Origin: Betaproteobacteria bacterium
GTDB lineage: Bacteria > Pseudomonadota > Gammaproteobacteria > Burkholderiales > SG8-41
DNA length: 64,000 bases
Reading direction: 5' to 3'
NCBI GenBank assembly: GCA_900299145.1
Contig: OMIN01000142.1
Location: 1 to 64,000, forward strand
Made by a program: the position numbers and the translations under genes. This document shows, one piece after another, positions 1 through 64,000 of the stretch (position 1 is its first letter; each line of letters begins with the position of its first letter). The notes under the pieces were generated by a model. It did not search any database. It saw only the letters and a list, made by a program, of their open reading frames with translations, and was not told the DNA's origin.

Positions 1-52
1 CATACGAGATTCCTCTACGTCTCGTGGGCTCGGAGATGTGTATAAGAGACAG
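1..52 (+). other. Illumina Nextera i7 adapter (P7 tail CATACGAGAT + 8-nt index TCCTCTAC + GTCTCGTGGGCTCGG + mosaic end AGATGTGTATAAGAGACAG); sequencing artefact
   Basis: Exact match by recognition to the Nextera Read 2 adapter structure, ending in the Tn5 mosaic end at base 52. Confidence 0.98.
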
Positions 53-361
53 GTTTACCACATCCATAAACACACGCGTCGGGCGGCGGAACGTGGCGGA
101 ACCGCGCGCCTTGGCGATGGCAATGTCGTTGCTCGCATACTGCGTGTCGTCGATGCGTTCAAAATGAATCAGCGCACCGTGAGTGTCGACGACAGCCACT
201 GCCATTTTCCAGTTGTTCTTTTTGCATTCGGCGATGGTGGCCGCGGCCACTTTGGCCGCCGTGGCGGCAGTGACGTCCGCGCCGTAAGATTGCGCCTGCG
301 CAAAACCGTTGCCCAGCGCCAGTGCGCCCGCTGCGATGGTCATTGAAAGCAATTTTTTCAT
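53..361 (-). CDS. GlcG/HbpS family (DUF336, haem-degrading-like) secreted protein, 3' truncated by contig end/adapter
   Basis: Reverse strand reads MKKLLSMTIAAGALALGNGFAQAQSYGADVTAATAAKVAAATIAECKKNNWKMAVAVVDTHGALIHFERIDDTQYASNDIAIAKARGSATF...; open to the adapter junction, so absent from the ORF track. Confidence 0.8.
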
Positions 362-454
362 GTTATTCTCCTGTTGTAACGATTGATAGGTTGATGTATG
401 AGCGAGCCGCGCGCTGGTTGGCACACGGGGCGCGCCGAAGCGCACGGGCGAACA

Positions 455-1441
455 TTACAATGTCTTGAAATATTCCACCATACGCCGGCGCTGCGCCGCG
501 TCAGGCAGCCGCCCCCGGCCCGCCTGCAAGTTATCCGCCAAATGCGTGACGCGCCGCGTGCCGGGAATCACGCAAGTCACCGCTGGATGGCCCAGCAGGT
601 ATTTCAGGAAAAACTGCGCCCACGAATCACAATCGAAATCGGCGCACCACGGCGGCAGCGGCTTGCCCTTGACGCGGCCAAACAGATTCGCCTGCGCAAA
701 CGGCCGGTTGATGATGACGGCCACACCGGCATCCGCGCACGCTGGCAGCAGGCGCGCCTCAGCCTCGCGCTCCACCATCGAATAGTTGAACTGCACGGTA
801 TCGTAAGTATTTGTTTTTATTAATTTTTCCAGTTCGGCATGTGCGCCTTCGTGGTAGTGCGTGATGCCCATATAGCGAATCTTGCCACTGGCTTTCCAGT
901 CGCGCAGCGTGCGTGTGTGCACGTCCAGATCGAGCAGGTTATGAATCTGCATCAAATCCATGCGAGCGGTGCGCATGAGCCGCAGCGACTGTTCCATCTG
1001 CCGCATGCCCGCCTGCTGGCCACTGGTCCAGACCTTGGTGGCGAAAAAATACTTTTCGCGATTTCCAAGCTCATGCGTAAGGTCACCGACCACGCGTTCG
1101 GCCTCGCCGTACATCGGTGAGGAATCCAGCACCATGCCGCCGGCCGCCGCGAAATCCAGCAGCACCTGCTTCAATTCGGTGCGCTCGGCGGCATGGGTGG
1201 CTTGCGGGCCAACGTCAAAGGTTTGATAGGTGCCGATGCCGATCACCGGCAGCGCATCAGCGCCCTTCGCCTTCGGGATGGGACGGCGGATGAGCGGTCC
1301 GGGCGGGGTTGCGGATTGCGATTGGGTGTTCGTGGCTGGCATGGTCATGGCAAGAGCAGAACCGCCGAGCGCATAGAGCGCCTGGCGGCGGTTGATTGAA
1401 AAACGCGCGCCAAGGTTTGCGCGGCGGCGGCCAAAAGTCAT
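455..1441 (-). CDS. Aldo/keto reductase with Tat-like signal
   Basis: INRRQALYALGG signal, VIGIGTYQTFDVG, LDSSPMYGEAERVVG, DLMQIHNL, VIPGTRRVTHLADN; start placed at MTFGRRR. Confidence 0.85.
   Translation of the reverse strand: MTFGRRRANLGARFSINRRQALYALGGSALAMTMPATNTQSQSATPPGPLIRRPIPKAKGADALPVIGIGTYQTFDVGPQATHAAERTELKQVLLDFAAAGGMVLDSSPMYGEAERVVGDLTHELGNREKYFFATKVWTSGQQAGMRQMEQSLRLMRTARMDLMQIHNLLDLDVHTRTLRDWKASGKIRYMGITHYHEGAHAELEKLIKTNTYDTVQFNYSMVEREAEARLLPACADAGVAVIINRPFAQANLFGRVKGKPLPPWCADFDCDSWAQFFLKYLLGHPAVTCVIPGTRRVTHLADNLQAGRGRLPDAAQRRRMVEYFKTL
804..828 (+). repeat. Dispersed AT-rich motif copy (inside AKR CDS)
   Basis: TAAGTATTTGTTTTTATTAATTTTT; exact core AASTATYTGTTTT. Confidence 0.9.
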
Positions 1442-1665
1442 GAGAATTGATATCCAATACCGGCTGGCAGCACGGCGTCGCCAATCTATCATAGCTACCT
1501 TAGCCCCGGCGCCGGCAATTCCTGCCGCCGCCTCTGGTGGGCTGACGTCCCGGGATTCAGACAGTGCGCGGTGCAAAAGCACGCAAATTTCACGTGCCGG
1601 GTGGTGACGGCCACGCCCCATTTGGTGTAAAAAGCAGGTGCGCATAAAAAACAGGGCCGCCCCAG

Positions 1666-3021
1666 ATGGTCATCGCAACCGTAAACCGCTTTATCAGCCT
1701 TTTCGCCGACGCGTTCACGGCACTGTCCGTCAACGTGCCTGTGTCCGACGTCGAACGCATGGCCATGCTGGTGCAGCACTCCATGGACCACGGCCGCCGT
1801 TCCTACCACACCTCCGCGCATATTTTTGAAATGTGCGAGGGTATGAACGCGAGACAAGTGCTGGCCACGCTGTTCCACGACATTGTGTATTACCAGCTCG
1901 ACGGTGGCTTTCCCAAAGGGGCCGATACGTTGCTGCGGCGCGTGGTGCGCGCCGAACGTGACCGCGTGGAAATCCGCGCGCTGGATACACGAGACGACGG
2001 CTACGCCGTTTGCACCGGCATTTTCGGCGTCAAGGCGGGGCAGCCCTTGGCGCTTTATGGCGGCATGAATGAGTTTCTGAGCGCAGTGGTGGCCGTTCGC
2101 ACGCTGGAACCGTACCTGCCGATGAAGGACCTCATCGCCATTGTCGCCTGCATCGAATCGACCATTCCGTTTCGCGTGAATAACGCGGCAGGCCGCAGCC
2201 CCTCGGCGGTGCTGGCCGAGCGAGTACGCGAAGTCAGCGCCGCCATGGGATTGACGCCGGACTCAGCCGAAGTCGAGCGCGTGGTAAAAGACGCCACGCT
2301 GCTGTCGAACAAGGACGTGTCGAGTTTTTCCGAGGCCGACCCGGCTGTGTTTTTGTCAACTACGTGGCTTTTGATCGAAGAATCGAACGCCCCGCTCGCC
2401 GCCGTGGGCATTTATTCCGTGCGCGACTACCGCGTTGCGCTGTCGCGCATGGAGGGTTTTCTTGGCTCGCTCAATCCCGACAGCGTGTTTCGCGATTACA
2501 ACGGCACGCCCGATGCAGCCACATTTACGGCACTGCGCAACGCCGCCCGTAAAAACCTGGAATTCGCCACCAAGTATCTGCGCATGAAAATTGTCAGCAT
2601 TTCCGTGGTCGAGGCGCTGGCGCAGGCCACTGGCGGCGACTGCCCGGTATCAATGATGCTCGGCGACATCCGAAGCAATTACGGCCGGCCCGATCGCGTC
2701 GAGGACTTTCTGCCGCCGCCTGAGATCGACGATGCGCTGCTCGACGCGCAACTGCTGGACGTGCTCGACAAGGGGCGCTCGAAGGAATCGGCGAGCGACC
2801 TCACCGCCTCGCCGCTCACGGCGTGGGTTTACCGCAGTCTGGGCAACGACGGCGCTGCGCACGCGCTGCCGGAAGCCAAGCGCATGTTCGCCGGAGAACT
2901 CGCGCCGCGTGCATTTCTGGCCGGCCTCGACGCGACCATGGTGCGCAGGCTGATCGACGCCTGCGCCCATCTGGCCATTTCGCGCAGGGACGCGCTGCTC
3001 GAACTGCTCCCGCGCGCCTAG
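1666..3021 (+). CDS. HD-domain-like predicted metal-dependent phosphohydrolase / conserved hypothetical
   Basis: 451 aa ORF with RRSYHTSAHIFEM...ATLFHDIVYYQ (H...HD arrangement). Confidence 0.6.
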   Translation: MVIATVNRFISLFADAFTALSVNVPVSDVERMAMLVQHSMDHGRRSYHTSAHIFEMCEGMNARQVLATLFHDIVYYQLDGGFPKGADTLLRRVVRAERDRVEIRALDTRDDGYAVCTGIFGVKAGQPLALYGGMNEFLSAVVAVRTLEPYLPMKDLIAIVACIESTIPFRVNNAAGRSPSAVLAERVREVSAAMGLTPDSAEVERVVKDATLLSNKDVSSFSEADPAVFLSTTWLLIEESNAPLAAVGIYSVRDYRVALSRMEGFLGSLNPDSVFRDYNGTPDAATFTALRNAARKNLEFATKYLRMKIVSISVVEALAQATGGDCPVSMMLGDIRSNYGRPDRVEDFLPPPEIDDALLDAQLLDVLDKGRSKESASDLTASPLTAWVYRSLGNDGAAHALPEAKRMFAGELAPRAFLAGLDATMVRRLIDACAHLAISRRDALLELLPRA

Positions 3022-3059
3022 CCGCCGCGCAACCGGGCACTGCGACGCCAACTGACGCG

Positions 3060-5264
3060 ATGCGCTGGCCGGGATTTATCACACTGGGCCGCCTTGCCAC
3101 GCTGGCGGCGGTGATCGCCGGCTTTTTGCTCTACCGCTTCGAGCCGCTGCCGGTGCAGGTGATGCGCAATGCCGTGTTCGACCAGTATCAGCGCTGGCAG
3201 CCGCGCGCCTACGAAGACATGGGTGTTCGCATCGTCGATATCGACGACGAAAGTCTGAAGCGCATTGGCCAGTGGCCGTGGCCGCGCACACAGGTGGCCG
3301 ATCTTATCCGCAAGCTGCAGGACGCTGGGGCGGCCGCCATCGGCTTTGACATGATGTTTGCGGAGCCAGACCGCACGTCACCTCAAGCCATGGCAACGCA
3401 GTGGAAACTCTCAGGCGACACGCTCCACAACGTGCTGCGCCTGCCCGACCACGATCAGGTAATGGCCGAGGCAATACGCGGCGGACGCGTGGTGCTGGGC
3501 TTTGCCGGCAAGCGTGACGGCGAAAAAACCCGGCAGCCAGCCAAGCCGTCACGTGAAGTCTATTCCGGACCGCCCGCACTGCCGTACCTCAACGCATTTA
3601 CCGGCGCGGACGTGCCGCTGGCGCTGCTGGAGCAAGCCGCCGCCGGTGTCGGCGCGTTCACCTTTTTCGCCCAGAATGACGGCGACAGCGTGGTGCGGCG
3701 GGTGCCAATGCTGATGCGGCTGTGTGATCCGGCCTTGGGCGGCACATCACCGCAGGCGCGCATTGCCGCGTGTGAAGCCGAACCGCTCGGCGTGGTAGCG
3801 CCATCGCTGTCCGCGGAACTCCTGCGCGTCAGCCGCAGACAGCGCAATTTTCACGTCACCACCTCGGCGCAGCCGGGCTTGGGGCTGGAAAACGTGCGCG
3901 TGGCCAATGTCACGGTGCCGGTTACGCCGCATGGCGAAGTGTGGGTGCATTACACGCGCCCGGTGGCGGAACGTTACATCCCTGCGTGGCGCGTGCTCGG
4001 CGGCCAGTACCCGCCGGGCAGTCTTAACGATCACATCGTGTTGATTGGCACGTCGGCGCTGGGCCTGCGCGATTTGCGCTCCAACCCGCTGGGCGCGATC
4101 ATGCCCGGCGTCGAAGCGCATGCGCAGGTGCTGGAACAAATGCGCGCCGGCCAGTATCTCGCCCGCGCGGCGAATGCGCACACCCTCGAAGCGCTCGTTA
4201 TCATCATTGGCGGCCTCATCATTGGCGTGGTGGCGCTAACAACCCGCGCGCTGGTGTCAGCATCGCTCACCGCTATTGTGCTCGCTGGCATAGCGCTCGC
4301 CGCCTGGCTGGCCTTCACGCGCGAAGGGTTGCTGCTTGATCCGCTCACGCCGGGCCTCGCGCTGCTAATTACGTTTCTGGTGGGTAGCGTGGTACGGCAC
4401 ATGAACAGCGAACGCGAGCAGCGCTGGGTGCGCGACGCGTTCTCGCGTTATGTGTCGCCGAACCGCGTGGAACATCTGGTCAATAATCCCGGCCAGCTTG
4501 AGCTCGGCGGGCGGCGACAAACGTGCAGTTTTGTGTTCACCGATCTGGAGGATTTCACCGGCCTGATGGAGAAAATGGATCCGGGCGATGCGGTCGCGCT
4601 TCTCAATGCGTATCTTGACCGCATGGTTGCCATCGCTTTTGCCAGCGGCGGAACGCTCGACCGCATTGTCGGCGACGCGGTGGCGATCATGTTTTCCGCG
4701 CCGGTAGCGCAGCCCGACCATCAGGCGCGCGCCTACCAGTGCGCGCTCGATATGCACGCCTTCGCCAGCCAGTACAGCGCCGATCTTGCCGCCAGGGGTA
4801 TCGCCTTCGGTAAAACGCGCATCGGCGTACACACCGGCGAAGTCATTGTCGGCAACTTCGGCGGCACCACCATGTTCGACTACCGCGCGCTCGGCGATCC
4901 GGTAAATACCGCCGCGCGGCTGGAAGGCGCAAACAAATATCTCGGCACCACGGTGTGCGTGTCGGAGGCAACACTCGCGGGCGTTGCCAACGCGCTGACG
5001 CGCCCGATCGGGCGTCTGGTGGTGAAAGGCAAAACGCAGGCGCTGGTTGTGCACGAGCCGCTGGCGGCGGTGCAGCCCTCGACAACAGTGCGCGATAGCA
5101 CCTACGACGCGGCGTTTGAATTGCTGCGGCAAGGTTCGCCGCAAGCACTCGCCGCGTTCGAACAATTGGCGCGCGAGCGGCCCGGCGATACACTGGTGGC
5201 GTTTCATCTCGCAAGGCTTACGGCGGGCGCCACGGACGATCAGATCCGGCTGGACGAGAAGTAA
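3060..5264 (+). CDS. CHASE2 domain-containing class III adenylate/guanylate cyclase
   Basis: RIVDIDDESLKRIGQWPWPRTQ...IGFDMMFAEPDR (CHASE2), TM segments, C-terminal FVFTDLEDFTGLMEKMDP...IGVHTGEVIVGNFGGTTMFDYRALGDPVNTAARLE (cyclase); start at MRWPGF. Confidence 0.9.
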   Translation: MRWPGFITLGRLATLAAVIAGFLLYRFEPLPVQVMRNAVFDQYQRWQPRAYEDMGVRIVDIDDESLKRIGQWPWPRTQVADLIRKLQDAGAAAIGFDMMFAEPDRTSPQAMATQWKLSGDTLHNVLRLPDHDQVMAEAIRGGRVVLGFAGKRDGEKTRQPAKPSREVYSGPPALPYLNAFTGADVPLALLEQAAAGVGAFTFFAQNDGDSVVRRVPMLMRLCDPALGGTSPQARIAACEAEPLGVVAPSLSAELLRVSRRQRNFHVTTSAQPGLGLENVRVANVTVPVTPHGEVWVHYTRPVAERYIPAWRVLGGQYPPGSLNDHIVLIGTSALGLRDLRSNPLGAIMPGVEAHAQVLEQMRAGQYLARAANAHTLEALVIIIGGLIIGVVALTTRALVSASLTAIVLAGIALAAWLAFTREGLLLDPLTPGLALLITFLVGSVVRHMNSEREQRWVRDAFSRYVSPNRVEHLVNNPGQLELGGRRQTCSFVFTDLEDFTGLMEKMDPGDAVALLNAYLDRMVAIAFASGGTLDRIVGDAVAIMFSAPVAQPDHQARAYQCALDMHAFASQYSADLAARGIAFGKTRIGVHTGEVIVGNFGGTTMFDYRALGDPVNTAARLEGANKYLGTTVCVSEATLAGVANALTRPIGRLVVKGKTQALVVHEPLAAVQPSTTVRDSTYDAAFELLRQGSPQALAAFEQLARERPGDTLVAFHLARLTAGATDDQIRLDEK

Positions 5265-5266
5265 TT

Positions 5267-5292
5267 TAACTCTCTGTTTTTAAAAGGAATTT
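5267..5292 (+). repeat. Degenerate copy of dispersed AT-rich motif
   Basis: TAACTCTCTGTTTTTAAAAGGAATTT upstream of OmpA gene. Confidence 0.5.
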
Positions 5293-5295
5293 GAT

Positions 5296-5922
5296 ATGCC
5301 CTTCGCTCTCTTGCAGTTGGCGCGCTGGCGCTACGCGGCCCTGCTGTGCGTGGCGGGCTGTGCGACACCGCCACCGCCGCCCAGCCCGGCACCCGCGCCG
5401 GGATCCTACGTGGTATTGCTCAATAACGATGACGGTAGTGTCGGCGCAATCACCGTCACTGGCGCCAAGGGCACGGTACAGATCGACCGCCTCGCGCACG
5501 GCGCGCGGCTCGATGGCAGCAGCGCGTTCGCCGTGGAAGAAAGTCGCATCCGCGCGGATTTCGCCGCGGCGATGGCGGCGCGGCCACAGGCGCCAGTATC
5601 GTTTCTGCTTTACTTTGAAACGGGCGGCACACAGTTGACGCCGGCCTCGCAGGCGTTGATCAAGCAGATACTCGACACTGCGAAAAATCGCCCCGCTGCC
5701 GATGTCTCGGTGATCGGTCATACCGATACCGAGGGTGACAACAATTACAACGAAAAACTCGGCCTCGAACGTGCGCAGGCCATCGCCAAACTGATCACTG
5801 ACGCGGGCCTGAGCGTGGCCGAAATGACCGTGACATCGCACGGCGAGCGCAATCTGCTGGTACCCACGCCGGACAACACGGCAGAACCCAAAAACCGCCG
5901 GGTTGAGATTTCCATACGCTAA
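5296..5922 (+). CDS. OmpA family lipoprotein
   Basis: Lipobox-like CVAGCAT, OmpA-C motif ADVSVIGHTDTEGDNNYNEKLGLERAQAIAKLI...NRRVEI. Confidence 0.88.
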   Translation: MPFALLQLARWRYAALLCVAGCATPPPPPSPAPAPGSYVVLLNNDDGSVGAITVTGAKGTVQIDRLAHGARLDGSSAFAVEESRIRADFAAAMAARPQAPVSFLLYFETGGTQLTPASQALIKQILDTAKNRPAADVSVIGHTDTEGDNNYNEKLGLERAQAIAKLITDAGLSVAEMTVTSHGERNLLVPTPDNTAEPKNRRVEISIR

Positions 5923-6043
5923 TGCGCCACGCGCAGAATTTTCAAGTTCGTCACAAATACTGCGCAGATTGCGTTAAAGCGCCAGCTATACTGATTCGCG
6001 CGCGCCGCGTTACGGCGCAAAATTCAATGGGAAGGAGTCTGCA

Positions 6044-6490
6044 ATGAAAACAGCAATACGCGCCGCCGCACTGGGATTTGCAATGCTGTTGGTTGGCCCG
6101 GCATGGGCGCAGGAGGCCATCGGCTTTGTCAAAACCGTCGCGGGCGACGCCAGCGTCACCAGCGCGGGCAAGGTGGTGAAAGCCGTGCCGGGCACGCCGG
6201 TGCACGTCAACAGCGTGCTGAAAACCGGCGCCAAGGGCAGCATGGGCATCACCTTCAAGGACAACCAGGTGATGTCGTTTGGCCCCGATACTGAAGTGAC
6301 AGTGGATGAATATCTTTACGCACCCGCCAAGGGCGATTTGAAATTTGCCGCGCGCATGAACAAGGGCACGTTGAATGTGGTATCGGGCGTCATCGCCAAA
6401 TTGAAACCAGACGCGGTGTCGCTAAAAACACCCACGGGTGAAATCGGCGTGCGTGGCACGAACTATCTGGTGAAGGTTGAGCCACAATAG
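6044..6490 (+). CDS. FecR domain-containing secreted protein
   Basis: Signal peptide; GSMGITFKDNQVMSFGPDTEVTVDEY...VRGTNYLVKV typical of FecR domain. Confidence 0.85.
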   Translation: MKTAIRAAALGFAMLLVGPAWAQEAIGFVKTVAGDASVTSAGKVVKAVPGTPVHVNSVLKTGAKGSMGITFKDNQVMSFGPDTEVTVDEYLYAPAKGDLKFAARMNKGTLNVVSGVIAKLKPDAVSLKTPTGEIGVRGTNYLVKVEPQ

Positions 6491-6505
6491 CGACCGTCAC
6501 GGCAT

Positions 6506-6532
6506 AAATTAATTAATAAAAACAAATACTTA
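6506..6532 (-). repeat. Dispersed AT-rich motif copy
   Basis: Reverse complement TAAGTATTTGTTTTTATTAATTAATTT; 3 bp before ATG 6536. Confidence 0.9.
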
Positions 6533-6535
6533 AAA

Positions 6536-7723
6536 ATGTCTATCGGAAAATCTGCCAACGGCCCGTGGATTGATCACATTCCCGGCAACGGCTTGTGGTC
6601 CAACGCCATCCTCGTCACCAAGGGCATGGCGCCGTACGGCGCGGTGGCACTGGGCGAAATCGATCAGGTTTGTGAAAAGCTGCGCGCTCGGCAAAGCGAA
6701 CCACACGCCTGGTGGGAGGAATGGAGCGCCATGGGCAGGCGTCTGCACGCACGCGCCGATGCCCTGGAAGCCGCCGGTCATCGCATGAGCGCGGGTAACT
6801 ACTATTTGCGCGCGGGCATGTATTACTTCACCGCCGAGCGCTTTATTTACCCCGGCCCCGACAAACGCGAAATGGGCCGCATCGCCATCGACTGTCAGAC
6901 GAAAGGCATCCTGCGCCGCCATCCGAACGTGGAGCGCGTGGAAGTACCGTTCGAGGGTGCGCACACAAGTAAGTCGCTGCCGGCATTTTTCATGAAAGCG
7001 CTGAATACGAACGCCGAGCGCGCACCCACCATCGTCGTTTTTAACGGCATGGACAATTGCAAGGAAATGAGCGTACTGTTCGCGGGCCTCGAATTCGCCG
7101 CGCGCGGCTGGAACACGCTCGCCATCGACGGGCCGGGGCAAGGTGAATCGCTGCGTTTGCGCGAACTCTACGCGCGCCATGACTATGAAGTCGCGGGTAC
7201 GGCGGCGTACGATTACGTCGCCGCACGCGCGGATGTCGATGCCGGCAGGGTTTTCGTCATGGGTTACAGCTTCGGCGGCTACTACGCCGCTCGCGTTGCA
7301 GCGTTCGAGAAACGCTACCGGGGCGGCATCGCCATGAGCGCGCTGCACTGGGACTTGCACGCGTGGCAGCAAGACATCAAACGCCGGCAGGACGCCGACC
7401 CCAAGGGCACGCCGCAGTCCGCGTTTCACTTTCGCTGGATAATGGGCTGCATTGACGATGCCGGAGCCGCTCTCGAAAAAGCAAAAAAATTCTCACTTGT
7501 GGGCGTCGCCGAAAAAATCACCTGCCCTTTCATCATCGTCCACGCGGGCGAAGACACCGTAGTGCCGGTCGCCAACGCGCCCAAACTGTTTGAAGCCATT
7601 GCGTCCAAAGACAAACATCTGAAAATTCTCAACGCGGACGACGGCGGGCATTACCATGCGCAGGCGGATAACCGGCAGGTGGGAATCGATTACATCGCGG
7701 ATTGGGTTGAGGAGCACTTGTAA
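6536..7723 (+). CDS. Alpha/beta hydrolase (FrsA/DUF1100-like)
   Basis: GMDNCKEMSVLFAGLEFAARGWNTLAIDGPGQGES, nucleophile elbow GYSFGGYYA. Confidence 0.85.
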   Translation: MSIGKSANGPWIDHIPGNGLWSNAILVTKGMAPYGAVALGEIDQVCEKLRARQSEPHAWWEEWSAMGRRLHARADALEAAGHRMSAGNYYLRAGMYYFTAERFIYPGPDKREMGRIAIDCQTKGILRRHPNVERVEVPFEGAHTSKSLPAFFMKALNTNAERAPTIVVFNGMDNCKEMSVLFAGLEFAARGWNTLAIDGPGQGESLRLRELYARHDYEVAGTAAYDYVAARADVDAGRVFVMGYSFGGYYAARVAAFEKRYRGGIAMSALHWDLHAWQQDIKRRQDADPKGTPQSAFHFRWIMGCIDDAGAALEKAKKFSLVGVAEKITCPFIIVHAGEDTVVPVANAPKLFEAIASKDKHLKILNADDGGHYHAQADNRQVGIDYIADWVEEHL

Positions 7724-7838
7724 CCTTCCACCCACGGTAGGGGGCAATCTCACTACGCCAGTTATGGATGCCGCATGCAACATAGTTGGTGCAATGGGAT
7801 TGCGCGCTACCTTGGCTGCCTGTGTTGAGGAACCTCCG

Positions 7839-9083
7839 CTAGGGCTTCCACACCACGTCATCATCAATCGCGTAAAGTTTGCACGCGCTCTTGGCAATTT
7901 GCTCGCACGTCGCCAACGCCCGTTGCACAGGATCGGAGGGCATATCGGGCTTGGGCGGCATCACGCTGGTGGCTGATCCGCACTGACCTGCAGGACCGAT
8001 GGCAAAGCCTCGCGGTAATTCATAGGTTGCCCAACGTCGGTAAATTTCGCGGCAATTGCTGCTCAACAGCGGCACGGCGTCGACATCCGTCAGCGCCGCA
8101 AAGCCGCTCGGCGGATGAGCTTCGCGAAGCGCCGCATTCAGCTGTGGGCCGAGTACCGCCTTTTGCGCGGGCGACATCGTGCGTGGCACCACTGCAGTAG
8201 GCAGGCCAATGCCGCGCAGAAACTCCTCCACCGGCTTAAGCCAGATCACCAACCCCGCGCGGTGGGCGAACATCCCATGCGCGTCGCCTTCCTCAAATTT
8301 GCCGTACGAAATCAGCCGCGCCTTACCGCCGCCTGCGTTGTAGCGCGCAAACATTTCCTTGGGCAAGTCCGGTCCCCAAAAACTGTCGTTGTCCCCGTAA
8401 AACCACAGGCTTGGCAGAGCGGTTTGTCGCCCGTAGGCTTCAAACGCGTCAACGAGGCTTCGTTCCCAGTTGCAGTGGGTATTCCTGTCCTCGATGCGCA
8501 AGCCGCCAGCAAAGTTGATCAGCCCACGCACGCCCGGAAACGGCGTGGCGCCCAGCGCCATGGTCGTCAACCCGCCATGCGATTGGCCGATGACAACAAT
8601 ACGTTGCGCATCCACGTCCGGACGTTTGACCAATGACACGAGCGCTTCGCGTATGCCTTCGGCCTGTACCAATCCGTTGCTGGTAATGTTGCAGCCCGGG
8701 TTGATATAGGCGCCGCCGGATTTGGAAAACCCGCGGCGCATGGGAATTGCTACAAGATACCCGCGTGCCACCAGCGCATTAGCCGCCATCAGAAAGCGTG
8801 CACGCTCCTGAAAAAGTGGATTCCCGGGTGATTTGCCGTGATTGATAAGCGCCAGCGGAAACGGGCCATCGCCGTTAGGCTTGAAAATCGTGGTTTCCAG
8901 TTGGGTCGCGCCAAAACCCCCGCCCACTGGCAGCATGATGATCTGCTCATTGAGCATCGCGGCCAGTGGCGGCGTTTGTGCAAATGCCCCCATCGACATG
9001 ACCCACAGGCCGAGAAGGCCTGCCAACGCCAGAAAACGTGTGCGCCAGTTCATGCTCACCGGAAGCCACGCAATCTCGACCAA
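7839..9083 (-). CDS. Alpha/beta hydrolase / dienelactone hydrolase-like secreted enzyme
   Basis: Signal peptide MNWRTRFLALAGLLGLWVMSMGAFAQ (alternative start 9053), GQSHGGLTT nucleophile elbow. Confidence 0.8.
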   Translation of the reverse strand: MVEIAWLPVSMNWRTRFLALAGLLGLWVMSMGAFAQTPPLAAMLNEQIIMLPVGGGFGATQLETTIFKPNGDGPFPLALINHGKSPGNPLFQERARFLMAANALVARGYLVAIPMRRGFSKSGGAYINPGCNITSNGLVQAEGIREALVSLVKRPDVDAQRIVVIGQSHGGLTTMALGATPFPGVRGLINFAGGLRIEDRNTHCNWERSLVDAFEAYGRQTALPSLWFYGDNDSFWGPDLPKEMFARYNAGGGKARLISYGKFEEGDAHGMFAHRAGLVIWLKPVEEFLRGIGLPTAVVPRTMSPAQKAVLGPQLNAALREAHPPSGFAALTDVDAVPLLSSNCREIYRRWATYELPRGFAIGPAGQCGSATSVMPPKPDMPSDPVQRALATCEQIAKSACKLYAIDDDVVWKP

Positions 9084-9087
9084 CCTG

Positions 9088-10249
9088 TCACCCCAACCGC
9101 GGATCCGCTGTAGATTCCCCCTTGGGCTTCACCGGCGGATGCGCCTTCAGCACGTCTTCGTTCAGTGTAATTCCCAGCCCCGGCGCCTGCGGCACGGCGT
9201 AGCAACCGTCCACCAGCTTGGGATGAGCGCCGGTCATGATTTCATCGTAAAAACTGCCTTCGCTTTGCCGTTCCAGAATCAGGAAGTTCGGCACCAGCGA
9301 ACATACGTGCAGACTGCCCATGTTGCACACCGGGCCGGTGGGGTTATGCGGCGAGAACTTCACGCCAAATTCGTGCGCGCGATTCGCCACCGCCAGCATG
9401 CCGGTGTAGCCACCGGTGTATTTGATGTCCGGCATCACCACGTCGAGCAACTTCGCGCGCAGCAGTGGCTCAAAGCCCAGCACGCCGATCTGGCGCTCAC
9501 CGCCGGCAATCAGCACGCCCATATCGGCAGCGGCACGGCGCACGCGATCCAGCACCGCATGATGCTCGGCACGCTCCGAAGTCAGACACTCCCCCCAGAA
9601 CAGTTTCGCGGGTGCGAGGTCGCGCAGGAGTTGCAGAGCCGTCGGCTCATCAAAGCGCCAGTGGCAATCCACCAGTACGCCAGCGTCCGGCCCCACGGCG
9701 TCGCGCACCGCCAGTATGCAGTCGAGCGCGTGACGATATTTTTTTCTGACCTCGGGGTCGTTCATGTCGGCCCAGAACACCCCATCAAATGGCGCGAGCT
9801 TGAACGCGGTGTAGCCCTGCGCCTGGCGATCGCGTGCCAGGGCAGCGAAACCCGCTGGAGAACGGTCCGTCGCCGCACGGTTGATGTTGCCGTAGACGCG
9901 TATCCGGTCGCGCAGCGGCGCACCGAAGAGGCGATGCAACGGCACACCTGCCTCGCGCGCCTTGATGTCCATCAGCGCCATTTCCGCCGCGCTCAATATC
10001 GAATTCCACACCAGCCCGCCGACCGCGTGCGGATACACCGTCAACTGCGGCAACGCCGCATCGATGGCAAGGCCGGTGATGTTCGCCGCGAGGCGCTTTA
10101 CGTTGAGGATTTGATTTTCCTCCCAGCCGCCGGAGAGCGACGCCTCGCCCCAGCCAGTCAGCCCGTCATCGGTCTGGATTTTCAGAAAGAACCAGTTGGT
10201 TTTCTCCGAAACATTCACCGCATAAGGCGTAAGTGTTTGTATTTTCATG
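9088..10249 (-). CDS. Mandelate racemase/muconate lactonizing enzyme (enolase superfamily)
   Basis: MKIQTLTPYAVNVSEKTNWFFLKIQTDDGLTGWGEAS...LDCILAVRDAVGPDAGVLVDCHWRFD...PDIKYTGG. Confidence 0.9.
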
Positions 10250-10256
10250 GTTTTTT
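10230..10256 (+). repeat. Degenerate copy of dispersed AT-rich motif, overlapping start of minus-strand gene
   Basis: TAAGTGTTTGTATTTTCATGGTTTTTT. Confidence 0.4.
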
Positions 10257-10356
10257 GGTTTTTCTTAAAAGGCATGCCAGGGCTGGCGACTTCGACTATC
10301 ACTTCGACTATATTACGCGCGTTCGAAATCCACCCAACCACAAACCGGATATCCCC

Positions 10357-10821
10357 ATGCCCGACTACACCCTGCGCGTGAACGGCGCGCAGCGCACCGT
10401 ACGCACCGACGCCGATACGCCGCTGCTTTACGTGCTGCGCAACGACTTTGAACTGAACGGCCCCAAATACGGCTGCGGCATGGCGCAATGCGGCGCCTGC
10501 ACGGTGCACATTGATGGACGCGCGGCACGCTCGTGCGTCACGCCGGTATCGTCGCTTGCGGGCAAGGCCGTCACCACACTCGAAGGCATCGGCACGCCGG
10601 ACAAGCCGCACCCGCTGCAAAAAGCGTTTCTCGATGAGCAGGCGGCGCAATGCGGCTATTGCACCAACGGCATGATCATGGCGGCCAAGGCGCTTCTCGA
10701 CAGCAAACCGAATCCCGCGGTGGCCGACATCAAGAACGCACTCAATGGCAACCTGTGCCGCTGTGGCTCGCACAACCGCATCGTGCGCGCGGTGCAACGC
10801 GCGGCCGGCGTGAAAGCGTAG
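10357..10821 (+). CDS. (2Fe-2S)-binding subunit of molybdenum hydroxylase (isoquinoline 1-oxidoreductase alpha-like)
   Basis: [18 protein letters not shown]...QCGYCTNGMIM...NLCRCGSHNRI; start MPDYTLRVNG at 10357 inside the longer ORF. Confidence 0.92.
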   Translation: MPDYTLRVNGAQRTVRTDADTPLLYVLRNDFELNGPKYGCGMAQCGACTVHIDGRAARSCVTPVSSLAGKAVTTLEGIGTPDKPHPLQKAFLDEQAAQCGYCTNGMIMAAKALLDSKPNPAVADIKNALNGNLCRCGSHNRIVRAVQRAAGVKA

Positions 10822-10831
10822 GAAGATCACG

Positions 10832-13066
10832 ATGCAAACCACACTCAACACCAACCGCCGCCAGTTCCTCAAACGCACTGGCGTTATCGTATCAACCTTT
10901 ACGCTCGCCGGCCCCGCGGCTGTGGTTCCGCAAACCGTGGCGCCACTGCCCGGCGGCCTCAACGCCAACCGCATGCTCGACGGCTGGGTACGCATCAACA
11001 GCAACAATACCGTCACCGTCTTCACCGGCAAATGCGAAATCGGCCAGGGCATTTTGACGGCGCTGACGCAAATTGCCGCCGATGAACTGGATGTCACTTA
11101 CGAGCGCGTTGAGATCATTTCCGCCGATACCGCGCGCACGCCCAATGAGGGCATGACGGTCGGCAGCTTCTCGGTGGAACAAAGTGGTGCGGCACTGCGC
11201 TTTGCCTGCGCCGAAGCGCGCGCGATGCTGTTGGCCGCCGCATCGAAAAAGCTCAATGTGGCGATGGAAAAACTTTCCGTGAACGATGGCACCATCAGCG
11301 CATCGCCGGCGCGCATGACCTACTGGGACATCGCGAAAGAGGTCAATTTCAAACGGGAAGCCACCGCCACCTTTAAACCCAAGCCCGCCGCACAGCACAA
11401 AATCATCGGCAAACCGGTGCCGCGCCGCGATTTTCCAGCCAAGGTCTCTGGCGGCGCGGCGTTCGTGCAGGACTTGCGCCTGCCCGGCATGGTGTTCGGC
11501 CGCGTCGTACGCCCCCCGTCGTATCGCGCCACGTTGCAAAGCGTCGACGAAGCGGCGGTGAAAGCCCTCCCCGGCGTGATCACCGTGGCGCGTGACGGCA
11601 ATTTTCTGGCAGTGGCCGCCGAGCGCGAGGAACAGGCCATCAAGGCGGCCCAGGCGCTGCGTGCGTCGGCGAGGTGGACGGAAGCCCCGGATCTGCCGCC
11701 AAGCGGTGGCGCGTTCTTCGATCACATGCGGAAAATGCCCGCGCGCGACATGGTGATTAAAGCCACGTCGCCCGCCACCGCAAGCGGTGGCAAAGTCACT
11801 TCGGTGGAAGCGGAATACACGCGCCCCTACCAGTCGCACGGCTCCATCGGCCCTTCGTGTGCCGTGGCGCAGATGAAAGACGGCAAGCTGCAGGTCTGGA
11901 CACACTCGCAAGGCGTGTTCCCGCTAAGGGCCGAGCTTTCCAGGGCATTGCGCATGAAGCCCGCCGACATTGTCTGCACACACGCCGAGGGTTCGGGTTG
12001 TTACGGGCACAATGGCGCGGATGATGTTGCGTTTGACGCGGCATTGGTAGCGCGCTCACTCAATGGCCGCCCCGTGAAATTGCAATGGATGCGCGAAGAC
12101 GAATTCGCATGGGAACCGTACGGCTCAGCCATGCTACTCAAAATGCACGCATTGCTTGACGAATCAAAGCAGATTGTCAGTTGGCAGCACGAAATCTGGA
12201 GCCACTCGCACAATATGCGCCCGACCAGCAACCCCGATGGCATCGCCTTTCTCGGCAGCTGGCATCTGACCGACCCGGCACGCCGCCCCACACCCGTGAA
12301 CGGACCGCAACCCAACGGCGCCGCTGACCGCAACGCGGTGCCGCTCTATGACTTTCCCCGCCAGAATGTGCTGTTGCATTTCATCACCGACATGCCGGTA
12401 CGTGTTTCGGCACTGCGCGGGCTGGGCGCTTACGCGAACGTATTCGCGCTGGAATCGTTCATGGACGAGATCGCGCTGGCCGCCGGTGAAGACCCGGTGG
12501 CGTTTCGCCTGAAGCACATGAAAAATCCGCGCGCACGCGCGGTGATCGAAATGGCCGCGGAAAAAGCGGGATGGAAACCCAACGCCAAAAACTACGGCGC
12601 AGCCCCCAACATCGGTAGAGGCATTGCCTTCGCGCAATACAAGAATCTTGCGTGTTACTGCGCGGTCGTCGCCGATGTCACTGTAGATCGCAACGGCATG
12701 GCAAAAGTTACGCGGGCTGTCGCCGCCGTCGATGCCGGGTTGATCATCAACCCCGATGGCGTGATCAATCAGATCGAAGGCGGCATAATTCAGTCGGCAA
12801 GCTGGACGTTGAAAGAGCAGGTGAAATTCGACCGCCAGCGCATCACCACGCGGTCATGGGCCGACTATCCGATCTTCACCTTTAACGATGTGCCGCAAGT
12901 GGAAGTGCACCTCATTAACCGACCCGACGAGCGCCCGCTTGGCGCTGGCGAAGGTTCGCAAGGCCCAACTGTGGCGGCCATCGCCAATGCCATTGCCAAC
13001 GCCACCGGCAAGCGCCCTCGTGATTTGCCTTTCACACCTGAAAAGATCCGCGCCTTGATCGTTTAA
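10832..13066 (+). CDS. Molybdopterin cytosine dinucleotide-binding aldehyde oxidase/isoquinoline 1-oxidoreductase beta-like subunit
   Basis: Tat-like NRRQFLKRTGVIVSTF; GKCEIGQGILTALTQIAADELD; HAEGSGCYGHNGADD; PLGAGEGSQGP. Confidence 0.92.
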   Translation: MQTTLNTNRRQFLKRTGVIVSTFTLAGPAAVVPQTVAPLPGGLNANRMLDGWVRINSNNTVTVFTGKCEIGQGILTALTQIAADELDVTYERVEIISADTARTPNEGMTVGSFSVEQSGAALRFACAEARAMLLAAASKKLNVAMEKLSVNDGTISASPARMTYWDIAKEVNFKREATATFKPKPAAQHKIIGKPVPRRDFPAKVSGGAAFVQDLRLPGMVFGRVVRPPSYRATLQSVDEAAVKALPGVITVARDGNFLAVAAEREEQAIKAAQALRASARWTEAPDLPPSGGAFFDHMRKMPARDMVIKATSPATASGGKVTSVEAEYTRPYQSHGSIGPSCAVAQMKDGKLQVWTHSQGVFPLRAELSRALRMKPADIVCTHAEGSGCYGHNGADDVAFDAALVARSLNGRPVKLQWMREDEFAWEPYGSAMLLKMHALLDESKQIVSWQHEIWSHSHNMRPTSNPDGIAFLGSWHLTDPARRPTPVNGPQPNGAADRNAVPLYDFPRQNVLLHFITDMPVRVSALRGLGAYANVFALESFMDEIALAAGEDPVAFRLKHMKNPRARAVIEMAAEKAGWKPNAKNYGAAPNIGRGIAFAQYKNLACYCAVVADVTVDRNGMAKVTRAVAAVDAGLIINPDGVINQIEGGIIQSASWTLKEQVKFDRQRITTRSWADYPIFTFNDVPQVEVHLINRPDERPLGAGEGSQGPTVAAIANAIANATGKRPRDLPFTPEKIRALIV

Positions 13067-13093
13067 TAAAATATGAATAAAAACAGATACTTA
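13065..13093 (-). repeat. Dispersed AT-rich motif copy overlapping cytochrome c start codon
   Basis: Reverse complement TAAGTATCTGTTTTTATTCATATTTTATT. Confidence 0.9.
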
Positions 13094-13468
13094 CGAAATA
13101 TCCCCCACAGCAACGCCGCACGCGCCTCGCTGCTGGCGCTAACGCTTGCCTGCGTTGCCGTACCGCTGTCACAAGCGCAATCCGGCAAGGCCTCCGCGCG
13201 CGAACGCGCCGGCGCGACGGTGTTCGGCGAGCATTGCTCCGTTTGCCACGGCGTACGGCTGTTGAAGCAGGACGCCGCGTACGATCTACGTGCCGTTATT
13301 GCCGACATGAGCGAAGAGCAATTCCTGCGCGGCGCAAAAACGCGGCGCGGCGCCATGCCGTCGTTCGCCGGGCAACTCAAGGACGAGCAACTCACCGACG
13401 TGTACGCCTACATCAGGCGTGGTCACTCGCCCGATCTGGACGACGTGCGCATGGAGAGCAACCACTGA
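13073..13468 (+). CDS. c-type cytochrome
   Basis: Signal peptide, EHCSVCHG (CXXCH), GGAMPSFAGQLKDEQLTDVYAYI-like end. Confidence 0.85.
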   Translation: MNKNRYLRNIPHSNAARASLLALTLACVAVPLSQAQSGKASARERAGATVFGEHCSVCHGVRLLKQDAAYDLRAVIADMSEEQFLRGAKTRRGAMPSFAGQLKDEQLTDVYAYIRRGHSPDLDDVRMESNH

Positions 13469-13491
13469 GGACGATCGGCGCTCCCGCCACT

Positions 13492-14013
13492 GTGCGCCTG
13501 AAACAGCGCGTGCTGCCAGCCGTGCTGCTGCTGGCGCTGACGGCGTTCGCGGGCGCGATGGCCTATGGCTGGTGGCACCGCTCGACCCACGCTACGCTCG
13601 AAGTGCAACTGGTGTTTAACGCCCGCGGCGGCGCGGCCAACCGCCTGCGCAATGGCCAGCTGGAATTTCTAGATGGCGATAGCAAAGTACTGGCCCGCGC
13701 CACGATCGACAGCCGCCGTGGCGTGGTGTGGCTCGCCCACCCCGAACGCGGCCAGTGCGGCCCCGATCTCACGCGCGGCGCCTACCTCGATTGCTTCCGC
13801 GCCCATTCGGAATGGATCCCACAGTGGATTGAACATGCGCGCCGCGCCAACGTCAGGCTCGACGGCTGCACCATTCCCGATGCACCGGTGACGCTGTACC
13901 CCCGCCGCGACAACCTGCTGCTGTGGTGGATGCCGCTGCCGCATGTCGGTGGAAAGCCGTATGCGAGGCATATTGCCACGGTTACGGCGAATCAGCGGCA
14001 GTGTGGGGAATGA
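13492..14013 (+). CDS. Membrane-anchored hypothetical protein
   Basis: ORF with N-terminal TM (VLPAVLLLALTAFAGAMAYGWW); GTG start inferred after the cytochrome gene. Confidence 0.5.
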   Translation: MRLKQRVLPAVLLLALTAFAGAMAYGWWHRSTHATLEVQLVFNARGGAANRLRNGQLEFLDGDSKVLARATIDSRRGVVWLAHPERGQCGPDLTRGAYLDCFRAHSEWIPQWIEHARRANVRLDGCTIPDAPVTLYPRRDNLLLWWMPLPHVGGKPYARHIATVTANQRQCGE

Positions 14014-14105
14014 GTGTGGCCGCTTTCCCACCAGAGCATGGCGGGTTGACCATGCGAGCGCGGGATAGCCGCTCAGCCACGCGCTATCGGCACTCCAATG
14101 GAAAA

Positions 14106-14561
14106 TCAGGGCGCAGCGACAAGACGATATGAAGCATGACAGCCGGCGCAGTACGACATTAACTTTGCCGTGCGTCCCATGATTTGCGCAGCCGACTCCT
14201 TGTTCGCTATACCTTCCGCCACCTCGTCGAATGACTTATGCATAGCCCCAGCCATGGCCCGCCAAGCGTCCGTTGTTTTATGCCCGAAACTTGGCGGCCG
14301 CCCCGGAAGTGGAAATTTCACACGTCCCGTACCGCGATCAAGCATCGCTTTGCGGGCGGTCTCTAGATCACCAGTCGAAATCGCCTGCTGGGCGGCTCCA
14401 ATGGCATCCAGATGCCCACGTATTTCGCTGAGCAAGAAACTGTACTCTTGCGGGTTCAGGGTTATGGGTTGTCGTACATCAGAAGGATCGACCGCCAAAC
14501 TTGTGCCACTGTGAAACAGCAGAGTGACAGAAAGAAATATTGCCCCTGAGAGGAATTTCAT
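14106..14561 (-). CDS. Cytochrome c'-like haem protein
   Basis: Signal peptide MKFLSGAIFLSVTLLFHSGTSLA, C-terminal MSYCAGCHASYR. Confidence 0.65.
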   Translation of the reverse strand: MKFLSGAIFLSVTLLFHSGTSLAVDPSDVRQPITLNPQEYSFLLSEIRGHLDAIGAAQQAISTGDLETARKAMLDRGTGRVKFPLPGRPPSFGHKTTDAWRAMAGAMHKSFDEVAEGIANKESAAQIMGRTAKLMSYCAGCHASYRLVAAP

Positions 14562-14705
14562 GATTTCTCTTTTTGGGTGAGTTAAACACGCCGCCTGAGG
14601 TCGTCTGTAACCGAGTGTAGCCCCCTTGTAGCGCAGCACAATACAGGCAACACACTCCAGCTACTACTGCATTCCCGTATTCCGTTGCGCTTGTTACAGT
14701 AGCCG

Positions 14706-14788
14706 TAGCCCGTATGGAGCAAAGCGCAATATGGGACAGTGTTGGCAACCCAAGTGTTCCCGCATTACGCTGCGCTCCATACGGGCTA
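14706..14788. repeat. REP-like inverted pair (arms 14706-14736 and 14758-14788)
   Basis: TAGCCCGTATGGAGCAAAGCGCAATATGGGA versus TCCCGCATTACGCTGCGCTCCATACGGGCTA: imperfect inverted 31-bp arms. Confidence 0.85.
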
Positions 14789-14831
14789 AAGACTGGGCCT
14801 ACAACTGCTGCAAACCACACACCCCGAAACA

Positions 14832-14905
14832 GGGATCGCAGGACGTCTCGTCCGCAAGGAAGCGCCGTGCCTGCCAGGCACAGCGGGCGAGACGCCCGCG
14901 ATCCC
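14832..14905. repeat. REP-like inverted pair of a second family (arms 14832-14855 and 14883-14905)
   Basis: GGGATCGCAGGACGTCTCGTCCGC ... GCGGGCGAGACGCCCGCGATCCC. Confidence 0.8.
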
Positions 14906-14947
14906 GGTGCTGTTCTGTGAAGATGCCCCCTCACATCACGTCACGCC

Positions 14948-14974
14948 AAAAAATTTAAATAAAACAAATACTTA
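14948..14974 (-). repeat. Dispersed AT-rich motif copy overlapping SDR stop codon
   Basis: Reverse complement TAAGTATTTGTTTTATTTAAATTTTTT; the TAA is the stop. Confidence 0.9.
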
Positions 14975-15745
14975 CAGCACCCCTGACACACCACCATCCA
15001 CATTGATGCAGCAGCCGGTGACATAACTCGCCGCATCCGAAGCCAGAAACGCAATCACGTTAGCGACTTCTTCGGACTCGCCCATGCGGCCCATCGGGAT
15101 GGATTTGCTGTTGCGCGCGTAGTGTTCATCGACGGTCAAATTGTTACGCTTGGCGCCGCGCTCCTGCCCCGCAGATTTGATTTTGCCCACGGCCACGGCG
15201 TTGACGAGTATGTTGTCCGCCGCGTATTCCTTCGACAGCCCCTTGGTCAGCGCGAGACCCGCCGCGCGGCTGACTGTTGTCGGAAACATTGCCGCGCCCG
15301 GCTGTTTGGCGCCGACCATGTTGAGATTGATAATGCGACCGCCACCGACTTTTTTCATGTGTGGCACGGCGGCGCGCGTGGTGCGAATTTGCGCATAAAC
15401 CTTGATCGCGATGTCGTTGTCCCATACGGCTTCGTCGACTTTCTCGAACGCCACCTGCCCTGATCCACCGGCATTGTTGACCACCACATCAAGCCGGCCA
15501 AAGTGTTTGGCAACGGCGTCGATAAAGTTTTCCATCTCGCCCTTTTTGCTGGCGTCTGCGGCCAACGCCAGCACGTCGCCACCCTGTTTGCGCATGTCGT
15601 CGGCGAGTTTGTCGAGCACATCCTTACGCCGCGCGCAAAACGCCACTTTCGCGCCTTCGGCCACGAATCGTTGCACGGTGGCGCGGCCGATGCCTTCGCT
15701 GCCACCCGTAACCGCCACCACTTTGCCCTTGAGTCCGAGTTCCAT
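14972..15745 (-). CDS. Short-chain dehydrogenase/reductase
   Basis: VTGGSEGIGRATVQRF, NNAGGSG, S...Y/K-type active-site region, YVTGCCINVDGG. Confidence 0.9.
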   Translation of the reverse strand: MELGLKGKVVAVTGGSEGIGRATVQRFVAEGAKVAFCARRKDVLDKLADDMRKQGGDVLALAADASKKGEMENFIDAVAKHFGRLDVVVNNAGGSGQVAFEKVDEAVWDNDIAIKVYAQIRTTRAAVPHMKKVGGGRIINLNMVGAKQPGAAMFPTTVSRAAGLALTKGLSKEYAADNILVNAVAVGKIKSAGQERGAKRNNLTVDEHYARNSKSIPMGRMGESEEVANVIAFLASDAASYVTGCCINVDGGVSGVL

Positions 15746-15939
15746 AGTTTGCTACTCCATTATTATGTTTTGGACTGCACATTGTGACACAAGCCGGCCC
15801 GCGCGCCCGCGCCAGGCTGACGGAAACATTTGCTTACACACCTGCGCACTCTGTTACGCAAACAGCGTCGGCACGCGCATCCCCCGCCCGTTATTGCAAG
15901 CGCGGGCATCCGCAATCACGAAATAGAGGAGATCAAACC

Positions 15940-16062
15940 ATGAAAGCCGTCAAACTCGTTATTGCGGTCACCATCGCAGCGCTGCTGGCCGGCTGCATCG
16001 TTGTTCCCGTCGGCGGCGGCTACCGCGGCCATCATCATCACGGCGGCTATTACCGCTATTAG
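15940..16062 (+). CDS. Small His/Tyr-rich lipoprotein
   Basis: MKAVKLVIAVTIAALLAGCIVVPVGGGYRGHHHHGGYYRY; lipobox LAGC, RBS-like AGAGGAG upstream. Confidence 0.65.
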   Translation: MKAVKLVIAVTIAALLAGCIVVPVGGGYRGHHHHGGYYRY

Positions 16063-16106
16063 CGCTGCGGCGTGGCGTGATGGGTGCATGCTAAACTGCG
16101 CCCACC

Positions 16107-17081
16107 ATGAAAATAATCATTCCCGACGATTACCACGGGCTGGTCTCGAAGCTGCCGAGCTTCACCAAACTGGCCGGCCATGATGTCACGGTGCTGCGTG
16201 ATGTCGCACCGTCGTTTGAAACCCTGGCGGCGAAGCTGCGCGAAGCCGACATCATCATCGCCAACCGCGAACGCACTGATTTCACGCGCGCGCTGATCGA
16301 GCAATTGCCGAATCTGAAACTCATCGCGCAAACGGGCCGTAGTGCACATAGCATTGATCTGCAAGCCTGCACCGATCATGGCATTGCCGTTTGTGCCGGT
16401 TCGCAGGCGTCGCCCTTTACCGTGGCCGAGCACACGTGGGCGATGATTTTCGCGTGGGCGCGGCGCATCAGTGAGGACGCCGCCACCTTCAAAGCGGGAC
16501 TGTGGCGTGACTGGTTCAGCGTCAGCCTGCGTGGCAAAACGCTGGGCGTGTATGGCTTGGGCAAGATCGGCGAACCGGTGGCCGCGGCGGGCGCCGCTTT
16601 CGGCATGCGCGTGGTGTGTTACTCCCGCGAGGCGACCGCTCGACGCGCGCGTGAATTGGGTTATGAAGCTGCCACATCACGCGCGGAATTCTTCTCGCAA
16701 GCGGATGTGCTGAGTGTCAACCTGCGCATGCTCCCGGCCACGCGCGGCATCATCACCGCGACTGATCTTGCCTTGATGAAGCCTTCCGCGCTCATCGTCA
16801 ACACTTCGCGCGCGGAACTCTTCGCGCCTGGCGCGCTGGTCGAGGCGCTCAGGAAAGGCCGCCCCGGTTTTGCGGCTGTCGACGTTTACGAAAACGAGCC
16901 TGTGCAAAACGGTGATCATCCGCTGCTCAAGCTGCCTAATGCCATTTGCACGCCACACACCGCATGGCTCGAGCCGCACACCTATGAAATGTATTTCGGC
17001 GAAGCCTTCGAGCAGGCCGCAGCCTACGCAGCGGGGCAGCCGGTAAAATTGCTGAATCCGGGCGTCGCCGCCCGCAAATAA
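16107..17081 (+). CDS. D-2-hydroxyacid dehydrogenase family protein
   Basis: LGVYGLGKIGEPVAAAGAAFGMRV NAD-binding motif; VNTSRAELFAPGALVEALRKGRPGFAAVDVYENEP. Confidence 0.9.
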   Translation: MKIIIPDDYHGLVSKLPSFTKLAGHDVTVLRDVAPSFETLAAKLREADIIIANRERTDFTRALIEQLPNLKLIAQTGRSAHSIDLQACTDHGIAVCAGSQASPFTVAEHTWAMIFAWARRISEDAATFKAGLWRDWFSVSLRGKTLGVYGLGKIGEPVAAAGAAFGMRVVCYSREATARRARELGYEAATSRAEFFSQADVLSVNLRMLPATRGIITATDLALMKPSALIVNTSRAELFAPGALVEALRKGRPGFAAVDVYENEPVQNGDHPLLKLPNAICTPHTAWLEPHTYEMYFGEAFEQAAAYAAGQPVKLLNPGVAARK

Positions 17082-17134
17082 CGCAAACGACAACGCAAAT
17101 AACACCAACACACGATCGATGGAGGAGCATCACC

Positions 17135-18145
17135 ATGCATGAACCGTTCCGGCGCAGCCACGCCACGAGCGCGAGTATTGTAGCCGCCAGCGCATTAATG
17201 GCCTTAAGCACCTTGTCCACCCCGCAAGCCGCCGCACAAAATTACCCCGTGCGCCCGGTGCGCATGATTGTCGCCAACGGCCCCGGCTCTGCGCCCGACG
17301 TCATCGCGCGGCTGCTCGGTACCAAACTCGCCGAATCATGGGGTCAACCATTGGTCATCGACAACCGGCCCGGCGCCACTGGCCTCATTGCCGTAGAACT
17401 GCTCGCCAAATCCGCGCCAGACGGGCACACCATGTTTCTGAGCACCATGACGCAGCTGATCGCCATGATCATGTTCCAGAAATACCAGCTCGCCACGGAA
17501 CTCGCACCTGTCACGCTGGTCGGCACCACGCCGTTCGCCATTGTGGTCCCCGCGTCGATACCGGTAAAAACCATTGCCGAGTGGGTCGCCTACGCCAAGG
17601 GGCGCCAAGGGCAATTGCTCTACGGCTCTGGCGGCAATTGGGGTTCATCGCATCTGTGCATCGAAAAAATGAATGCGATGGTGGGTTTGAAAATGACGCA
17701 CGTGCCGTATGCTAACACGGCAACCACGCTGTCGGATCTTATCGGCGGCGCGATTCACGTGTACTGCCCGGCGGTGCCATCGCTGCCGGCGTTCATGGCC
17801 AGCGGCAAAGTGCGCGCCATTGGCGTCACCTACCAAAAGCCGACCAAGCTCGCCCCGGGCCTTGTGCCGGTGTCGGACACGCTGCCGGGTTTTGAAATGC
17901 TCGGCTGGTATGGCATGAACGTGCCGCTGAAAACGCCGCCGGACATCATCGCAAAAATTAATGCCGAGCTGGTAAAAGCCTTGAAAAATCCCGATCTCGC
18001 CGAGCGCATGCTCACGGTGGGCGCGGAAGCTGTAGGTTCCACCCCGGCGGAGTTCGCGGCGTTCCTGAAAAAGGACACCGATCACTGGACCAAAGTGTTG
18101 AAGGAAAGCGGCGCGAAGTTCGGTGCGAGTAGCTCCAGCAAGTAG
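17135..18145 (+). CDS. Tripartite tricarboxylate transporter substrate-binding protein (Bug/TctC family)
   Basis: NYPVRPVRMIVANGPGSAPDVIARLL...WGQPLVIDNRPGATGLIAVELLAKSAPDGHT. Confidence 0.93.
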   Translation: MHEPFRRSHATSASIVAASALMALSTLSTPQAAAQNYPVRPVRMIVANGPGSAPDVIARLLGTKLAESWGQPLVIDNRPGATGLIAVELLAKSAPDGHTMFLSTMTQLIAMIMFQKYQLATELAPVTLVGTTPFAIVVPASIPVKTIAEWVAYAKGRQGQLLYGSGGNWGSSHLCIEKMNAMVGLKMTHVPYANTATTLSDLIGGAIHVYCPAVPSLPAFMASGKVRAIGVTYQKPTKLAPGLVPVSDTLPGFEMLGWYGMNVPLKTPPDIIAKINAELVKALKNPDLAERMLTVGAEAVGSTPAEFAAFLKKDTDHWTKVLKESGAKFGASSSSK

Positions 18146-18262
18146 GCGTCCGCAACTGCGGGTTTGTGGCCCGATGTAGGGTAAAGGTCGCTGGCTGCAG
18201 GCTATCGCACTAAGCGCCTCGTCAGGAATCACATGGCGTTGAATTGCCCGTAAGTTTTACTG

Positions 18263-18289
18263 TAAGCATTTGTTTTAATTGGTATTTTT
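18263..18289 (+). repeat. Dispersed AT-rich motif copy (one core mismatch)
   Basis: TAAGCATTTGTTTTAATTGGTATTTTT upstream of LeuC-like gene. Confidence 0.8.
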
Positions 18290-18312
18290 AAACAGCTTCG
18301 GGATGTGACTGC

Positions 18313-19599
18313 ATGGCGATGACTGCCGTCGAAAAGGTGCTCGCCGCGAAAAGCGGCAAGTCAGCCGTGCGCCCGGGTGACGTGGTGTTTCCTGACCCCG
18401 ATTACGTGATGATTCACGACGGCGTGGTGATGGGCGCCAAGCGTGAGCTCGACGCGCTCGGCATCCACCGGCTCGCAGCACCCGGCAAGGTGATGATGGT
18501 GAGCGACCACGACGTCATCTACGGCAGCGCGCGCGCTGCCGAGCGTGGGGTGTTCAACCGCGCGGCGGCAAAGGCGTGGGGCGTCAAGCAGTTTTACGAC
18601 GTTGGCCGCGGCGGCCACGGGCACATTTTCCCGATGGAATCGGGCCTCTTGCTACCCGGCATGTTTTATTTCGACAACGACCGCCACGCCACCAATGCCG
18701 GTGCGATCGGTGCTTTCGGCTTTCGCATCGGCAGCGAAATCAGCCGCGTGCTCGCTACCGGCACCAACTGGGTGCAGGTGCCGAAATCGGTCAAGGTGAC
18801 GCTTAAAGGAAAATTAAAGCCCGGCGTTTACGCGCGTGACATCGGCTTTCATCTCGCGATGTTGATCAAGCAGAAAATTTTCGACGTCGACATCGATTAC
18901 AAAGTGCTCGAATACGCCGGTGATCTCGATCAATTCAGCCTCGCTGCGCGCACAGCCCTATGCTCCAGCCCCACCGAGATTCAGGCCTATGGCGTGTTCC
19001 TGCCGCCCTCGGAAACCATCCTCGCCCACGCACGCGAACAGGCCACGCGCCCGTTCACACCGGTCTACGCCGATGCTGACGCACACTACGAAGCCGAATT
19101 CACGCTCGACATTTCCCGGCTGGAACCGCAAATCGCGCGGCCCGGCGGTGTGCACAACGCGGTAAATCTGTCCGAAGTTGCCGGCACGCCGGTCAGCCAC
19201 GCCTTTATCGGCTCGTGCGGCTCCGGCATGTGGGACGATCTGATGCAGGCTGCCGCCGTGTTAAAGGGCCGCCGCATTGCCGATGGCGTGCGGCTCTTCA
19301 TCGCGCCCGGCACTGAAGCCTCGACAAAACGCCTTGCGCGCGAGGGCTGGATGCAAACCTTCATCGAAGCCGGGGCAATCCTGCTCCCCGCCGGCTGCGG
19401 CCCGTGCAACGATGCGGTCATCGGCCCCATACATGCCGGCGAAGTGTCGATTTCCACCGCCACCAACAATCCACCGGGGCGCTTCGGCGCGCGCGATGGA
19501 AAACTTTATTTGGGCAGCCCGGCGACGGTAGCGGCATCTGCCGTGACTGGCAGGATTACTGATGCACGCGAGTTTTTTTTGACTGAAATGCGGCAATGA
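18313..19599 (+). CDS. Aconitase/3-isopropylmalate dehydratase large subunit-like (LeuC family)
   Basis: DHDVIYGS, FIGSCGSGMWDDLMQAA, PAGCGPCNDA, STATNNPPGRFG; cluster cysteines present. Confidence 0.85.
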   Translation: MAMTAVEKVLAAKSGKSAVRPGDVVFPDPDYVMIHDGVVMGAKRELDALGIHRLAAPGKVMMVSDHDVIYGSARAAERGVFNRAAAKAWGVKQFYDVGRGGHGHIFPMESGLLLPGMFYFDNDRHATNAGAIGAFGFRIGSEISRVLATGTNWVQVPKSVKVTLKGKLKPGVYARDIGFHLAMLIKQKIFDVDIDYKVLEYAGDLDQFSLAARTALCSSPTEIQAYGVFLPPSETILAHAREQATRPFTPVYADADAHYEAEFTLDISRLEPQIARPGGVHNAVNLSEVAGTPVSHAFIGSCGSGMWDDLMQAAAVLKGRRIADGVRLFIAPGTEASTKRLAREGWMQTFIEAGAILLPAGCGPCNDAVIGPIHAGEVSISTATNNPPGRFGARDGKLYLGSPATVAASAVTGRITDAREFFLTEMRQ

Positions 19600-20336
19600 A
19601 CGCCCGCCGCTGCCTGGTTATCGCCCACCGTGGCGCATCCACTTACGCACCGGAGAATACGTTTGCCGCGTTCGATCTCGCACTCAACATGGGTGTACTG
19701 CATATTGAACTCGACGTACAACAATCCTGCGACGGCCATCTCGTCGTGATCCACGACGATAAAGTAAACCGTACAACCAATGGTGATGGCGAAGTCGCGG
19801 CGCTCACCTTGGGCGAACTGCAATCGCTGGATGCCGGTGCGTGGTTCAACGCGAAATTTGCCGGCGAGCGCATTCCCACGTTTAAAGCACTGCTCGACCG
19901 CTATCGCGGCCGCGCGCACCTGCACGTGGAAATCAAGGGTAAAACCGCCAGACTTTCCGAGCGCACCGTGGATATGATTCGGCAACACGGCTGGGCGAAG
20001 GACGTCACCATGACCTCATTCCAGTTCGACAAAATCGAAGCCTTGCGCGCTTACGCGCCGGAACTGCCCTCGGGCTGGTTGCTGCGCGACATTGACGATA
20101 CGGTGATCCCACGGGCACATGCGCTGGGCCTCACGCAACTGTGCCCCAAGGCCGAAACCGTAACACCTGCACTGGTCGCGCGCTTGCGCGAAGCTGGTTT
20201 CGACGTGCGTGCGTGGGGTGTCGCCAACGAAGAGCTGATGCGGAGGATGGTCAACGCCGGCGTCGACGGCATGACAGTGAATTTTCCAGACAAGCTCACT
20301 GCGCTGCTACGCGAATCGCCAATAAATATTCAATAA
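19596..20336 (+). CDS. Glycerophosphodiester phosphodiesterase
   Basis: IAHRGASTYAPENTFAAFDLALNMGVLHIELDVQ...VVIHDDKVNRTTNGDGEV; overlaps previous stop by ATGA. Confidence 0.92.
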   Translation: MNARRCLVIAHRGASTYAPENTFAAFDLALNMGVLHIELDVQQSCDGHLVVIHDDKVNRTTNGDGEVAALTLGELQSLDAGAWFNAKFAGERIPTFKALLDRYRGRAHLHVEIKGKTARLSERTVDMIRQHGWAKDVTMTSFQFDKIEALRAYAPELPSGWLLRDIDDTVIPRAHALGLTQLCPKAETVTPALVARLREAGFDVRAWGVANEELMRRMVNAGVDGMTVNFPDKLTALLRESPINIQ

Positions 20337-20396
20337 AATCAATTAATTATATCAATACCCCAAAACCGCACGCGTCACTGTTGTCCGTGTCCCGCC

Positions 20397-22058
20397 TCAT
20401 TTCTTGTCGCCATACTTCGGCACCGAATGCTGCGGAGTGAATGGCCCGATGGCCTCCATGTCGACTTCCACCAGACTCGGCCCGCGTTGCTGTAAAGCGG
20501 CTTTGAGATGCGCGCCCAGTTCGTTGCCGATGTGGCGCACGCGCCAATAAGGCAACCTCGCGACTTTGGCCAAGCCTTCTAGATCGGGGCCGGCAAGTTC
20601 GTCATAAAAGCGCCGCTCGCCATAGGTGGCTTGCTGGATGTGGCGTATCACGCCGTAGCCCTTGTCGTTCATCACCACAAAGCACACGTCCGGTTTTTCC
20701 TGCACCGCCGTCCACAGCTCGCCGAGGTTCAGCGCAAAACCACCGTCGCCGCACAGCGCCACCACCTTGCGATCCGGCGCACCGAGCGCCGCGCCAATCG
20801 CAAGCGGCATGCCGGTACCGATGGCAGCGCCCACGGAATAAATGCTGTCGCGGGGGCCGTACACCGGGAATATGCGATTGGCCCAGGTGGTCTGGTGAAA
20901 GCTGATGTCGCGCACCCACAACGCTTCGCGCGGCATGGCGGCACGCATGATTTCGGGAAAATCCTGATAGAGGCCAAGCGTGTTGCGATAGCTGGCGATA
21001 GCCTGCGGCTTCAGGCGTTCGACTCCGGCCACAAAGCCCGCATCGGCGCGCCAGCGGCCCTCCAGTCGATCAGCAAGCGCGTTTAAAGTCAAAGCACTGT
21101 CGGCATTCACCAGCAGTGCAGCGGGATAAGTGCGTGTGTTGGCGAGCGTGTCAACGTCGATGCGCACGCGGCGCGCGGGCAGACGCATGGCACAATCGCG
21201 CGTCTCGTGCGCGCGCAGGCGCGTGCCAGCGGCGATCATCAAATCCACCGTTTCATACAGGCGTTCAAACTCTGGCAGCGTCGCCAGCGGGCCGATGACC
21301 AGCGGGTGATCCTCCGGCAGCACGCCGCGCCCGTTCCAGCTCGTCGCCACCGGAATGCCGAGTTTCGCCAACCGCGCCACGGCATCTCCCGCATGCCGTG
21401 CGCCGCCGCCCGTCCACAGCAGCGGGCGTTTGGCGCTTTGCACCCTGGCGGCCAGCGCATCCATGGCCGATGCTGCCGGCGTCAACGCGGGTGGAATCGG
21501 CAACGCGAATTGATCCAGCGCGGCTGGCCGCGCGATAGTCATCGACTGAATATCGATCGGAATTTCCACGCTTACCGGCCCCATCGGCGGCGTCAGCGCT
21601 TCGGCTGCCGCGTGCATCAGCATGCCGAGTGCGCTTTCCGCCGAAGGGACGCGATAAGCCGCCTTCGACACCGAGCGCAGCATGCCCAGCTGATCCGGCA
21701 CGTCGTGCACGGGCGCCATGCCACGATCGATCATCGTCGTCGAAGTCTGCCCGGTAATGTGCAGCAGCGGGCTGCCGGCGAAGCGCGCTTCAACCAGGCC
21801 GCTCGCCGCGCTCGCCGCACCGCCGCCAGTGCTGGTGATGAGTACGCCAAGGCCACCCGTCACACGCGCATAGGCATCGGCCATGTGCGCCCCGCCCATC
21901 TCGCCGCGCACCATGATAAATCGCAGCGCGTTACGCCGGTGTATCGCCTCCATCAGCGGCGCGTTGTGCACCGAGATAATGCCGAACGCGGTGTTGACGC
22001 CACACCGGTCCAGAAATTCCGCCACTACGTCACTGACACGCACACTCGACTGAGTCAT
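20397..22058 (-). CDS. Thiamine pyrophosphate-dependent enzyme (acetolactate synthase-like)
   Basis: TAFGIISVHNAPLMEAI, VTSTGGGAASAASGL, GPVSVEIPIDIQ, ALCGDGGFALNLGELWTAVQEKPDVCFVVMNDKGYG. Confidence 0.9.
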   Translation of the reverse strand: MTQSSVRVSDVVAEFLDRCGVNTAFGIISVHNAPLMEAIHRRNALRFIMVRGEMGGAHMADAYARVTGGLGVLITSTGGGAASAASGLVEARFAGSPLLHITGQTSTTMIDRGMAPVHDVPDQLGMLRSVSKAAYRVPSAESALGMLMHAAAEALTPPMGPVSVEIPIDIQSMTIARPAALDQFALPIPPALTPAASAMDALAARVQSAKRPLLWTGGGARHAGDAVARLAKLGIPVATSWNGRGVLPEDHPLVIGPLATLPEFERLYETVDLMIAAGTRLRAHETRDCAMRLPARRVRIDVDTLANTRTYPAALLVNADSALTLNALADRLEGRWRADAGFVAGVERLKPQAIASYRNTLGLYQDFPEIMRAAMPREALWVRDISFHQTTWANRIFPVYGPRDSIYSVGAAIGTGMPLAIGAALGAPDRKVVALCGDGGFALNLGELWTAVQEKPDVCFVVMNDKGYGVIRHIQQATYGERRFYDELAGPDLEGLAKVARLPYWRVRHIGNELGAHLKAALQQRGPSLVEVDMEAIGPFTPQHSVPKYGDKK

Positions 22059-22080
22059 TTAAGTTTCCCTGGAAACGGAC

Positions 22081-23058
22081 TCAATCGAGCCGTATGTTCG
22101 CCACTTTGATAATTTCGCTCAAGCGCTTGTGATCTTCCGCCGTCAGCCGCGCGAATTCGTCCGGAGTGGTCACCAGCGGTTGCGAACCCCAGCCAGTGAT
22201 GCGCGCCATGATGTCGGGCAGCATCACGATGCGCGCGATTTCCGCCGACAGTTTGTCAACCACCGGCTCTGGGGTGCGCGCCGGCGCAAAAATGCCCTGC
22301 CACGGCTGGAAACGAAAGCCCGGCATGCCGGCTTCAATAAACGTCGGCACCTGCGGCAACCCCGGAAACCGCGCCTCGCCACTGGTCGCCAGCGGTTTCA
22401 ACCGTTTGGCGTGAATGAGCGGCAGCGCTGTCAACACTACCGAGAAATGCATCTGCACCTGCCCGCCCACCGAATCCGTCAGCGCTTGTGCACCGCCTTT
22501 ATAGGTCACATGCAAGGTCTTCACGCCCGCCAGCATGTTGAACAATTCCGCCGCAATATGATTCAGATTGCCATTGCCGGATGTCGCGTAGGCCAACTCA
22601 CCGGGCTTGGCCTTGGCCAATGCAATGAGTTGGTTCAGATTACCCGCCGGCAGCGTGGGGTGGACCACCAGCACGAAATCACTGCGTTGCACCGTGGCAA
22701 CCGGCGCAAAGTCCTTGACGCTGTCGTAGGGTAAATTGCGCGCGAGCAGTCCGTTCAGGATGTGCGTGCTGCCGCCCAGCAGTATCAACGTGTAACCATC
22801 CGGCGCCGACTTGGCGAGCAGCTCCGTTCCCACCGCGCCGTTTGCGCCAGGCCGGTTGTCAACAATGACTTGCTGCCCCCAGCTTTCAGTCATTTTCGGC
22901 CCTAGCATGCGCGCCACCGGATCGATGCTGCCGCCCGGCGGGAACGGCACGATGATGCGGATGGGCTTATTGGGATAGACCTGCTGAGCCATCAACGGTG
23001 TGGATATTGCCACGCCAATTACAGCAACTCCGCGCACGAGCATGGAAAAGGTCAGCAT
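22081..23058 (-). CDS. Bug/TctC family substrate-binding protein
   Basis: YPNKPIRIIVPFPPGGSIDPVARML...WGQQVIVDNRPGANGAVGTELLAKSAPDGYT. Confidence 0.93.
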   Translation of the reverse strand: MLTFSMLVRGVAVIGVAISTPLMAQQVYPNKPIRIIVPFPPGGSIDPVARMLGPKMTESWGQQVIVDNRPGANGAVGTELLAKSAPDGYTLILLGGSTHILNGLLARNLPYDSVKDFAPVATVQRSDFVLVVHPTLPAGNLNQLIALAKAKPGELAYATSGNGNLNHIAAELFNMLAGVKTLHVTYKGGAQALTDSVGGQVQMHFSVVLTALPLIHAKRLKPLATSGEARFPGLPQVPTFIEAGMPGFRFQPWQGIFAPARTPEPVVDKLSAEIARIVMLPDIMARITGWGSQPLVTTPDEFARLTAEDHKRLSEIIKVANIRLD

Positions 23059-23270
23059 CGCAAGCTACTCCCCGGTTACGACAACGCGTGGCGTGCCATC
23101 AAGCTGCAGCACTTCGACACCGTTATTGTAATCACTTGCGTGCGGGCAAATGCCGCGCCGGGACTCTGCATGCGGCCCGCTGTTACCACGCGGCGGCGCC
23201 CGGCTGCGCATTGAACACAGTGACCGGCTGCAAGCGGAAGCGCCTGAACTACGCCACCGAAAGCATTACG

Positions 23271-23297
23271 TAACTATCTGTTTTTATTGATATTTTA
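23271..23297 (+). repeat. Dispersed AT-rich motif copy
   Basis: TAACTATCTGTTTTTATTGATATTTTA just beyond the kinase stop. Confidence 0.92.
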
Positions 23298-23304
23298 TGA
23301 GAGC

Positions 23305-25722
23305 CTAACACTTCTGCCGTATCGCCAGCACAGCCTGATTGCGCAAGGTTTTCAGCAGCCTTAACTGTTCAGGGTCTATCGTAAGTTCACCGGCATTGTC
23401 GTGATCCGCATAAAACAGGCCAATCACCTTTTTGTTCATCACCACGGGCAACAGCAGAAAGGCCGGCGCGTTTACCACATCCCGGTACCACCGTGGAATG
23501 CGGGTCGCGATGTTGGCAGCATGCGAATCGGCGATGAAAAGATCGACGTTCTTGTCGAGCGCGACCTGGAACACGTCCTGCGTCTGCCCGAGGGGCACTC
23601 GGAACTTCTTCAGATATTCGTCAGAGCGCACACCGAATCCAAAGCGCGCTTGCAGGCTGTTGCTGCGTGCATCGCGCGTGCACAGCAGCACATGCGAGAA
23701 CGCCATGCCGCGGTACATGGTTTCAAGAATAATGCGCAGAATATCGTTCAGATCATATTCGCCGACCAGCGTATTGGTCAGGTCCTGTATGCCGGCCGTG
23801 AGCGTCGCCGCGGCACTGGCGCCAGCACTGGAGTCAAGCGCGCCACTCCCGGCCAACCCGGTCGCGGTATGCGTCAATGCGTCCAACGCGTCGGCGGCAC
23901 CCGCCGTGACATCGACGACATCACCCGCATTCGCAGGCGTGTCGTCGCCGTTTCCGGACCAACTGGTAATGGCCTTCAGCACACGGCTTTTGCCGGAATC
24001 GGCGACAAAAATTGCAGATTCCGTCAGGAACTCCTTGACAGAATCATCCACGACCGCAGCCAGCTGCTCCTTGCCCAGATTGAGCGTTGCGCCGAACCGG
24101 CGCTTCAATTCGTCGAGTTCCGCGGTTTTGCGAGAACGCGCGGTGTCGCTGGCGACCCGGCACAGGGCGGTCGCCAGATTGGTCGTCACCCGCAGCCGGT
24201 CGGTGGGCGTAGTGGCTTTCGGAGCTCTGCCGGCACCCAGACGCTGCATGCTGTTGATGATTTTCCCGGGCAAATGCCAGCTGCGCGCAACGCCTATGCC
24301 CAGTTCCTCGTACGAAACACCCAGCACCGCACGCGACGCCTTGTCTTCGGTCTCGCCGCGCGCCTGGCGTTTGGCAATTTCGGCGGATTCGTCGAAAAAA
24401 TAGTATGTAGCAAGCATCTTCCCCAGATTATGGAACACGCCGCACACAAAGCCTTCCTCGCTGTCCGGTACACCGCATCTTCCGGCAATGCGCCGTGCCA
24501 TGACGCCCGCGAAAAACGAGGAGATGACGTCTTCCTTGAGCTGCGCCGCCTGGCTCTTGTTTTGCAGATGCTCAAACAGGATGAGCGTCACCGCGAGATC
24601 GCGCACAGCATTAAAGCCCAGAATCATGACGGCTCGCGAGATGGTGCTGATATTGCCGCCATACTGCCCATAGGTCGACGAATTGACGATGCGCAGCAGT
24701 TTGTTGGTCAGCGCGAAGTCCTTGAGCAGCGCGGCCGACAGGGTCTGAACGCTTTCGTCGCTGTTGGCCGCGACGCGGTTGATAGTGCCGATGGTTCGCG
24801 AAAGCGCGGGAAAGTTTCCCTTGTGATTCATGCGGCGCAGCAGAAACTCAACCGTGCCCGTGACACCTTCCGCAGGTTTTTCGGAATCCGCATCCGGCGC
24901 CAGATAGCCGTCCAGCGCCGTTTTCATTGCTGCTGCGGAGGCATAACGTTCGCCATCGTCCTTCAGCAGCGCCCGCATCACCAGATGATCCAGACGCTCG
25001 TCGATTTCAGGAAAGGATCGCGACGGCGGATGAATCGGCTCGTTGGCAATCTTGTGCATGACTTCAAACACGCTGGCGCCGGTGACGGCGGGCGTACCCG
25101 TCAGCATTTCATAAAGCACCATGCCGAGCGAAAAAATGTCCCCGGCCTGGCTGGCGACATTGTCACCCATGCGTTCGGGCGCCATGTAACGCGGCGTGCC
25201 CTGCAATGCGAGCGCGCCGCTTTGAGCGGCGCCAGCAGTGGCCGCGATGCCGAAATCCATGATGCGCGCACAGTCTTGCGCGTCTATCATGATGTTCGCC
25301 GGCTTGATGTCCCGATGGATCACCTGCTTGGCGTGCGCGTAACTCAGACCGCCGGCGATCTGGCTGGCGATCCGAAGCGCGCGCATTTTGTCCAGCCTGC
25401 CGTCCTTTTGTATCAGCTGTGCCAGTGTGACACCGGGTACGTATTCCAGCACCAGGTAGTGGCTGCCTTCATGTTCCAGCGCGTCATAAAGCGTCACGAT
25501 ATTCGGGTGGCTGAACTGGCTGATCACCCGCGCTTCCTGCAACAACGCCTGAATTTTCGCCGCGGAAGCGCCGCGGCCTATCGCCTTGACGGCGACCTCG
25601 CGGCCCAGGTGCGGATCCCGGGCCAAGTAGACGCTGCCCTGGGCGCCTTTGCCCAGCGTGCGTTCGATTTCGAAGCGACCAATAGTCATTGGCGCCCTAA
25701 CGCTTGCAGCAATTGCGCTCAT
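23305..25722 (-). CDS. Serine/threonine protein kinase fused to HDOD and C-terminal GAF domains
   Basis: LGKGAQGSVYLARD, HRDIKPANIMID, DFGIA; HDOD-type LSAALLKDFALTNKLLRIVNSSTYGQ...FVCGVFHNLGKMLA; GAF-like C-terminus. Confidence 0.9.
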   Translation of the reverse strand: MSAIAASVRAPMTIGRFEIERTLGKGAQGSVYLARDPHLGREVAVKAIGRGASAAKIQALLQEARVISQFSHPNIVTLYDALEHEGSHYLVLEYVPGVTLAQLIQKDGRLDKMRALRIASQIAGGLSYAHAKQVIHRDIKPANIMIDAQDCARIMDFGIAATAGAAQSGALALQGTPRYMAPERMGDNVASQAGDIFSLGMVLYEMLTGTPAVTGASVFEVMHKIANEPIHPPSRSFPEIDERLDHLVMRALLKDDGERYASAAAMKTALDGYLAPDADSEKPAEGVTGTVEFLLRRMNHKGNFPALSRTIGTINRVAANSDESVQTLSAALLKDFALTNKLLRIVNSSTYGQYGGNISTISRAVMILGFNAVRDLAVTLILFEHLQNKSQAAQLKEDVISSFFAGVMARRIAGRCGVPDSEEGFVCGVFHNLGKMLATYYFFDESAEIAKRQARGETEDKASRAVLGVSYEELGIGVARSWHLPGKIINSMQRLGAGRAPKATTPTDRLRVTTNLATALCRVASDTARSRKTAELDELKRRFGATLNLGKEQLAAVVDDSVKEFLTESAIFVADSGKSRVLKAITSWSGNGDDTPANAGDVVDVTAGAADALDALTHTATGLAGSGALDSSAGASAAATLTAGIQDLTNTLVGEYDLNDILRIILETMYRGMAFSHVLLCTRDARSNSLQARFGFGVRSDEYLKKFRVPLGQTQDVFQVALDKNVDLFIADSHAANIATRIPRWYRDVVNAPAFLLLPVVMNKKVIGLFYADHDNAGELTIDPEQLRLLKTLRNQAVLAIRQKC

Positions 25723-26045
25723 GCCCGACTCCGAACGTGGGGGAATTGATTAATTGCCGCGCCGCGGCATCCCGCGTGAAGCCTGTATCTTGTTTCCGGG
25801 TTCATTTTTCAGTATCTACGGCGCAATAAAAGCAAGCTTTAGCCGGTTTAGGCGGTGCGCGTGGCTCACGCCACGACACAACCTTGCGAAATGGGCGCAT
25901 TGGGCGGCAAGGCCAAAATCCGTGTAGTAGCAATATCAGGAAGGTTTCGAAATCGCTGCAGAATTGCCCATTGCGCGGGCTGGCCAAAGCGCGACCGGAC
26001 ACCGATATGAATTCCGCTCCCCGCACGTGTTAGCATCCCCCGCCC

Positions 26046-26627
26046 ATGACCCCGCAATCGCCAACTTCGCCGCCAGAAACCGAACCGGTGCAACAGGTGC
26101 AATGGGTACTCAAGGGCCGCTGCTACAAACTCGGCCACGACGTGCCGCACCCCGGCGGCGTGGTGCCCAACCTCATCATCATCGGCCGCCATTTCGACGC
26201 AGCAGACATCATTCCGCGTCTGTTTGAAGAAACCGACCCGGGCTTTCACACGCGTTGCCGGCCGGGCGACATCATCGTTGCCGGCCGTAATTTCGGCATG
26301 GGGCCGAAGATGAACGGCTATATCGCCATGCAGGCATTGGGCTTGGGGCTGGTGTGTGAATCGATGCCTTTTCTCGGCTATCGCGCGGCCATCGGCTGCG
26401 GGCTCAAGGTTATGACCGATTGCGCCAGCGTGCTCGACATTTGCGACATGGGCGACGAACTCGAAGTGGATTTTCGCAACGGATTTTTTATCAACCACAC
26501 GCGCGACATCCGCCGCGAATACCCCCCGCTGCCCGATGGCCTGCTGGAAATCGTGGCGCTCGGCGGCAACAGCGGCTGGCTCAAACAATGGTGGGCCGCG
26601 CAGCATCATCAGGAAAATCAAGCATGA
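26046..26627 (+). CDS. 3-isopropylmalate dehydratase small subunit-like (LeuD family)
   Basis: RPGDIIVAGRNFGMG-type swivel motif; ADIIPRLFEETDPGF. Confidence 0.85.
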   Translation: MTPQSPTSPPETEPVQQVQWVLKGRCYKLGHDVPHPGGVVPNLIIIGRHFDAADIIPRLFEETDPGFHTRCRPGDIIVAGRNFGMGPKMNGYIAMQALGLGLVCESMPFLGYRAAIGCGLKVMTDCASVLDICDMGDELEVDFRNGFFINHTRDIRREYPPLPDGLLEIVALGGNSGWLKQWWAAQHHQENQA

Positions 26628-27580
26628 CCTCAAGCATGAAATTGCGGCAGTTTTTGTTCGCACTGCTGCTCGCCAGCACGGGAGCACTGGCGCAACCGGC
26701 GCCCGCCACCGCCCCCTCCACCGACGGGCAACTGTGCCGCAGCAGCACCAACCCCGATCTGGCGATCAAGCACTGCACCGCCGCAATTGAATCGAGCAAG
26801 GCCAACAGCGAAATGCTCGCTCAGTGGTATGTGCTGCGCGGCGCGCAATGGGCGAACAAGGACGACTACGACCGTGCGATTGCCGATCAGACCACGGCGC
26901 TGAAAATCGATCCGAAGACGCCGCGTGCCTATCACCACCGGGGCGCTGCGTGGTCGAACAAGGGCGAGCCGGATCGCGCCCTCGCGGATTTCGACGCGGC
27001 GCTGGCGCAGACGCCGGATAATCCGCAGATTCTTCACGCGCGCGGCATCGAGCACGCGGTAAAAGCCAACTACCCGCGCGCGCTGGCGGATTTTGACGCA
27101 GCCTTGCGCCACGCCAAGGGCAATGATGCACAAGGCGTGTATTTCGCGCGGGGCCGCACGCTGTTTTATCAATCCGAATTCACGCGCGCGGCGGCAGACA
27201 TCGAAACGGCGTTCAAGGCGCAGCCCAATATTTACACCGCGCTGTGGCTGTATCTCGCACGCCGCCGCAGCGGCCTGATGGACGCGGATGACCTGCTGGA
27301 ACGCGAAACGCGACGCATTCGCAGCGGCTGGCCAGCGCCGGTGATCGCTCTGTATCTCGGGCGCACCGACCCTGCGTCGGTGGTGAACAGCGCCACCGAC
27401 AGCGATCCGGTGCGCCGGCGCGAACTGCGCTGCGAAGCGGATTTTTACATCGCACAATCACACCTTATCAAAGGCGATCGCACGACCGCGCAAAGACTGC
27501 TCGAAGGCATGCAGCGCGACTGCCCGAAAAATATTCTGGAATATGAAGGTTCCATCGGCGAATTGCGGCGTGGCCGATGA
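26624..27580 (+). CDS. Tetratricopeptide repeat protein with signal peptide
   Basis: Repeats NKDDYDRAIADQTTALKIDPKTPRAYHHRGAAWSNKGEPDRALADFDAAL; ATGA overlap with leuD-like gene. Confidence 0.85.
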   Translation: MTSSMKLRQFLFALLLASTGALAQPAPATAPSTDGQLCRSSTNPDLAIKHCTAAIESSKANSEMLAQWYVLRGAQWANKDDYDRAIADQTTALKIDPKTPRAYHHRGAAWSNKGEPDRALADFDAALAQTPDNPQILHARGIEHAVKANYPRALADFDAALRHAKGNDAQGVYFARGRTLFYQSEFTRAAADIETAFKAQPNIYTALWLYLARRRSGLMDADDLLERETRRIRSGWPAPVIALYLGRTDPASVVNSATDSDPVRRRELRCEADFYIAQSHLIKGDRTTAQRLLEGMQRDCPKNILEYEGSIGELRRGR

Positions 27581-27597
27581 TCTTGCAAGACATTACG

Positions 27598-27623
27598 TAA
27601 CTATCTGTTTTTAAGAACTTTTT
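27598..27623 (+). repeat. Dispersed AT-rich motif copy directly abutting ATG
   Basis: TAACTATCTGTTTTTAAGAACTTTTT, then ATG at 27624. Confidence 0.92.
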
Positions 27624-28355
27624 ATGAATGAATCTGTGCACCGCAATGCCCTTGGCCAGCCCATAGGCCAGCCCTTGCCGCAATGGAAAGCGCCGCCCGT
27701 GCCTCCGCGCGAAACGCTCAATGGTCGTTATTGCCGCATCGAGCCACTCGACGCGGCGCGTCACGCCGCCGATCTCTACGCCGCGAATGCACTGGACGCG
27801 AGCGGCGCGGGCTGGACTTATCTCACCGCCGGGCCGTTCGCAGATTTCATCGCTTATCAGGCGTGGGTGGAAAAAGCCGCTGCGGGTAACGACCCGCTGT
27901 TTTTCACGATTGTCGATCTTAAAACGCAAAAAGCAGTGGGCGTGGCGTCCTACATGCGCATTGATCCGGCGAACGGCGTGATCGAAATCGGCAGCCTGCG
28001 CTTTTCTCCACTGATGCAGCGCACGCCGGTATCGACAGAGTCCATGTATCTCATGATGAAAAATGCGTTCGCGCTCGGCTACCGGCGTTACGAATGGAAG
28101 TGCGACACACACAACGCGCCGTCGCGCGCGGCCGCACAGCGTTTCGGCTTTTCCTACGAAGGCATTTTCCGGCAGGCCGTGGTCTACAAAGGCCGCAACC
28201 GCGACACCGCGTGGTATTCCATCATCGACAGTGAATGGCCCGCCATCGACGCCGCGTTTAGTCAGTGGCTTGCACCGGAAAATTTCGATGCCGCCGGTAA
28301 GCAGCGCATGGCGCTGTCGTCGCTCACCGGCCCTTTGCTCAAGGCACGCGGCTAA
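27624..28355 (+). CDS. GNAT family N-acetyltransferase (RimJ/RimL-like)
   Basis: IDPANGVIEIGSLRFSPLMQRTPVSTESMYLMMKNAFALGYRRYEWKCDTHNAPSRAAAQRFGFSYEGIFRQ. Confidence 0.88.
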   Translation: MNESVHRNALGQPIGQPLPQWKAPPVPPRETLNGRYCRIEPLDAARHAADLYAANALDASGAGWTYLTAGPFADFIAYQAWVEKAAAGNDPLFFTIVDLKTQKAVGVASYMRIDPANGVIEIGSLRFSPLMQRTPVSTESMYLMMKNAFALGYRRYEWKCDTHNAPSRAAAQRFGFSYEGIFRQAVVYKGRNRDTAWYSIIDSEWPAIDAAFSQWLAPENFDAAGKQRMALSSLTGPLLKARG

Positions 28356-28361
28356 CCGCAA

Positions 28362-29360
28362 TTACCGATAAACCGGAAACCCGCGTATCCGTTCAAGGTG
28401 TTTGTCCCACACTTCTCGATTGACAAAATTCACCGGCTTCTCGTCGCGCAGCAGACGCACCACTTCCTGTGCCGAGCCGATGGATAGCCGCTTCATGCTT
28501 TCCGTGGTCAGGCCGCCCATGTGCGCGGTCAGCACCATATTGTCGAGCTTGAGAAACGGGTGATCGCGCCGCAGCGGTTGTTCGGCATACACGTCGCACA
28601 CCGCACCGCCCAGGCGCCCATCCCCCAGCGCCGCGGCAATCGCCATTTCGTCCCACACCGGCCCACGCGACACGTTAACCAGACACGCGCCGCGTTTCAT
28701 CAACGCGATGCGATCCGGGTTGATGAGATTGCGCGTGGCGTCGGTTAACGGACAGCACATCGCAATGAAGTCCGCCTCGCGGCACAGCGTGTCGATGTCC
28801 ACCCCACGCATGAACGCGGGCAACGCATCGAGACGCCGCTGATGCCCGAGCACCTTAATGCGAAAGCCCGCGTGGCAGATTTCGCCGACGCGGCTGCCGA
28901 TGTTGCCCACACCGATCACGCCAATAGTGCGGCCCATCAGTTCGCTGGAGGTTTCGCCCAGCGCCCGCGCGGCGTTCCAGTCCTGGCTGCGCAGTGTCTG
29001 GTTGATGAGATGTATGCGGCGTGTCATCAGGAGCAGCGCGCTCATCACGTACTCGGCAACCGATTCCGCGTTCACTCCTGGCATGTTGGCCACGGGTATT
29101 GCGTGCGCCGTGGCGGCTTGCATCGGAATCATGTCGAGCCCCACCGCATAACGCACCACGCCACGCAGGCGAGTGGCCACCTCGAAAATGTCCTCCGGCA
29201 GATTCGCCCGCACCAGAATGGCGTCGGCCTCGCGCGCGCAATCGCGCAGCGTTTGCGGCTTGACGTCGGGCGCGGTCACCACGTTTGCCATGGTTTCAAG
29301 GATTTCCACGCCTTCGCGGCCGATGGGGTTGGTCAACAGTACGGTGGGACGGGTCATCAA
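28362..29360 (-). CDS. Hydroxyacid dehydrogenase (D-2-hydroxyacid dehydrogenase family)
   Basis: GRTIGVIGVGNIGSRVGEI, VNVSRGPVWDEMAIAAALGDGRLGGAVCDVYAEQPL. Confidence 0.92.
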   Translation of the reverse strand: MMTRPTVLLTNPIGREGVEILETMANVVTAPDVKPQTLRDCAREADAILVRANLPEDIFEVATRLRGVVRYAVGLDMIPMQAATAHAIPVANMPGVNAESVAEYVMSALLLMTRRIHLINQTLRSQDWNAARALGETSSELMGRTIGVIGVGNIGSRVGEICHAGFRIKVLGHQRRLDALPAFMRGVDIDTLCREADFIAMCCPLTDATRNLINPDRIALMKRGACLVNVSRGPVWDEMAIAAALGDGRLGGAVCDVYAEQPLRRDHPFLKLDNMVLTAHMGGLTTESMKRLSIGSAQEVVRLLRDEKPVNFVNREVWDKHLERIRGFPVYR

Positions 29361-29620
29361 GGGCTCCAGAAAATCTTGTGGTATGTCATGGCGCAGCGGG
29401 CATCGCGCGTTTTATTCAGAGGTCGCGTTTGTTATTATCTCTGCTTTCGCGGCATGCCGCGCACGCATGCTGGACTCGCCCCGGCGAACCGGTGCGGCTG
29501 GCGCGTTTCACACTGGCAATCGCGATCACACGATCACGACAACAATCACCGCATGTTTGCACTTTCATACTTGTTCTCAAGCTCGTTCCACTTTACTTCC
29601 GCCGCGCGACTTCCCCGATC

Positions 29621-30754
29621 ATGATGATTCTTGAACACGAAGCCAAGGCGCTGTTACGCACCGTGGGCGTGGCTGTGCCCGATGGGACATTGATCAAACC
29701 GGGCTTACGCGCGCCAAAAGTACGCGAATACCCGGTCGCGGTAAAGGCACAGGTGCGCAGCGGCGGGCGCGGCAAACAGGGCGGCGTAATTCGTGCGAAC
29801 AATGCCCGTGAGCTGCACGCAGCGGCGAAAAAATTGTTCGCCACCGAGTTCAATGGCGAGAAGCCCACCGTGCTGCTGGCTGACCCGTGGCTCGCCATCG
29901 AACGCGAACTGTATCTGTCGGTCACCGTGGACAGTGCGGCAGGCGGCTATGTGGTGCTGTATGCCCCCAGAGGCGGCGTCAACATCGAAGACGGCCCGCC
30001 TCCCGTGCGCTATGCCATCGGCCCCGCGTGGAAGTTCCGGGCGCATGAGTTGCGCGCCCACCTCGAACCGGTGGAGACCGATTACCGTATCCGTGAGCGC
30101 GTGATTTCGCTGGCGCAGCGGCTGGTGGAAACCGCCGCCGCGCGCGATTGCCACACCATCGAAATCAATCCGCTGGCAAAGCTCGCAGACGCTGACAACC
30201 CCGAACTGCTGGCATTAGACGGCAAAGTGGTCTACGACGAGTGGGCGCACTACCGCAACGCTGATATTGAAGCGCAACGCCAGGGCGAGTTAAAGCGTGC
30301 GCACAAGTTGTTGCGCGCGAGCATGGAAATGGGTCATATGTATGTCAAGCTCGACGGCGATATTGGCCTCATTTCCGGCGGCGCGGGCATGACCATGGGC
30401 GCGATGGATATGATTCACGGCTACGGCGGCAAGCCAGGCTGCTTTCTAGATGTCAGCCCCGGCCCGGCGTCGCCCCGCGGTTACAAGCCGGCGTTTGCCT
30501 TGCTCGATGGTGACCCGGATGTGAAGGTCATCCTCGTCAGCGTGTTCGGCGGCGGCACGCAAATGAACCGCGTTGCACGGGCGCTCAAGGAAACGATGGC
30601 GACGCGCAAGAGCAAGAAGCCCGTGGTATTCCGCCTGGACGGTACTTATGTCGCAGAAGTGCCAGCGATTTTTGAAACCTTCGGCGCGCACAATCATGCC
30701 ACATTGGAGACAGCGGCCAGGGAAGCGGTAAAGCTGGCGAAGCGCACAAAATGA
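29621..30754 (+). CDS. Succinate/malate-CoA ligase beta subunit-like ATP-grasp protein
   Basis: MMILEHEAKALLRTVGVAVPDG, VKAQVRSGGRGKQGGV, IEINPLAKL, GDIGLISGGAGMTMGAMDMI, FGGGTQMNRVA. Confidence 0.85.
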   Translation: MMILEHEAKALLRTVGVAVPDGTLIKPGLRAPKVREYPVAVKAQVRSGGRGKQGGVIRANNARELHAAAKKLFATEFNGEKPTVLLADPWLAIERELYLSVTVDSAAGGYVVLYAPRGGVNIEDGPPPVRYAIGPAWKFRAHELRAHLEPVETDYRIRERVISLAQRLVETAAARDCHTIEINPLAKLADADNPELLALDGKVVYDEWAHYRNADIEAQRQGELKRAHKLLRASMEMGHMYVKLDGDIGLISGGAGMTMGAMDMIHGYGGKPGCFLDVSPGPASPRGYKPAFALLDGDPDVKVILVSVFGGGTQMNRVARALKETMATRKSKKPVVFRLDGTYVAEVPAIFETFGAHNHATLETAAREAVKLAKRTK

Positions 30755-31635
30755 GCATCCTCCTCGACCAATCCAACCGCGTGCTGGTGATGGGCGCGAC
30801 CGGCAACTACGGCAAGTTTTTCATGAAAGACGCCGGCAGCTATGGAACAACCATTGTCGCCGGCGTCTCGCCCGGGCGTGGCGGCACGGATGTGGATGGC
30901 GTGCCGGTGTTCGAGAGTGCGAAAGCCGCGGTAGTAGCCACGCGCGCGGATACGGCCATGGTGTTTGTGCCACCGGTACTCGTGCGTGCCGCCGCCATTG
31001 AAGCCATCGAGGCTGGCTGCAAACTGGCAGTTATTACCGCCGATGAAATGCCGGTGCGCGACATGATTGAAATTCGTGCCGCTGCGCTAGCCAACGGCGC
31101 TCGCACCACTGGCCCCAACTCGCCGGGACTCATATCCCCGGGCAAGGCCAAGATGGGTTTCATGCCGTCCTTTTGCTTCATGCGCGGGCCAATGGGTGTG
31201 ATTTCACGCAGCGGGTCATTGTCGTACGAAGGCTGCAAACGGCTTACCGTCGCCGGCATTGGCCAGACCACGGTGGTAGGCATCGGCGGCGACCCTGTGA
31301 AAGGCATGACGGCCGGCGAAGCGCTTGCGCTGTTTCACGACGATCCGGAAACGAAAGCCGTGCTGTATCTGGGTGAAATCGGTGGCGTCGAGGAAATTGC
31401 AGTTGCCGAATACGCCCGTTCCCAGGGCGCGAAGCCGGTGGCCGCACTGATCGTCGGCAAAACCGCGCCGCCCGGCAAGAAAATGGGGCACGCCGCAGCG
31501 CTCGTCGGCAGTAAAGCCGACGGCCATGCCGCCAAAACGAAGATGTTGAGAACCAGCGGTGTCTATGTGAGTAACGGCTTGCCCGATTTGGTCAAACAAG
31601 TTCAAGTCGCCCTGGCAGCAGCCGACCGAACATGA
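30751..31635 (+). CDS. Succinate-CoA ligase alpha subunit-like
   Basis: VMGATGNYGKFFMKDAGSYGT, VAGVSPGRGGTDVDGVPVF, TGPNSPGLISPGKAKMGFMP, SRSGSLSYE, MGHAAALVGS; 4-bp overlap with upstream gene. Confidence 0.88.
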   Translation: MSILLDQSNRVLVMGATGNYGKFFMKDAGSYGTTIVAGVSPGRGGTDVDGVPVFESAKAAVVATRADTAMVFVPPVLVRAAAIEAIEAGCKLAVITADEMPVRDMIEIRAAALANGARTTGPNSPGLISPGKAKMGFMPSFCFMRGPMGVISRSGSLSYEGCKRLTVAGIGQTTVVGIGGDPVKGMTAGEALALFHDDPETKAVLYLGEIGGVEEIAVAEYARSQGAKPVAALIVGKTAPPGKKMGHAAALVGSKADGHAAKTKMLRTSGVYVSNGLPDLVKQVQVALAAADRT

Positions 31636-31657
31636 ACTCCCAGTTGAAAATATCTCA

Positions 31658-31683
31658 TAAGTATCTGTTTTAATTGATTTTTT
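31658..31683 (+). repeat. Dispersed AT-rich motif copy
   Basis: TAAGTATCTGTTTTAATTGATTTTTT. Confidence 0.92.
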
Positions 31684-31709
31684 GAATTACTGCCTGTAAA
31701 GGATTTGCC

Positions 31710-32912
31710 ATGAACAAACTTACCGAACTCAATATCACCGAAGAAGCGCCAGAAGGCCTGATCAACGAAGCATCGATGTCGGCCGCGCGCGAGTTGATCG
31801 GCAGCAAGCTGCGGCCGGAACAGTATTTGCGCGACGCAAGTGTGGATGCCATCACCATTTTCTCCAACGGCATCGGCGATCTGAATCCGCTCTACCGTGA
31901 TCAGGAATATGCGCGCTGGACGCGCTTTGGTGGTTTGATCGCGCATCCGTGTTTTCCGTGGACGCATCATTGGCCGGGCCGTTCGTATTGGGGCCTGCCC
32001 GGCGTGCACGGTTTCGGCGTGGCCATCGATTGCGAATATTTCCGCAACGTGCGGCCCGGCGACCGCATTTCCATCTGGAACCGCGTGATTGATGTGCAGG
32101 AAAAGCAATCCAAGTTCTCCGGCAAAATGGCCATGCAGTATCTCGAATCAACCTACATCAACCAACGCGACGAAGTGCTTTGCAAGGCGCTGGGCCTCAC
32201 CGCGCGCCACGAGCGCAAGGCTTCGCGCGACAAGGGCAAATACAAGGAAATCAAAACCCACGTCTACACACCGCAGGAGCGCGACCGCATTGATGAAATG
32301 GTTATCACCGAAATCGAGCGCATTCAGGGGCAGAAAACCCGCCACTGGGAAGACGTCAAAGTCGGCGACAGCATTGACGAAATCGCGCGCGGGCCGCTCT
32401 CGGCCTCTGACACCATGGCATTCGTGATTGCCTCTGGCCGAGGCTCGGCACACGGCGTTCTGCTGCGCCATGCGGCCAAGCACCCGAAACACTACATCCG
32501 CAACAAAAAAACCGGCGGCGGCGTGGAATACACCGGCATTGGCCACCACCGCGAAGATTTCGCGCGCGATGTCGGCGTGCCCGGCATGTACGACTACTTG
32601 CCGCAGCGCGCGTGCTGGTTCGCCACAGCCATCACCAACTGGATGGGTGACGACGCAGTGTTGAAGCGCCTGCGCATGGAAGCGCGCCTCTTCAACTGTC
32701 AGGGCGACACCACATTCATCAGCGGCAAAGTGGTGAAGAAATACGTCAAGGACGGCTGTGCGCTGGTCGATATCGACATGAAAGGCATCAACCAGCGCGG
32801 CGATTTGTCGTCGCCCGGTTTTGCCACAGTGATGCTGCCGTCCAAGGATCCGACGACCAAGATTCCGCTGAATGGCGCGGTGTGCGATCTCGAATTGCCG
32901 ATTGTACGTTAA
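31710..32912 (+). CDS. MaoC-like / FAS1-like acyl dehydratase
   Basis: IFSNGIGDLNPLYRDQEYARWTRFGGLIAHPCF hot-dog fold motif; second domain HWEDVKVGDSIDEIARGPLSASDTMAFV. Confidence 0.8.
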   Translation: MNKLTELNITEEAPEGLINEASMSAARELIGSKLRPEQYLRDASVDAITIFSNGIGDLNPLYRDQEYARWTRFGGLIAHPCFPWTHHWPGRSYWGLPGVHGFGVAIDCEYFRNVRPGDRISIWNRVIDVQEKQSKFSGKMAMQYLESTYINQRDEVLCKALGLTARHERKASRDKGKYKEIKTHVYTPQERDRIDEMVITEIERIQGQKTRHWEDVKVGDSIDEIARGPLSASDTMAFVIASGRGSAHGVLLRHAAKHPKHYIRNKKTGGGVEYTGIGHHREDFARDVGVPGMYDYLPQRACWFATAITNWMGDDAVLKRLRMEARLFNCQGDTTFISGKVVKKYVKDGCALVDIDMKGINQRGDLSSPGFATVMLPSKDPTTKIPLNGAVCDLELPIVR

Positions 32913-32930
32913 GCCGAAGTAACAGCATTC

Positions 32931-33143
32931 ATGGATGCAATTTCCGCAATCCTCAAATTCTTCGTTCCTGGATTGTTGGCCTTGGCACTTTGCTTTACAT
33001 TCGTATTTATCTTCACGCGCAAAGGTTCTAAGTTACGCAATTGGGTACTTGCAACCCCCAACAGAACTGGCTCTGTTGGCGTGGGCGCGCTGCTGTTGAT
33101 ATGGATTTGCATAGTCACTTACAACCGTTTCTTCGGCGCGTAA
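32931..33143 (+). CDS. Small two-TM hypothetical protein
   Basis: 70 aa ORF with two hydrophobic segments. Confidence 0.45.
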   Translation: MDAISAILKFFVPGLLALALCFTFVFIFTRKGSKLRNWVLATPNRTGSVGVGALLLIWICIVTYNRFFGA

Positions 33144-33222
33144 GTTGTTCAGTCCCATCACACTTCCGCAGTGCTCTCTGTTTTGCTAAGGCAGCGTTTT
33201 ATTAAGATATCAAGAGACAATC

Positions 33223-33804
33223 ATGGCCAACACGATGCTCCTCGTCCTCGACATGATCAACGATCTGATTCACGAGGACGGCCCCAACGGCAAGAAAGGC
33301 TACGGCCCGATTCTCGAGCGGCGCAAGGTGATCGACAACGCCGCGCTGGCGATCAGCAAGGCACGCGCGGTGGGCGTGCCCGTCGGTTATGTGCGCGTGG
33401 GTTTTTCACCGGATTACCGCGAAGTTGCCGCCAACAGCGCATTGTTTAACGGCGCGAAAAAGGCGGGCCTGTTCAAGCTTGGCACCTGGGGCACCGAAGT
33501 GCATCCCAGGCTCGCGCCGCAGCCGAAGGACTACGACATCATCAAGCATCGCGTGAGCCCGTTCTACGCCACGCGGCTTGAAGTCATCCTCAGCACGCTC
33601 AACATCACCCGGCTGGTGCTGTTTGGTGTATCCACTACGGGCGCCGTACTGTCGGCGGCGAAGGACGGCCACGACCGCGACTTCGACATCACCATCCTCG
33701 ACGATTGCAGCGCCGCCGCCACTGACGAGCAGCACAAGGCGACGCTGGAAATGGTGTCACGGTTTGCGACAATTACGACAGCAGCAGACATCGTATTTCC
33801 TTGA
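33223..33804 (+). CDS. Cysteine hydrolase (isochorismatase family)
   Basis: MLLVLDMINDLIHEDG, DYDIIKHRVSPFYATRLEVILSTLNITRLVLFGVSTTGAVLSAAKDGHDRDFDITILDDC. Confidence 0.88.
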   Translation: MANTMLLVLDMINDLIHEDGPNGKKGYGPILERRKVIDNAALAISKARAVGVPVGYVRVGFSPDYREVAANSALFNGAKKAGLFKLGTWGTEVHPRLAPQPKDYDIIKHRVSPFYATRLEVILSTLNITRLVLFGVSTTGAVLSAAKDGHDRDFDITILDDCSAAATDEQHKATLEMVSRFATITTAADIVFP

Positions 33805-34835
33805 AGCGGCCCAATTCAGGATCCGGTTGGGCGGGCAAAGCACAGCGTGCCCACCGACCGCGCGCGTGGGCACGCTGTGCTTTGCCCACCCTGCTTCTTC
33901 TGCTGTTTGCCTCCACGCTCGCACTGTCACAATCTGACTACCCCGCCCGCCCTATTCGTCTGATTTGCCCGCTCCCCCCCGGCGGCGGCGCCGACTTGGT
34001 CGCCCGCGTAGTGGCGGAACGTCTCTCGAAAAACCTCAATCAGCAGGTTCTGGTCGACAACCGCGCCGGTGGCGGCACGGTGATCGGCGCCGATCTTGCC
34101 GCGAAGTCTGCGCCAGACGGTTACACGTTGCTGCTCGGCACCGCCACCACACACGCCATCAACAGCAGTCTGGTGAAAAAGCTGCCCTACGATCCGGTGA
34201 AGGACTTCGCGCCGGTTTCGCTGGTAGCTGTGTTACCGCAGATCATCGTCGCACATCCGTCTTTGCCCGCCAACACGCTGCCAGATCTGATCACGCTGGC
34301 GCGTCAGCGCCCGGGGGACATACTCTTCGCCTCCACAGGCAACGGCAGCGCGAATCATTTGGGTGCGGAAATGCTCAATAGCGTGGCCAGGATCAGAACC
34401 ACCCACGTGCCTTACAAAGGTGCGGGGCCTTCGGTCACCGATCTGCTCGCCGGGCAAACGCAGTTCATGTTCAGCACGATTCCGCCAGTGCTGCCGCATG
34501 TGAAAGCCAGCCGTTTGAAAGCGCTGGCCGTGGCGCACGCCAAACGTTCTGCCCTGTTGCCGGCACTGCTCACCACCGCCGAGAGCGGCGCGCCCGGCGT
34601 GGAAGCAAGCTCCTGGAACGGCATACTTTCACGCGCGGGCACGCCGCTATCCATCATCACGCGACTGCACACAGAACTCTCTGCCATCATGACTCAGCCG
34701 GAATTGCGCGACAGGCTTGCCGCTGCCGGTGTTGAACCCATGCTCAACACGCCGGAAGAGTTCGCGCGCTACATCGCGTCGGAGACGGCGCGCTACGCAA
34801 AAGTGATTGCATTTTCCGGTGCGCGCATCGATTAA
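33801..34835 (+). CDS. Bug/TctC family substrate-binding protein (N-terminus partly encoded by a REP-like repeat)
   Basis: DYPARPIRLICPLPPGGGADLVARVVAERL...NQQVLVDNRAGGGTVIGADLAAKSAPDGYT; true start uncertain. Confidence 0.9.
   Translation: MKRPNSGSGWAGKAQRAHRPRAWARCALPTLLLLLFASTLALSQSDYPARPIRLICPLPPGGGADLVARVVAERLSKNLNQQVLVDNRAGGGTVIGADLAAKSAPDGYTLLLGTATTHAINSSLVKKLPYDPVKDFAPVSLVAVLPQIIVAHPSLPANTLPDLITLARQRPGDILFASTGNGSANHLGAEMLNSVARIRTTHVPYKGAGPSVTDLLAGQTQFMFSTIPPVLPHVKASRLKALAVAHAKRSALLPALLTTAESGAPGVEASSWNGILSRAGTPLSIITRLHTELSAIMTQPELRDRLAAAGVEPMLNTPEEFARYIASETARYAKVIAFSGARID
33833..33887. repeat. REP-like perfect 22-bp inverted repeat (arms 33833-33854 and 33866-33887)
   Basis: GGGCAAAGCACAGCGTGCCCAC ... 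GTGGGCACGCTGTGCTTTGCCC. Confidence 0.9.
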
Positions 34836-34855
34836 AGCGCCACGAAACTATCAAG

Positions 34856-34883
34856 TAACTATCTGTTTTAAAACAATATTTTT
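34856..34883 (+). repeat. Dispersed AT-rich motif copy
   Basis: TAACTATCTGTTTTAAAACAATATTTTT. Confidence 0.92.
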
Positions 34884-34898
34884 AGAGACATACATATT

Positions 34899-35687
34899 AT
34901 GCCCGCTCAAACACTGCAAGTCGACAAATCCGCCGACGGTCTGCTGCAAGTCACGCTACACCGGCCCGAAACGCGCAACGCACTCAACACGCAGATGGGC
35001 ATCGAGCTGCGCGAGATTTTTGCGCCGCTGGCGTTTCATCCGCAGGACGTGCGTTGCGTGCTGATCACCGGCAGCGGCGACAAGGCGTTTTGCGCCGGCG
35101 GCGATCTCAAGGAACGCAACGGCATGACCGATGAACAGTGGCGCGTGCAGCACGCAATTTTCGAGGAAGCCTTTTATGCCGTGATGAACTGCACCACGCC
35201 GGTGATCGCGGCGGTGAATGGTTCCGCCTTTGGCGGCGGCTGCGAACTTGCGCTGGCGTGTGATTTCATCTATGCCGCGAACACCGCACGCTTTGCACTC
35301 CCCGAAACCACGCTCGGCATATTGCCCGGCTGCGGCGGCACGCAAAATCTGCCGCGCGCGGTGGGCGAGCGCCGCGCCAAGGAGTTGATTCTCACCGGCC
35401 GCGCCTTCACCGCACAGGAAGGCTTCGAATGGGGCATGGTCAACCACGTGTGCGAACCGGAGGAGCTGATGCCCGCCGCGCTTGCCACCGCGCGGCAAAT
35501 GTGCGGCAGCGCGCCGGTGTCGCTGCGTCAGGCCAAGACGGCGATTCGCCGCGGGCTGGATGTTGATCTGCGCACCGGGCTCGCGATTGAAATCGAGGCC
35601 TACAACCGCACCGTCGTCACTGAAGACCGGCTGGAAGGCGTGCGCGCGTTTGGTGAGAAACGCAAACCGGTATTCAAAGGGCGATAA
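34899..35687 (+). CDS. Enoyl-CoA hydratase/isomerase family protein
   Basis: HRPETRNALNTQMG, GSGDKAFCAGGDLKER, AAVNGSAFGGGCELALACDF, PETTLGILPGCGGTQNLPRAVG. Confidence 0.93.
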   Translation: MPAQTLQVDKSADGLLQVTLHRPETRNALNTQMGIELREIFAPLAFHPQDVRCVLITGSGDKAFCAGGDLKERNGMTDEQWRVQHAIFEEAFYAVMNCTTPVIAAVNGSAFGGGCELALACDFIYAANTARFALPETTLGILPGCGGTQNLPRAVGERRAKELILTGRAFTAQEGFEWGMVNHVCEPEELMPAALATARQMCGSAPVSLRQAKTAIRRGLDVDLRTGLAIEIEAYNRTVVTEDRLEGVRAFGEKRKPVFKGR

Positions 35688-35713
35688 GGCGCTGCCTGTG
35701 CAGCCCGTGCAAA

Positions 35714-36727
35714 CTATGAGCGCCTGCGGTGCAGCGCCGATTGGACAATTCTGCGTATCAATTCCGGATACTCCACCCCGGCAAAGCAGCGCTCGCGCCC
35801 AAACGTGTGCCGTCCCAGGTCGGGGTTGGGATTGGCTTCAATAAAATAGAGCCGGTTGTCGGCGGTCAAACGAAAATCCAGCCGCGCATAGTCTCGCAGC
35901 TTCAGCGTATGAAAGATTTTCTGGCTGACTTTCCGGATTTTCGCAAGCACCGCACGTGGCAGTTTTGCTTCGCGGTAGCTCACGCGCCAACGCCGCTTGT
36001 AGGCATCGTCGTGCTTTAACAACCTCGTGGCGAATTGCGGTGCGCCCGCGTCCTGCCGGCCGACTACGAGTTTCAGCGGAAGCATCACGTTCGGCTTATT
36101 TCCCAATAGCGCCACGAACAGATCACGTCCCTCAATGTATTCCTCGCACATCGCCGGTGTGAGTTTGCGTTGCCGCAGCGACTTTATTCGCTGGCGCAGA
36201 GCCCCATGAGTGTGCACGAGCGCGGCGCCGCTGATGGCGTCCGAGCCATCGGCAAGACGCGGCTTGACGAACACGGGGTAGGGCAAATCACCGCTACTGT
36301 GCCTTGATGGCGGCGAGTAGTCGCGCGGCACTGCAACGCCGGCACGCACCGCCGCTTTGACGCGAGCCTTGGCGCGGGCCTTGTCGCGTGCCAACCGCAG
36401 TCCGTCGCCCGCCGTGCCGGTGTAACAAAAACCATGCCGGTCGAGCAAGCTGGTGATTTCATGATCGCGCGTGCGGTCGCCGTCTATCCATTCGGTCAGA
36501 TTGAAAATCACACGCGGCGAGAGCGCCCGCAAGGTTTTCACCGTCTGCCGTTTATCGGCGTCATAAGGCGTCACCGCAACACGGTAGCCACACTGGCGCA
36601 GGGCTTTCAGCACCTGTGATTCAACGGAACCGGCATCGACGCGAAAGCCGCCGTTGCTTATGGGCGTGCCGGTCTCGGCATCCACCAGCAGTACGACGTC
36701 ACATCCCATCCCGGTTCGCATCAGCAT
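35714..36727 (-). CDS. D-alanine--D-alanine ligase-like ATP-grasp protein
   Basis: FNLTEWIDGDRTRDHEITSLLDRHGFCYTGT, YPVFVKPRLADGSDAIS, CEEYIEGRDLFVALLGN, YFIEANPNPDLG. Confidence 0.82.
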   Translation of the reverse strand: MLMRTGMGCDVVLLVDAETGTPISNGGFRVDAGSVESQVLKALRQCGYRVAVTPYDADKRQTVKTLRALSPRVIFNLTEWIDGDRTRDHEITSLLDRHGFCYTGTAGDGLRLARDKARAKARVKAAVRAGVAVPRDYSPPSRHSSGDLPYPVFVKPRLADGSDAISGAALVHTHGALRQRIKSLRQRKLTPAMCEEYIEGRDLFVALLGNKPNVMLPLKLVVGRQDAGAPQFATRLLKHDDAYKRRWRVSYREAKLPRAVLAKIRKVSQKIFHTLKLRDYARLDFRLTADNRLYFIEANPNPDLGRHTFGRERCFAGVEYPELIRRIVQSALHRRRS

Positions 36728-36778
36728 TTTCGAACGCTACCCGACATCGCCTTGGGACAAACTAGCGGGCCAAAAAAG

Positions 36779-36800
36779 AAAGGCGGATCGCTCCGCCTTT
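36779..36800. terminator. Bidirectional Rho-independent terminator (natural terminator of the minus-strand gene ending at 36821)
   Basis: Perfect 9-bp stem AAAGGCGGA-tcgc-TCCGCCTTT, flanked by T-rich tracts on both strands. Confidence 0.85.
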
Positions 36801-36808
36801 TCTTCTTA

Positions 36809-36823
36809 CAAATCATATACTTA
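36809..36823 (-). repeat. Degenerate partial copy of dispersed AT-rich motif overlapping a stop codon
   Basis: Reverse complement TAAGTATATGATTTG. Confidence 0.4.
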
Positions 36824-38287
36824 CTTGAAATTCGCCACGTCGCGCGCGCTGCCGGTCAATTCAAGAATGTGCATGCCGGTATCAGCGCGGTCGACGATGT
36901 AAATGTAACCGCGGTCATCGACATCGACATTGTTGGTCTGGATCGCCACCTTGCACTGCGCGCCCTGCGGCGTGGTGATGCACCGCTTGTCGGTGTTATC
37001 GGTGATGGCCGGGATGTAATAGGCGATTTCTTTCGGGTTGAATGGATCACGCATGTCCACCGCGCGTAAGCCCGCGTTGAACCACGCGTAGAACATCACG
37101 CGCTTGGCGTACATCGGCGGCTGATTTTCATGCGAGGCATGCGCGCCAAAACGCCCGCCGCGCTTGCAGTAACCTCCCGCCGCCTCCGGCACCTGATAGT
37201 TCGACAGATTAAACGGCTTCTTCTCGTCGGTGATATCGACGAAGTAGGTCATTTGCCGCGGCTCCAGGCACTCGTTGGACGTCGATTCATTGGTGAGTGC
37301 AATAAAATCTCGCTTCACTACTTTGTTATTGGGCGATTGATCCGGCACGTCCACGCCCAATATCGGCAGCGTGGTGTGCGCGCCCATGTGCGGCGAGGTG
37401 TACATGATCGACACTTGCGCGGCAAGCAGGTTCTGCTCGGTGGGCTCTTTCGGGCCGTTCAGCAGCTTGTCGCGGTCGAGTATCTGCATCACACCATTGC
37501 TCACCGTACCATAGCCGACGTAGATGCGGTTGCCTTTTACGCCGGTGGAAATCGCACCATGCACCTGATACTGATTGTCTGGCAGCGGCTTCTTGGCGCC
37601 GGGCTCCTGCCCCACCAGCCCGTAATCGCGAATGTGCACGGGCTTTGCCGGATCAGACAGATCAAACACCTGCAAGATACGCCGCGAGCGCCAGCCCTTG
37701 GGGCCGGAAACCAGATAGGCAATGCCCGTATCGCATTCCCACCAGTTCTTATGCGTATCGCGCAGGCCGCGCACCGGCGTGCTGACAATCGAAGGACTTT
37801 CAGGATTAGTCACGTCCCAAACTTCATGTGCGGAATTGCCGAACGAGCGCAGCAGATAGAATTTGCTCTTGTCCCCCTTGGGCAGATCTTTACCCGCACA
37901 AATGCGCACCATCTGCGCCCCGCCGGATTCCGTGCCGCCCTCCTGCCCCGGAATGTGAAACAGCGTTTTCGGCGCCCGCGGATCGGTGACGTCAATAATT
38001 GAGGTGCCATTAAATTCCGTACGGCCGTTCAGCGGATTCACCTTCGCCGGGCCACCGTGATGCCCGACATAGGCAATCCAGCGATTACCCTGCTGCTTGA
38101 TTTCCGGGTGATACGCGCTGCGCGCGTGCAGATCAACGTGCCCCAGCAGCGCCATGTTGTTCGATTCCGCCTGGCGGGCGTTGTACTCCTGATACGTGCG
38201 CGGTGCTATCGTGCAACTGCTAAGAAAACCGCCAGCGACCAGTGCCGCCGCCGCACACATCCATCCCCTGAAACCTGATGCCTTCAT
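36821..38287 (-). CDS. LVIVD-repeat-like beta-propeller lipoprotein
   Basis: SSCTIAP lipobox; repeats such as TSIIDVTDPRAPKTLF, VWDVTNPESPSIVS, LQVFDLSDPAKPVHIRDY, LRAVDMRDPFNPKEIAYY. Confidence 0.72.
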   Translation of the reverse strand: MKASGFRGWMCAAAALVAGGFLSSCTIAPRTYQEYNARQAESNNMALLGHVDLHARSAYHPEIKQQGNRWIAYVGHHGGPAKVNPLNGRTEFNGTSIIDVTDPRAPKTLFHIPGQEGGTESGGAQMVRICAGKDLPKGDKSKFYLLRSFGNSAHEVWDVTNPESPSIVSTPVRGLRDTHKNWWECDTGIAYLVSGPKGWRSRRILQVFDLSDPAKPVHIRDYGLVGQEPGAKKPLPDNQYQVHGAISTGVKGNRIYVGYGTVSNGVMQILDRDKLLNGPKEPTEQNLLAAQVSIMYTSPHMGAHTTLPILGVDVPDQSPNNKVVKRDFIALTNESTSNECLEPRQMTYFVDITDEKKPFNLSNYQVPEAAGGYCKRGGRFGAHASHENQPPMYAKRVMFYAWFNAGLRAVDMRDPFNPKEIAYYIPAITDNTDKRCITTPQGAQCKVAIQTNNVDVDDRGYIYIVDRADTGMHILELTGSARDVANFK

Positions 38288-38335
38288 GCTGTCATTCCCC
38301 CGAAAAATCCCTCTGTTCGCCACAATTCGAATGAA

Positions 38336-40585
38336 TCATGTCGCGCTGTCTATTCTCTGTTTTCCCAGACCTTGCATCACACCTAACGCCAACTTCATCC
38401 GCTCCGGCAACATCGGCAAGGCGCGCAGTCTGGCCCCCGTCAACCGGTACACCGCGTTTGCAATCGCCGGTGCCATGGGCGCCACACCTAATTGACCCGC
38501 GCCAGATAACAGTTCTGGCCCGCCTTGCAGCAATTCGATATGGATTTCCGGTATCTCGTCCATGCGCGGCACCGGGTAATCATTGAAGCTAGATTGTCGC
38601 ACCACGCCATCCTTGATCGTCACCTGCTCGCGCAACGCCGCTGACACCCCCCAGATGATACCGGTTTCAAGTTGCTGGCGTAGATGTCGCGGCTGCAATA
38701 CCGCGCCGGAATCGGCCACCGCCCACACGTTGTGCACCCGGATCGCTCCCGATGAGCGATTCACCGACACCTCCACCACCTGTGCGATCTGCCCATGCCC
38801 GCGGCCACCATGGTTATAGGCGACGCCCATGGCCATGCCATCGTGAGGCCGGGACCAATCCGACAACTTGCGCACGCGCTCGAGCACCGCCTTGCCGCGC
38901 GTATCCGTCAGCAAATCGATACGCAATTGCAGCGGGTCCTTGCCGAGCTTTGCCGCGACTTCGTCAACGAATGACTCGACTGCGAAAATGGTGTAACCGC
39001 TACCGACCGCGTTCCAGTAGCCCACCGGGACGCCGCTGGCTTGATGCACGAATTCGTGGTGGCGGTTGGGGATGCCGTACGGCTGCGTCATACCCACTGC
39101 TACCGCACTGTCGATGGCGGGGTTTTGATCCCAGGCAGTCTTACGCACGCGCGCCAACACCGAATCGGCCACCACACGGTGACTCCACCCCAGCACCCTG
39201 CCGTCCGCGGCAATCGCCGCGTCAAGGTGCTGCGCAGCCAGCGGACGATAGGCGCCGTGCTTGATATCGTCCTCGCGGCTCCAGATCACTTTCACGGCCT
39301 TGTCCATGATCTTGCTAAGCATCGCGGTTTCGGCATTAGGCAATTGTTCGGTCTTGGCGCCGAAGCCGCCACCGAGAAAGGTCGTGTGCACACGAATCTT
39401 GTCCTCGGTAAGCCCCGTGACTTTTGCACAGACCTGTTGCGCCCAGGTTTGCCCCTGCGTGGGAGACCACAACTCCATGTCGTTGTGCATCATCGACGCG
39501 GTGGCGTTAAATGGCTCCATACAAGCGTGGTGCGCATGATCCGTCACGTAATCTGCTGAAAGCGTCTGCGCCGCCGTCTTGAACGCAGCGTCAAAATCTC
39601 CGGCGTTGCCAAAGGTGCGGCCTTTCAGCGCGCGATCAGCGGCCAGCGTGGCCCATTCGCGTTTTTTCGCTTCGCTGTCGTATTGCGAGGCCAGTGAGCC
39701 ATTTCTCCACTCGACTTTCAATGCCCGCTTGCCCAGCACCGTTGCCCAGTAATCCGTGCCGACCACCGCCACGGCGTGCGGCAATTCAACCACCTTCACC
39801 ACACCCTCGATTTTCAGTGCTTCAGCGCTGTCGACTTTCATCGGTCCGTTTTCCGCGCCGTCGCCGTACAGCGGTTGCGGCAGCGCTGCAACCGGCGGGC
39901 GCAGGATCGAGGCGTAAAGCATGCCGGGTATCTGCACATCGATGCCATAACGTGCCTGCCCGGTCACCTTGAGTGGCACATCGAGGCGCCGCGCATCCCT
40001 TCCGATGAGCCGCCACTGTGATGAAGGCTTTAAATGCTTTTCGGTGATTAGCGACGCGTCCAACGTCACGTTATCGAGCTTCGCCACCTCCATGTAACTC
40101 ATTTTGCGGCCAGCAGCGGCATGAACCACATTGTTGGGCTCCGTGTTGCATTCGGCGGGTGAAACGCCCCATTCGCGTGCCGCGTTGAGGATCAGAATCG
40201 CGCGCGCCTGCGCACCCGCCAGCCGTACCGTGCGCCAGTAGCCCTGTGTGGCGCGGGTGCCGCCCACGCCCTGCACGTTAAAGTCATCGGGATTGGCGTA
40301 GGCTTTTTCCGCCGGCGCCTGTTCGACACGGATGGTGCGCCAGTCGGCGTCCAGTTCCTCCGCCACCAACAAGGGAATCGCGGTGTAATTGCCCTGCCCC
40401 ATTTCCGCCGTCGGGCATTTCACGGTGATGGTGTTCTCGCTGTTGGAAATGTGCACCCAGGCGTTCAGATCGACATCACCTTCTTCACCGCAGGCATGGG
40501 CATCTACCACGCGCAACAATCCGCCCGGTGCCACCAGAAAACCCAGCGTCAGTCCCGTTCGCTTCAGAAAATCGCGGCGTTCCAT
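38336..40585 (-). CDS. Molybdopterin-binding large subunit (isoquinoline 1-oxidoreductase beta-like)
   Basis: MERRDFLKRTGLTLGFLVAPGG; KCPTAEMGQGNYTAIPLLVAEELDADW; TTFLGGGFGAKTEQ; GAGQLGVAP. Confidence 0.92.
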   Translation of the reverse strand: MERRDFLKRTGLTLGFLVAPGGLLRVVDAHACGEEGDVDLNAWVHISNSENTITVKCPTAEMGQGNYTAIPLLVAEELDADWRTIRVEQAPAEKAYANPDDFNVQGVGGTRATQGYWRTVRLAGAQARAILILNAAREWGVSPAECNTEPNNVVHAAAGRKMSYMEVAKLDNVTLDASLITEKHLKPSSQWRLIGRDARRLDVPLKVTGQARYGIDVQIPGMLYASILRPPVAALPQPLYGDGAENGPMKVDSAEALKIEGVVKVVELPHAVAVVGTDYWATVLGKRALKVEWRNGSLASQYDSEAKKREWATLAADRALKGRTFGNAGDFDAAFKTAAQTLSADYVTDHAHHACMEPFNATASMMHNDMELWSPTQGQTWAQQVCAKVTGLTEDKIRVHTTFLGGGFGAKTEQLPNAETAMLSKIMDKAVKVIWSREDDIKHGAYRPLAAQHLDAAIAADGRVLGWSHRVVADSVLARVRKTAWDQNPAIDSAVAVGMTQPYGIPNRHHEFVHQASGVPVGYWNAVGSGYTIFAVESFVDEVAAKLGKDPLQLRIDLLTDTRGKAVLERVRKLSDWSRPHDGMAMGVAYNHGGRGHGQIAQVVEVSVNRSSGAIRVHNVWAVADSGAVLQPRHLRQQLETGIIWGVSAALREQVTIKDGVVRQSSFNDYPVPRMDEIPEIHIELLQGGPELLSGAGQLGVAPMAPAIANAVYRLTGARLRALPMLPERMKLALGVMQGLGKQRIDSAT

Positions 40586-40603
40586 GCGATCTACGTCTCC
40601 GAT

Positions 40604-41080
40604 TTACGTCTCGCTCGCCACGCGCTCAATGGCCGCAATAATTCGGCTGTACGCACCACAGCGGCAAATGTTTGTTTTCATGTATTCAACAATCTGCGAG
40701 CGCGTGGGCTTCGGCGTCTCCTTCAGCAAGCCCGCAGCGCGCATGATTTGCCCCGGCTGGCAATAGCCGCACTGCGGCGCCTGCTCCTCGACCCACGCTT
40801 TCTGCAATGGATGGCTGCCGTTCTGCGACAGGCCTTCAATCGTCAGCACACTCTTGCCCGCGACATCCTTGATCGCATGCAGACACGAGAACGTGGGCTT
40901 GCCGTCGAGATGCACGGTGCAGGCGCCGCATTGCCCCGCGCCACAACCGTATTTGGTGCCGGTAAATTTCAGGTTTTCGCGCAGCACCCACAGCAAGGGC
41001 GTATCGGGATGCGCCGTCACTTCACGCTGCGCCCCATTTACCGTCAGCGCGAACTTCTGCATCTTCAACATGAAAAACAA
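40604..41080 (-). CDS. (2Fe-2S)-binding subunit of molybdenum hydroxylase
   Basis: [18 protein letters not shown]...[17 protein letters not shown]...NICRCGAYSRI. Confidence 0.93.
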   Translation of the reverse strand: MFFMLKMQKFALTVNGAQREVTAHPDTPLLWVLRENLKFTGTKYGCGAGQCGACTVHLDGKPTFSCLHAIKDVAGKSVLTIEGLSQNGSHPLQKAWVEEQAPQCGYCQPGQIMRAAGLLKETPKPTRSQIVEYMKTNICRCGAYSRIIAAIERVASET

Positions 41081-41090
41081 AACCTTTTTT

Positions 41091-41158
41091 GACGCTGATT
41101 TACGCAGATGAACGCAGACTAACCCGTGGGTTTCCCATCTGCGCGAATCTGCGTTAAC
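41091..41158. repeat. Imperfect inverted REP-like repeat
   Basis: TTTACGCAGATGAACGCAGACTAACCCGTGGGTTTCCCATCTGCGCGAATCTGCGTTAA. Confidence 0.65.
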
Positions 41159-41165
41159 CTGTTTC

Positions 41166-41190
41166 TAAGTATTTGATTTTAGTTAATTTT
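41166..41190 (+). repeat. Dispersed AT-rich motif copy (one core mismatch)
   Basis: TAAGTATTTGATTTTAGTTAATTTT overlapping the minus-strand stop. Confidence 0.8.
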
Positions 41191-43411
41191 ATGCAAACCG
41201 TTTCTCACCCGCCAGCAACGCGGTTTTCACCCGTCCTGCAAGCATCGGCTGCTGCCGCAGCCGCACGCCGGTCAGCGCAAACACCGCATTGGATATCGCC
41301 GATGGCACGAGTGGCACCGCCATCTGCCCCGCGCCGGTCGGATGATTTTTGGTCTGCACCAGCTTCACGTGCATCTGCGGCACGTCGCGCATGCGTGGCA
41401 CGTGGTAATCGAAAAAGTTCGACTGCTCCACCGCGCCATTGGCGATGCTGATGCGCTCGGTGAGCGCCAGGCCCACGCCGTACACAATTGAGCTTTCGGT
41501 TTGCGCAATCACGTTATCCGGGTGCACCGCCACGCCGCAATCAATTGTGCACCAGAAGTTGTGCACCTTGATCGCGCCGCTGCTTTTTTCCACCGACACC
41601 TCCGCAATGCCCGCAATCTGCGTGCCGGAGTAACTCACGTACGCCACCCCCAACCCACGCCCCGGACGCTTGCGCTTCCAGTCCGCCATCTTCGCGGTCT
41701 CTTCGATCACGTGACGCGCTCGCGGCATTTGCTTCAAGAGACGCAACCGGAATTCCACCGGGTCAACGCCGGCTTTTACCGCCAGTTCGTCGACGAACAC
41801 TTCGGTGGCGAAACTGTTCGCGGTGAAGCCGATGCCGCGCAGCGGGTTGGTGCGCATGCCCGTGTGTTCGAGCACGCCTTCAATAGTGCGGTCGGGTATG
41901 TCATACGCGGGCACTTCAGTGCCCAGCAACGCAATTGGATCACGCCCCTTGACTATTTTGTAGCGCACCGGGTCCATGAACGCCATCACGTGATCGCACA
42001 CGGCGCGGTGATACCAGCCCGCGACGTTGCCCGAGGTATCGAGCCCGGCGCGCAGCCGGTTCACATACAACGGACGGAAACGCCCGGCGTGAATGTCATC
42101 CTCGCGCGTCCAGATCACCTTTACCGGCTTGCCCGAGGCTTTCGACAGCAGCACGGAATCGATGACGAAATCCGCATCGCGATTGCCGCGCCGGCCGAAG
42201 CCACCACCCAGCAAATAATGATTGAACTTCACTTTTGATTCGGCAATGCCCAATGCCGCCGCCACCTGCTGCACGGCGATGGTCTGGCTTTGCACGCCAC
42301 ACCAGATTTCCACCGCGTCACCCGCGGGCGAAACAGCGGCGATGGAATTGAGGGGCTCCATTTGCGCGTGGTAGGCGTAATCGGAACGGTACTCCTGATC
42401 AACGACCGAAGCGGCAGTTTTCAGCTTCGCCGCCGCGTCGCCTTTTTTCTCCCAATCGATTACGGGGTGTGCCGGATCTTTCGCGGCATTGGAGAACTTC
42501 GCAAAACCGCCATCGGTGGAAAAGCCCGCGCCTTGTGCCTTGCTGCCCCACGTCACCTTCAACGCCTTGCGCCCCTGAAACGCAGCCCACGGCGTTTCCG
42601 CCAGCACGCCCACGCCGTATTTCAGCGGCACGACATTCAGCACACCGTCCACCGCGCGCGCAGCGGCATCGTCCACTTTCGCCACGCCAGCGCCATCCAC
42701 CGGCTCGCGCAGAATCGCGCCGTAAATCATGCCCGGCACGTGGACATCAATGCTGTATTTGGCCGTGCCGTTATGTTTGCCGTTGACATCCACGCGTGGC
42801 GTGTCCGTGCCGATCAAACGGAAGTTCGCGGTCGCCACCGGCTCCACCGCAACCTTTGGCGCCTCGGCGGGAATTTTCGCAAAGGCGGCAATTTCGCCGT
42901 AAGTCAAACGCCGACCGGTTTTCTCGTGCAACACCACGCCGGGTTGCGTGGACGTTTCCGCCACCGGCACACCCCAGCGCTGCGCCGCATTGTCCATCAG
43001 CACCTGGCGCACCTGCGCGCCGAACTCACGCTGGCTATTGAAATAACCTGTTACCGTGGCGCTGCCCGCGGTGTATTGCGTGTAACCGCGGCCGGGATTG
43101 CCGTAAATCTTGTCGTTCGCCGGCGACGGCACGATTTTCACCTTGCTCCAGTCAGCATCCATTTCGTCAGCCACGATGCGCGGCAATGAAGTTAGCGAAC
43201 CCTGCCCCATTTCCGCAGCGGGCGACATGATCGCCACCGTGCCGTCGGTGAATACCGTCACCCAGTCATTCAGCCGCACACTGGAGTTTTGTGCCAGTGC
43301 CTCGCCGGATAACAACGCAGGCGCGCCCACGGCCACGCCGAAGGTAAAGCCTGCCGCACCCACCATGAATTGGCGGCGTTGCACATCAATAGTATCGATA
43401 ACCTTTTCCAT
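41189..43411 (-). CDS. Molybdopterin-binding large subunit (isoquinoline 1-oxidoreductase beta-like)
   Basis: VQRRQFMVGAAGFTFGV; MSPAAEMGQGSLTSLPRIVADEMDADW; HYLLGGGFGRRGNRDAD; PTGAGQMAVP; start at MEKVIDTIDV. Confidence 0.92.
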   Translation of the reverse strand: MEKVIDTIDVQRRQFMVGAAGFTFGVAVGAPALLSGEALAQNSSVRLNDWVTVFTDGTVAIMSPAAEMGQGSLTSLPRIVADEMDADWSKVKIVPSPANDKIYGNPGRGYTQYTAGSATVTGYFNSQREFGAQVRQVLMDNAAQRWGVPVAETSTQPGVVLHEKTGRRLTYGEIAAFAKIPAEAPKVAVEPVATANFRLIGTDTPRVDVNGKHNGTAKYSIDVHVPGMIYGAILREPVDGAGVAKVDDAAARAVDGVLNVVPLKYGVGVLAETPWAAFQGRKALKVTWGSKAQGAGFSTDGGFAKFSNAAKDPAHPVIDWEKKGDAAAKLKTAASVVDQEYRSDYAYHAQMEPLNSIAAVSPAGDAVEIWCGVQSQTIAVQQVAAALGIAESKVKFNHYLLGGGFGRRGNRDADFVIDSVLLSKASGKPVKVIWTREDDIHAGRFRPLYVNRLRAGLDTSGNVAGWYHRAVCDHVMAFMDPVRYKIVKGRDPIALLGTEVPAYDIPDRTIEGVLEHTGMRTNPLRGIGFTANSFATEVFVDELAVKAGVDPVEFRLRLLKQMPRARHVIEETAKMADWKRKRPGRGLGVAYVSYSGTQIAGIAEVSVEKSSGAIKVHNFWCTIDCGVAVHPDNVIAQTESSIVYGVGLALTERISIANGAVEQSNFFDYHVPRMRDVPQMHVKLVQTKNHPTGAGQMAVPLVPSAISNAVFALTGVRLRQQPMLAGRVKTALLAGEKRFA

Positions 43412-43529
43412 GATCACTCGCCGCCTCCGAGATTGCTTTGGCAAAACTTCATTTCTACATGTCGGCGGCCGGCTGCATTCGCCTGACCGTCGATCCACAT
43501 GCACAGCATGGGGCCCCTCGCCGGGTGGC

Positions 43530-44003
43530 TCATGCCGCCATCTCCTTGGCCGCACGCTCAATCGCCCGCGTAATTCGCGCATAAGTGCCGCAGCGGCAAA
43601 TGTTCGGACTCATGTATTCGACGATTTGCTCGCGCGTCGGGCGCGGCGTTTCTTTCAGCAGGCCCGCCGCGCGCATGATCTGCCCCGACTGGCAGTAACC
43701 GCACTGAGGCACCTGCTCAGCGAGCCATGCTTTTTGCAGCGGATGGCTGCCATCCTTTGACAAGCCTTCGATGGTGGTGATGGTCTTGCCGGCCACGTCC
43801 TGCAAGGTTTGCAGACACGATTGCACCGGCTGGCCATTCAAATGCACCGTGCAAGCGCCGCACTGCCCCGCACCGCAACCGAATTTGGTACCGGTTAATT
43901 TGAGTTGCTCACGCAACACCCATAACAGCGGCGTATCGGCCGCCGCCGTAATTGTCTGACGCTGGCCGTTGATGGTCAGCGTCGCTGTGATTTTTTGTGC
44001 CAT
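43530..44003 (-). CDS. (2Fe-2S)-binding subunit of molybdenum hydroxylase
   Basis: [18 protein letters not shown]...[17 protein letters not shown]...[11 protein letters not shown]; start [13 protein letters not shown]. Confidence 0.93.
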
Positions 44004-44145
44004 CAGAATGCCTCTCCAGTTGGTGAACGCCGTCTGCCATTCCAAACTCGAACGCATTGTAGAAGCGTAACTGAAACATCACAACACATGCCGCGCCCGT
44101 TACAATGCCCGGCGAGCTTACAAACTACCTGCACGGAATATTTCG

Positions 44146-44173
44146 CAACTATCTGTTTTTATTGAACATTTTT
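44146..44173 (+). repeat. Dispersed AT-rich motif copy
   Basis: CAACTATCTGTTTTTATTGAACATTTTT. Confidence 0.92.
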
Positions 44174-44193
44174 AATATTCACCAAGGCAACCC

Positions 44194-45210
44194 ATGTCAC
44201 TCAACGTTCTCTACCCCGACAGCCGCTCCGAACTACTCGACATCGAAGCCAAGGTTTTTGGCGCTGACACCACCCTGCTCAATCCGCGCAAATCGAGCTT
44301 TGCCGCTATAGACCTCGCCTCGTGGGAAAACTGCGACGGGATCGTAGTCGCGCGCATCCAGATGGACAAAACCGTGGCGCCGCACCTGAAAAAATGCCGC
44401 ATCATCGTGCGCAACGGCGTGGGCTACGACAACTGCGATCTGGAATTGTTGGGCGCGGCCGGCATTGCCGTGTGCAACGTGCCCGACTACGGCACCACCG
44501 AAGTCGCCGACACCGCCGTGGCGATGATGCTCGCCTTCGCGCGCGGCACCGCCATTTACGACGCCACGCTGCGGCAAGACCCCACGGCGCTGTGGACACA
44601 CACCCACAACGTCACCGCGCGGCGCCTGCGTGGCGCTACCTACGGCGTCATCGGCATGGGCCGCATCGGCACCGCCTCCGCCCTGCGTGCGCGCGCTTTC
44701 GGCATGAACGTGGTGTTCTACGACCCGGCGCTATCCATCGGCGCGGAACTCTCCTTCGGCTTCACTCGTGCCAACAAACTCGACGACCTGTTGAAGGTAG
44801 CAGACGTCATCACCATCCACGCCCCACTCACCCCCGAAACCAACAAAATGATCAACGCCGATGCCGTGTCGAAAATCAAACCGGGCGCGTATCTGATCAG
44901 TACCGCACGCGGCCCCATCTGCGACACCGGCGCACTACTCGAAGGGCTAAAAAGCAATCGCCTGCTGGCCGTCGGCCTAGACGTGCTACCCAGCGAACCC
45001 GCCACCCTCGACGACCCGCTGGTGAAAGCGTGGCAGGCCAACGAACCGTGGCTCAGAGGCCGCGTGCTGATGGGCCCGCACTCCGGCTTCTACAGCCCCG
45101 ACAGCCTCGTCGACCTGCGCACCAAGGCCGCGCAAACCGCTTGCTGGTATTTGAAGGACAACAAACTGGTGAATTGTGTGAATGCGGAGTTTCTGAAAAA
45201 ACCGCGATAG
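44194..45210 (+). CDS. C-terminal-binding-protein-like / D-2-hydroxyacid dehydrogenase
   Basis: GVGYDNCDLELLGAAGIAVCNVPDYGTTEVADTAVAMML, YGVIGMGRIGTASALRARAFGMNV, STARGPICDTGALLEGL. Confidence 0.9.
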   Translation: MSLNVLYPDSRSELLDIEAKVFGADTTLLNPRKSSFAAIDLASWENCDGIVVARIQMDKTVAPHLKKCRIIVRNGVGYDNCDLELLGAAGIAVCNVPDYGTTEVADTAVAMMLAFARGTAIYDATLRQDPTALWTHTHNVTARRLRGATYGVIGMGRIGTASALRARAFGMNVVFYDPALSIGAELSFGFTRANKLDDLLKVADVITIHAPLTPETNKMINADAVSKIKPGAYLISTARGPICDTGALLEGLKSNRLLAVGLDVLPSEPATLDDPLVKAWQANEPWLRGRVLMGPHSGFYSPDSLVDLRTKAAQTACWYLKDNKLVNCVNAEFLKKPR

Positions 45211-45325
45211 GTACCGATAGGGGTTACTGGGAGCGCGGGCGCCATCCATTTCTCCACGCAATCTTCTCGCCGCACCACCGGCGCACCCTGCGGACGAGAT
45301 ATCCGCGATCCGGATACTGAAGTTC

Positions 45326-45409
45326 GTAGGTTGACGGTGAGCGCAGCGAACCCCAACGATGGCGGTAATGCTCCACGAACGTTGGGCTTCCTTCGTCACC
45401 CCAACCTAC
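45326..45409. repeat. REP-like inverted pair (arms 45326-45357 and 45381-45409)
   Basis: GTAGGTTGACGGTGAGCGCAGCGAACCCCAAC ... GTTGGGCTTCCTTCGTCACCCCAACCTAC. Confidence 0.82.
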
Positions 45410-45561
45410 AAAATGGGAACCTGAATGCATAAGATTTCTTCGGTAGGTATTGACCACGCGCCCCCAGTTACCCACACCACTTGCGGCACCAAGCCGTATA
45501 TTCAATAGAATTTGTCTGCACCGTCGCATAAAACGGATTTACCTTTAAAAGTGAGCACCCC

Positions 45562-46467
45562 ATGCGCCACAGCCTAGTTGCTATAAGTATCTGTTTTTAC
45601 AGCGTTATTTCACATGCCGCCACACTCACTGTCGACTGCGACAGCGGCGGCAAAATCATGGAGGCACTGTCCAAAGCGCGGCCCGGCGACACGGTGCTGA
45701 CCAGCGGCACGTGTAACGAGCATGTCAACATCGCGCCAGAGCAAGTGCGCATCACGCTCGACGGACAGAAAAAAACCACCCTCAAGCACCCCGGCGGCGA
45801 GCAGACCTCACCGCATGCGCTCTACAACCGCGGCAAGGAAATCACCATCAAGAATTTCACTGTGACCGGCGGGCTGGATGGCATCCACCTCTCCGGCGCG
45901 GCATCGGCGGTGCTCGATGGCAATGTAGTGGTGGACAACAAGGGGCGCGGCATCCACATAGACAAGGGCAGCATCGCGCGCGTCCTCAACAACCGCATCG
46001 AAGGCAATGGCGTCATGGGCATCAGCGTCACCGGCACGTCTTATGCCTACATCGGCGTGTTCATCCCGCGCATTCCGGCGCTTTCACCCAACACCATACG
46101 CAACAACGCCGGGCCGGGCATACAGATTGAGCGTTCGTCCGGCGCATGGGTCGTCGGCAACACCATCAGCGGCAACAAACACGGCGGCATCGTGCTCACC
46201 CGCAACGCCCACGCCGATGTGATGGGCAACACCATCAGTGCCAATGGCGGCGATGGAGTCAACTTCAGTTTCGGCAGCGGCGTGAATTTCGACAGCGAGC
46301 CGCGCAAGGATGGGCCGAATCAAACCGCGACGGGGCAGCTCAATGCGGGCGCGGGATTGCGCTGCATGACCGGTGGATTTGCCGATGGCCCGTTGGGCAC
46401 GCTGGCGGGTGAGAAGGGTGGAAAGATCGTGGACGGTGGGTGCGTAGATCGCGTGAGTACAAAATAG
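45562..46467 (+). CDS. Right-handed parallel beta-helix (NosD/pectate-lyase-like) secreted protein
   Basis: Signal peptide; repeats GIHLSGAASAVLDGNVVVDNKGRGIHIDKGSIARVLNNRIEGNGVMGISV, GNTISGNKHGGIVLTRNAHADVMGNTISANGGDGV. Confidence 0.8.
   Translation: MRHSLVAISICFYSVISHAATLTVDCDSGGKIMEALSKARPGDTVLTSGTCNEHVNIAPEQVRITLDGQKKTTLKHPGGEQTSPHALYNRGKEITIKNFTVTGGLDGIHLSGAASAVLDGNVVVDNKGRGIHIDKGSIARVLNNRIEGNGVMGISVTGTSYAYIGVFIPRIPALSPNTIRNNAGPGIQIERSSGAWVVGNTISGNKHGGIVLTRNAHADVMGNTISANGGDGVNFSFGSGVNFDSEPRKDGPNQTATGQLNAGAGLRCMTGGFADGPLGTLAGEKGGKIVDGGCVDRVSTK
45584..45610 (+). repeat. Dispersed AT-rich motif copy inside signal-peptide coding region
   Basis: TAAGTATCTGTTTTTACAGCGTTATTT. Confidence 0.85.
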
Positions 46468-46619
46468 CCCGCACTAACCGTTTTCATCAGATCTTGCTCG
46501 CTACACCATCGGCGCTTCCAGCGAACGAGATGACTGCAATCCCAGAGACGACGCGAACCACGGCAACGCGCGTTAAGATAGCGGCCGCCTACTCTACTGG
46601 AAACCACTGGAAGTTTGTC

Positions 46620-47594
46620 ATGACCCGTTCGTTCCTGATTTTTCCAGCCGCGCTGCTCGCCACACTCACAGCCACTGCCGCCCACGCCCAAGCCCCTTAT
46701 CCCAACCGCCCCATCCGCGTGGTCGTCCCCTTCGCCGCAGGCGGGCCCACGGACGCGGCCACGCGCATCGTCGGCCCGCGCTTTTCGGAATATCTAGGAC
46801 AACCCATTGTGATTGAAAATCGCGGTGGCGCGGGTGGGGCGACGGGCACGGAGCTGGTGGCGAAAGCCGCACCCGATGGCTATACGCTGGTGCATGGCTC
46901 CAGTGGCGGAATGGCCGTGTCGCCCACCATGAATCCGCGGCTCGGTTACAACACCTTGCGTGATCTGGCGCCGATTTCGCAGACGGTGAACGTGTCGTAT
47001 ATTGTCACACTGCATCCTTCGGTGCCGTCGAAGTCGATGAAAGAATTGATCGCGCTCGCCAAGGCACGCCCCGGCAAATTGGATTACGGCACGGGCGGCG
47101 CCGGCACCGGGCCGCATCTGGCAGGGGAACTGCTCAACATGATGTCCGGGGCGAAGATTGTGCATGTGCCTTACAAAGGCACCGGGCCTGCGCTGACTGC
47201 GCTGCTGTCGGGCGAGGTGGATCTCACGTTTGACAATCTGCTCATCGTACTGCCGCACGTAAAAGCGGGCCGCGTGCGCCCGATCGCCGCTACCGGCGAC
47301 ACCCGCTCAAAGCTGATGCCGGAGTTGCCGACAATAGCCGAAAGCGGCTTTCCCGGCTTTAGCGCTTCGGGCTGGTACGGCCTGCTCGCGCCCGTGGCAA
47401 CACCCAAGGAAATTGTCGCCAAGCTCAACGCAGATTTCACGCGCGCCTTGCGTTCGCCCGATGTCAGCGACCGATTGAACAGCATGGCCGCTGAACCCGC
47501 GCCCACCACGCCGGAACAGTTCGCCGCGTTCATCCGCAGCGAGACGGAAAAGTGGGCGAAGGTGGTAAGGGCTACGAATATGAAAGCGGAGTAA
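46620..47594 (+). CDS. Bug/TctC family substrate-binding protein
   Basis: PYPNRPIRVVVPFAAGGPTDAATRIVG...GQPIVIENRGGAGGATGTELVAKAAPDGYT; start at MTRSFLIFPAALLATL. Confidence 0.93.
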   Translation: MTRSFLIFPAALLATLTATAAHAQAPYPNRPIRVVVPFAAGGPTDAATRIVGPRFSEYLGQPIVIENRGGAGGATGTELVAKAAPDGYTLVHGSSGGMAVSPTMNPRLGYNTLRDLAPISQTVNVSYIVTLHPSVPSKSMKELIALAKARPGKLDYGTGGAGTGPHLAGELLNMMSGAKIVHVPYKGTGPALTALLSGEVDLTFDNLLIVLPHVKAGRVRPIAATGDTRSKLMPELPTIAESGFPGFSASGWYGLLAPVATPKEIVAKLNADFTRALRSPDVSDRLNSMAAEPAPTTPEQFAAFIRSETEKWAKVVRATNMKAE

Positions 47595-47621
47595 TCACAC
47601 CCGCCGGCGCGGGGGCACGGA

Positions 47622-48485
47622 TCAGTGCAGCGGCACGCCCCCAACCACGGTCGTGCGGTGCATCAGCCGCGGTGACGTTGGCGGATAATCGAATGTGGCC
47701 TTGTGCTGTGTCGCGCAGTCGTCCCACATCACGAGATCGTGTTGTTGCCAGTTGTGACGATAGGTAAACTCGGGCTGGATGCAGTGGTTGGCCAGTTCGC
47801 GGATGAGATCACGGCTTTCGTCTTCGGGCAGGCCAACGATGCGCGATGTGTAGCCTTCAGTGACATACAGGCATTTGCGGCCGTTTACCGGGTGCACCCG
47901 AACCAGGTTATGGATGGCTTCCGGATCGGCCTTTACCGCTGCGTAAACGTCTTTCTTTACCCCGGCTCCCCCAGTCTTTGCAAGATGATGCGCGGCGCTT
48001 TGCACGGCCTGCAATCCATCGATACGCTTCTGCATGGCTGGCGGCAGCGCCTCATAGGCGGCTGAGGTGCTGGCAAAGTGGGTATCGCCCAGCGTGCGGC
48101 CGTTCTGCACCGGAACTTCAAGCGCCCGCAACGCGGAGATCGCGTGCGGCTTGGCAAGATAGGCGCCATCGGTGTGCCACAACACGCCCGCGTCGTAGCT
48201 ACCGATGTGCTTGCCATCTTTCATGATATTGGAGATGACATAAATTTCCGCATGTTGCACGTGCGATTGACTGGCCAATTTCAATTGACGTAGTTCACCG
48301 AAGCGCGCGGTAAAGCGGATATGATCTTCGTCGGACAGCGCTTGGCCGCGAAAGTAAAGCACCTCATGTTTATAGAACGCCGCGCGAATTTGGGCGAACG
48401 TGGTGTCGTCCAGTGGCTTGGTAAGATCGGCTCCGACGACTTCGGCGCCCAGTGCGAAACCTGTGGGCTTGATCAGAACGGTCAT
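47622..48485 (-). CDS. TauD/TfdA family Fe(II)/2-oxoglutarate-dependent dioxygenase
   Basis: YFRGQALSDEDHIRFTARFGEL, WHTDGAYL (HxD), LVMWDDCATQHKATFDY (distal His). Confidence 0.92.
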   Translation of the reverse strand: MTVLIKPTGFALGAEVVGADLTKPLDDTTFAQIRAAFYKHEVLYFRGQALSDEDHIRFTARFGELRQLKLASQSHVQHAEIYVISNIMKDGKHIGSYDAGVLWHTDGAYLAKPHAISALRALEVPVQNGRTLGDTHFASTSAAYEALPPAMQKRIDGLQAVQSAAHHLAKTGGAGVKKDVYAAVKADPEAIHNLVRVHPVNGRKCLYVTEGYTSRIVGLPEDESRDLIRELANHCIQPEFTYRHNWQQHDLVMWDDCATQHKATFDYPPTSPRLMHRTTVVGGVPLH

Positions 48486-48632
48486 GGAAAATTCCTTTCA
48501 GCGGGAAATCGTGTCCACTGCCAATATTAGGCGGCAACCCGCGTGGCCTGTCAATCCGGACACAGCCGCTCGCGGCTAACGGCTGGCGGAAATTTGGGTG
48601 TAAAGTAGCACCATCTTCGAGAGGAAACCGCC

Positions 48633-49526
48633 ATGGAAATCATTCAACTCCATCCTGAAATCGGCGCTGAAATTCGCGGCGTCAGCATGGCCGATGTCGC
48701 CAATGACGACAATGCCTATCGCGCGGTGCGCGCGGCATTCGAGGAACATTCAGTGCTGGTGTTCCGCAACCAGCCGGTGGAAGACAAAATTCAGGTCGGT
48801 TTTTCAGCGAAATTCGGCCCGCTCGAAACCGCCAAGGTGGCATCCCTTGGCGAAGGCACGCCGTTTTCGATTCTCACCAATGTCGACCCGGTAACGCGCG
48901 AACTGGTGCCGCCCACGCACAAGGAAGCTCTACGCGCCAAGGCCAACCAACTGTGGCACACCGACAGCTCGTTTCGTGAAACGCCGGCGCTGGCATCCGT
49001 GTTGTCGGCGCGAACCATTCCCGGCGTGGGTGGCGAGACCGAATTCGTGTCGCAGCGCGCTTCGTGGAACCGCCTGTCGGCGTCGCTGCGCGCGAAATTG
49101 TCAAACTGCTATGCGTGGCACAGCTACGCACACTCAAGGGGCAAAATTGATCCGGGGCTCGCCTCACAGCGTGAGCAAAATGCGCTACCGCCCGCCTGCT
49201 GGCGCATGCGCTGGCGCAACCCGGTGAATGGGCGCGACGCGCTCTACATCGCCTCCCACACTGGCGGCATCGAAGGCATGGAAGACAAGGAAGCGCTGAC
49301 GTTGATCGACGAACTCATGGCGATTTCCACCGCGCCCGGCCACAGCTACGAGCATGTATGGCGCAATGGCGATTTTGTGATGTGGGACAACCGCGCCACC
49401 ATGCATCGGGGCCGGCCATGGCCGATGGATAAGGTGCGTTACATGATACGCACCACGATTGCGGCATCTGATGCCGATGGGGTTTCAGAGATGCGGCCAC
49501 CGCATCACCCACGCAAGGCGGCATAG
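48633..49526 (+). CDS. TauD/TfdA family Fe(II)/2-oxoglutarate-dependent dioxygenase
   Basis: VFRNQPVEDKIQVGFSAKFGPLE, LWHTDSSF (HxD), FVMWDNRATMHRGRPW. Confidence 0.93.
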   Translation: MEIIQLHPEIGAEIRGVSMADVANDDNAYRAVRAAFEEHSVLVFRNQPVEDKIQVGFSAKFGPLETAKVASLGEGTPFSILTNVDPVTRELVPPTHKEALRAKANQLWHTDSSFRETPALASVLSARTIPGVGGETEFVSQRASWNRLSASLRAKLSNCYAWHSYAHSRGKIDPGLASQREQNALPPACWRMRWRNPVNGRDALYIASHTGGIEGMEDKEALTLIDELMAISTAPGHSYEHVWRNGDFVMWDNRATMHRGRPWPMDKVRYMIRTTIAASDADGVSEMRPPHHPRKAA

Positions 49527-49542
49527 CAAGAGATTGCAGAAT

Positions 49543-49565
49543 AATCCTATTAAAACAAATAGTTA
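49543..49565 (-). repeat. Dispersed AT-rich motif copy
   Basis: Reverse complement TAACTATTTGTTTTAATAGGATT. Confidence 0.88.
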
Positions 49566-49653
49566 CTTTAAATTGCCTCAGCGGGAAATCTCACGTAAAA
49601 TAACGTAATACATTGTTTAACTTTCGGCGCAAATCAGAAACTAGGCGGGAACC

Positions 49654-49881
49654 ATGCTCAAATCCATCACCAAGGTTGGCAACTCACAGGGGCTGATTTT
49701 CGACACCGCGTTGTGCGAATTAACCGGGCTTAAAACCGGCGATCAGGTGAATGTCACCGTGCATGATGGCGGCGCTATTACGCTCACGCCCATCCGCAAA
49801 TCCGCAGCAGCAGAAGTTGTCGATAACACGATTCGCCAAACCGTAAAAGACTACGCCAGCACTTTGCGAAAATTAGCGTGA
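49654..49881 (+). CDS. AbrB/MazE-like antitoxin
   Basis: MLKSITKVGNSQGLIFDTALCELTGLKTGDQVNVTVHDGGAITLTPI; ATGA-type overlap with Doc gene. Confidence 0.85.
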   Translation: MLKSITKVGNSQGLIFDTALCELTGLKTGDQVNVTVHDGGAITLTPIRKSAAAEVVDNTIRQTVKDYASTLRKLA

Positions 49882-50294
49882 GCGCTACGCCAGACGACTG
49901 CATTCATCTTGCCACCACGGATATTCGCAACATACACGCTGCGGTTATCGGCGCATTTGGCGGCTTGCACGGCGTACGCGATGAGCATCTGCTTGAGTCG
50001 GCTGTAGCCGCGCCGCAAGCCACTGCGTTCGGCGCCTCCCCGTTTGCTGATCTGATTGAGGTTGCGGCGGCCTATCTTTTTTACCTCTGCCGCAATCACC
50101 CGTTTAACGACGGCAATAAGCGCGTCGCCATGACAGCCTGCATCGTGTTTCTGCGCCTGAACGGCGTGGAACCGCAACCTGATAGCACTGATTGGGAAGC
50201 GTTGGTGCTGGATGTTGCATCCTCCAATCTTGACCGTAGGCAGACAACCGAGCGTTTGCGTGGCTTGGTCGCGTCTCCTTCTTCTCCTCTGTAA
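49878..50294 (+). CDS. Death-on-curing (Doc/Fic family) toxin
   Basis: Doc motif [19 protein letters not shown] and [25 protein letters not shown]. Confidence 0.92.
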
Positions 50295-50298
50295 CCCT

Positions 50299-51948
50299 GT
50301 GCCATCCCCTCCAACCGCCGACCAACTTTTAGCCACCGTCTTCGGCCACTCTGCCTTCCGCGGCGCTCAATCCGGCATCGTCAGTCACATCACCAACGGC
50401 GGCGACGCGCTGGTGCTGATGCCTACAGGTGGCGGAAAATCCCTGTGTTATCAATTGCCCGCTTTGCTGCGTAGCGGCACAGCGCTGGTGGTGTCGCCGC
50501 TGATCGCGCTGATGCAGGATCAGGTTGCCGCACTGAGGCAGGCCGGTGTACGTGCGGCGTTTTTGAATTCCACGCTCGACGGGCAGCAAGTAAATTCCGT
50601 AGAGCGCGCACTGCGCAACGGCGAACTCGATTTGCTCTACGTCGCCCCCGAACGGTTGATGATGCCGCGCATGCTCGATCTGCTGCATGAATCGCAGCTC
50701 GCACTGTTCGCCATCGATGAAGCGCATTGCGTGTCGCAATGGGGGCACGATTTCCGCCCGGAATATCTGCAATTGTCGGTGTTGCACGAGCAGTTTCCCG
50801 AGGTGCCGCGTATAGCGCTCACTGCCACCGCCGACCCGCAAACGCGCGACGAAATCATCGCCCGTTTGAAACTCGAAGACGCGCGCATCTTCGTCTCCAG
50901 CTTCGACCGGCCCAACATCCGCTACACCATTGTCGACAAGGTGGATGCGCGCGAGCAACTGCTGCGCTTCATTCAGGAAGAGCACGCGGGGGAGGCAGGG
51001 ATTGTGTATTGCCTGTCGCGCAAGAAGGTCGATGAAACCGCGGCTTGGCTCAAAACCCGGGGCGTGCGCGCGCTGCCGTACCACGCGGGCATGGAAACCG
51101 CCACGCGCGCCAAGCATCAGGCACGCTTTCAGCAGGAAGACGGCATCGTGGTAGTGGCGACCATTGCTTTCGGCATGGGCATCGACAAGCCCGACGTGCG
51201 CTTTGTCGCGCATCTGGATCTGCCCAAAAGCATTGAAGGCTACTATCAGGAAACCGGTCGCGCGGGCCGCGACGGCCAGCCCGCCGATGCGTGGATGGCT
51301 TACGGCTTGGGCGATGTCGTGCAACAGCAGCGCATGATCGATCTATCCGAAGGCGGCGAGGTGTTCAAGCGCGTTTTGCGAACCAAACTCGACGCGCTTC
51401 TCGGCCTGTGCGAAACCGCCGGTTGCCGCCGCACGCGGCTGCTCGGTTACTTCGGCGAAACAACCGGGGCCGGTCACAACTGCGGCAACTGCGACAACTG
51501 CCTCGAACCGCCGCAAACGTGGGACGCCACCGAGGCCGCACGCAAGGCGCTCTCCGCCATCTACCGCACCGGCCAACGCTTTGGCGCGGTCCATCTCATC
51601 GACGTGCTACGCGGCAAAAGCACCGAGCGCATCGCGCAGTGGGGGCACGACAAACTCACTGTATTTGGCATCGGCGCCGACGTCGACGAATCCACCTGGC
51701 GCAACGTATTCCGGCAACTGATGGCGCTGGGCTACGCCAGCCCCGATCACGAGGCCTACGGCGCGCTGCAACTCACCGACGCCAGCCGTGGCATGCTAAA
51801 GGGCGAAGTTCAAGTCGAAATGCGCCGCGTGACGCCCACGCGCAAAGGTAAATCCGCCAAGGTGCGGCGGGGTGCGAGCGGCGGACTGTCGCCCGCGGAC
51901 GCTGCATTGATGGACAAACTCAAATCATGGCGCTTTGTCGAGGCGTAG
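50299..51948 (+). CDS. recQ: ATP-dependent DNA helicase RecQ, truncated inside HRDC by in-frame TAG (possible pseudogene)
   Basis: [56 protein letters not shown], zinc site CGNCDNC; homology continues in-frame past the stop. Confidence 0.93.
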
Positions 51949-52113
51949 TCGCAATCCGTGCCGGCGTTTGTGATTTTCCACGACAGCACGCTCGCGGGCA
52001 TTGCATCGCACAAGCCCAAATCGCTGGATGATCTGGCGCAGATTTCAGGCATCGGCGCGAAGAAGCTGGAGCGGTATGGCGAAGCGATCATGGAATTGCT
52101 GCGCGGGGTATAG
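51949..52113 (+). pseudogene. RecQ C-terminal HRDC remainder, same frame as recQ after TAG
   Basis: SQSVPAFVIFHDSTLAGIASHKPKSLDDLAQISGIGAKKLERYGEAIMELLRGV* directly in-frame after TAG 51946-51948. Confidence 0.88.
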
Positions 52114-52139
52114 ACCCAACCGCATATGCCATTGCCCGG

Positions 52140-53117
52140 TCATTCCACCCGCGCCCCGCTATCCGCCACCACGCGCGCCCACTTCGTAGCTTCCACCTTC
52201 ATGAAGTCGTAGAACTTTTCGGGCGAATCCTGAAACGCTACCTCCTGCCCCGCCGCACGCATGCTTTTCTGGAAATCCGGGTTCTTCAGCACGCGCAGCA
52301 AATCTCCGTGAAGACGCGTTTGGACATCGCGCGCGATGCCCTTGGGGCCGGCTACGCCAAACCAGCTCACCATTTCATAGCCCGGCACGCCGGCTTCGGC
52401 GATGGTGGGCACATCGGCAAGTTCCGGCGACCGGTTGCCGCTGCTCACACCCAACGCACGCAGTTTTCCGGCTTTGATGAACGGCAGCATACCCGCGATA
52501 CCGGGAAAGCCCACCGTCACCTGCCCTGCCAGCAAATCAGCGGTGGCAGGCCCGCTGCCGCGATACGGCACATGCGTCATCTGAATGCCGGCCATTTTGA
52601 TGAACAACGCGCCGGTAAGGTGCTGCGTGCTGCCGTTGCCCGACGACACAAAATCAATCTGGTTCGGTTTCGCCTTGGCCAGCGTGATCAGTTCCTTCAC
52701 CGATTTCACCGGCAGCGACGGATGCACCACCAGCACGTTGGGCGCGTTGGTAATCTGCGTTACCGGCGTGTAATCATTGAGCGCGTCGTACGCGAGCCTC
52801 TTATAGAGCGCCGCACTGACGAAATGCGTGTTGCTGATCATGAACAGGTTGTAACCATCGGGCGCCGCCTTGGCCGCCGCTTCCGCGCCGATAGTCGAGC
52901 CCGCACCGGGCCGGTTTTCGATCACTACTTGCTGCTTAAAAATATCCGACAAGCGTTGGCCGAGGATGCGCAGCGGCACGTCCGCCGCGCCACCCGCCGA
53001 AAATGGAATGATCACACGCACCGCGCGCGAAGGGTAGGCTTGAGCCTGCACAAGCAGCGGCACGCTGGCTATAACCATCCCGGCAATTGACGCATAACTA
53101 TTTGTTTTTATTGACAT
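52140..53117 (-). CDS. Bug/TctC family substrate-binding protein
   Basis: YPSRAVRVIIPFSAGGAADVPLRILG...KQQVVIENRPGAGSTIGAEAAAKAAPDGYN. Confidence 0.93.
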   Translation of the reverse strand: MSIKTNSYASIAGMVIASVPLLVQAQAYPSRAVRVIIPFSAGGAADVPLRILGQRLSDIFKQQVVIENRPGAGSTIGAEAAAKAAPDGYNLFMISNTHFVSAALYKRLAYDALNDYTPVTQITNAPNVLVVHPSLPVKSVKELITLAKAKPNQIDFVSSGNGSTQHLTGALFIKMAGIQMTHVPYRGSGPATADLLAGQVTVGFPGIAGMLPFIKAGKLRALGVSSGNRSPELADVPTIAEAGVPGYEMVSWFGVAGPKGIARDVQTRLHGDLLRVLKNPDFQKSMRAAGQEVAFQDSPEKFYDFMKVEATKWARVVADSGARVE

Positions 53118-53121
53118 TTTT
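53095..53121 (+). repeat. Dispersed AT-rich motif copy overlapping minus-strand start codon
   Basis: TAACTATTTGTTTTTATTGACATTTTT. Confidence 0.92.
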
Positions 53122-53128
53122 GTCCATA

Positions 53129-53668
53129 TTAATTCAGCCTATGCGGCGGCACGGCCTGCGCCTGTGCGTGTTGCAACACATCGGGGTCCATCACCAGCTT
53201 CAAATCCCAATCGGATTGTTTGACGGCATCCACCAACAATTTAGAAATCATGTGCAGCAACTCTGTGTTCACACCCAAGTCAATGCCCTGCCCCTGTTCC
53301 GGGTGCAGACTCAGTTGCTGCTGGCGCGGTTGAGCCGCGTTCGGCTGCGTGCCGGTAATGCGCGACAGCAATATGGGGGCCGCGCCCAACGGCAGACTGT
53401 TCATGCCATCTTCAAAGGGTTTCGCGAAATCGCCGCCTCGCACCACGTTCGCGTGCTGAAAGCCCACCACCGTGCGGCGAATATTTTCGTCAGCGTGCAC
53501 CGCCGCCGCCGGATCACGCTCGATCAGTTTCAGCAGCACCTGCCACAAGAGCTTCACATAACGGCGCGTCAGCCAGAAGCGAAACTCCGCGCGCTCGGCT
53601 GACAGTATGCGCAGCAGGATGCGATCTTCCTGCGCGTTGTACGCCATTTGTATCTGGTGAATATTCAT
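53129..53668 (-). CDS. Conserved hypothetical protein
   Basis: 179 aa ORF directly downstream of clpB; no family recognised. Confidence 0.65.
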   Translation of the reverse strand: MNIHQIQMAYNAQEDRILLRILSAERAEFRFWLTRRYVKLLWQVLLKLIERDPAAAVHADENIRRTVVGFQHANVVRGGDFAKPFEDGMNSLPLGAAPILLSRITGTQPNAAQPRQQQLSLHPEQGQGIDLGVNTELLHMISKLLVDAVKQSDWDLKLVMDPDVLQHAQAQAVPPHRLN

Positions 53669-53720
53669 GGCGCGAGCTTACCGTCTTGCTCGCGCCATGG
53701 TCAAACACCGCAAAACGCTT

Positions 53721-56312
53721 TCAGTGCAGCACGGCCTTCTCGAAAGTGAACACACCCGCCTTGTTCACGTCCACCCGCACCTTGTCCTTCGCCGCGAACT
53801 TGCCTTCGAGTATCGCCTTTGCAAGCGGATTTTCGATCTGCGCCTGGATCGCGCGCTTCAGTGGCCGCGCGCCATACACCGGATCGAAACCTGCCGCAGC
53901 CAGCTCGCGCAGCGCGCCTTCGCCGATATCGATCTGCATATCCATCGCGGCCAGGCGTTTTTCCAGTTGCGCCAGCTGTATCTTGGCAATCGCGGCGATA
54001 TGCTTTTCGCCAAGGCCATGGAACACCACGATCTCGTCGATGCGGTTGATGAACTCCGGCCGGAAATTCGCCTTCACCTCGCCCAGCACCGCGAGCTTCA
54101 CCACTTGATACTCGTCGCCCTGCATCTGCTGGATCATCTGTGAGCCCATGTTGCTGGTCATCACGATCACCGTGTTCTTGAAATCCACCGTGCGGCCCTG
54201 CCCGTCGGTCATGCGGCCATCGTCGAGCACCTGCAACAGCACGTTAAACACGTCCGGGTGCGCCTTTTCGATTTCGTCGAGCAGAATCACCGAGTACGGC
54301 TTCCTGCGCACGGCTTCCGTCAGGTATCCGCCTTCTTCATAGCCCACATAGCCCGGCGGCGCGCCGATCAGCCGTGCCACGGAATGCTTTTCCATGAATT
54401 CCGACATGTCGATGCGGATCAGGTGATCCTCGGCGTCGAACAAAAATTCTGCCAGCGCCTTGCACAACTCCGTCTTGCCCACGCCGGTGGGGCCGAGGAA
54501 CATGAACGAACCATAAGGCCGCTTCGGATCGCCCAGCCCCGCACGCGAGCGGCGTATGGCATCGGCGACCAGCCGCACGGCTTCATCCTGCCCCACCACA
54601 CGGCCATGCAAACGCTCTTCCATCTTGAGCAGTTTTTCGCGCTCGCCCTGCATCATGCGCGACACCGGAATGCCGGTCGCGCGCGACACTACCTCGGCGA
54701 TTTCCTCGGTGCCGACCTGCGTGCGCAACAGCTTGTGCTTCACCTCGGCGCCGCCCGTCTTTTCGGCTTGCTTCAACTGCGCCTCCAATTGCGGCAGCTT
54801 GCCGTATTGCAGCTCGGCCACCTTGTCGAGCTTGCCTTCGCGTTGCAGCTTCACGATCTCGGCGCGGATGCGATCGATTTCTTCCTTCACATGTGCGCTG
54901 CCCTGCACCTGGGCTTTTTCGGCTTTCCAGATTTCATCCAGATCGGCGTATTCGCGCGACAGCGTTTTGATTTCTTCCTCTATCAGCGCCAAACGCTTCT
55001 GCGACGCTTCATCTTTTTCCTTCTTCACCGCCTCGCGCTCGATTTTCAACTGAATCAAACGCCGGTCAAGTTTGTCCATCGACTCCGGCTTGGAATCGAT
55101 TTCCATTTTCACGCGAGACACGGCTTCGTCGATCAAATCGATGGCCTTGTCCGGCAAAAAGCGCGAGGTGATGTAACGGTGCGACAGCTCCGCCGCCGCG
55201 ACGATGGCCGGGTCGGTGATATCCACGCCGTGATGCAACTCGTATTTTTCCTGCAAGCCGCGCAGGATGGCAATGGTGCTTTCCACACTCGGCTCGTCCA
55301 CCAGCACCTGCTGAAAGCGCCGCTCCAGTGCGGCGTCCTTTTCAACGTACTTGCGATACTCATCCAGCGTGGTGGCGCCCACGCAATGCAGCTCGCCACG
55401 CGCCAGCGCGGGCTTTAGCATGTTGCCCGCGTCAATCGCGCCTTCGGCCTTGCCCGCGCCGACCATGGTATGCAGTTCGTCGATGAAGACAATGGTCTGG
55501 CCTTCATCCTGCGCAATTTCTTTCAGTACGGATTTAAGCCGTTCCTCGAACTCACCGCGATACTTGGCGCCCGCCAGCAGCGCCGCCATGTCGAGCGACA
55601 GCACGCGCTTGTTCTTCAGTGTCTCAGGCACTTCGCCATTGACGATGCGCTGGGCGAGGCCCTCGACGATCGCCGTTTTGCCCACGCCCGGCTCGCCGAT
55701 CAGCACCGGGTTGTTCTTGGTGCGGCGTTGCAGAATCTGAATCACGCGGCGGATTTCATCGTCGCGCCCAATCACCGGATCGAGCTTGCCCGAACCCGCG
55801 CGCTCGGTGAGATCGAGCGTGTATTTTTTGAGCGCTTCGCGCGCGCCCTCGGCCTCGGGGCTTTGCACGCCCTCGCCGCCGCGCACCGCGTTGATCGCCT
55901 GCTCCAGCGGCGGCCGCGTCACGCCGCTTTGCTTGAGCAGCCGCCCGGTTTCGCCTTTGTCCTGCGTCAATGCCAGCAAAAACATTTCCGAGGCGACAAA
56001 CTGATCGTCACGTTTTTGCGCTTCCTTGTCGGTGACATTCAGCAGATTGGCCAAATCGCGCGACACATTGACCTCGCCGCCAGTGCCCTCCACCTTGGGA
56101 AGCCGCTCAATCGCCTGCGTCAGCGCGCCGCGAAGCGCCGGCACGTTGGCGCCCGCGCGCCCGAGCAGCGACGCCGTGCCGCCATCGGCCTGCTGCACCA
56201 GCGCCAACAGCAGGTGCTGAGGCTCTATATACGGATTGTCATGGCGCACTGCCGCGCTCTGCGCATCGGAAAACGCCTGCTGAAACTTCGTAGTGAATTT
56301 GTCGAATCGCAT
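53721..56312 (-). CDS. clpB: ATP-dependent chaperone ClpB
   Basis: [38 protein letters not shown], two Walker A motifs GEPGVGKTA and GPTGVGKTE, middle coiled coil. Confidence 0.97.
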
Positions 56313-56393
56313 CTCGTGCCGCCTGTAAAAGTCTGTATGCCTTGAAAGATGGGGGCCATGCACGAGGAATCAAGCGGTCACCAAAAATTGCCC

Positions 56394-56420
56394 CAAGTAT
56401 TTGTTTTTAAACAATTTTTT
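56394..56420 (+). repeat. Dispersed AT-rich motif copy
   Basis: CAAGTATTTGTTTTTAAACAATTTTTT upstream of clpB. Confidence 0.9.
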
Positions 56421-56603
56421 AATTCGACCCGGATGAACACGAAACATACCCTAAGCTGCGTTGGGCTTTTGCATCCATCAAGACCCGGGGGGTTTCATCT
56501 GCGGCCAAGTCGATTTTGACGTTACATCCCCACCGGGCCATTCGCAAGGCGCGCCGCTTACGGGCGGGAAGCGCCGGGTCAAAGGATTAGGCGCCGCATC
56601 CTG

Positions 56604-56720
56604 CTACGCGGGCTGACGCACATCCAACGAACTAACCACACCGCGGCCACCGCGATTGAGGACATGGGTGTAGATCATGGTCGTCTTCACGTCTGAGTGG
56701 CCGAGCAATTCCTGCACGGT
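56604..56720 (-). pseudogene. Integron integrase (IntI) C-terminal fragment with catalytic Tyr region
   Basis: Reverse strand [38 protein letters not shown]; characteristic IntI C-terminus ([16 protein letters not shown], GGxGVxSxLD). Confidence 0.88.
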
Positions 56721-57450
56721 TCACTGTCCTTGGCCACCTGGGTCAATTCGCGCTCAATCTGGGTGATGCGTGCTTCCATCAAACGGATTTCCTCGATCAA
56801 CAGTTTCAAGGTTTCACGGATCATGTCCGGTATGGCCGAGTTCGGATCAGCCAGCACGCGAGCGATGTTCTCCACACCGGTGCGGCTGCCGGCGGCAATG
56901 GCAATGCCGAACTCCCGGCAAAAGCCCCGCAAGGCGTTGATACGGCTGGTGCGGGTGCCCATCCACAGGCTGCGCATGCGGTGCAGGCTCTGCAAGGCCT
57001 GCTGTTCGACACTTTTGATCTGCACCGGGGTGATGTCGGCACAGCGCGCCGCTTCGAGCAAGGCGGCCGCATCGGCGGCATCGGTCTTGTTGCGTTTGAC
57101 GTAGGCCCGGACGTAGGCGGCGGGCAGCAGGGTGACTTCCATACCCGAGCCCCTCAGCCAGCGCGCCCAGTGATGGGCGGAGCCACAAGCTTCTATGATA
57201 ACGCGGTTAACCGCATGGTTCTGGAACCACGCGGCGAACTGGCTGCGGCTTAACCGGGCCGTCTGCACGACGCGCCACTGCGTATCGGCTACCGCCAGTT
57301 GAAACACGTCCTTTGCCAAATCCACCGCAACAGTCGTAGTATTCATTTCGGACTCTCCCTGTGATTGTTTTGTTGATCCCTCACCCCAAATGATGATGAC
57401 CAACTGGCACCATGATGCCGCCCAAAAACGGGGGGAGTCCATCCCATTAT
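56721..57450 (-). mobile_element. Truncated IS110-family element (5' part; C-terminal catalytic part missing), outer boundary approximate
   Basis: MNTTTVAVDLAKDVFQLAVADTQWRVV...EACGSAHHWARWLRGSGMEVTLLPAAYVRAYVKRNKTDAADAAALLEAAR (DEDD domain, start 57346), ending abruptly in the IntI fragment. Confidence 0.88.
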
Positions 57451-57452
57451 CC

Positions 57453-57497
57453 GAGGCGACCGCTTTAAAGCGCGTCGCCTCAATATGAACGTTAGGC
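57453..57497 (+). other. attC-like recombination-site remnant: perfect hairpin plus R'-box GTTAGGC
   Basis: GAGGCGAC-CGCTTTAAAGCG-C-GTCGCCTC followed by AATATGAACGTTAGGC. Confidence 0.55.
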
Positions 57498-57505
57498 CTC
57501 GCTGT

Positions 57506-58324
57506 ATGAAGCCGCTCTCATCCATGCGTAGAAGACGATATGAAGGTGATGGTTTGTGCATATATTGCAGAACACCCCACCCAAAGGAGCAGCTCACCGA
57601 CGAGCACATCATTCCTCTCGCGCTCAATGGCGATGAAATCATCCGTTTCGCGGCTTGTGAGCCTTGCCGAAAGATATCCAACGAGAGCTATGAAAACCAA
57701 GCGCTCCAAGCAGATCTGCTTCTTCCGAGATTGCTGTTAAAGCTGAAGCGTCGTCACTTAAACAAGAAGAAAGAGCTACCTCGTGTTGCAGAAGGCAACA
57801 TAGTCAACCAAGTAGGAGGTAATTTCGATATCCCGATCGCGGAGAATCAGTACCCAAAAGGGTTTTCGTTGGTTCGGCTCCCTCCGCCAGGCTTCTTGTC
57901 TGGTCAAGATCAATCGACCGGAATTCCGTCGTTTCGACTGCAATTCGTAACTCTTCAAATGCCACAGCCGGCATTCATACCAGACGTAACCTTCCGAACC
58001 AAAGTCGATCTTGGTTCCTTTTGTATGACTCTGGCCAAGATCGGCTACTGCTTCGCGTTTGCGCAGTACGGCATTGATCGTTTTGAGTCGACAAAGATTC
58101 GGTGTCTTCTTCTCAACGAACGACAAGACGTGTTCAACTTTGTCGGATCAGCGCCCGACGAAGACGTAGGGGCCTCTCACTATCTACATTGGCTCTCGTA
58201 TCTCGTGGTGGCGGGTGTGCTTGTTGTCAGAGTGCATCTATTCGGATCGTTCGGAATGCATCCCTACTATGTTGTTGTCGGGAAGATTCATGAGCCAAGC
58301 AATTCCGGTGCGAGCGAGGCTTAA
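57506..58324 (+). CDS. HNH endonuclease-like protein, probable integron gene cassette
   Basis: CIYCRTPHPKEQLTDEHIIPLALNGDEIIRFAACEPCRK; visibly lower GC than flanks. Confidence 0.75.
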   Translation: MKPLSSMRRRRYEGDGLCIYCRTPHPKEQLTDEHIIPLALNGDEIIRFAACEPCRKISNESYENQALQADLLLPRLLLKLKRRHLNKKKELPRVAEGNIVNQVGGNFDIPIAENQYPKGFSLVRLPPPGFLSGQDQSTGIPSFRLQFVTLQMPQPAFIPDVTFRTKVDLGSFCMTLAKIGYCFAFAQYGIDRFESTKIRCLLLNERQDVFNFVGSAPDEDVGASHYLHWLSYLVVAGVLVVRVHLFGSFGMHPYYVVVGKIHEPSNSGASEA

Positions 58325-58338
58325 GTCAAACGATAGGC
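58318..58338 (+). other. Degenerate attC right-hand-like site at the end of the HNH cassette
   Basis: GGCTTAAGTCAAACGATAGGC resembles attC right-hand consensus GCTTAACTCAAGCGTTAGGC; left-hand partner not convincingly found. Confidence 0.35.
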
Positions 58339-58344
58339 GCCATC

Positions 58345-58725
58345 ATGAACCCGGAGTGGCTTGATGCAACGGCCACGGGCGATACGCTTCGCACCAGCGC
58401 ATTACTTGATGCGGGGACAAATGTTGACGCCTTGGACAAACATGGCCAGACCGCGCTCATGAACGCCGCGCGCCGAGGAGACGCCGCGATGGTTGACCTC
58501 CTTGTCACCCGAGGCGCAAACCTCGATCACACGGCGAAGTACCGGCTCACCGCGCTGATGCTGGCGGTGATCAACGATCACGTTGATGTCGTGCGTATTT
58601 TGGTGGCTGCGGGCGCCAACCGTGAAATGAAAGGGAGCGCTGGCGCCTTTGCGTGCACGCCGCTGCAATACGCGCAGACGCACGGGCAAACACAGCTGGT
58701 TAGTCTTTTGCGCGATGGCGCCTGA
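58345..58725 (+). CDS. Ankyrin repeat protein
   Basis: DKHGQTALMNAARRGDAAMVDLLVTRGANLDHTAKYRLTALMLAVINDHVDVVRILVAAGANREM. Confidence 0.88.
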   Translation: MNPEWLDATATGDTLRTSALLDAGTNVDALDKHGQTALMNAARRGDAAMVDLLVTRGANLDHTAKYRLTALMLAVINDHVDVVRILVAAGANREMKGSAGAFACTPLQYAQTHGQTQLVSLLRDGA

Positions 58726-59164
58726 CGCAGACGCGGGGCGGCGCAAGTTGGCCATTCAGCTTGCCGATCCCAAGTCTCGCCGCCGGGCGGTTGCGGCGTT
58801 GTTCCTCGGGCTTGCCGCCGCTGCCTTGGTCTACGTGGTCGCGAGCCGCTGGATGGGCAGCATCCTTGCCCTTGAACCGGCTGAGACTCGCGGCGCCCTG
58901 GCCAGCGCGCTGCGCTGGATGACGGCCGGGCTGTCAGTCCTCGTGGTCGCGTTTGGCGCTTACCTGTTTGCCTTCGGACGTAAGATCGTAAGATTTGAGC
59001 GCTTCCCCCCGCCCGGCGCAGCCGTCATCAAGGACACCGAAGTTCTGGAAGGCAGCCGCGCCCGCAAGCGCGACATGTTGATTCAGGTCGTTTCCGCGTT
59101 GCTCATCGTAACGGCGCTGGCCCTCCCATGGGTGGCTTTCCAGGTGGCTGCCCGTATCGCATAA
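58715..59164 (+). CDS. Membrane protein (about three TM segments), hypothetical
   Basis: Hydrophobic segments AVAALFLGLAAAALVYVVA, MTAGLSVLVVAFGAYLFAFG and VVSALLIVTALALPWVAFQV; start overlaps the ankyrin gene. Confidence 0.55.
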   Translation: MAPDADAGRRKLAIQLADPKSRRRAVAALFLGLAAAALVYVVASRWMGSILALEPAETRGALASALRWMTAGLSVLVVAFGAYLFAFGRKIVRFERFPPPGAAVIKDTEVLEGSRARKRDMLIQVVSALLIVTALALPWVAFQVAARIA

Positions 59165-59198
59165 GCGCGGGGAGGCCAAGCCTTGGCCGACTCAACCA

Positions 59199-59225
59199 TA
59201 AGTATTTGTTTTTATTTATTTTTTT
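59199..59225 (+). repeat. Dispersed AT-rich motif copy
   Basis: TAAGTATTTGTTTTTATTTATTTTTTT. Confidence 0.92.
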
Positions 59226-59263
59226 ACAGACTTACACACCACGCGTGGCTTACATCAAACCCA

Positions 59264-60118
59264 TCAGCGCCTCGCCAGCGTGGCAATATGCCCTAACAGT
59301 TCACTTTCCTCGTAGGGCTTGCCCAGGAACACGTCCACGCCCAATTCGCTCGCATGCTGCCGGTGTTTCTCCGCCGTGCGCGAGGTGATCATGATGATCG
59401 GCAGCGTTTTCAGTGCTTCCTCGGCACGCACGCTGCGGGTGAGATCAAAGCCGTCCATGCGCGGCATTTCGACGTCGGTGATCATCACGTCGGGCACCTG
59501 TTCGCGCATTTTCTCCAGCGCTTCGACGCCATCTTTGGCCACCAGCACGATGTAGCCCTCGCGCGACAGCAGGCGGCCGGTGATCTTGCGCACGGTGAGA
59601 GAATCGTCGACCACCAGCACGCTGCGCTGGCGTTCCGGCTCGGCAGGCGTAGGTTCGGCCTCTGGCGCTACAGATTCCGCTGCTTTTGCGCGGACTTCGG
59701 CCAGCGCTTCCATATGCCGCAGCGACAGCGCCACCGGGTTCAGGATCAGCACGGTTTCGCCAGAGCCGAGCACCGCTGCACCGGTGACACCCGGCACGCG
59801 CGCAAGCTGTGGGCCGATGTTCTTGATGACAATTTCCTGCCCACCGAGAATGTCGTCCACCTGGATCGCCGCGCGGTTCGGGCCGCTGCGCAACAGCACC
59901 ACCGAGCCGTAGGGCGGCAGCGCGTCGTCCACACCATCTTCCGCATCCAGCAGCTTCGCCAGATGATGAAACGGGTAACGCGCGCCCTGCCACGTGATTT
60001 CCTGTGCGCCAAGCGCCGCGCCCAGCACGTCGGATTTCAGCCGCTGCACCTGCTCCACCATCATGGTGGGCACGCCGTAATAATTGCTGCCCACCCGCAG
60101 CACCACCGCCTGCAACAC
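59264..60118 (-). pseudogene. C-terminal CheW + receiver part of ChpA/PilL-type hybrid CheA, in-frame continuation after TAG
   Basis: RGKGTTFTIHLPLTLSVLQAVVLRVGSNYYGVPTMMVEQVQ...SVLVVDDSLTVRKITGRLLSREGYIVLVAKDGVEAL; same frame as 60167-63994. Confidence 0.88.
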
Positions 60119-60166
60119 CGACAGGGTGAGCGGCAGATGGATGGTGAACGTGGTGCCCTTGCCGCG

Positions 60167-63100
60167 CTAGAACGCCGTGCCCACGCGCCCGCTCAAGGCA
60201 GTGATTTCGCTCAGCACCACATCCATGCCGACACCTCGACCAGCTTCGGTGGTCACTTCTCCCGCTGTGCTGAAACCGGAGCGGAATATGAAATTGCCAA
60301 TCTGCTGATCGGTCAGCCGTTCGTTCTCGCGCATGAGGCCGACGCTGATCGCCTTTTCGCGGATGCGTTCGATGTTTAGGCCCGCGCCATCGTCGGCAAG
60401 TGTCAGCACGACTTCGTTGCCTTCCTGCCGCACTTCCAGATGCAATGCGCCGGATTCGGGCTTGCCAGAATCAAGCCGTTTTTGCGACGGCTCGATGCCG
60501 TGCACGATGGCGTTACGCAGCAGATGTTCCAGCGGTGCGGCGATGCGCTCGATCACGCCACGGTCAACCTCGACATGGCCGCCGGCGATATCCAGCGCCA
60601 CGCGCTTGTCGTTGTCCTTTGCCGACAGGCGCGCCACGCGATAGAGCCGGTCCGAAATGCTCGAAAACGGCACCATGCGTATCGCCATCAAATCCTGCTG
60701 TACGTCGCGCGTAATCTGCGCCTGTGAAGCGAGCGCCTTTTCGCCTTCATCCAGATCGCGCGCGAGGTTGTGCTGCACCGTCGCCACGTCGTTCACGCTT
60801 TCGGCCATCAGCCGCGTGAGCTCCTGCAGGCGCGTGAAACGGTCGAATTCCAGCGGGTCGAATTTTTCGCCGCCCGCACCGGGCTGCGGTGTAAAGCGAG
60901 ACTGCATTTGCGTCTCGGCGGCGATTTCCAGCTCGCGCAATTGAGCACGCAGGCGGCCGATGTTTTCGGTGAGATCACGCAGGGAGCCGCGCGCACTGCG
61001 CAATTCCGCCGACACGCGCGCGCGCGCAATACTCACCTCGCCGGCCTGGTTTGCAAGCCGGTCGATCAGATCGGCACGTACGCGAATCAACGGGCGCTGC
61101 ACACCTGCCGCCGGCTGGCCCGCCACGGGGGAACCGTCCGCCGCAGCGGATTGCACCGGGATCATTTGCGTGAGACCGGTGGCTGCGGCCATGTGCATGG
61201 TGCGCGACATTTCATCCATCGCCGGCGACAAATGCGCCGCCTCGACAACCGGCGCGGCACCGGCCACGGGCGCAGATTTGGCCGCCGGAGCTTCGGTGTC
61301 CTCGCCCTGCAACTTGCCGATCAGCACGCCTATACGGTCGAACGAGGTCTCCAGATCATCGAACAGATTGGGCGGAATCGCCGGCAGCAGCTCGGCGTTT
61401 TCCACGCGCGACTCCATGCTGTGCGTCAACTGGCCCAGCGCCATCGCGCCAGCCATGCGTGCGCTGCCCTTTAGTGTGTGCAACAGACGTTTTAGCGATT
61501 GCGGCACCAGCTTGTCAGCGGGACGCGCGCGCCAGTCGCGCAGATCCTGTCCGACTTGCGGCACCAGTTCGGCGGCTTCTTCGAGGAATATCTGCAAGAG
61601 TTGCGGATCGATATCGTCTTTCAGTCGATACGCGCGCCGCTCGATGCCGCCGTGGGTTGACGCCATCAGCTGCGTCATGCCGCTGGCGGCTTCGGCAGCA
61701 ACAGGTGGGGCCGTCGCGGATACGGCGGAGGTACCTTGCAATGGTGCAACCACTGCAGCAAGCGGCGTCACCGCAGCCACTGGCGGCGGCTCCGGCTGAC
61801 GCGCCGCAGGTTGCGCCATGAAATCCAGCGTGTGGCCCAGTGCTTCGGGTTCCGGCGCAGGCACTGCCACCGCCGGCTCTGCGACGGGTGTCGCTATGGC
61901 AGGCGCTACAACTGGTGAGACAGCTGCCACAGTCGCACCCACAGATACGCCACTTAACGCCTGAATCAAATCCTCATGCGCGGCGGGCGCCTGCGGCACC
62001 GCAATGCTCGCGACCTGCGCCGCGAGCACCTTCACCGTTTGCGCAATCAGTTTGCGCGCCTCGGCGTGCGGCGCGGTGTCCACATCCACCGCATCTTGCA
62101 GCACGCGTTCGAGCGCCTCGGCCAATGCACGCACCGGCTCGATACCTGCCGTGCCACTGATGCCACGCAATGTGTGCACCGCACGCAGGAAATCGGCGCT
62201 GACCTTGACGCCGTTTTGCACGCGCTCGTTTTGCGCCTCGATGATGGCGATGTTGCCCTGCGCTTCGGGCAGCATGATGTCGTAGAGCGTGCGGCCGACA
62301 GTGATGTCACCCAGTTGTACGGTATCTGGGAGTGGCGGTGCGACCAGCGTTTCCGTCTGCGCGGGTTCCACAATCACTGCTGCGGACGAGACTGGCGCAG
62401 CGGGCGCCTCGGAGCCAGGAACCGGTTCGGGACCGGGTATTGGCACAGGTGCCACCACGATGTCAGCCTGAGGTGCCGCCTCCAACACATCGGGCAACGC
62501 CACGCCCTCACGCAATTTCTTAGTGAAATCAATTAGTTGTGATGAGTTTATGCGCGCCTGCTTGTGCTCGCGCAATTCGCCGATCCAGCGCGTGAAGTCG
62601 CCATGCGCGAAGTCGACCAAGCGGTACAAATCCGGCGTGCCGGGGCGCTTGTCCGCCGACAATTCATTAAACACCTGCTCCATTGCATACGCGGCTTCGC
62701 CGATGTTCTTCAGCCCGACCATGCGCCCACTGCCCTTCAACGTGTGAAATGCTCGGCGTAGCTCGGTGAGCAGTTCCTGGTCCTGCGGCTGCGCCGCGCT
62801 GCGCGGGCGCGTGCCGGCAATGGTGTTGAGCACTTCGCCCGCTTCTTCGAGGAAGATGTCCAGCATTTCCGGATCGGTGTCGCCCGCGCTATCCAGCGCC
62901 ACGGCTTCCTGTGCAACCGGCGCCGGAACAGCCCGCGGTACGGGCGAGGCAGGCTCGGCTACTGCAACTGGCGGCGGCTCATACCGATCCAGCGTGGGCA
63001 GACGAGGCATGGCGGGCGCGGCCGCCTCTGTTTCTGCAATGGGCGCGGCCGCAGGCGGCGGCGCGGGCGCTGCGGCAGGTTCCGCCATCGCAGTCTGCCC

Positions 63101-63994
63101 CGGCAACACCAATTTCGCCGGCCCGTGCTGGGCCGCATCCACAAAGGCTGACAGCGCTGCCAACCGCGCGGCCAATGATTTTTGCTCCGCCTCGCCGCAT
63201 GCAGCGCCCTGCGTATAGCCCGCAACTTCGCTGCGGCAGGTTAGCGTCAGCGCTGCCGCATCGGCGTGCCCCAATACCGCCAACGCACCGGCAGCCTGCC
63301 GGAACGGCTTCTCCAGACCGGACACCGCCAGCGGATCGCTACCTTTGCGAAACCAGCCGTCGAGTGTCAATTCAATATCGCGCAGCAAGCGGCCGATTTC
63401 GGCATAAACCACCGCGGCATGTTTAACAGCCAGCGTGCGCAGCGACTCGGCATCCAGCAGTTGCGCAGGCGGCATCGCGGCCAGCGCTTGCGGCGTTTCC
63501 ACGCTAACCTTAAGCCGCGCCGCCATGTTGCGCGCGCGTTCGGTAAATTCCTCGCCGGGCGCGTGATCCGCCGTCAGCACCGGCTCGATCATCAGCAACG
63601 CGCAAGCGCCCTCCAGCGCCGTAGTATCCGGCGCTTTTGCGCCGGGCGCGGTGAGCGCCTTCGCGGTATCGACCAATTGCGCAACCAGCGCAGTCAGCGC
63701 AGGCACGCCCAGCGCCTCGCAAGCGTGCGCAAGCCCGCGCGCGCGCTGTTCAAAATCGGCAAATCCACCCACGCCCGACGTGCACTGCGCCCACATCGCC
63801 TGCAAGCCATCGGCCTGCTTGCGGGCTTCGGCCAGCGCCTCGGCACTGAAGCCCCCCGCGGCGGGTGCTGGCGTCACGTCGAGCATGCCCTGCAATTGAT
63901 AAACGCGCTGCACCTCGCGTGTCAGTGGCGTGGCGTCCGTGATTTGCGCGCGCGCCGCCAGCAGCAGCGCATCGCGCAATAGCGTTTCCGGCAC
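60167..63994 (-). CDS. ChpA/PilL-type hybrid chemotaxis histidine kinase (multiple Hpt domains, HATPase), ending at in-frame TAG; probably continues beyond the window
   Basis: Hpt motifs AFHTLKGSGRMVG, LLHTLKGSARMAG; HLLRNAIVHGIEPSQKR, GAGLNIERIREKA, GVGMDVVLSEI. Confidence 0.9.
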   Translation of the reverse strand: MPETLLRDALLLAARAQITDATPLTREVQRVYQLQGMLDVTPAPAAGGFSAEALAEARKQADGLQAMWAQCTSGVGGFADFEQRARGLAHACEALGVPALTALVAQLVDTAKALTAPGAKAPDTTALEGACALLMIEPVLTADHAPGEEFTERARNMAARLKVSVETPQALAAMPPAQLLDAESLRTLAVKHAAVVYAEIGRLLRDIELTLDGWFRKGSDPLAVSGLEKPFRQAAGALAVLGHADAAALTLTCRSEVAGYTQGAACGEAEQKSLAARLAALSAFVDAAQHGPAKLVLPGQTAMAEPAAAPAPPPAAAPIAETEAAAPAMPRLPTLDRYEPPPVAVAEPASPVPRAVPAPVAQEAVALDSAGDTDPEMLDIFLEEAGEVLNTIAGTRPRSAAQPQDQELLTELRRAFHTLKGSGRMVGLKNIGEAAYAMEQVFNELSADKRPGTPDLYRLVDFAHGDFTRWIGELREHKQARINSSQLIDFTKKLREGVALPDVLEAAPQADIVVAPVPIPGPEPVPGSEAPAAPVSSAAVIVEPAQTETLVAPPLPDTVQLGDITVGRTLYDIMLPEAQGNIAIIEAQNERVQNGVKVSADFLRAVHTLRGISGTAGIEPVRALAEALERVLQDAVDVDTAPHAEARKLIAQTVKVLAAQVASIAVPQAPAAHEDLIQALSGVSVGATVAAVSPVVAPAIATPVAEPAVAVPAPEPEALGHTLDFMAQPAARQPEPPPVAAVTPLAAVVAPLQGTSAVSATAPPVAAEAASGMTQLMASTHGGIERRAYRLKDDIDPQLLQIFLEEAAELVPQVGQDLRDWRARPADKLVPQSLKRLLHTLKGSARMAGAMALGQLTHSMESRVENAELLPAIPPNLFDDLETSFDRIGVLIGKLQGEDTEAPAAKSAPVAGAAPVVEAAHLSPAMDEMSRTMHMAAATGLTQMIPVQSAAADGSPVAGQPAAGVQRPLIRVRADLIDRLANQAGEVSIARARVSAELRSARGSLRDLTENIGRLRAQLRELEIAAETQMQSRFTPQPGAGGEKFDPLEFDRFTRLQELTRLMAESVNDVATVQHNLARDLDEGEKALASQAQITRDVQQDLMAIRMVPFSSISDRLYRVARLSAKDNDKRVALDIAGGHVEVDRGVIERIAAPLEHLLRNAIVHGIEPSQKRLDSGKPESGALHLEVRQEGNEVVLTLADDGAGLNIERIREKAISVGLMRENERLTDQQIGNFIFRSGFSTAGEVTTEAGRGVGMDVVLSEITALSGRVGTAF

Positions 63995-64000
63995 TTCCTG

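Follow-up and report, generated by a model that had tools for sequence, protein, structure and literature searches.

The window, a 64-kb stretch of DNA analysed as a whole, contains three genes whose starts coincide with copies of one A-rich motif: a cytochrome c gene, a Bug (TctC) solute-binding protein gene and, in diverged form, an enolase-superfamily gene (Table 1). The preliminary description had placed the motif over the ATG codons of the first two genes, and we found the sequences there as quoted (13073 and, on the minus strand, 53117); as it had also stated, both starts lack a clear Shine-Dalgarno sequence. In the cytochrome c gene, an in-frame TAA lies at 13067-13069, and downstream of 13073 there is no in-frame ATG, GTG or TTG before the signal-peptide core, which leaves the ATG at 13073 as the one start that can be used. 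For this gene, the sequence supports the proposal that the ATG and the first ~8 codons come from the motif, and the orthologue in genome G007 begins alike (MNKNIYLR). For the Bug protein the proposal is probable. Translation from the ATG at 53117 reads MSIKTNSYASIAGMVIASVPLLVQAQA, which has a basic n-region and looks like a normal signal peptide, and translation from M14 would lose the n-region lysine; judged from the sequence, M1 probably gives the more normal signal peptide, and a start at M14 is possible in principle. The orientation of the motif had been described as antisense to these genes, which depends on the strand on which the motif is written; its A-rich strand is the sense strand of both. 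The enolase-superfamily gene, suggested earlier as a diverged third case, does carry a weaker copy, whose score exceeds the level at which a reversed control yields none.

Table 1. Motif copies in the 64-kb window and the genes that begin within them. Positions are those of the window.
Feature	Position	Strand	Description
Motif core	804..819	-	within called minus-strand gene 455-1441 (IKTNTY)
Motif core	5267..5282	-	2 nt past the stop of 3060-5264
Motif core	6517..6532	+	3 nt ahead of the ATG of 6536-7723
Diverged motif copy at enolase-superfamily gene start	10229..10255	-	core 10230-10245; ATG 10247-10249; 3 mismatches; 26.5 bits; Pfam MR_MLE
Motif copy with cytochrome c start codon	13068..13094	+	core 13078-13093; ATG 13073-13075; position-matrix score 52.0 bits
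Cytochrome c gene	13073..13468	+	Pfam PF13442/PF00034; opening codons ATGAATAAAAACAGATACTTACGA are the motif; sole available start
Motif core	14959..14974	+	holds the stop codon of 14972-15745 (-)
Motif core	18263..18278	-	intergenic
Motif core	20334..20349	+	at the stop of 19596-20336; 46.3 bits
Motif core	23271..23286	-	intergenic
Motif core	27598..27613	-	intergenic
Motif core	31658..31673	-	intergenic; degenerate in G008; other aligned orthologues without a copy
Motif core	34856..34871	-	gap with an intact or partial copy in most genomes of the genus, none in G009
Motif core	41166..41181	-	intergenic
Motif core	44146..44161	-	intergenic, divergent gap
Motif core	45584..45599	-	antisense, inside the signal peptide of 45562-46467
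Motif core	49550..49565	+	23 nt past the stop of 48633-49526
Bug (TctC) solute-binding protein	52140..53117	-	Pfam PF03401; MSIKTNSYA begins within the motif
Motif copy with Bug/TctC start codon	53094..53120	-	core 53095-53110; ATG 53115-53117; 45.6 bits
Motif core	56394..56409	-	intergenic
Motif core	59199..59214	-	convergent gap

Alignment of 80 copies, followed by a position matrix built from 450 kb of the genome, revealed an AT-rich element of ~30 bp with a consensus of about aAAAAAtattcAATAAAAACARATASTTACgaaa. It consists of a CARATASTTA core and two A-tracts ~12 bp apart. The window holds 19 matches at three or fewer mismatches against 0.11 expected, and the 5.5-Mb genome under study (G000) holds 957 copies at no more than one mismatch against none in the reversed control; the motif is thus not a product of chance. 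The copies are balanced between the strands (482/475 at the same threshold). None of the papers searched contained AAAAACAAATACTTA, and nothing relevant on uptake sequences in this group was found by keyword.

Other genes of G000 open in the same manner as the cytochrome c gene (MNKNKYLQ..., MNKNKHLH..., MHKNKHLQ...). A gene of the 3-hydroxyisobutyrate-dehydrogenase type (L037:14605-15528) begins MNKNKYLQ, with the motif directly ahead of the usual VGVIGLGIMGG. That some genes begin with MNKNKYL or a similar peptide and have no clear Shine-Dalgarno sequence would suit a translation-start aid, that is, an A-rich leader or start region that replaces the Shine-Dalgarno sequence. The cytochrome c orthologues speak against such an aid, as does the fact that the majority of copies lie away from gene starts. 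The motif site is kept in six of these orthologues, the start codons of which differ: the gene starts inside the motif in G000 and G007, the intact motif of G005 lacks an ATG and is followed by a start further downstream, G001 uses a different reading frame through the motif, and in G002 and G013 the motif is degenerate. As the site stays constant while the start and the frame change, the target of selection or drive appears to be the DNA, and neither the peptide nor the start. Orthologues that keep the motif and start elsewhere led us to reject a translation-initiation element, which we regard as extremely improbable; comparison of the sequences does not support a role of the motif in translation initiation, and the start codons within it are an incidental side effect rather than its purpose.

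The placement of the motif was classified for 248 copies in 846 kb of G000 with a home-made gene caller, so that gene edges are approximate. By this classification, 135 copies were intergenic, 49 overlapped a stop codon and 25 a start codon (about a tenth, fewer than at stop codons; 4 of the 25 also overlap a stop), and 15 lay within the first 30 residues and 28 inside genes. The gene-internal share was thus ~11%, although ~88% of the sequence is coding, and the copies are concentrated in permissive locations. Within signal peptides, a sense copy forms the basic n-region (MNKNKYL) and an antisense copy the hydrophobic core (NYLFLLIFF). An intergenic position near gene starts might suggest a promoter or a regulator site for the adjoining genes. 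However, among gaps of at least 35 bp, a copy was present in 39% of the co-directional, 43% of the convergent and 25% of the divergent gaps. This distribution is not promoter-like, since the motif is depleted in divergent gaps and found in convergent ones; moreover, its orientation is mixed, and copies also occur inside genes and over stop codons. The gap classes and the orientation led us to reject a promoter or regulator, a reading that we consider very unlikely.

The origin of the motif was most clearly resolved in PurD, the one site on which the evidence for substitution is based; UvrA was left out because the length of its loop varies. The motif, or most of it, was present at the PurD site in G000, G018, G001, G002, G003 and G012 (for example, TCAATAAAAACAATATYTTAC, VNKNNILLT), and motif-free genera had unrelated GC-rich codons at the same site, such as GTCAAGACCGAAGGCGTCGCGCTG. 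The net length was unchanged in all 36 genomes with a match, which indicates that the motif at this site was formed by substitution and not by insertion. This result contradicts a small mobile element of the REP or MITE type, inserting at gene boundaries and importing start codons. Such an element would account for the many copies, their intergenic position and their absence from some relatives; nevertheless, the consensus has no terminal inverted repeats, transposition would not space copies evenly, and on the evidence of PurD we rejected the mobile element, which is highly improbable.

The copies were also evenly spaced. The coefficient of variation of the spacing was 0.57 in G000 (n=233) and 0.52 in G019 (n=57), compared with 0.82-1.30 for the means of the null models; under each of three such models, none of 1000 simulations was as even as the observed spacing. 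Copies lay ~3.3 kb apart in G000 and ~7.3 kb apart in G019. Some contigs showed a strand skew (chi2 29.7, 15 df), and contig C149, which has a strong GC skew (0.059), carried 18 copies on each strand. A polar site of the Chi or KOPS type was considered and rejected, as the strand bias first seen in a few contigs grew weaker once further data were included.

Among the relatives, which are known here from MAGs, copies at no more than one mismatch numbered 250-542 across five further sampled genomes of the genus of G000, 499 in genus g6, 81-206 in g7 species and 13-34 in g8; five other genera had 0-13 copies. The two strands carried balanced numbers, and the reversed control gave 0-2 in motif-bearing genomes. 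The same 16-bp core with its upstream A-tract was found in three genera, that of G000 and two others. Several public MAGs of this group (L072, L078 and others) carry the name Bordetella parapertussis, apparently in error. Other repeats were seen as well: dispersed repeats of the CACAGATTAACACAGATT type occur in intergenic gaps of several genomes of the genus (L297, L298, L294, L304, L305), G012 has a ~30-bp repeat whose many near-identical copies lie on both strands (L407:341-370), and in 140 kb of G019 no 11-mers are more over-represented than repeats of the AACGGGTGAACGGGTGAAC type (L468-L474).

Within the genus, G009 was the only genome counted that is nearly motif-free (10 copies at no more than one mismatch, 4 in the reversed control), and no substitute over-represented motif was seen in 135 kb of it. 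We found that G000 has ComEC, DprA and a pilin of the ComP_DUS family, and that G009 lacks comEC and dprA. Both losses are clean deletions with the neighbours kept, each on one contig; at the topB-dprA-LysM locus dprA alone is gone. ComEC was present in all six other members of the genus tested, and DprA was looked for in three genomes. In a tree of UvrA and PurD, G009 lies between g7 and g6 plus g1, all of which bear the motif, with UFBoot values of 89 at both nodes. G009 is otherwise deviant, having a GC content of 45.6% versus 60%, a size of 4.0 Mb and a long branch, and because of its GC content and branch length the link to the loss of competence is one correlated case and not proof. The ComEC match of the motif-rich G002 contains one in-frame TAG, which reflects either a fault of the assembly or a recent break. 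In motif-free genera, ComEC and a ComP-like pilin are found too, so the machinery does not predict the motif. The ComP-like pilin was considered as a receptor; it is found in most of the family, and since the matches are different pilins, no conclusion was drawn from it.

The joint loss of the motif with comEC and dprA in G009 also bears on a further alternative, in which the motif is the site of a chromosome-organising (nucleoid-associated) protein and selection keeps its spacing regular. The phased A-tracts, which suggest bent DNA, the even spacing and a consensus common to several genera are consistent with such a site. The joint loss is not predicted by it, however, and G000 and G019 differ in copy density by a factor of more than two; we consider this alternative unlikely.

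Taken together, the analysis points to the motif as a putative, previously undescribed DNA-uptake sequence of this uncultured Burkholderiales lineage that would mark DNA of the bacterium's own kind and work like the DUS of Neisseria and the USS of Haemophilus, a reading to which we assign a probability of about 0.8. We infer preferential uptake, a receptor and a drive process. A candidate receptor of the transformation machinery would prefer fragments that carry the ~30-bp element; such fragments would be taken up and recombined more often, and point mutations that create the motif would thereby be favored. Copies would build up to about one per recombination-sized stretch and would last only where they do little harm, namely in intergenic gaps, stop codons and signal peptides. 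At the 5' end of a gene, a small change in the flank from atTCAA to ATGAA would give ATG AAT AAA AAC ARA TAC TTA (MNKNK/RYL), and the gene may then start inside the motif. It is also quite likely that this is a third, independently evolved uptake-sequence system, longer and AT-rich, whose copies have reshaped gene boundaries by providing the start codons, stop codons and signal-peptide segments of many genes. If so, an abundant tag with a different sequence would be present in a third lineage, where models of drive and mate choice could be tested on independent ground; in uncultured bacteria, active natural transformation could be recognised from the motif in the genome, and a tag at the DNA level would be rewriting protein N-termini.

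To our knowledge, Neisseriaceae and Pasteurellaceae are the only groups in which abundant uptake sequences are established. The DUS of Neisseriaceae is GCCGTCTGAA, with ComP as its receptor, and both DUS and USS are common inside genes. The low gene-internal share of the present motif differs from both; an AT-rich 30-mer is costly in coding DNA of 60% GC. Published uptake sequences evolve via point mutation rather than insertion, with coding DNA containing fewer of them than expected (PMC7811141), and the neisserial DUS occupies permissive positions of the core genome at a spacing that matches conversion fragments (PMC2397512). The features of these systems that we found here are over-representation, balanced strands, origin by point mutation and permissive placement, together with the machinery in G000 and, in a single case of loss, near absence of the motif where comEC and dprA are deleted.

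Upon comparison with the Neisseriaceae DUS, the motif is similar in its copy number (hundreds to thousands), its permissive positions within the core genome, its lineage-wide consensus and the transformation genes alongside (PMC2397512, PMC3630211, PMC6370729). It is not the Neisseria DUS proper: its sequence is unrelated, it is ~30 bp long rather than 10-12, AT-rich and rarer inside genes, and the ComP_DUS-family pilin occurs in motif-free genera too. The Pasteurellaceae USS, with a 9-bp core and flanking AT-tracts, shares with the motif the layout of a core and AT-tracts, the origin by point mutation and the under-representation in coding sequence (PMC7811141), whereas the core of the motif is unrelated and has no GCGG centre, and its spacing is ~3.3 kb (G000) or 7.3 kb (G019) versus ~1 kb. 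Like REP and MITE repeats, the motif has many copies and is intergenic; unlike them, it arose in conserved coding DNA through substitution, without an indel, and is not palindromic. Chi and KOPS are likewise frequent short chromosomal motifs, from which the present motif differs in having no consistent replication polarity, as seen in the 18/18 division of copies on C149.
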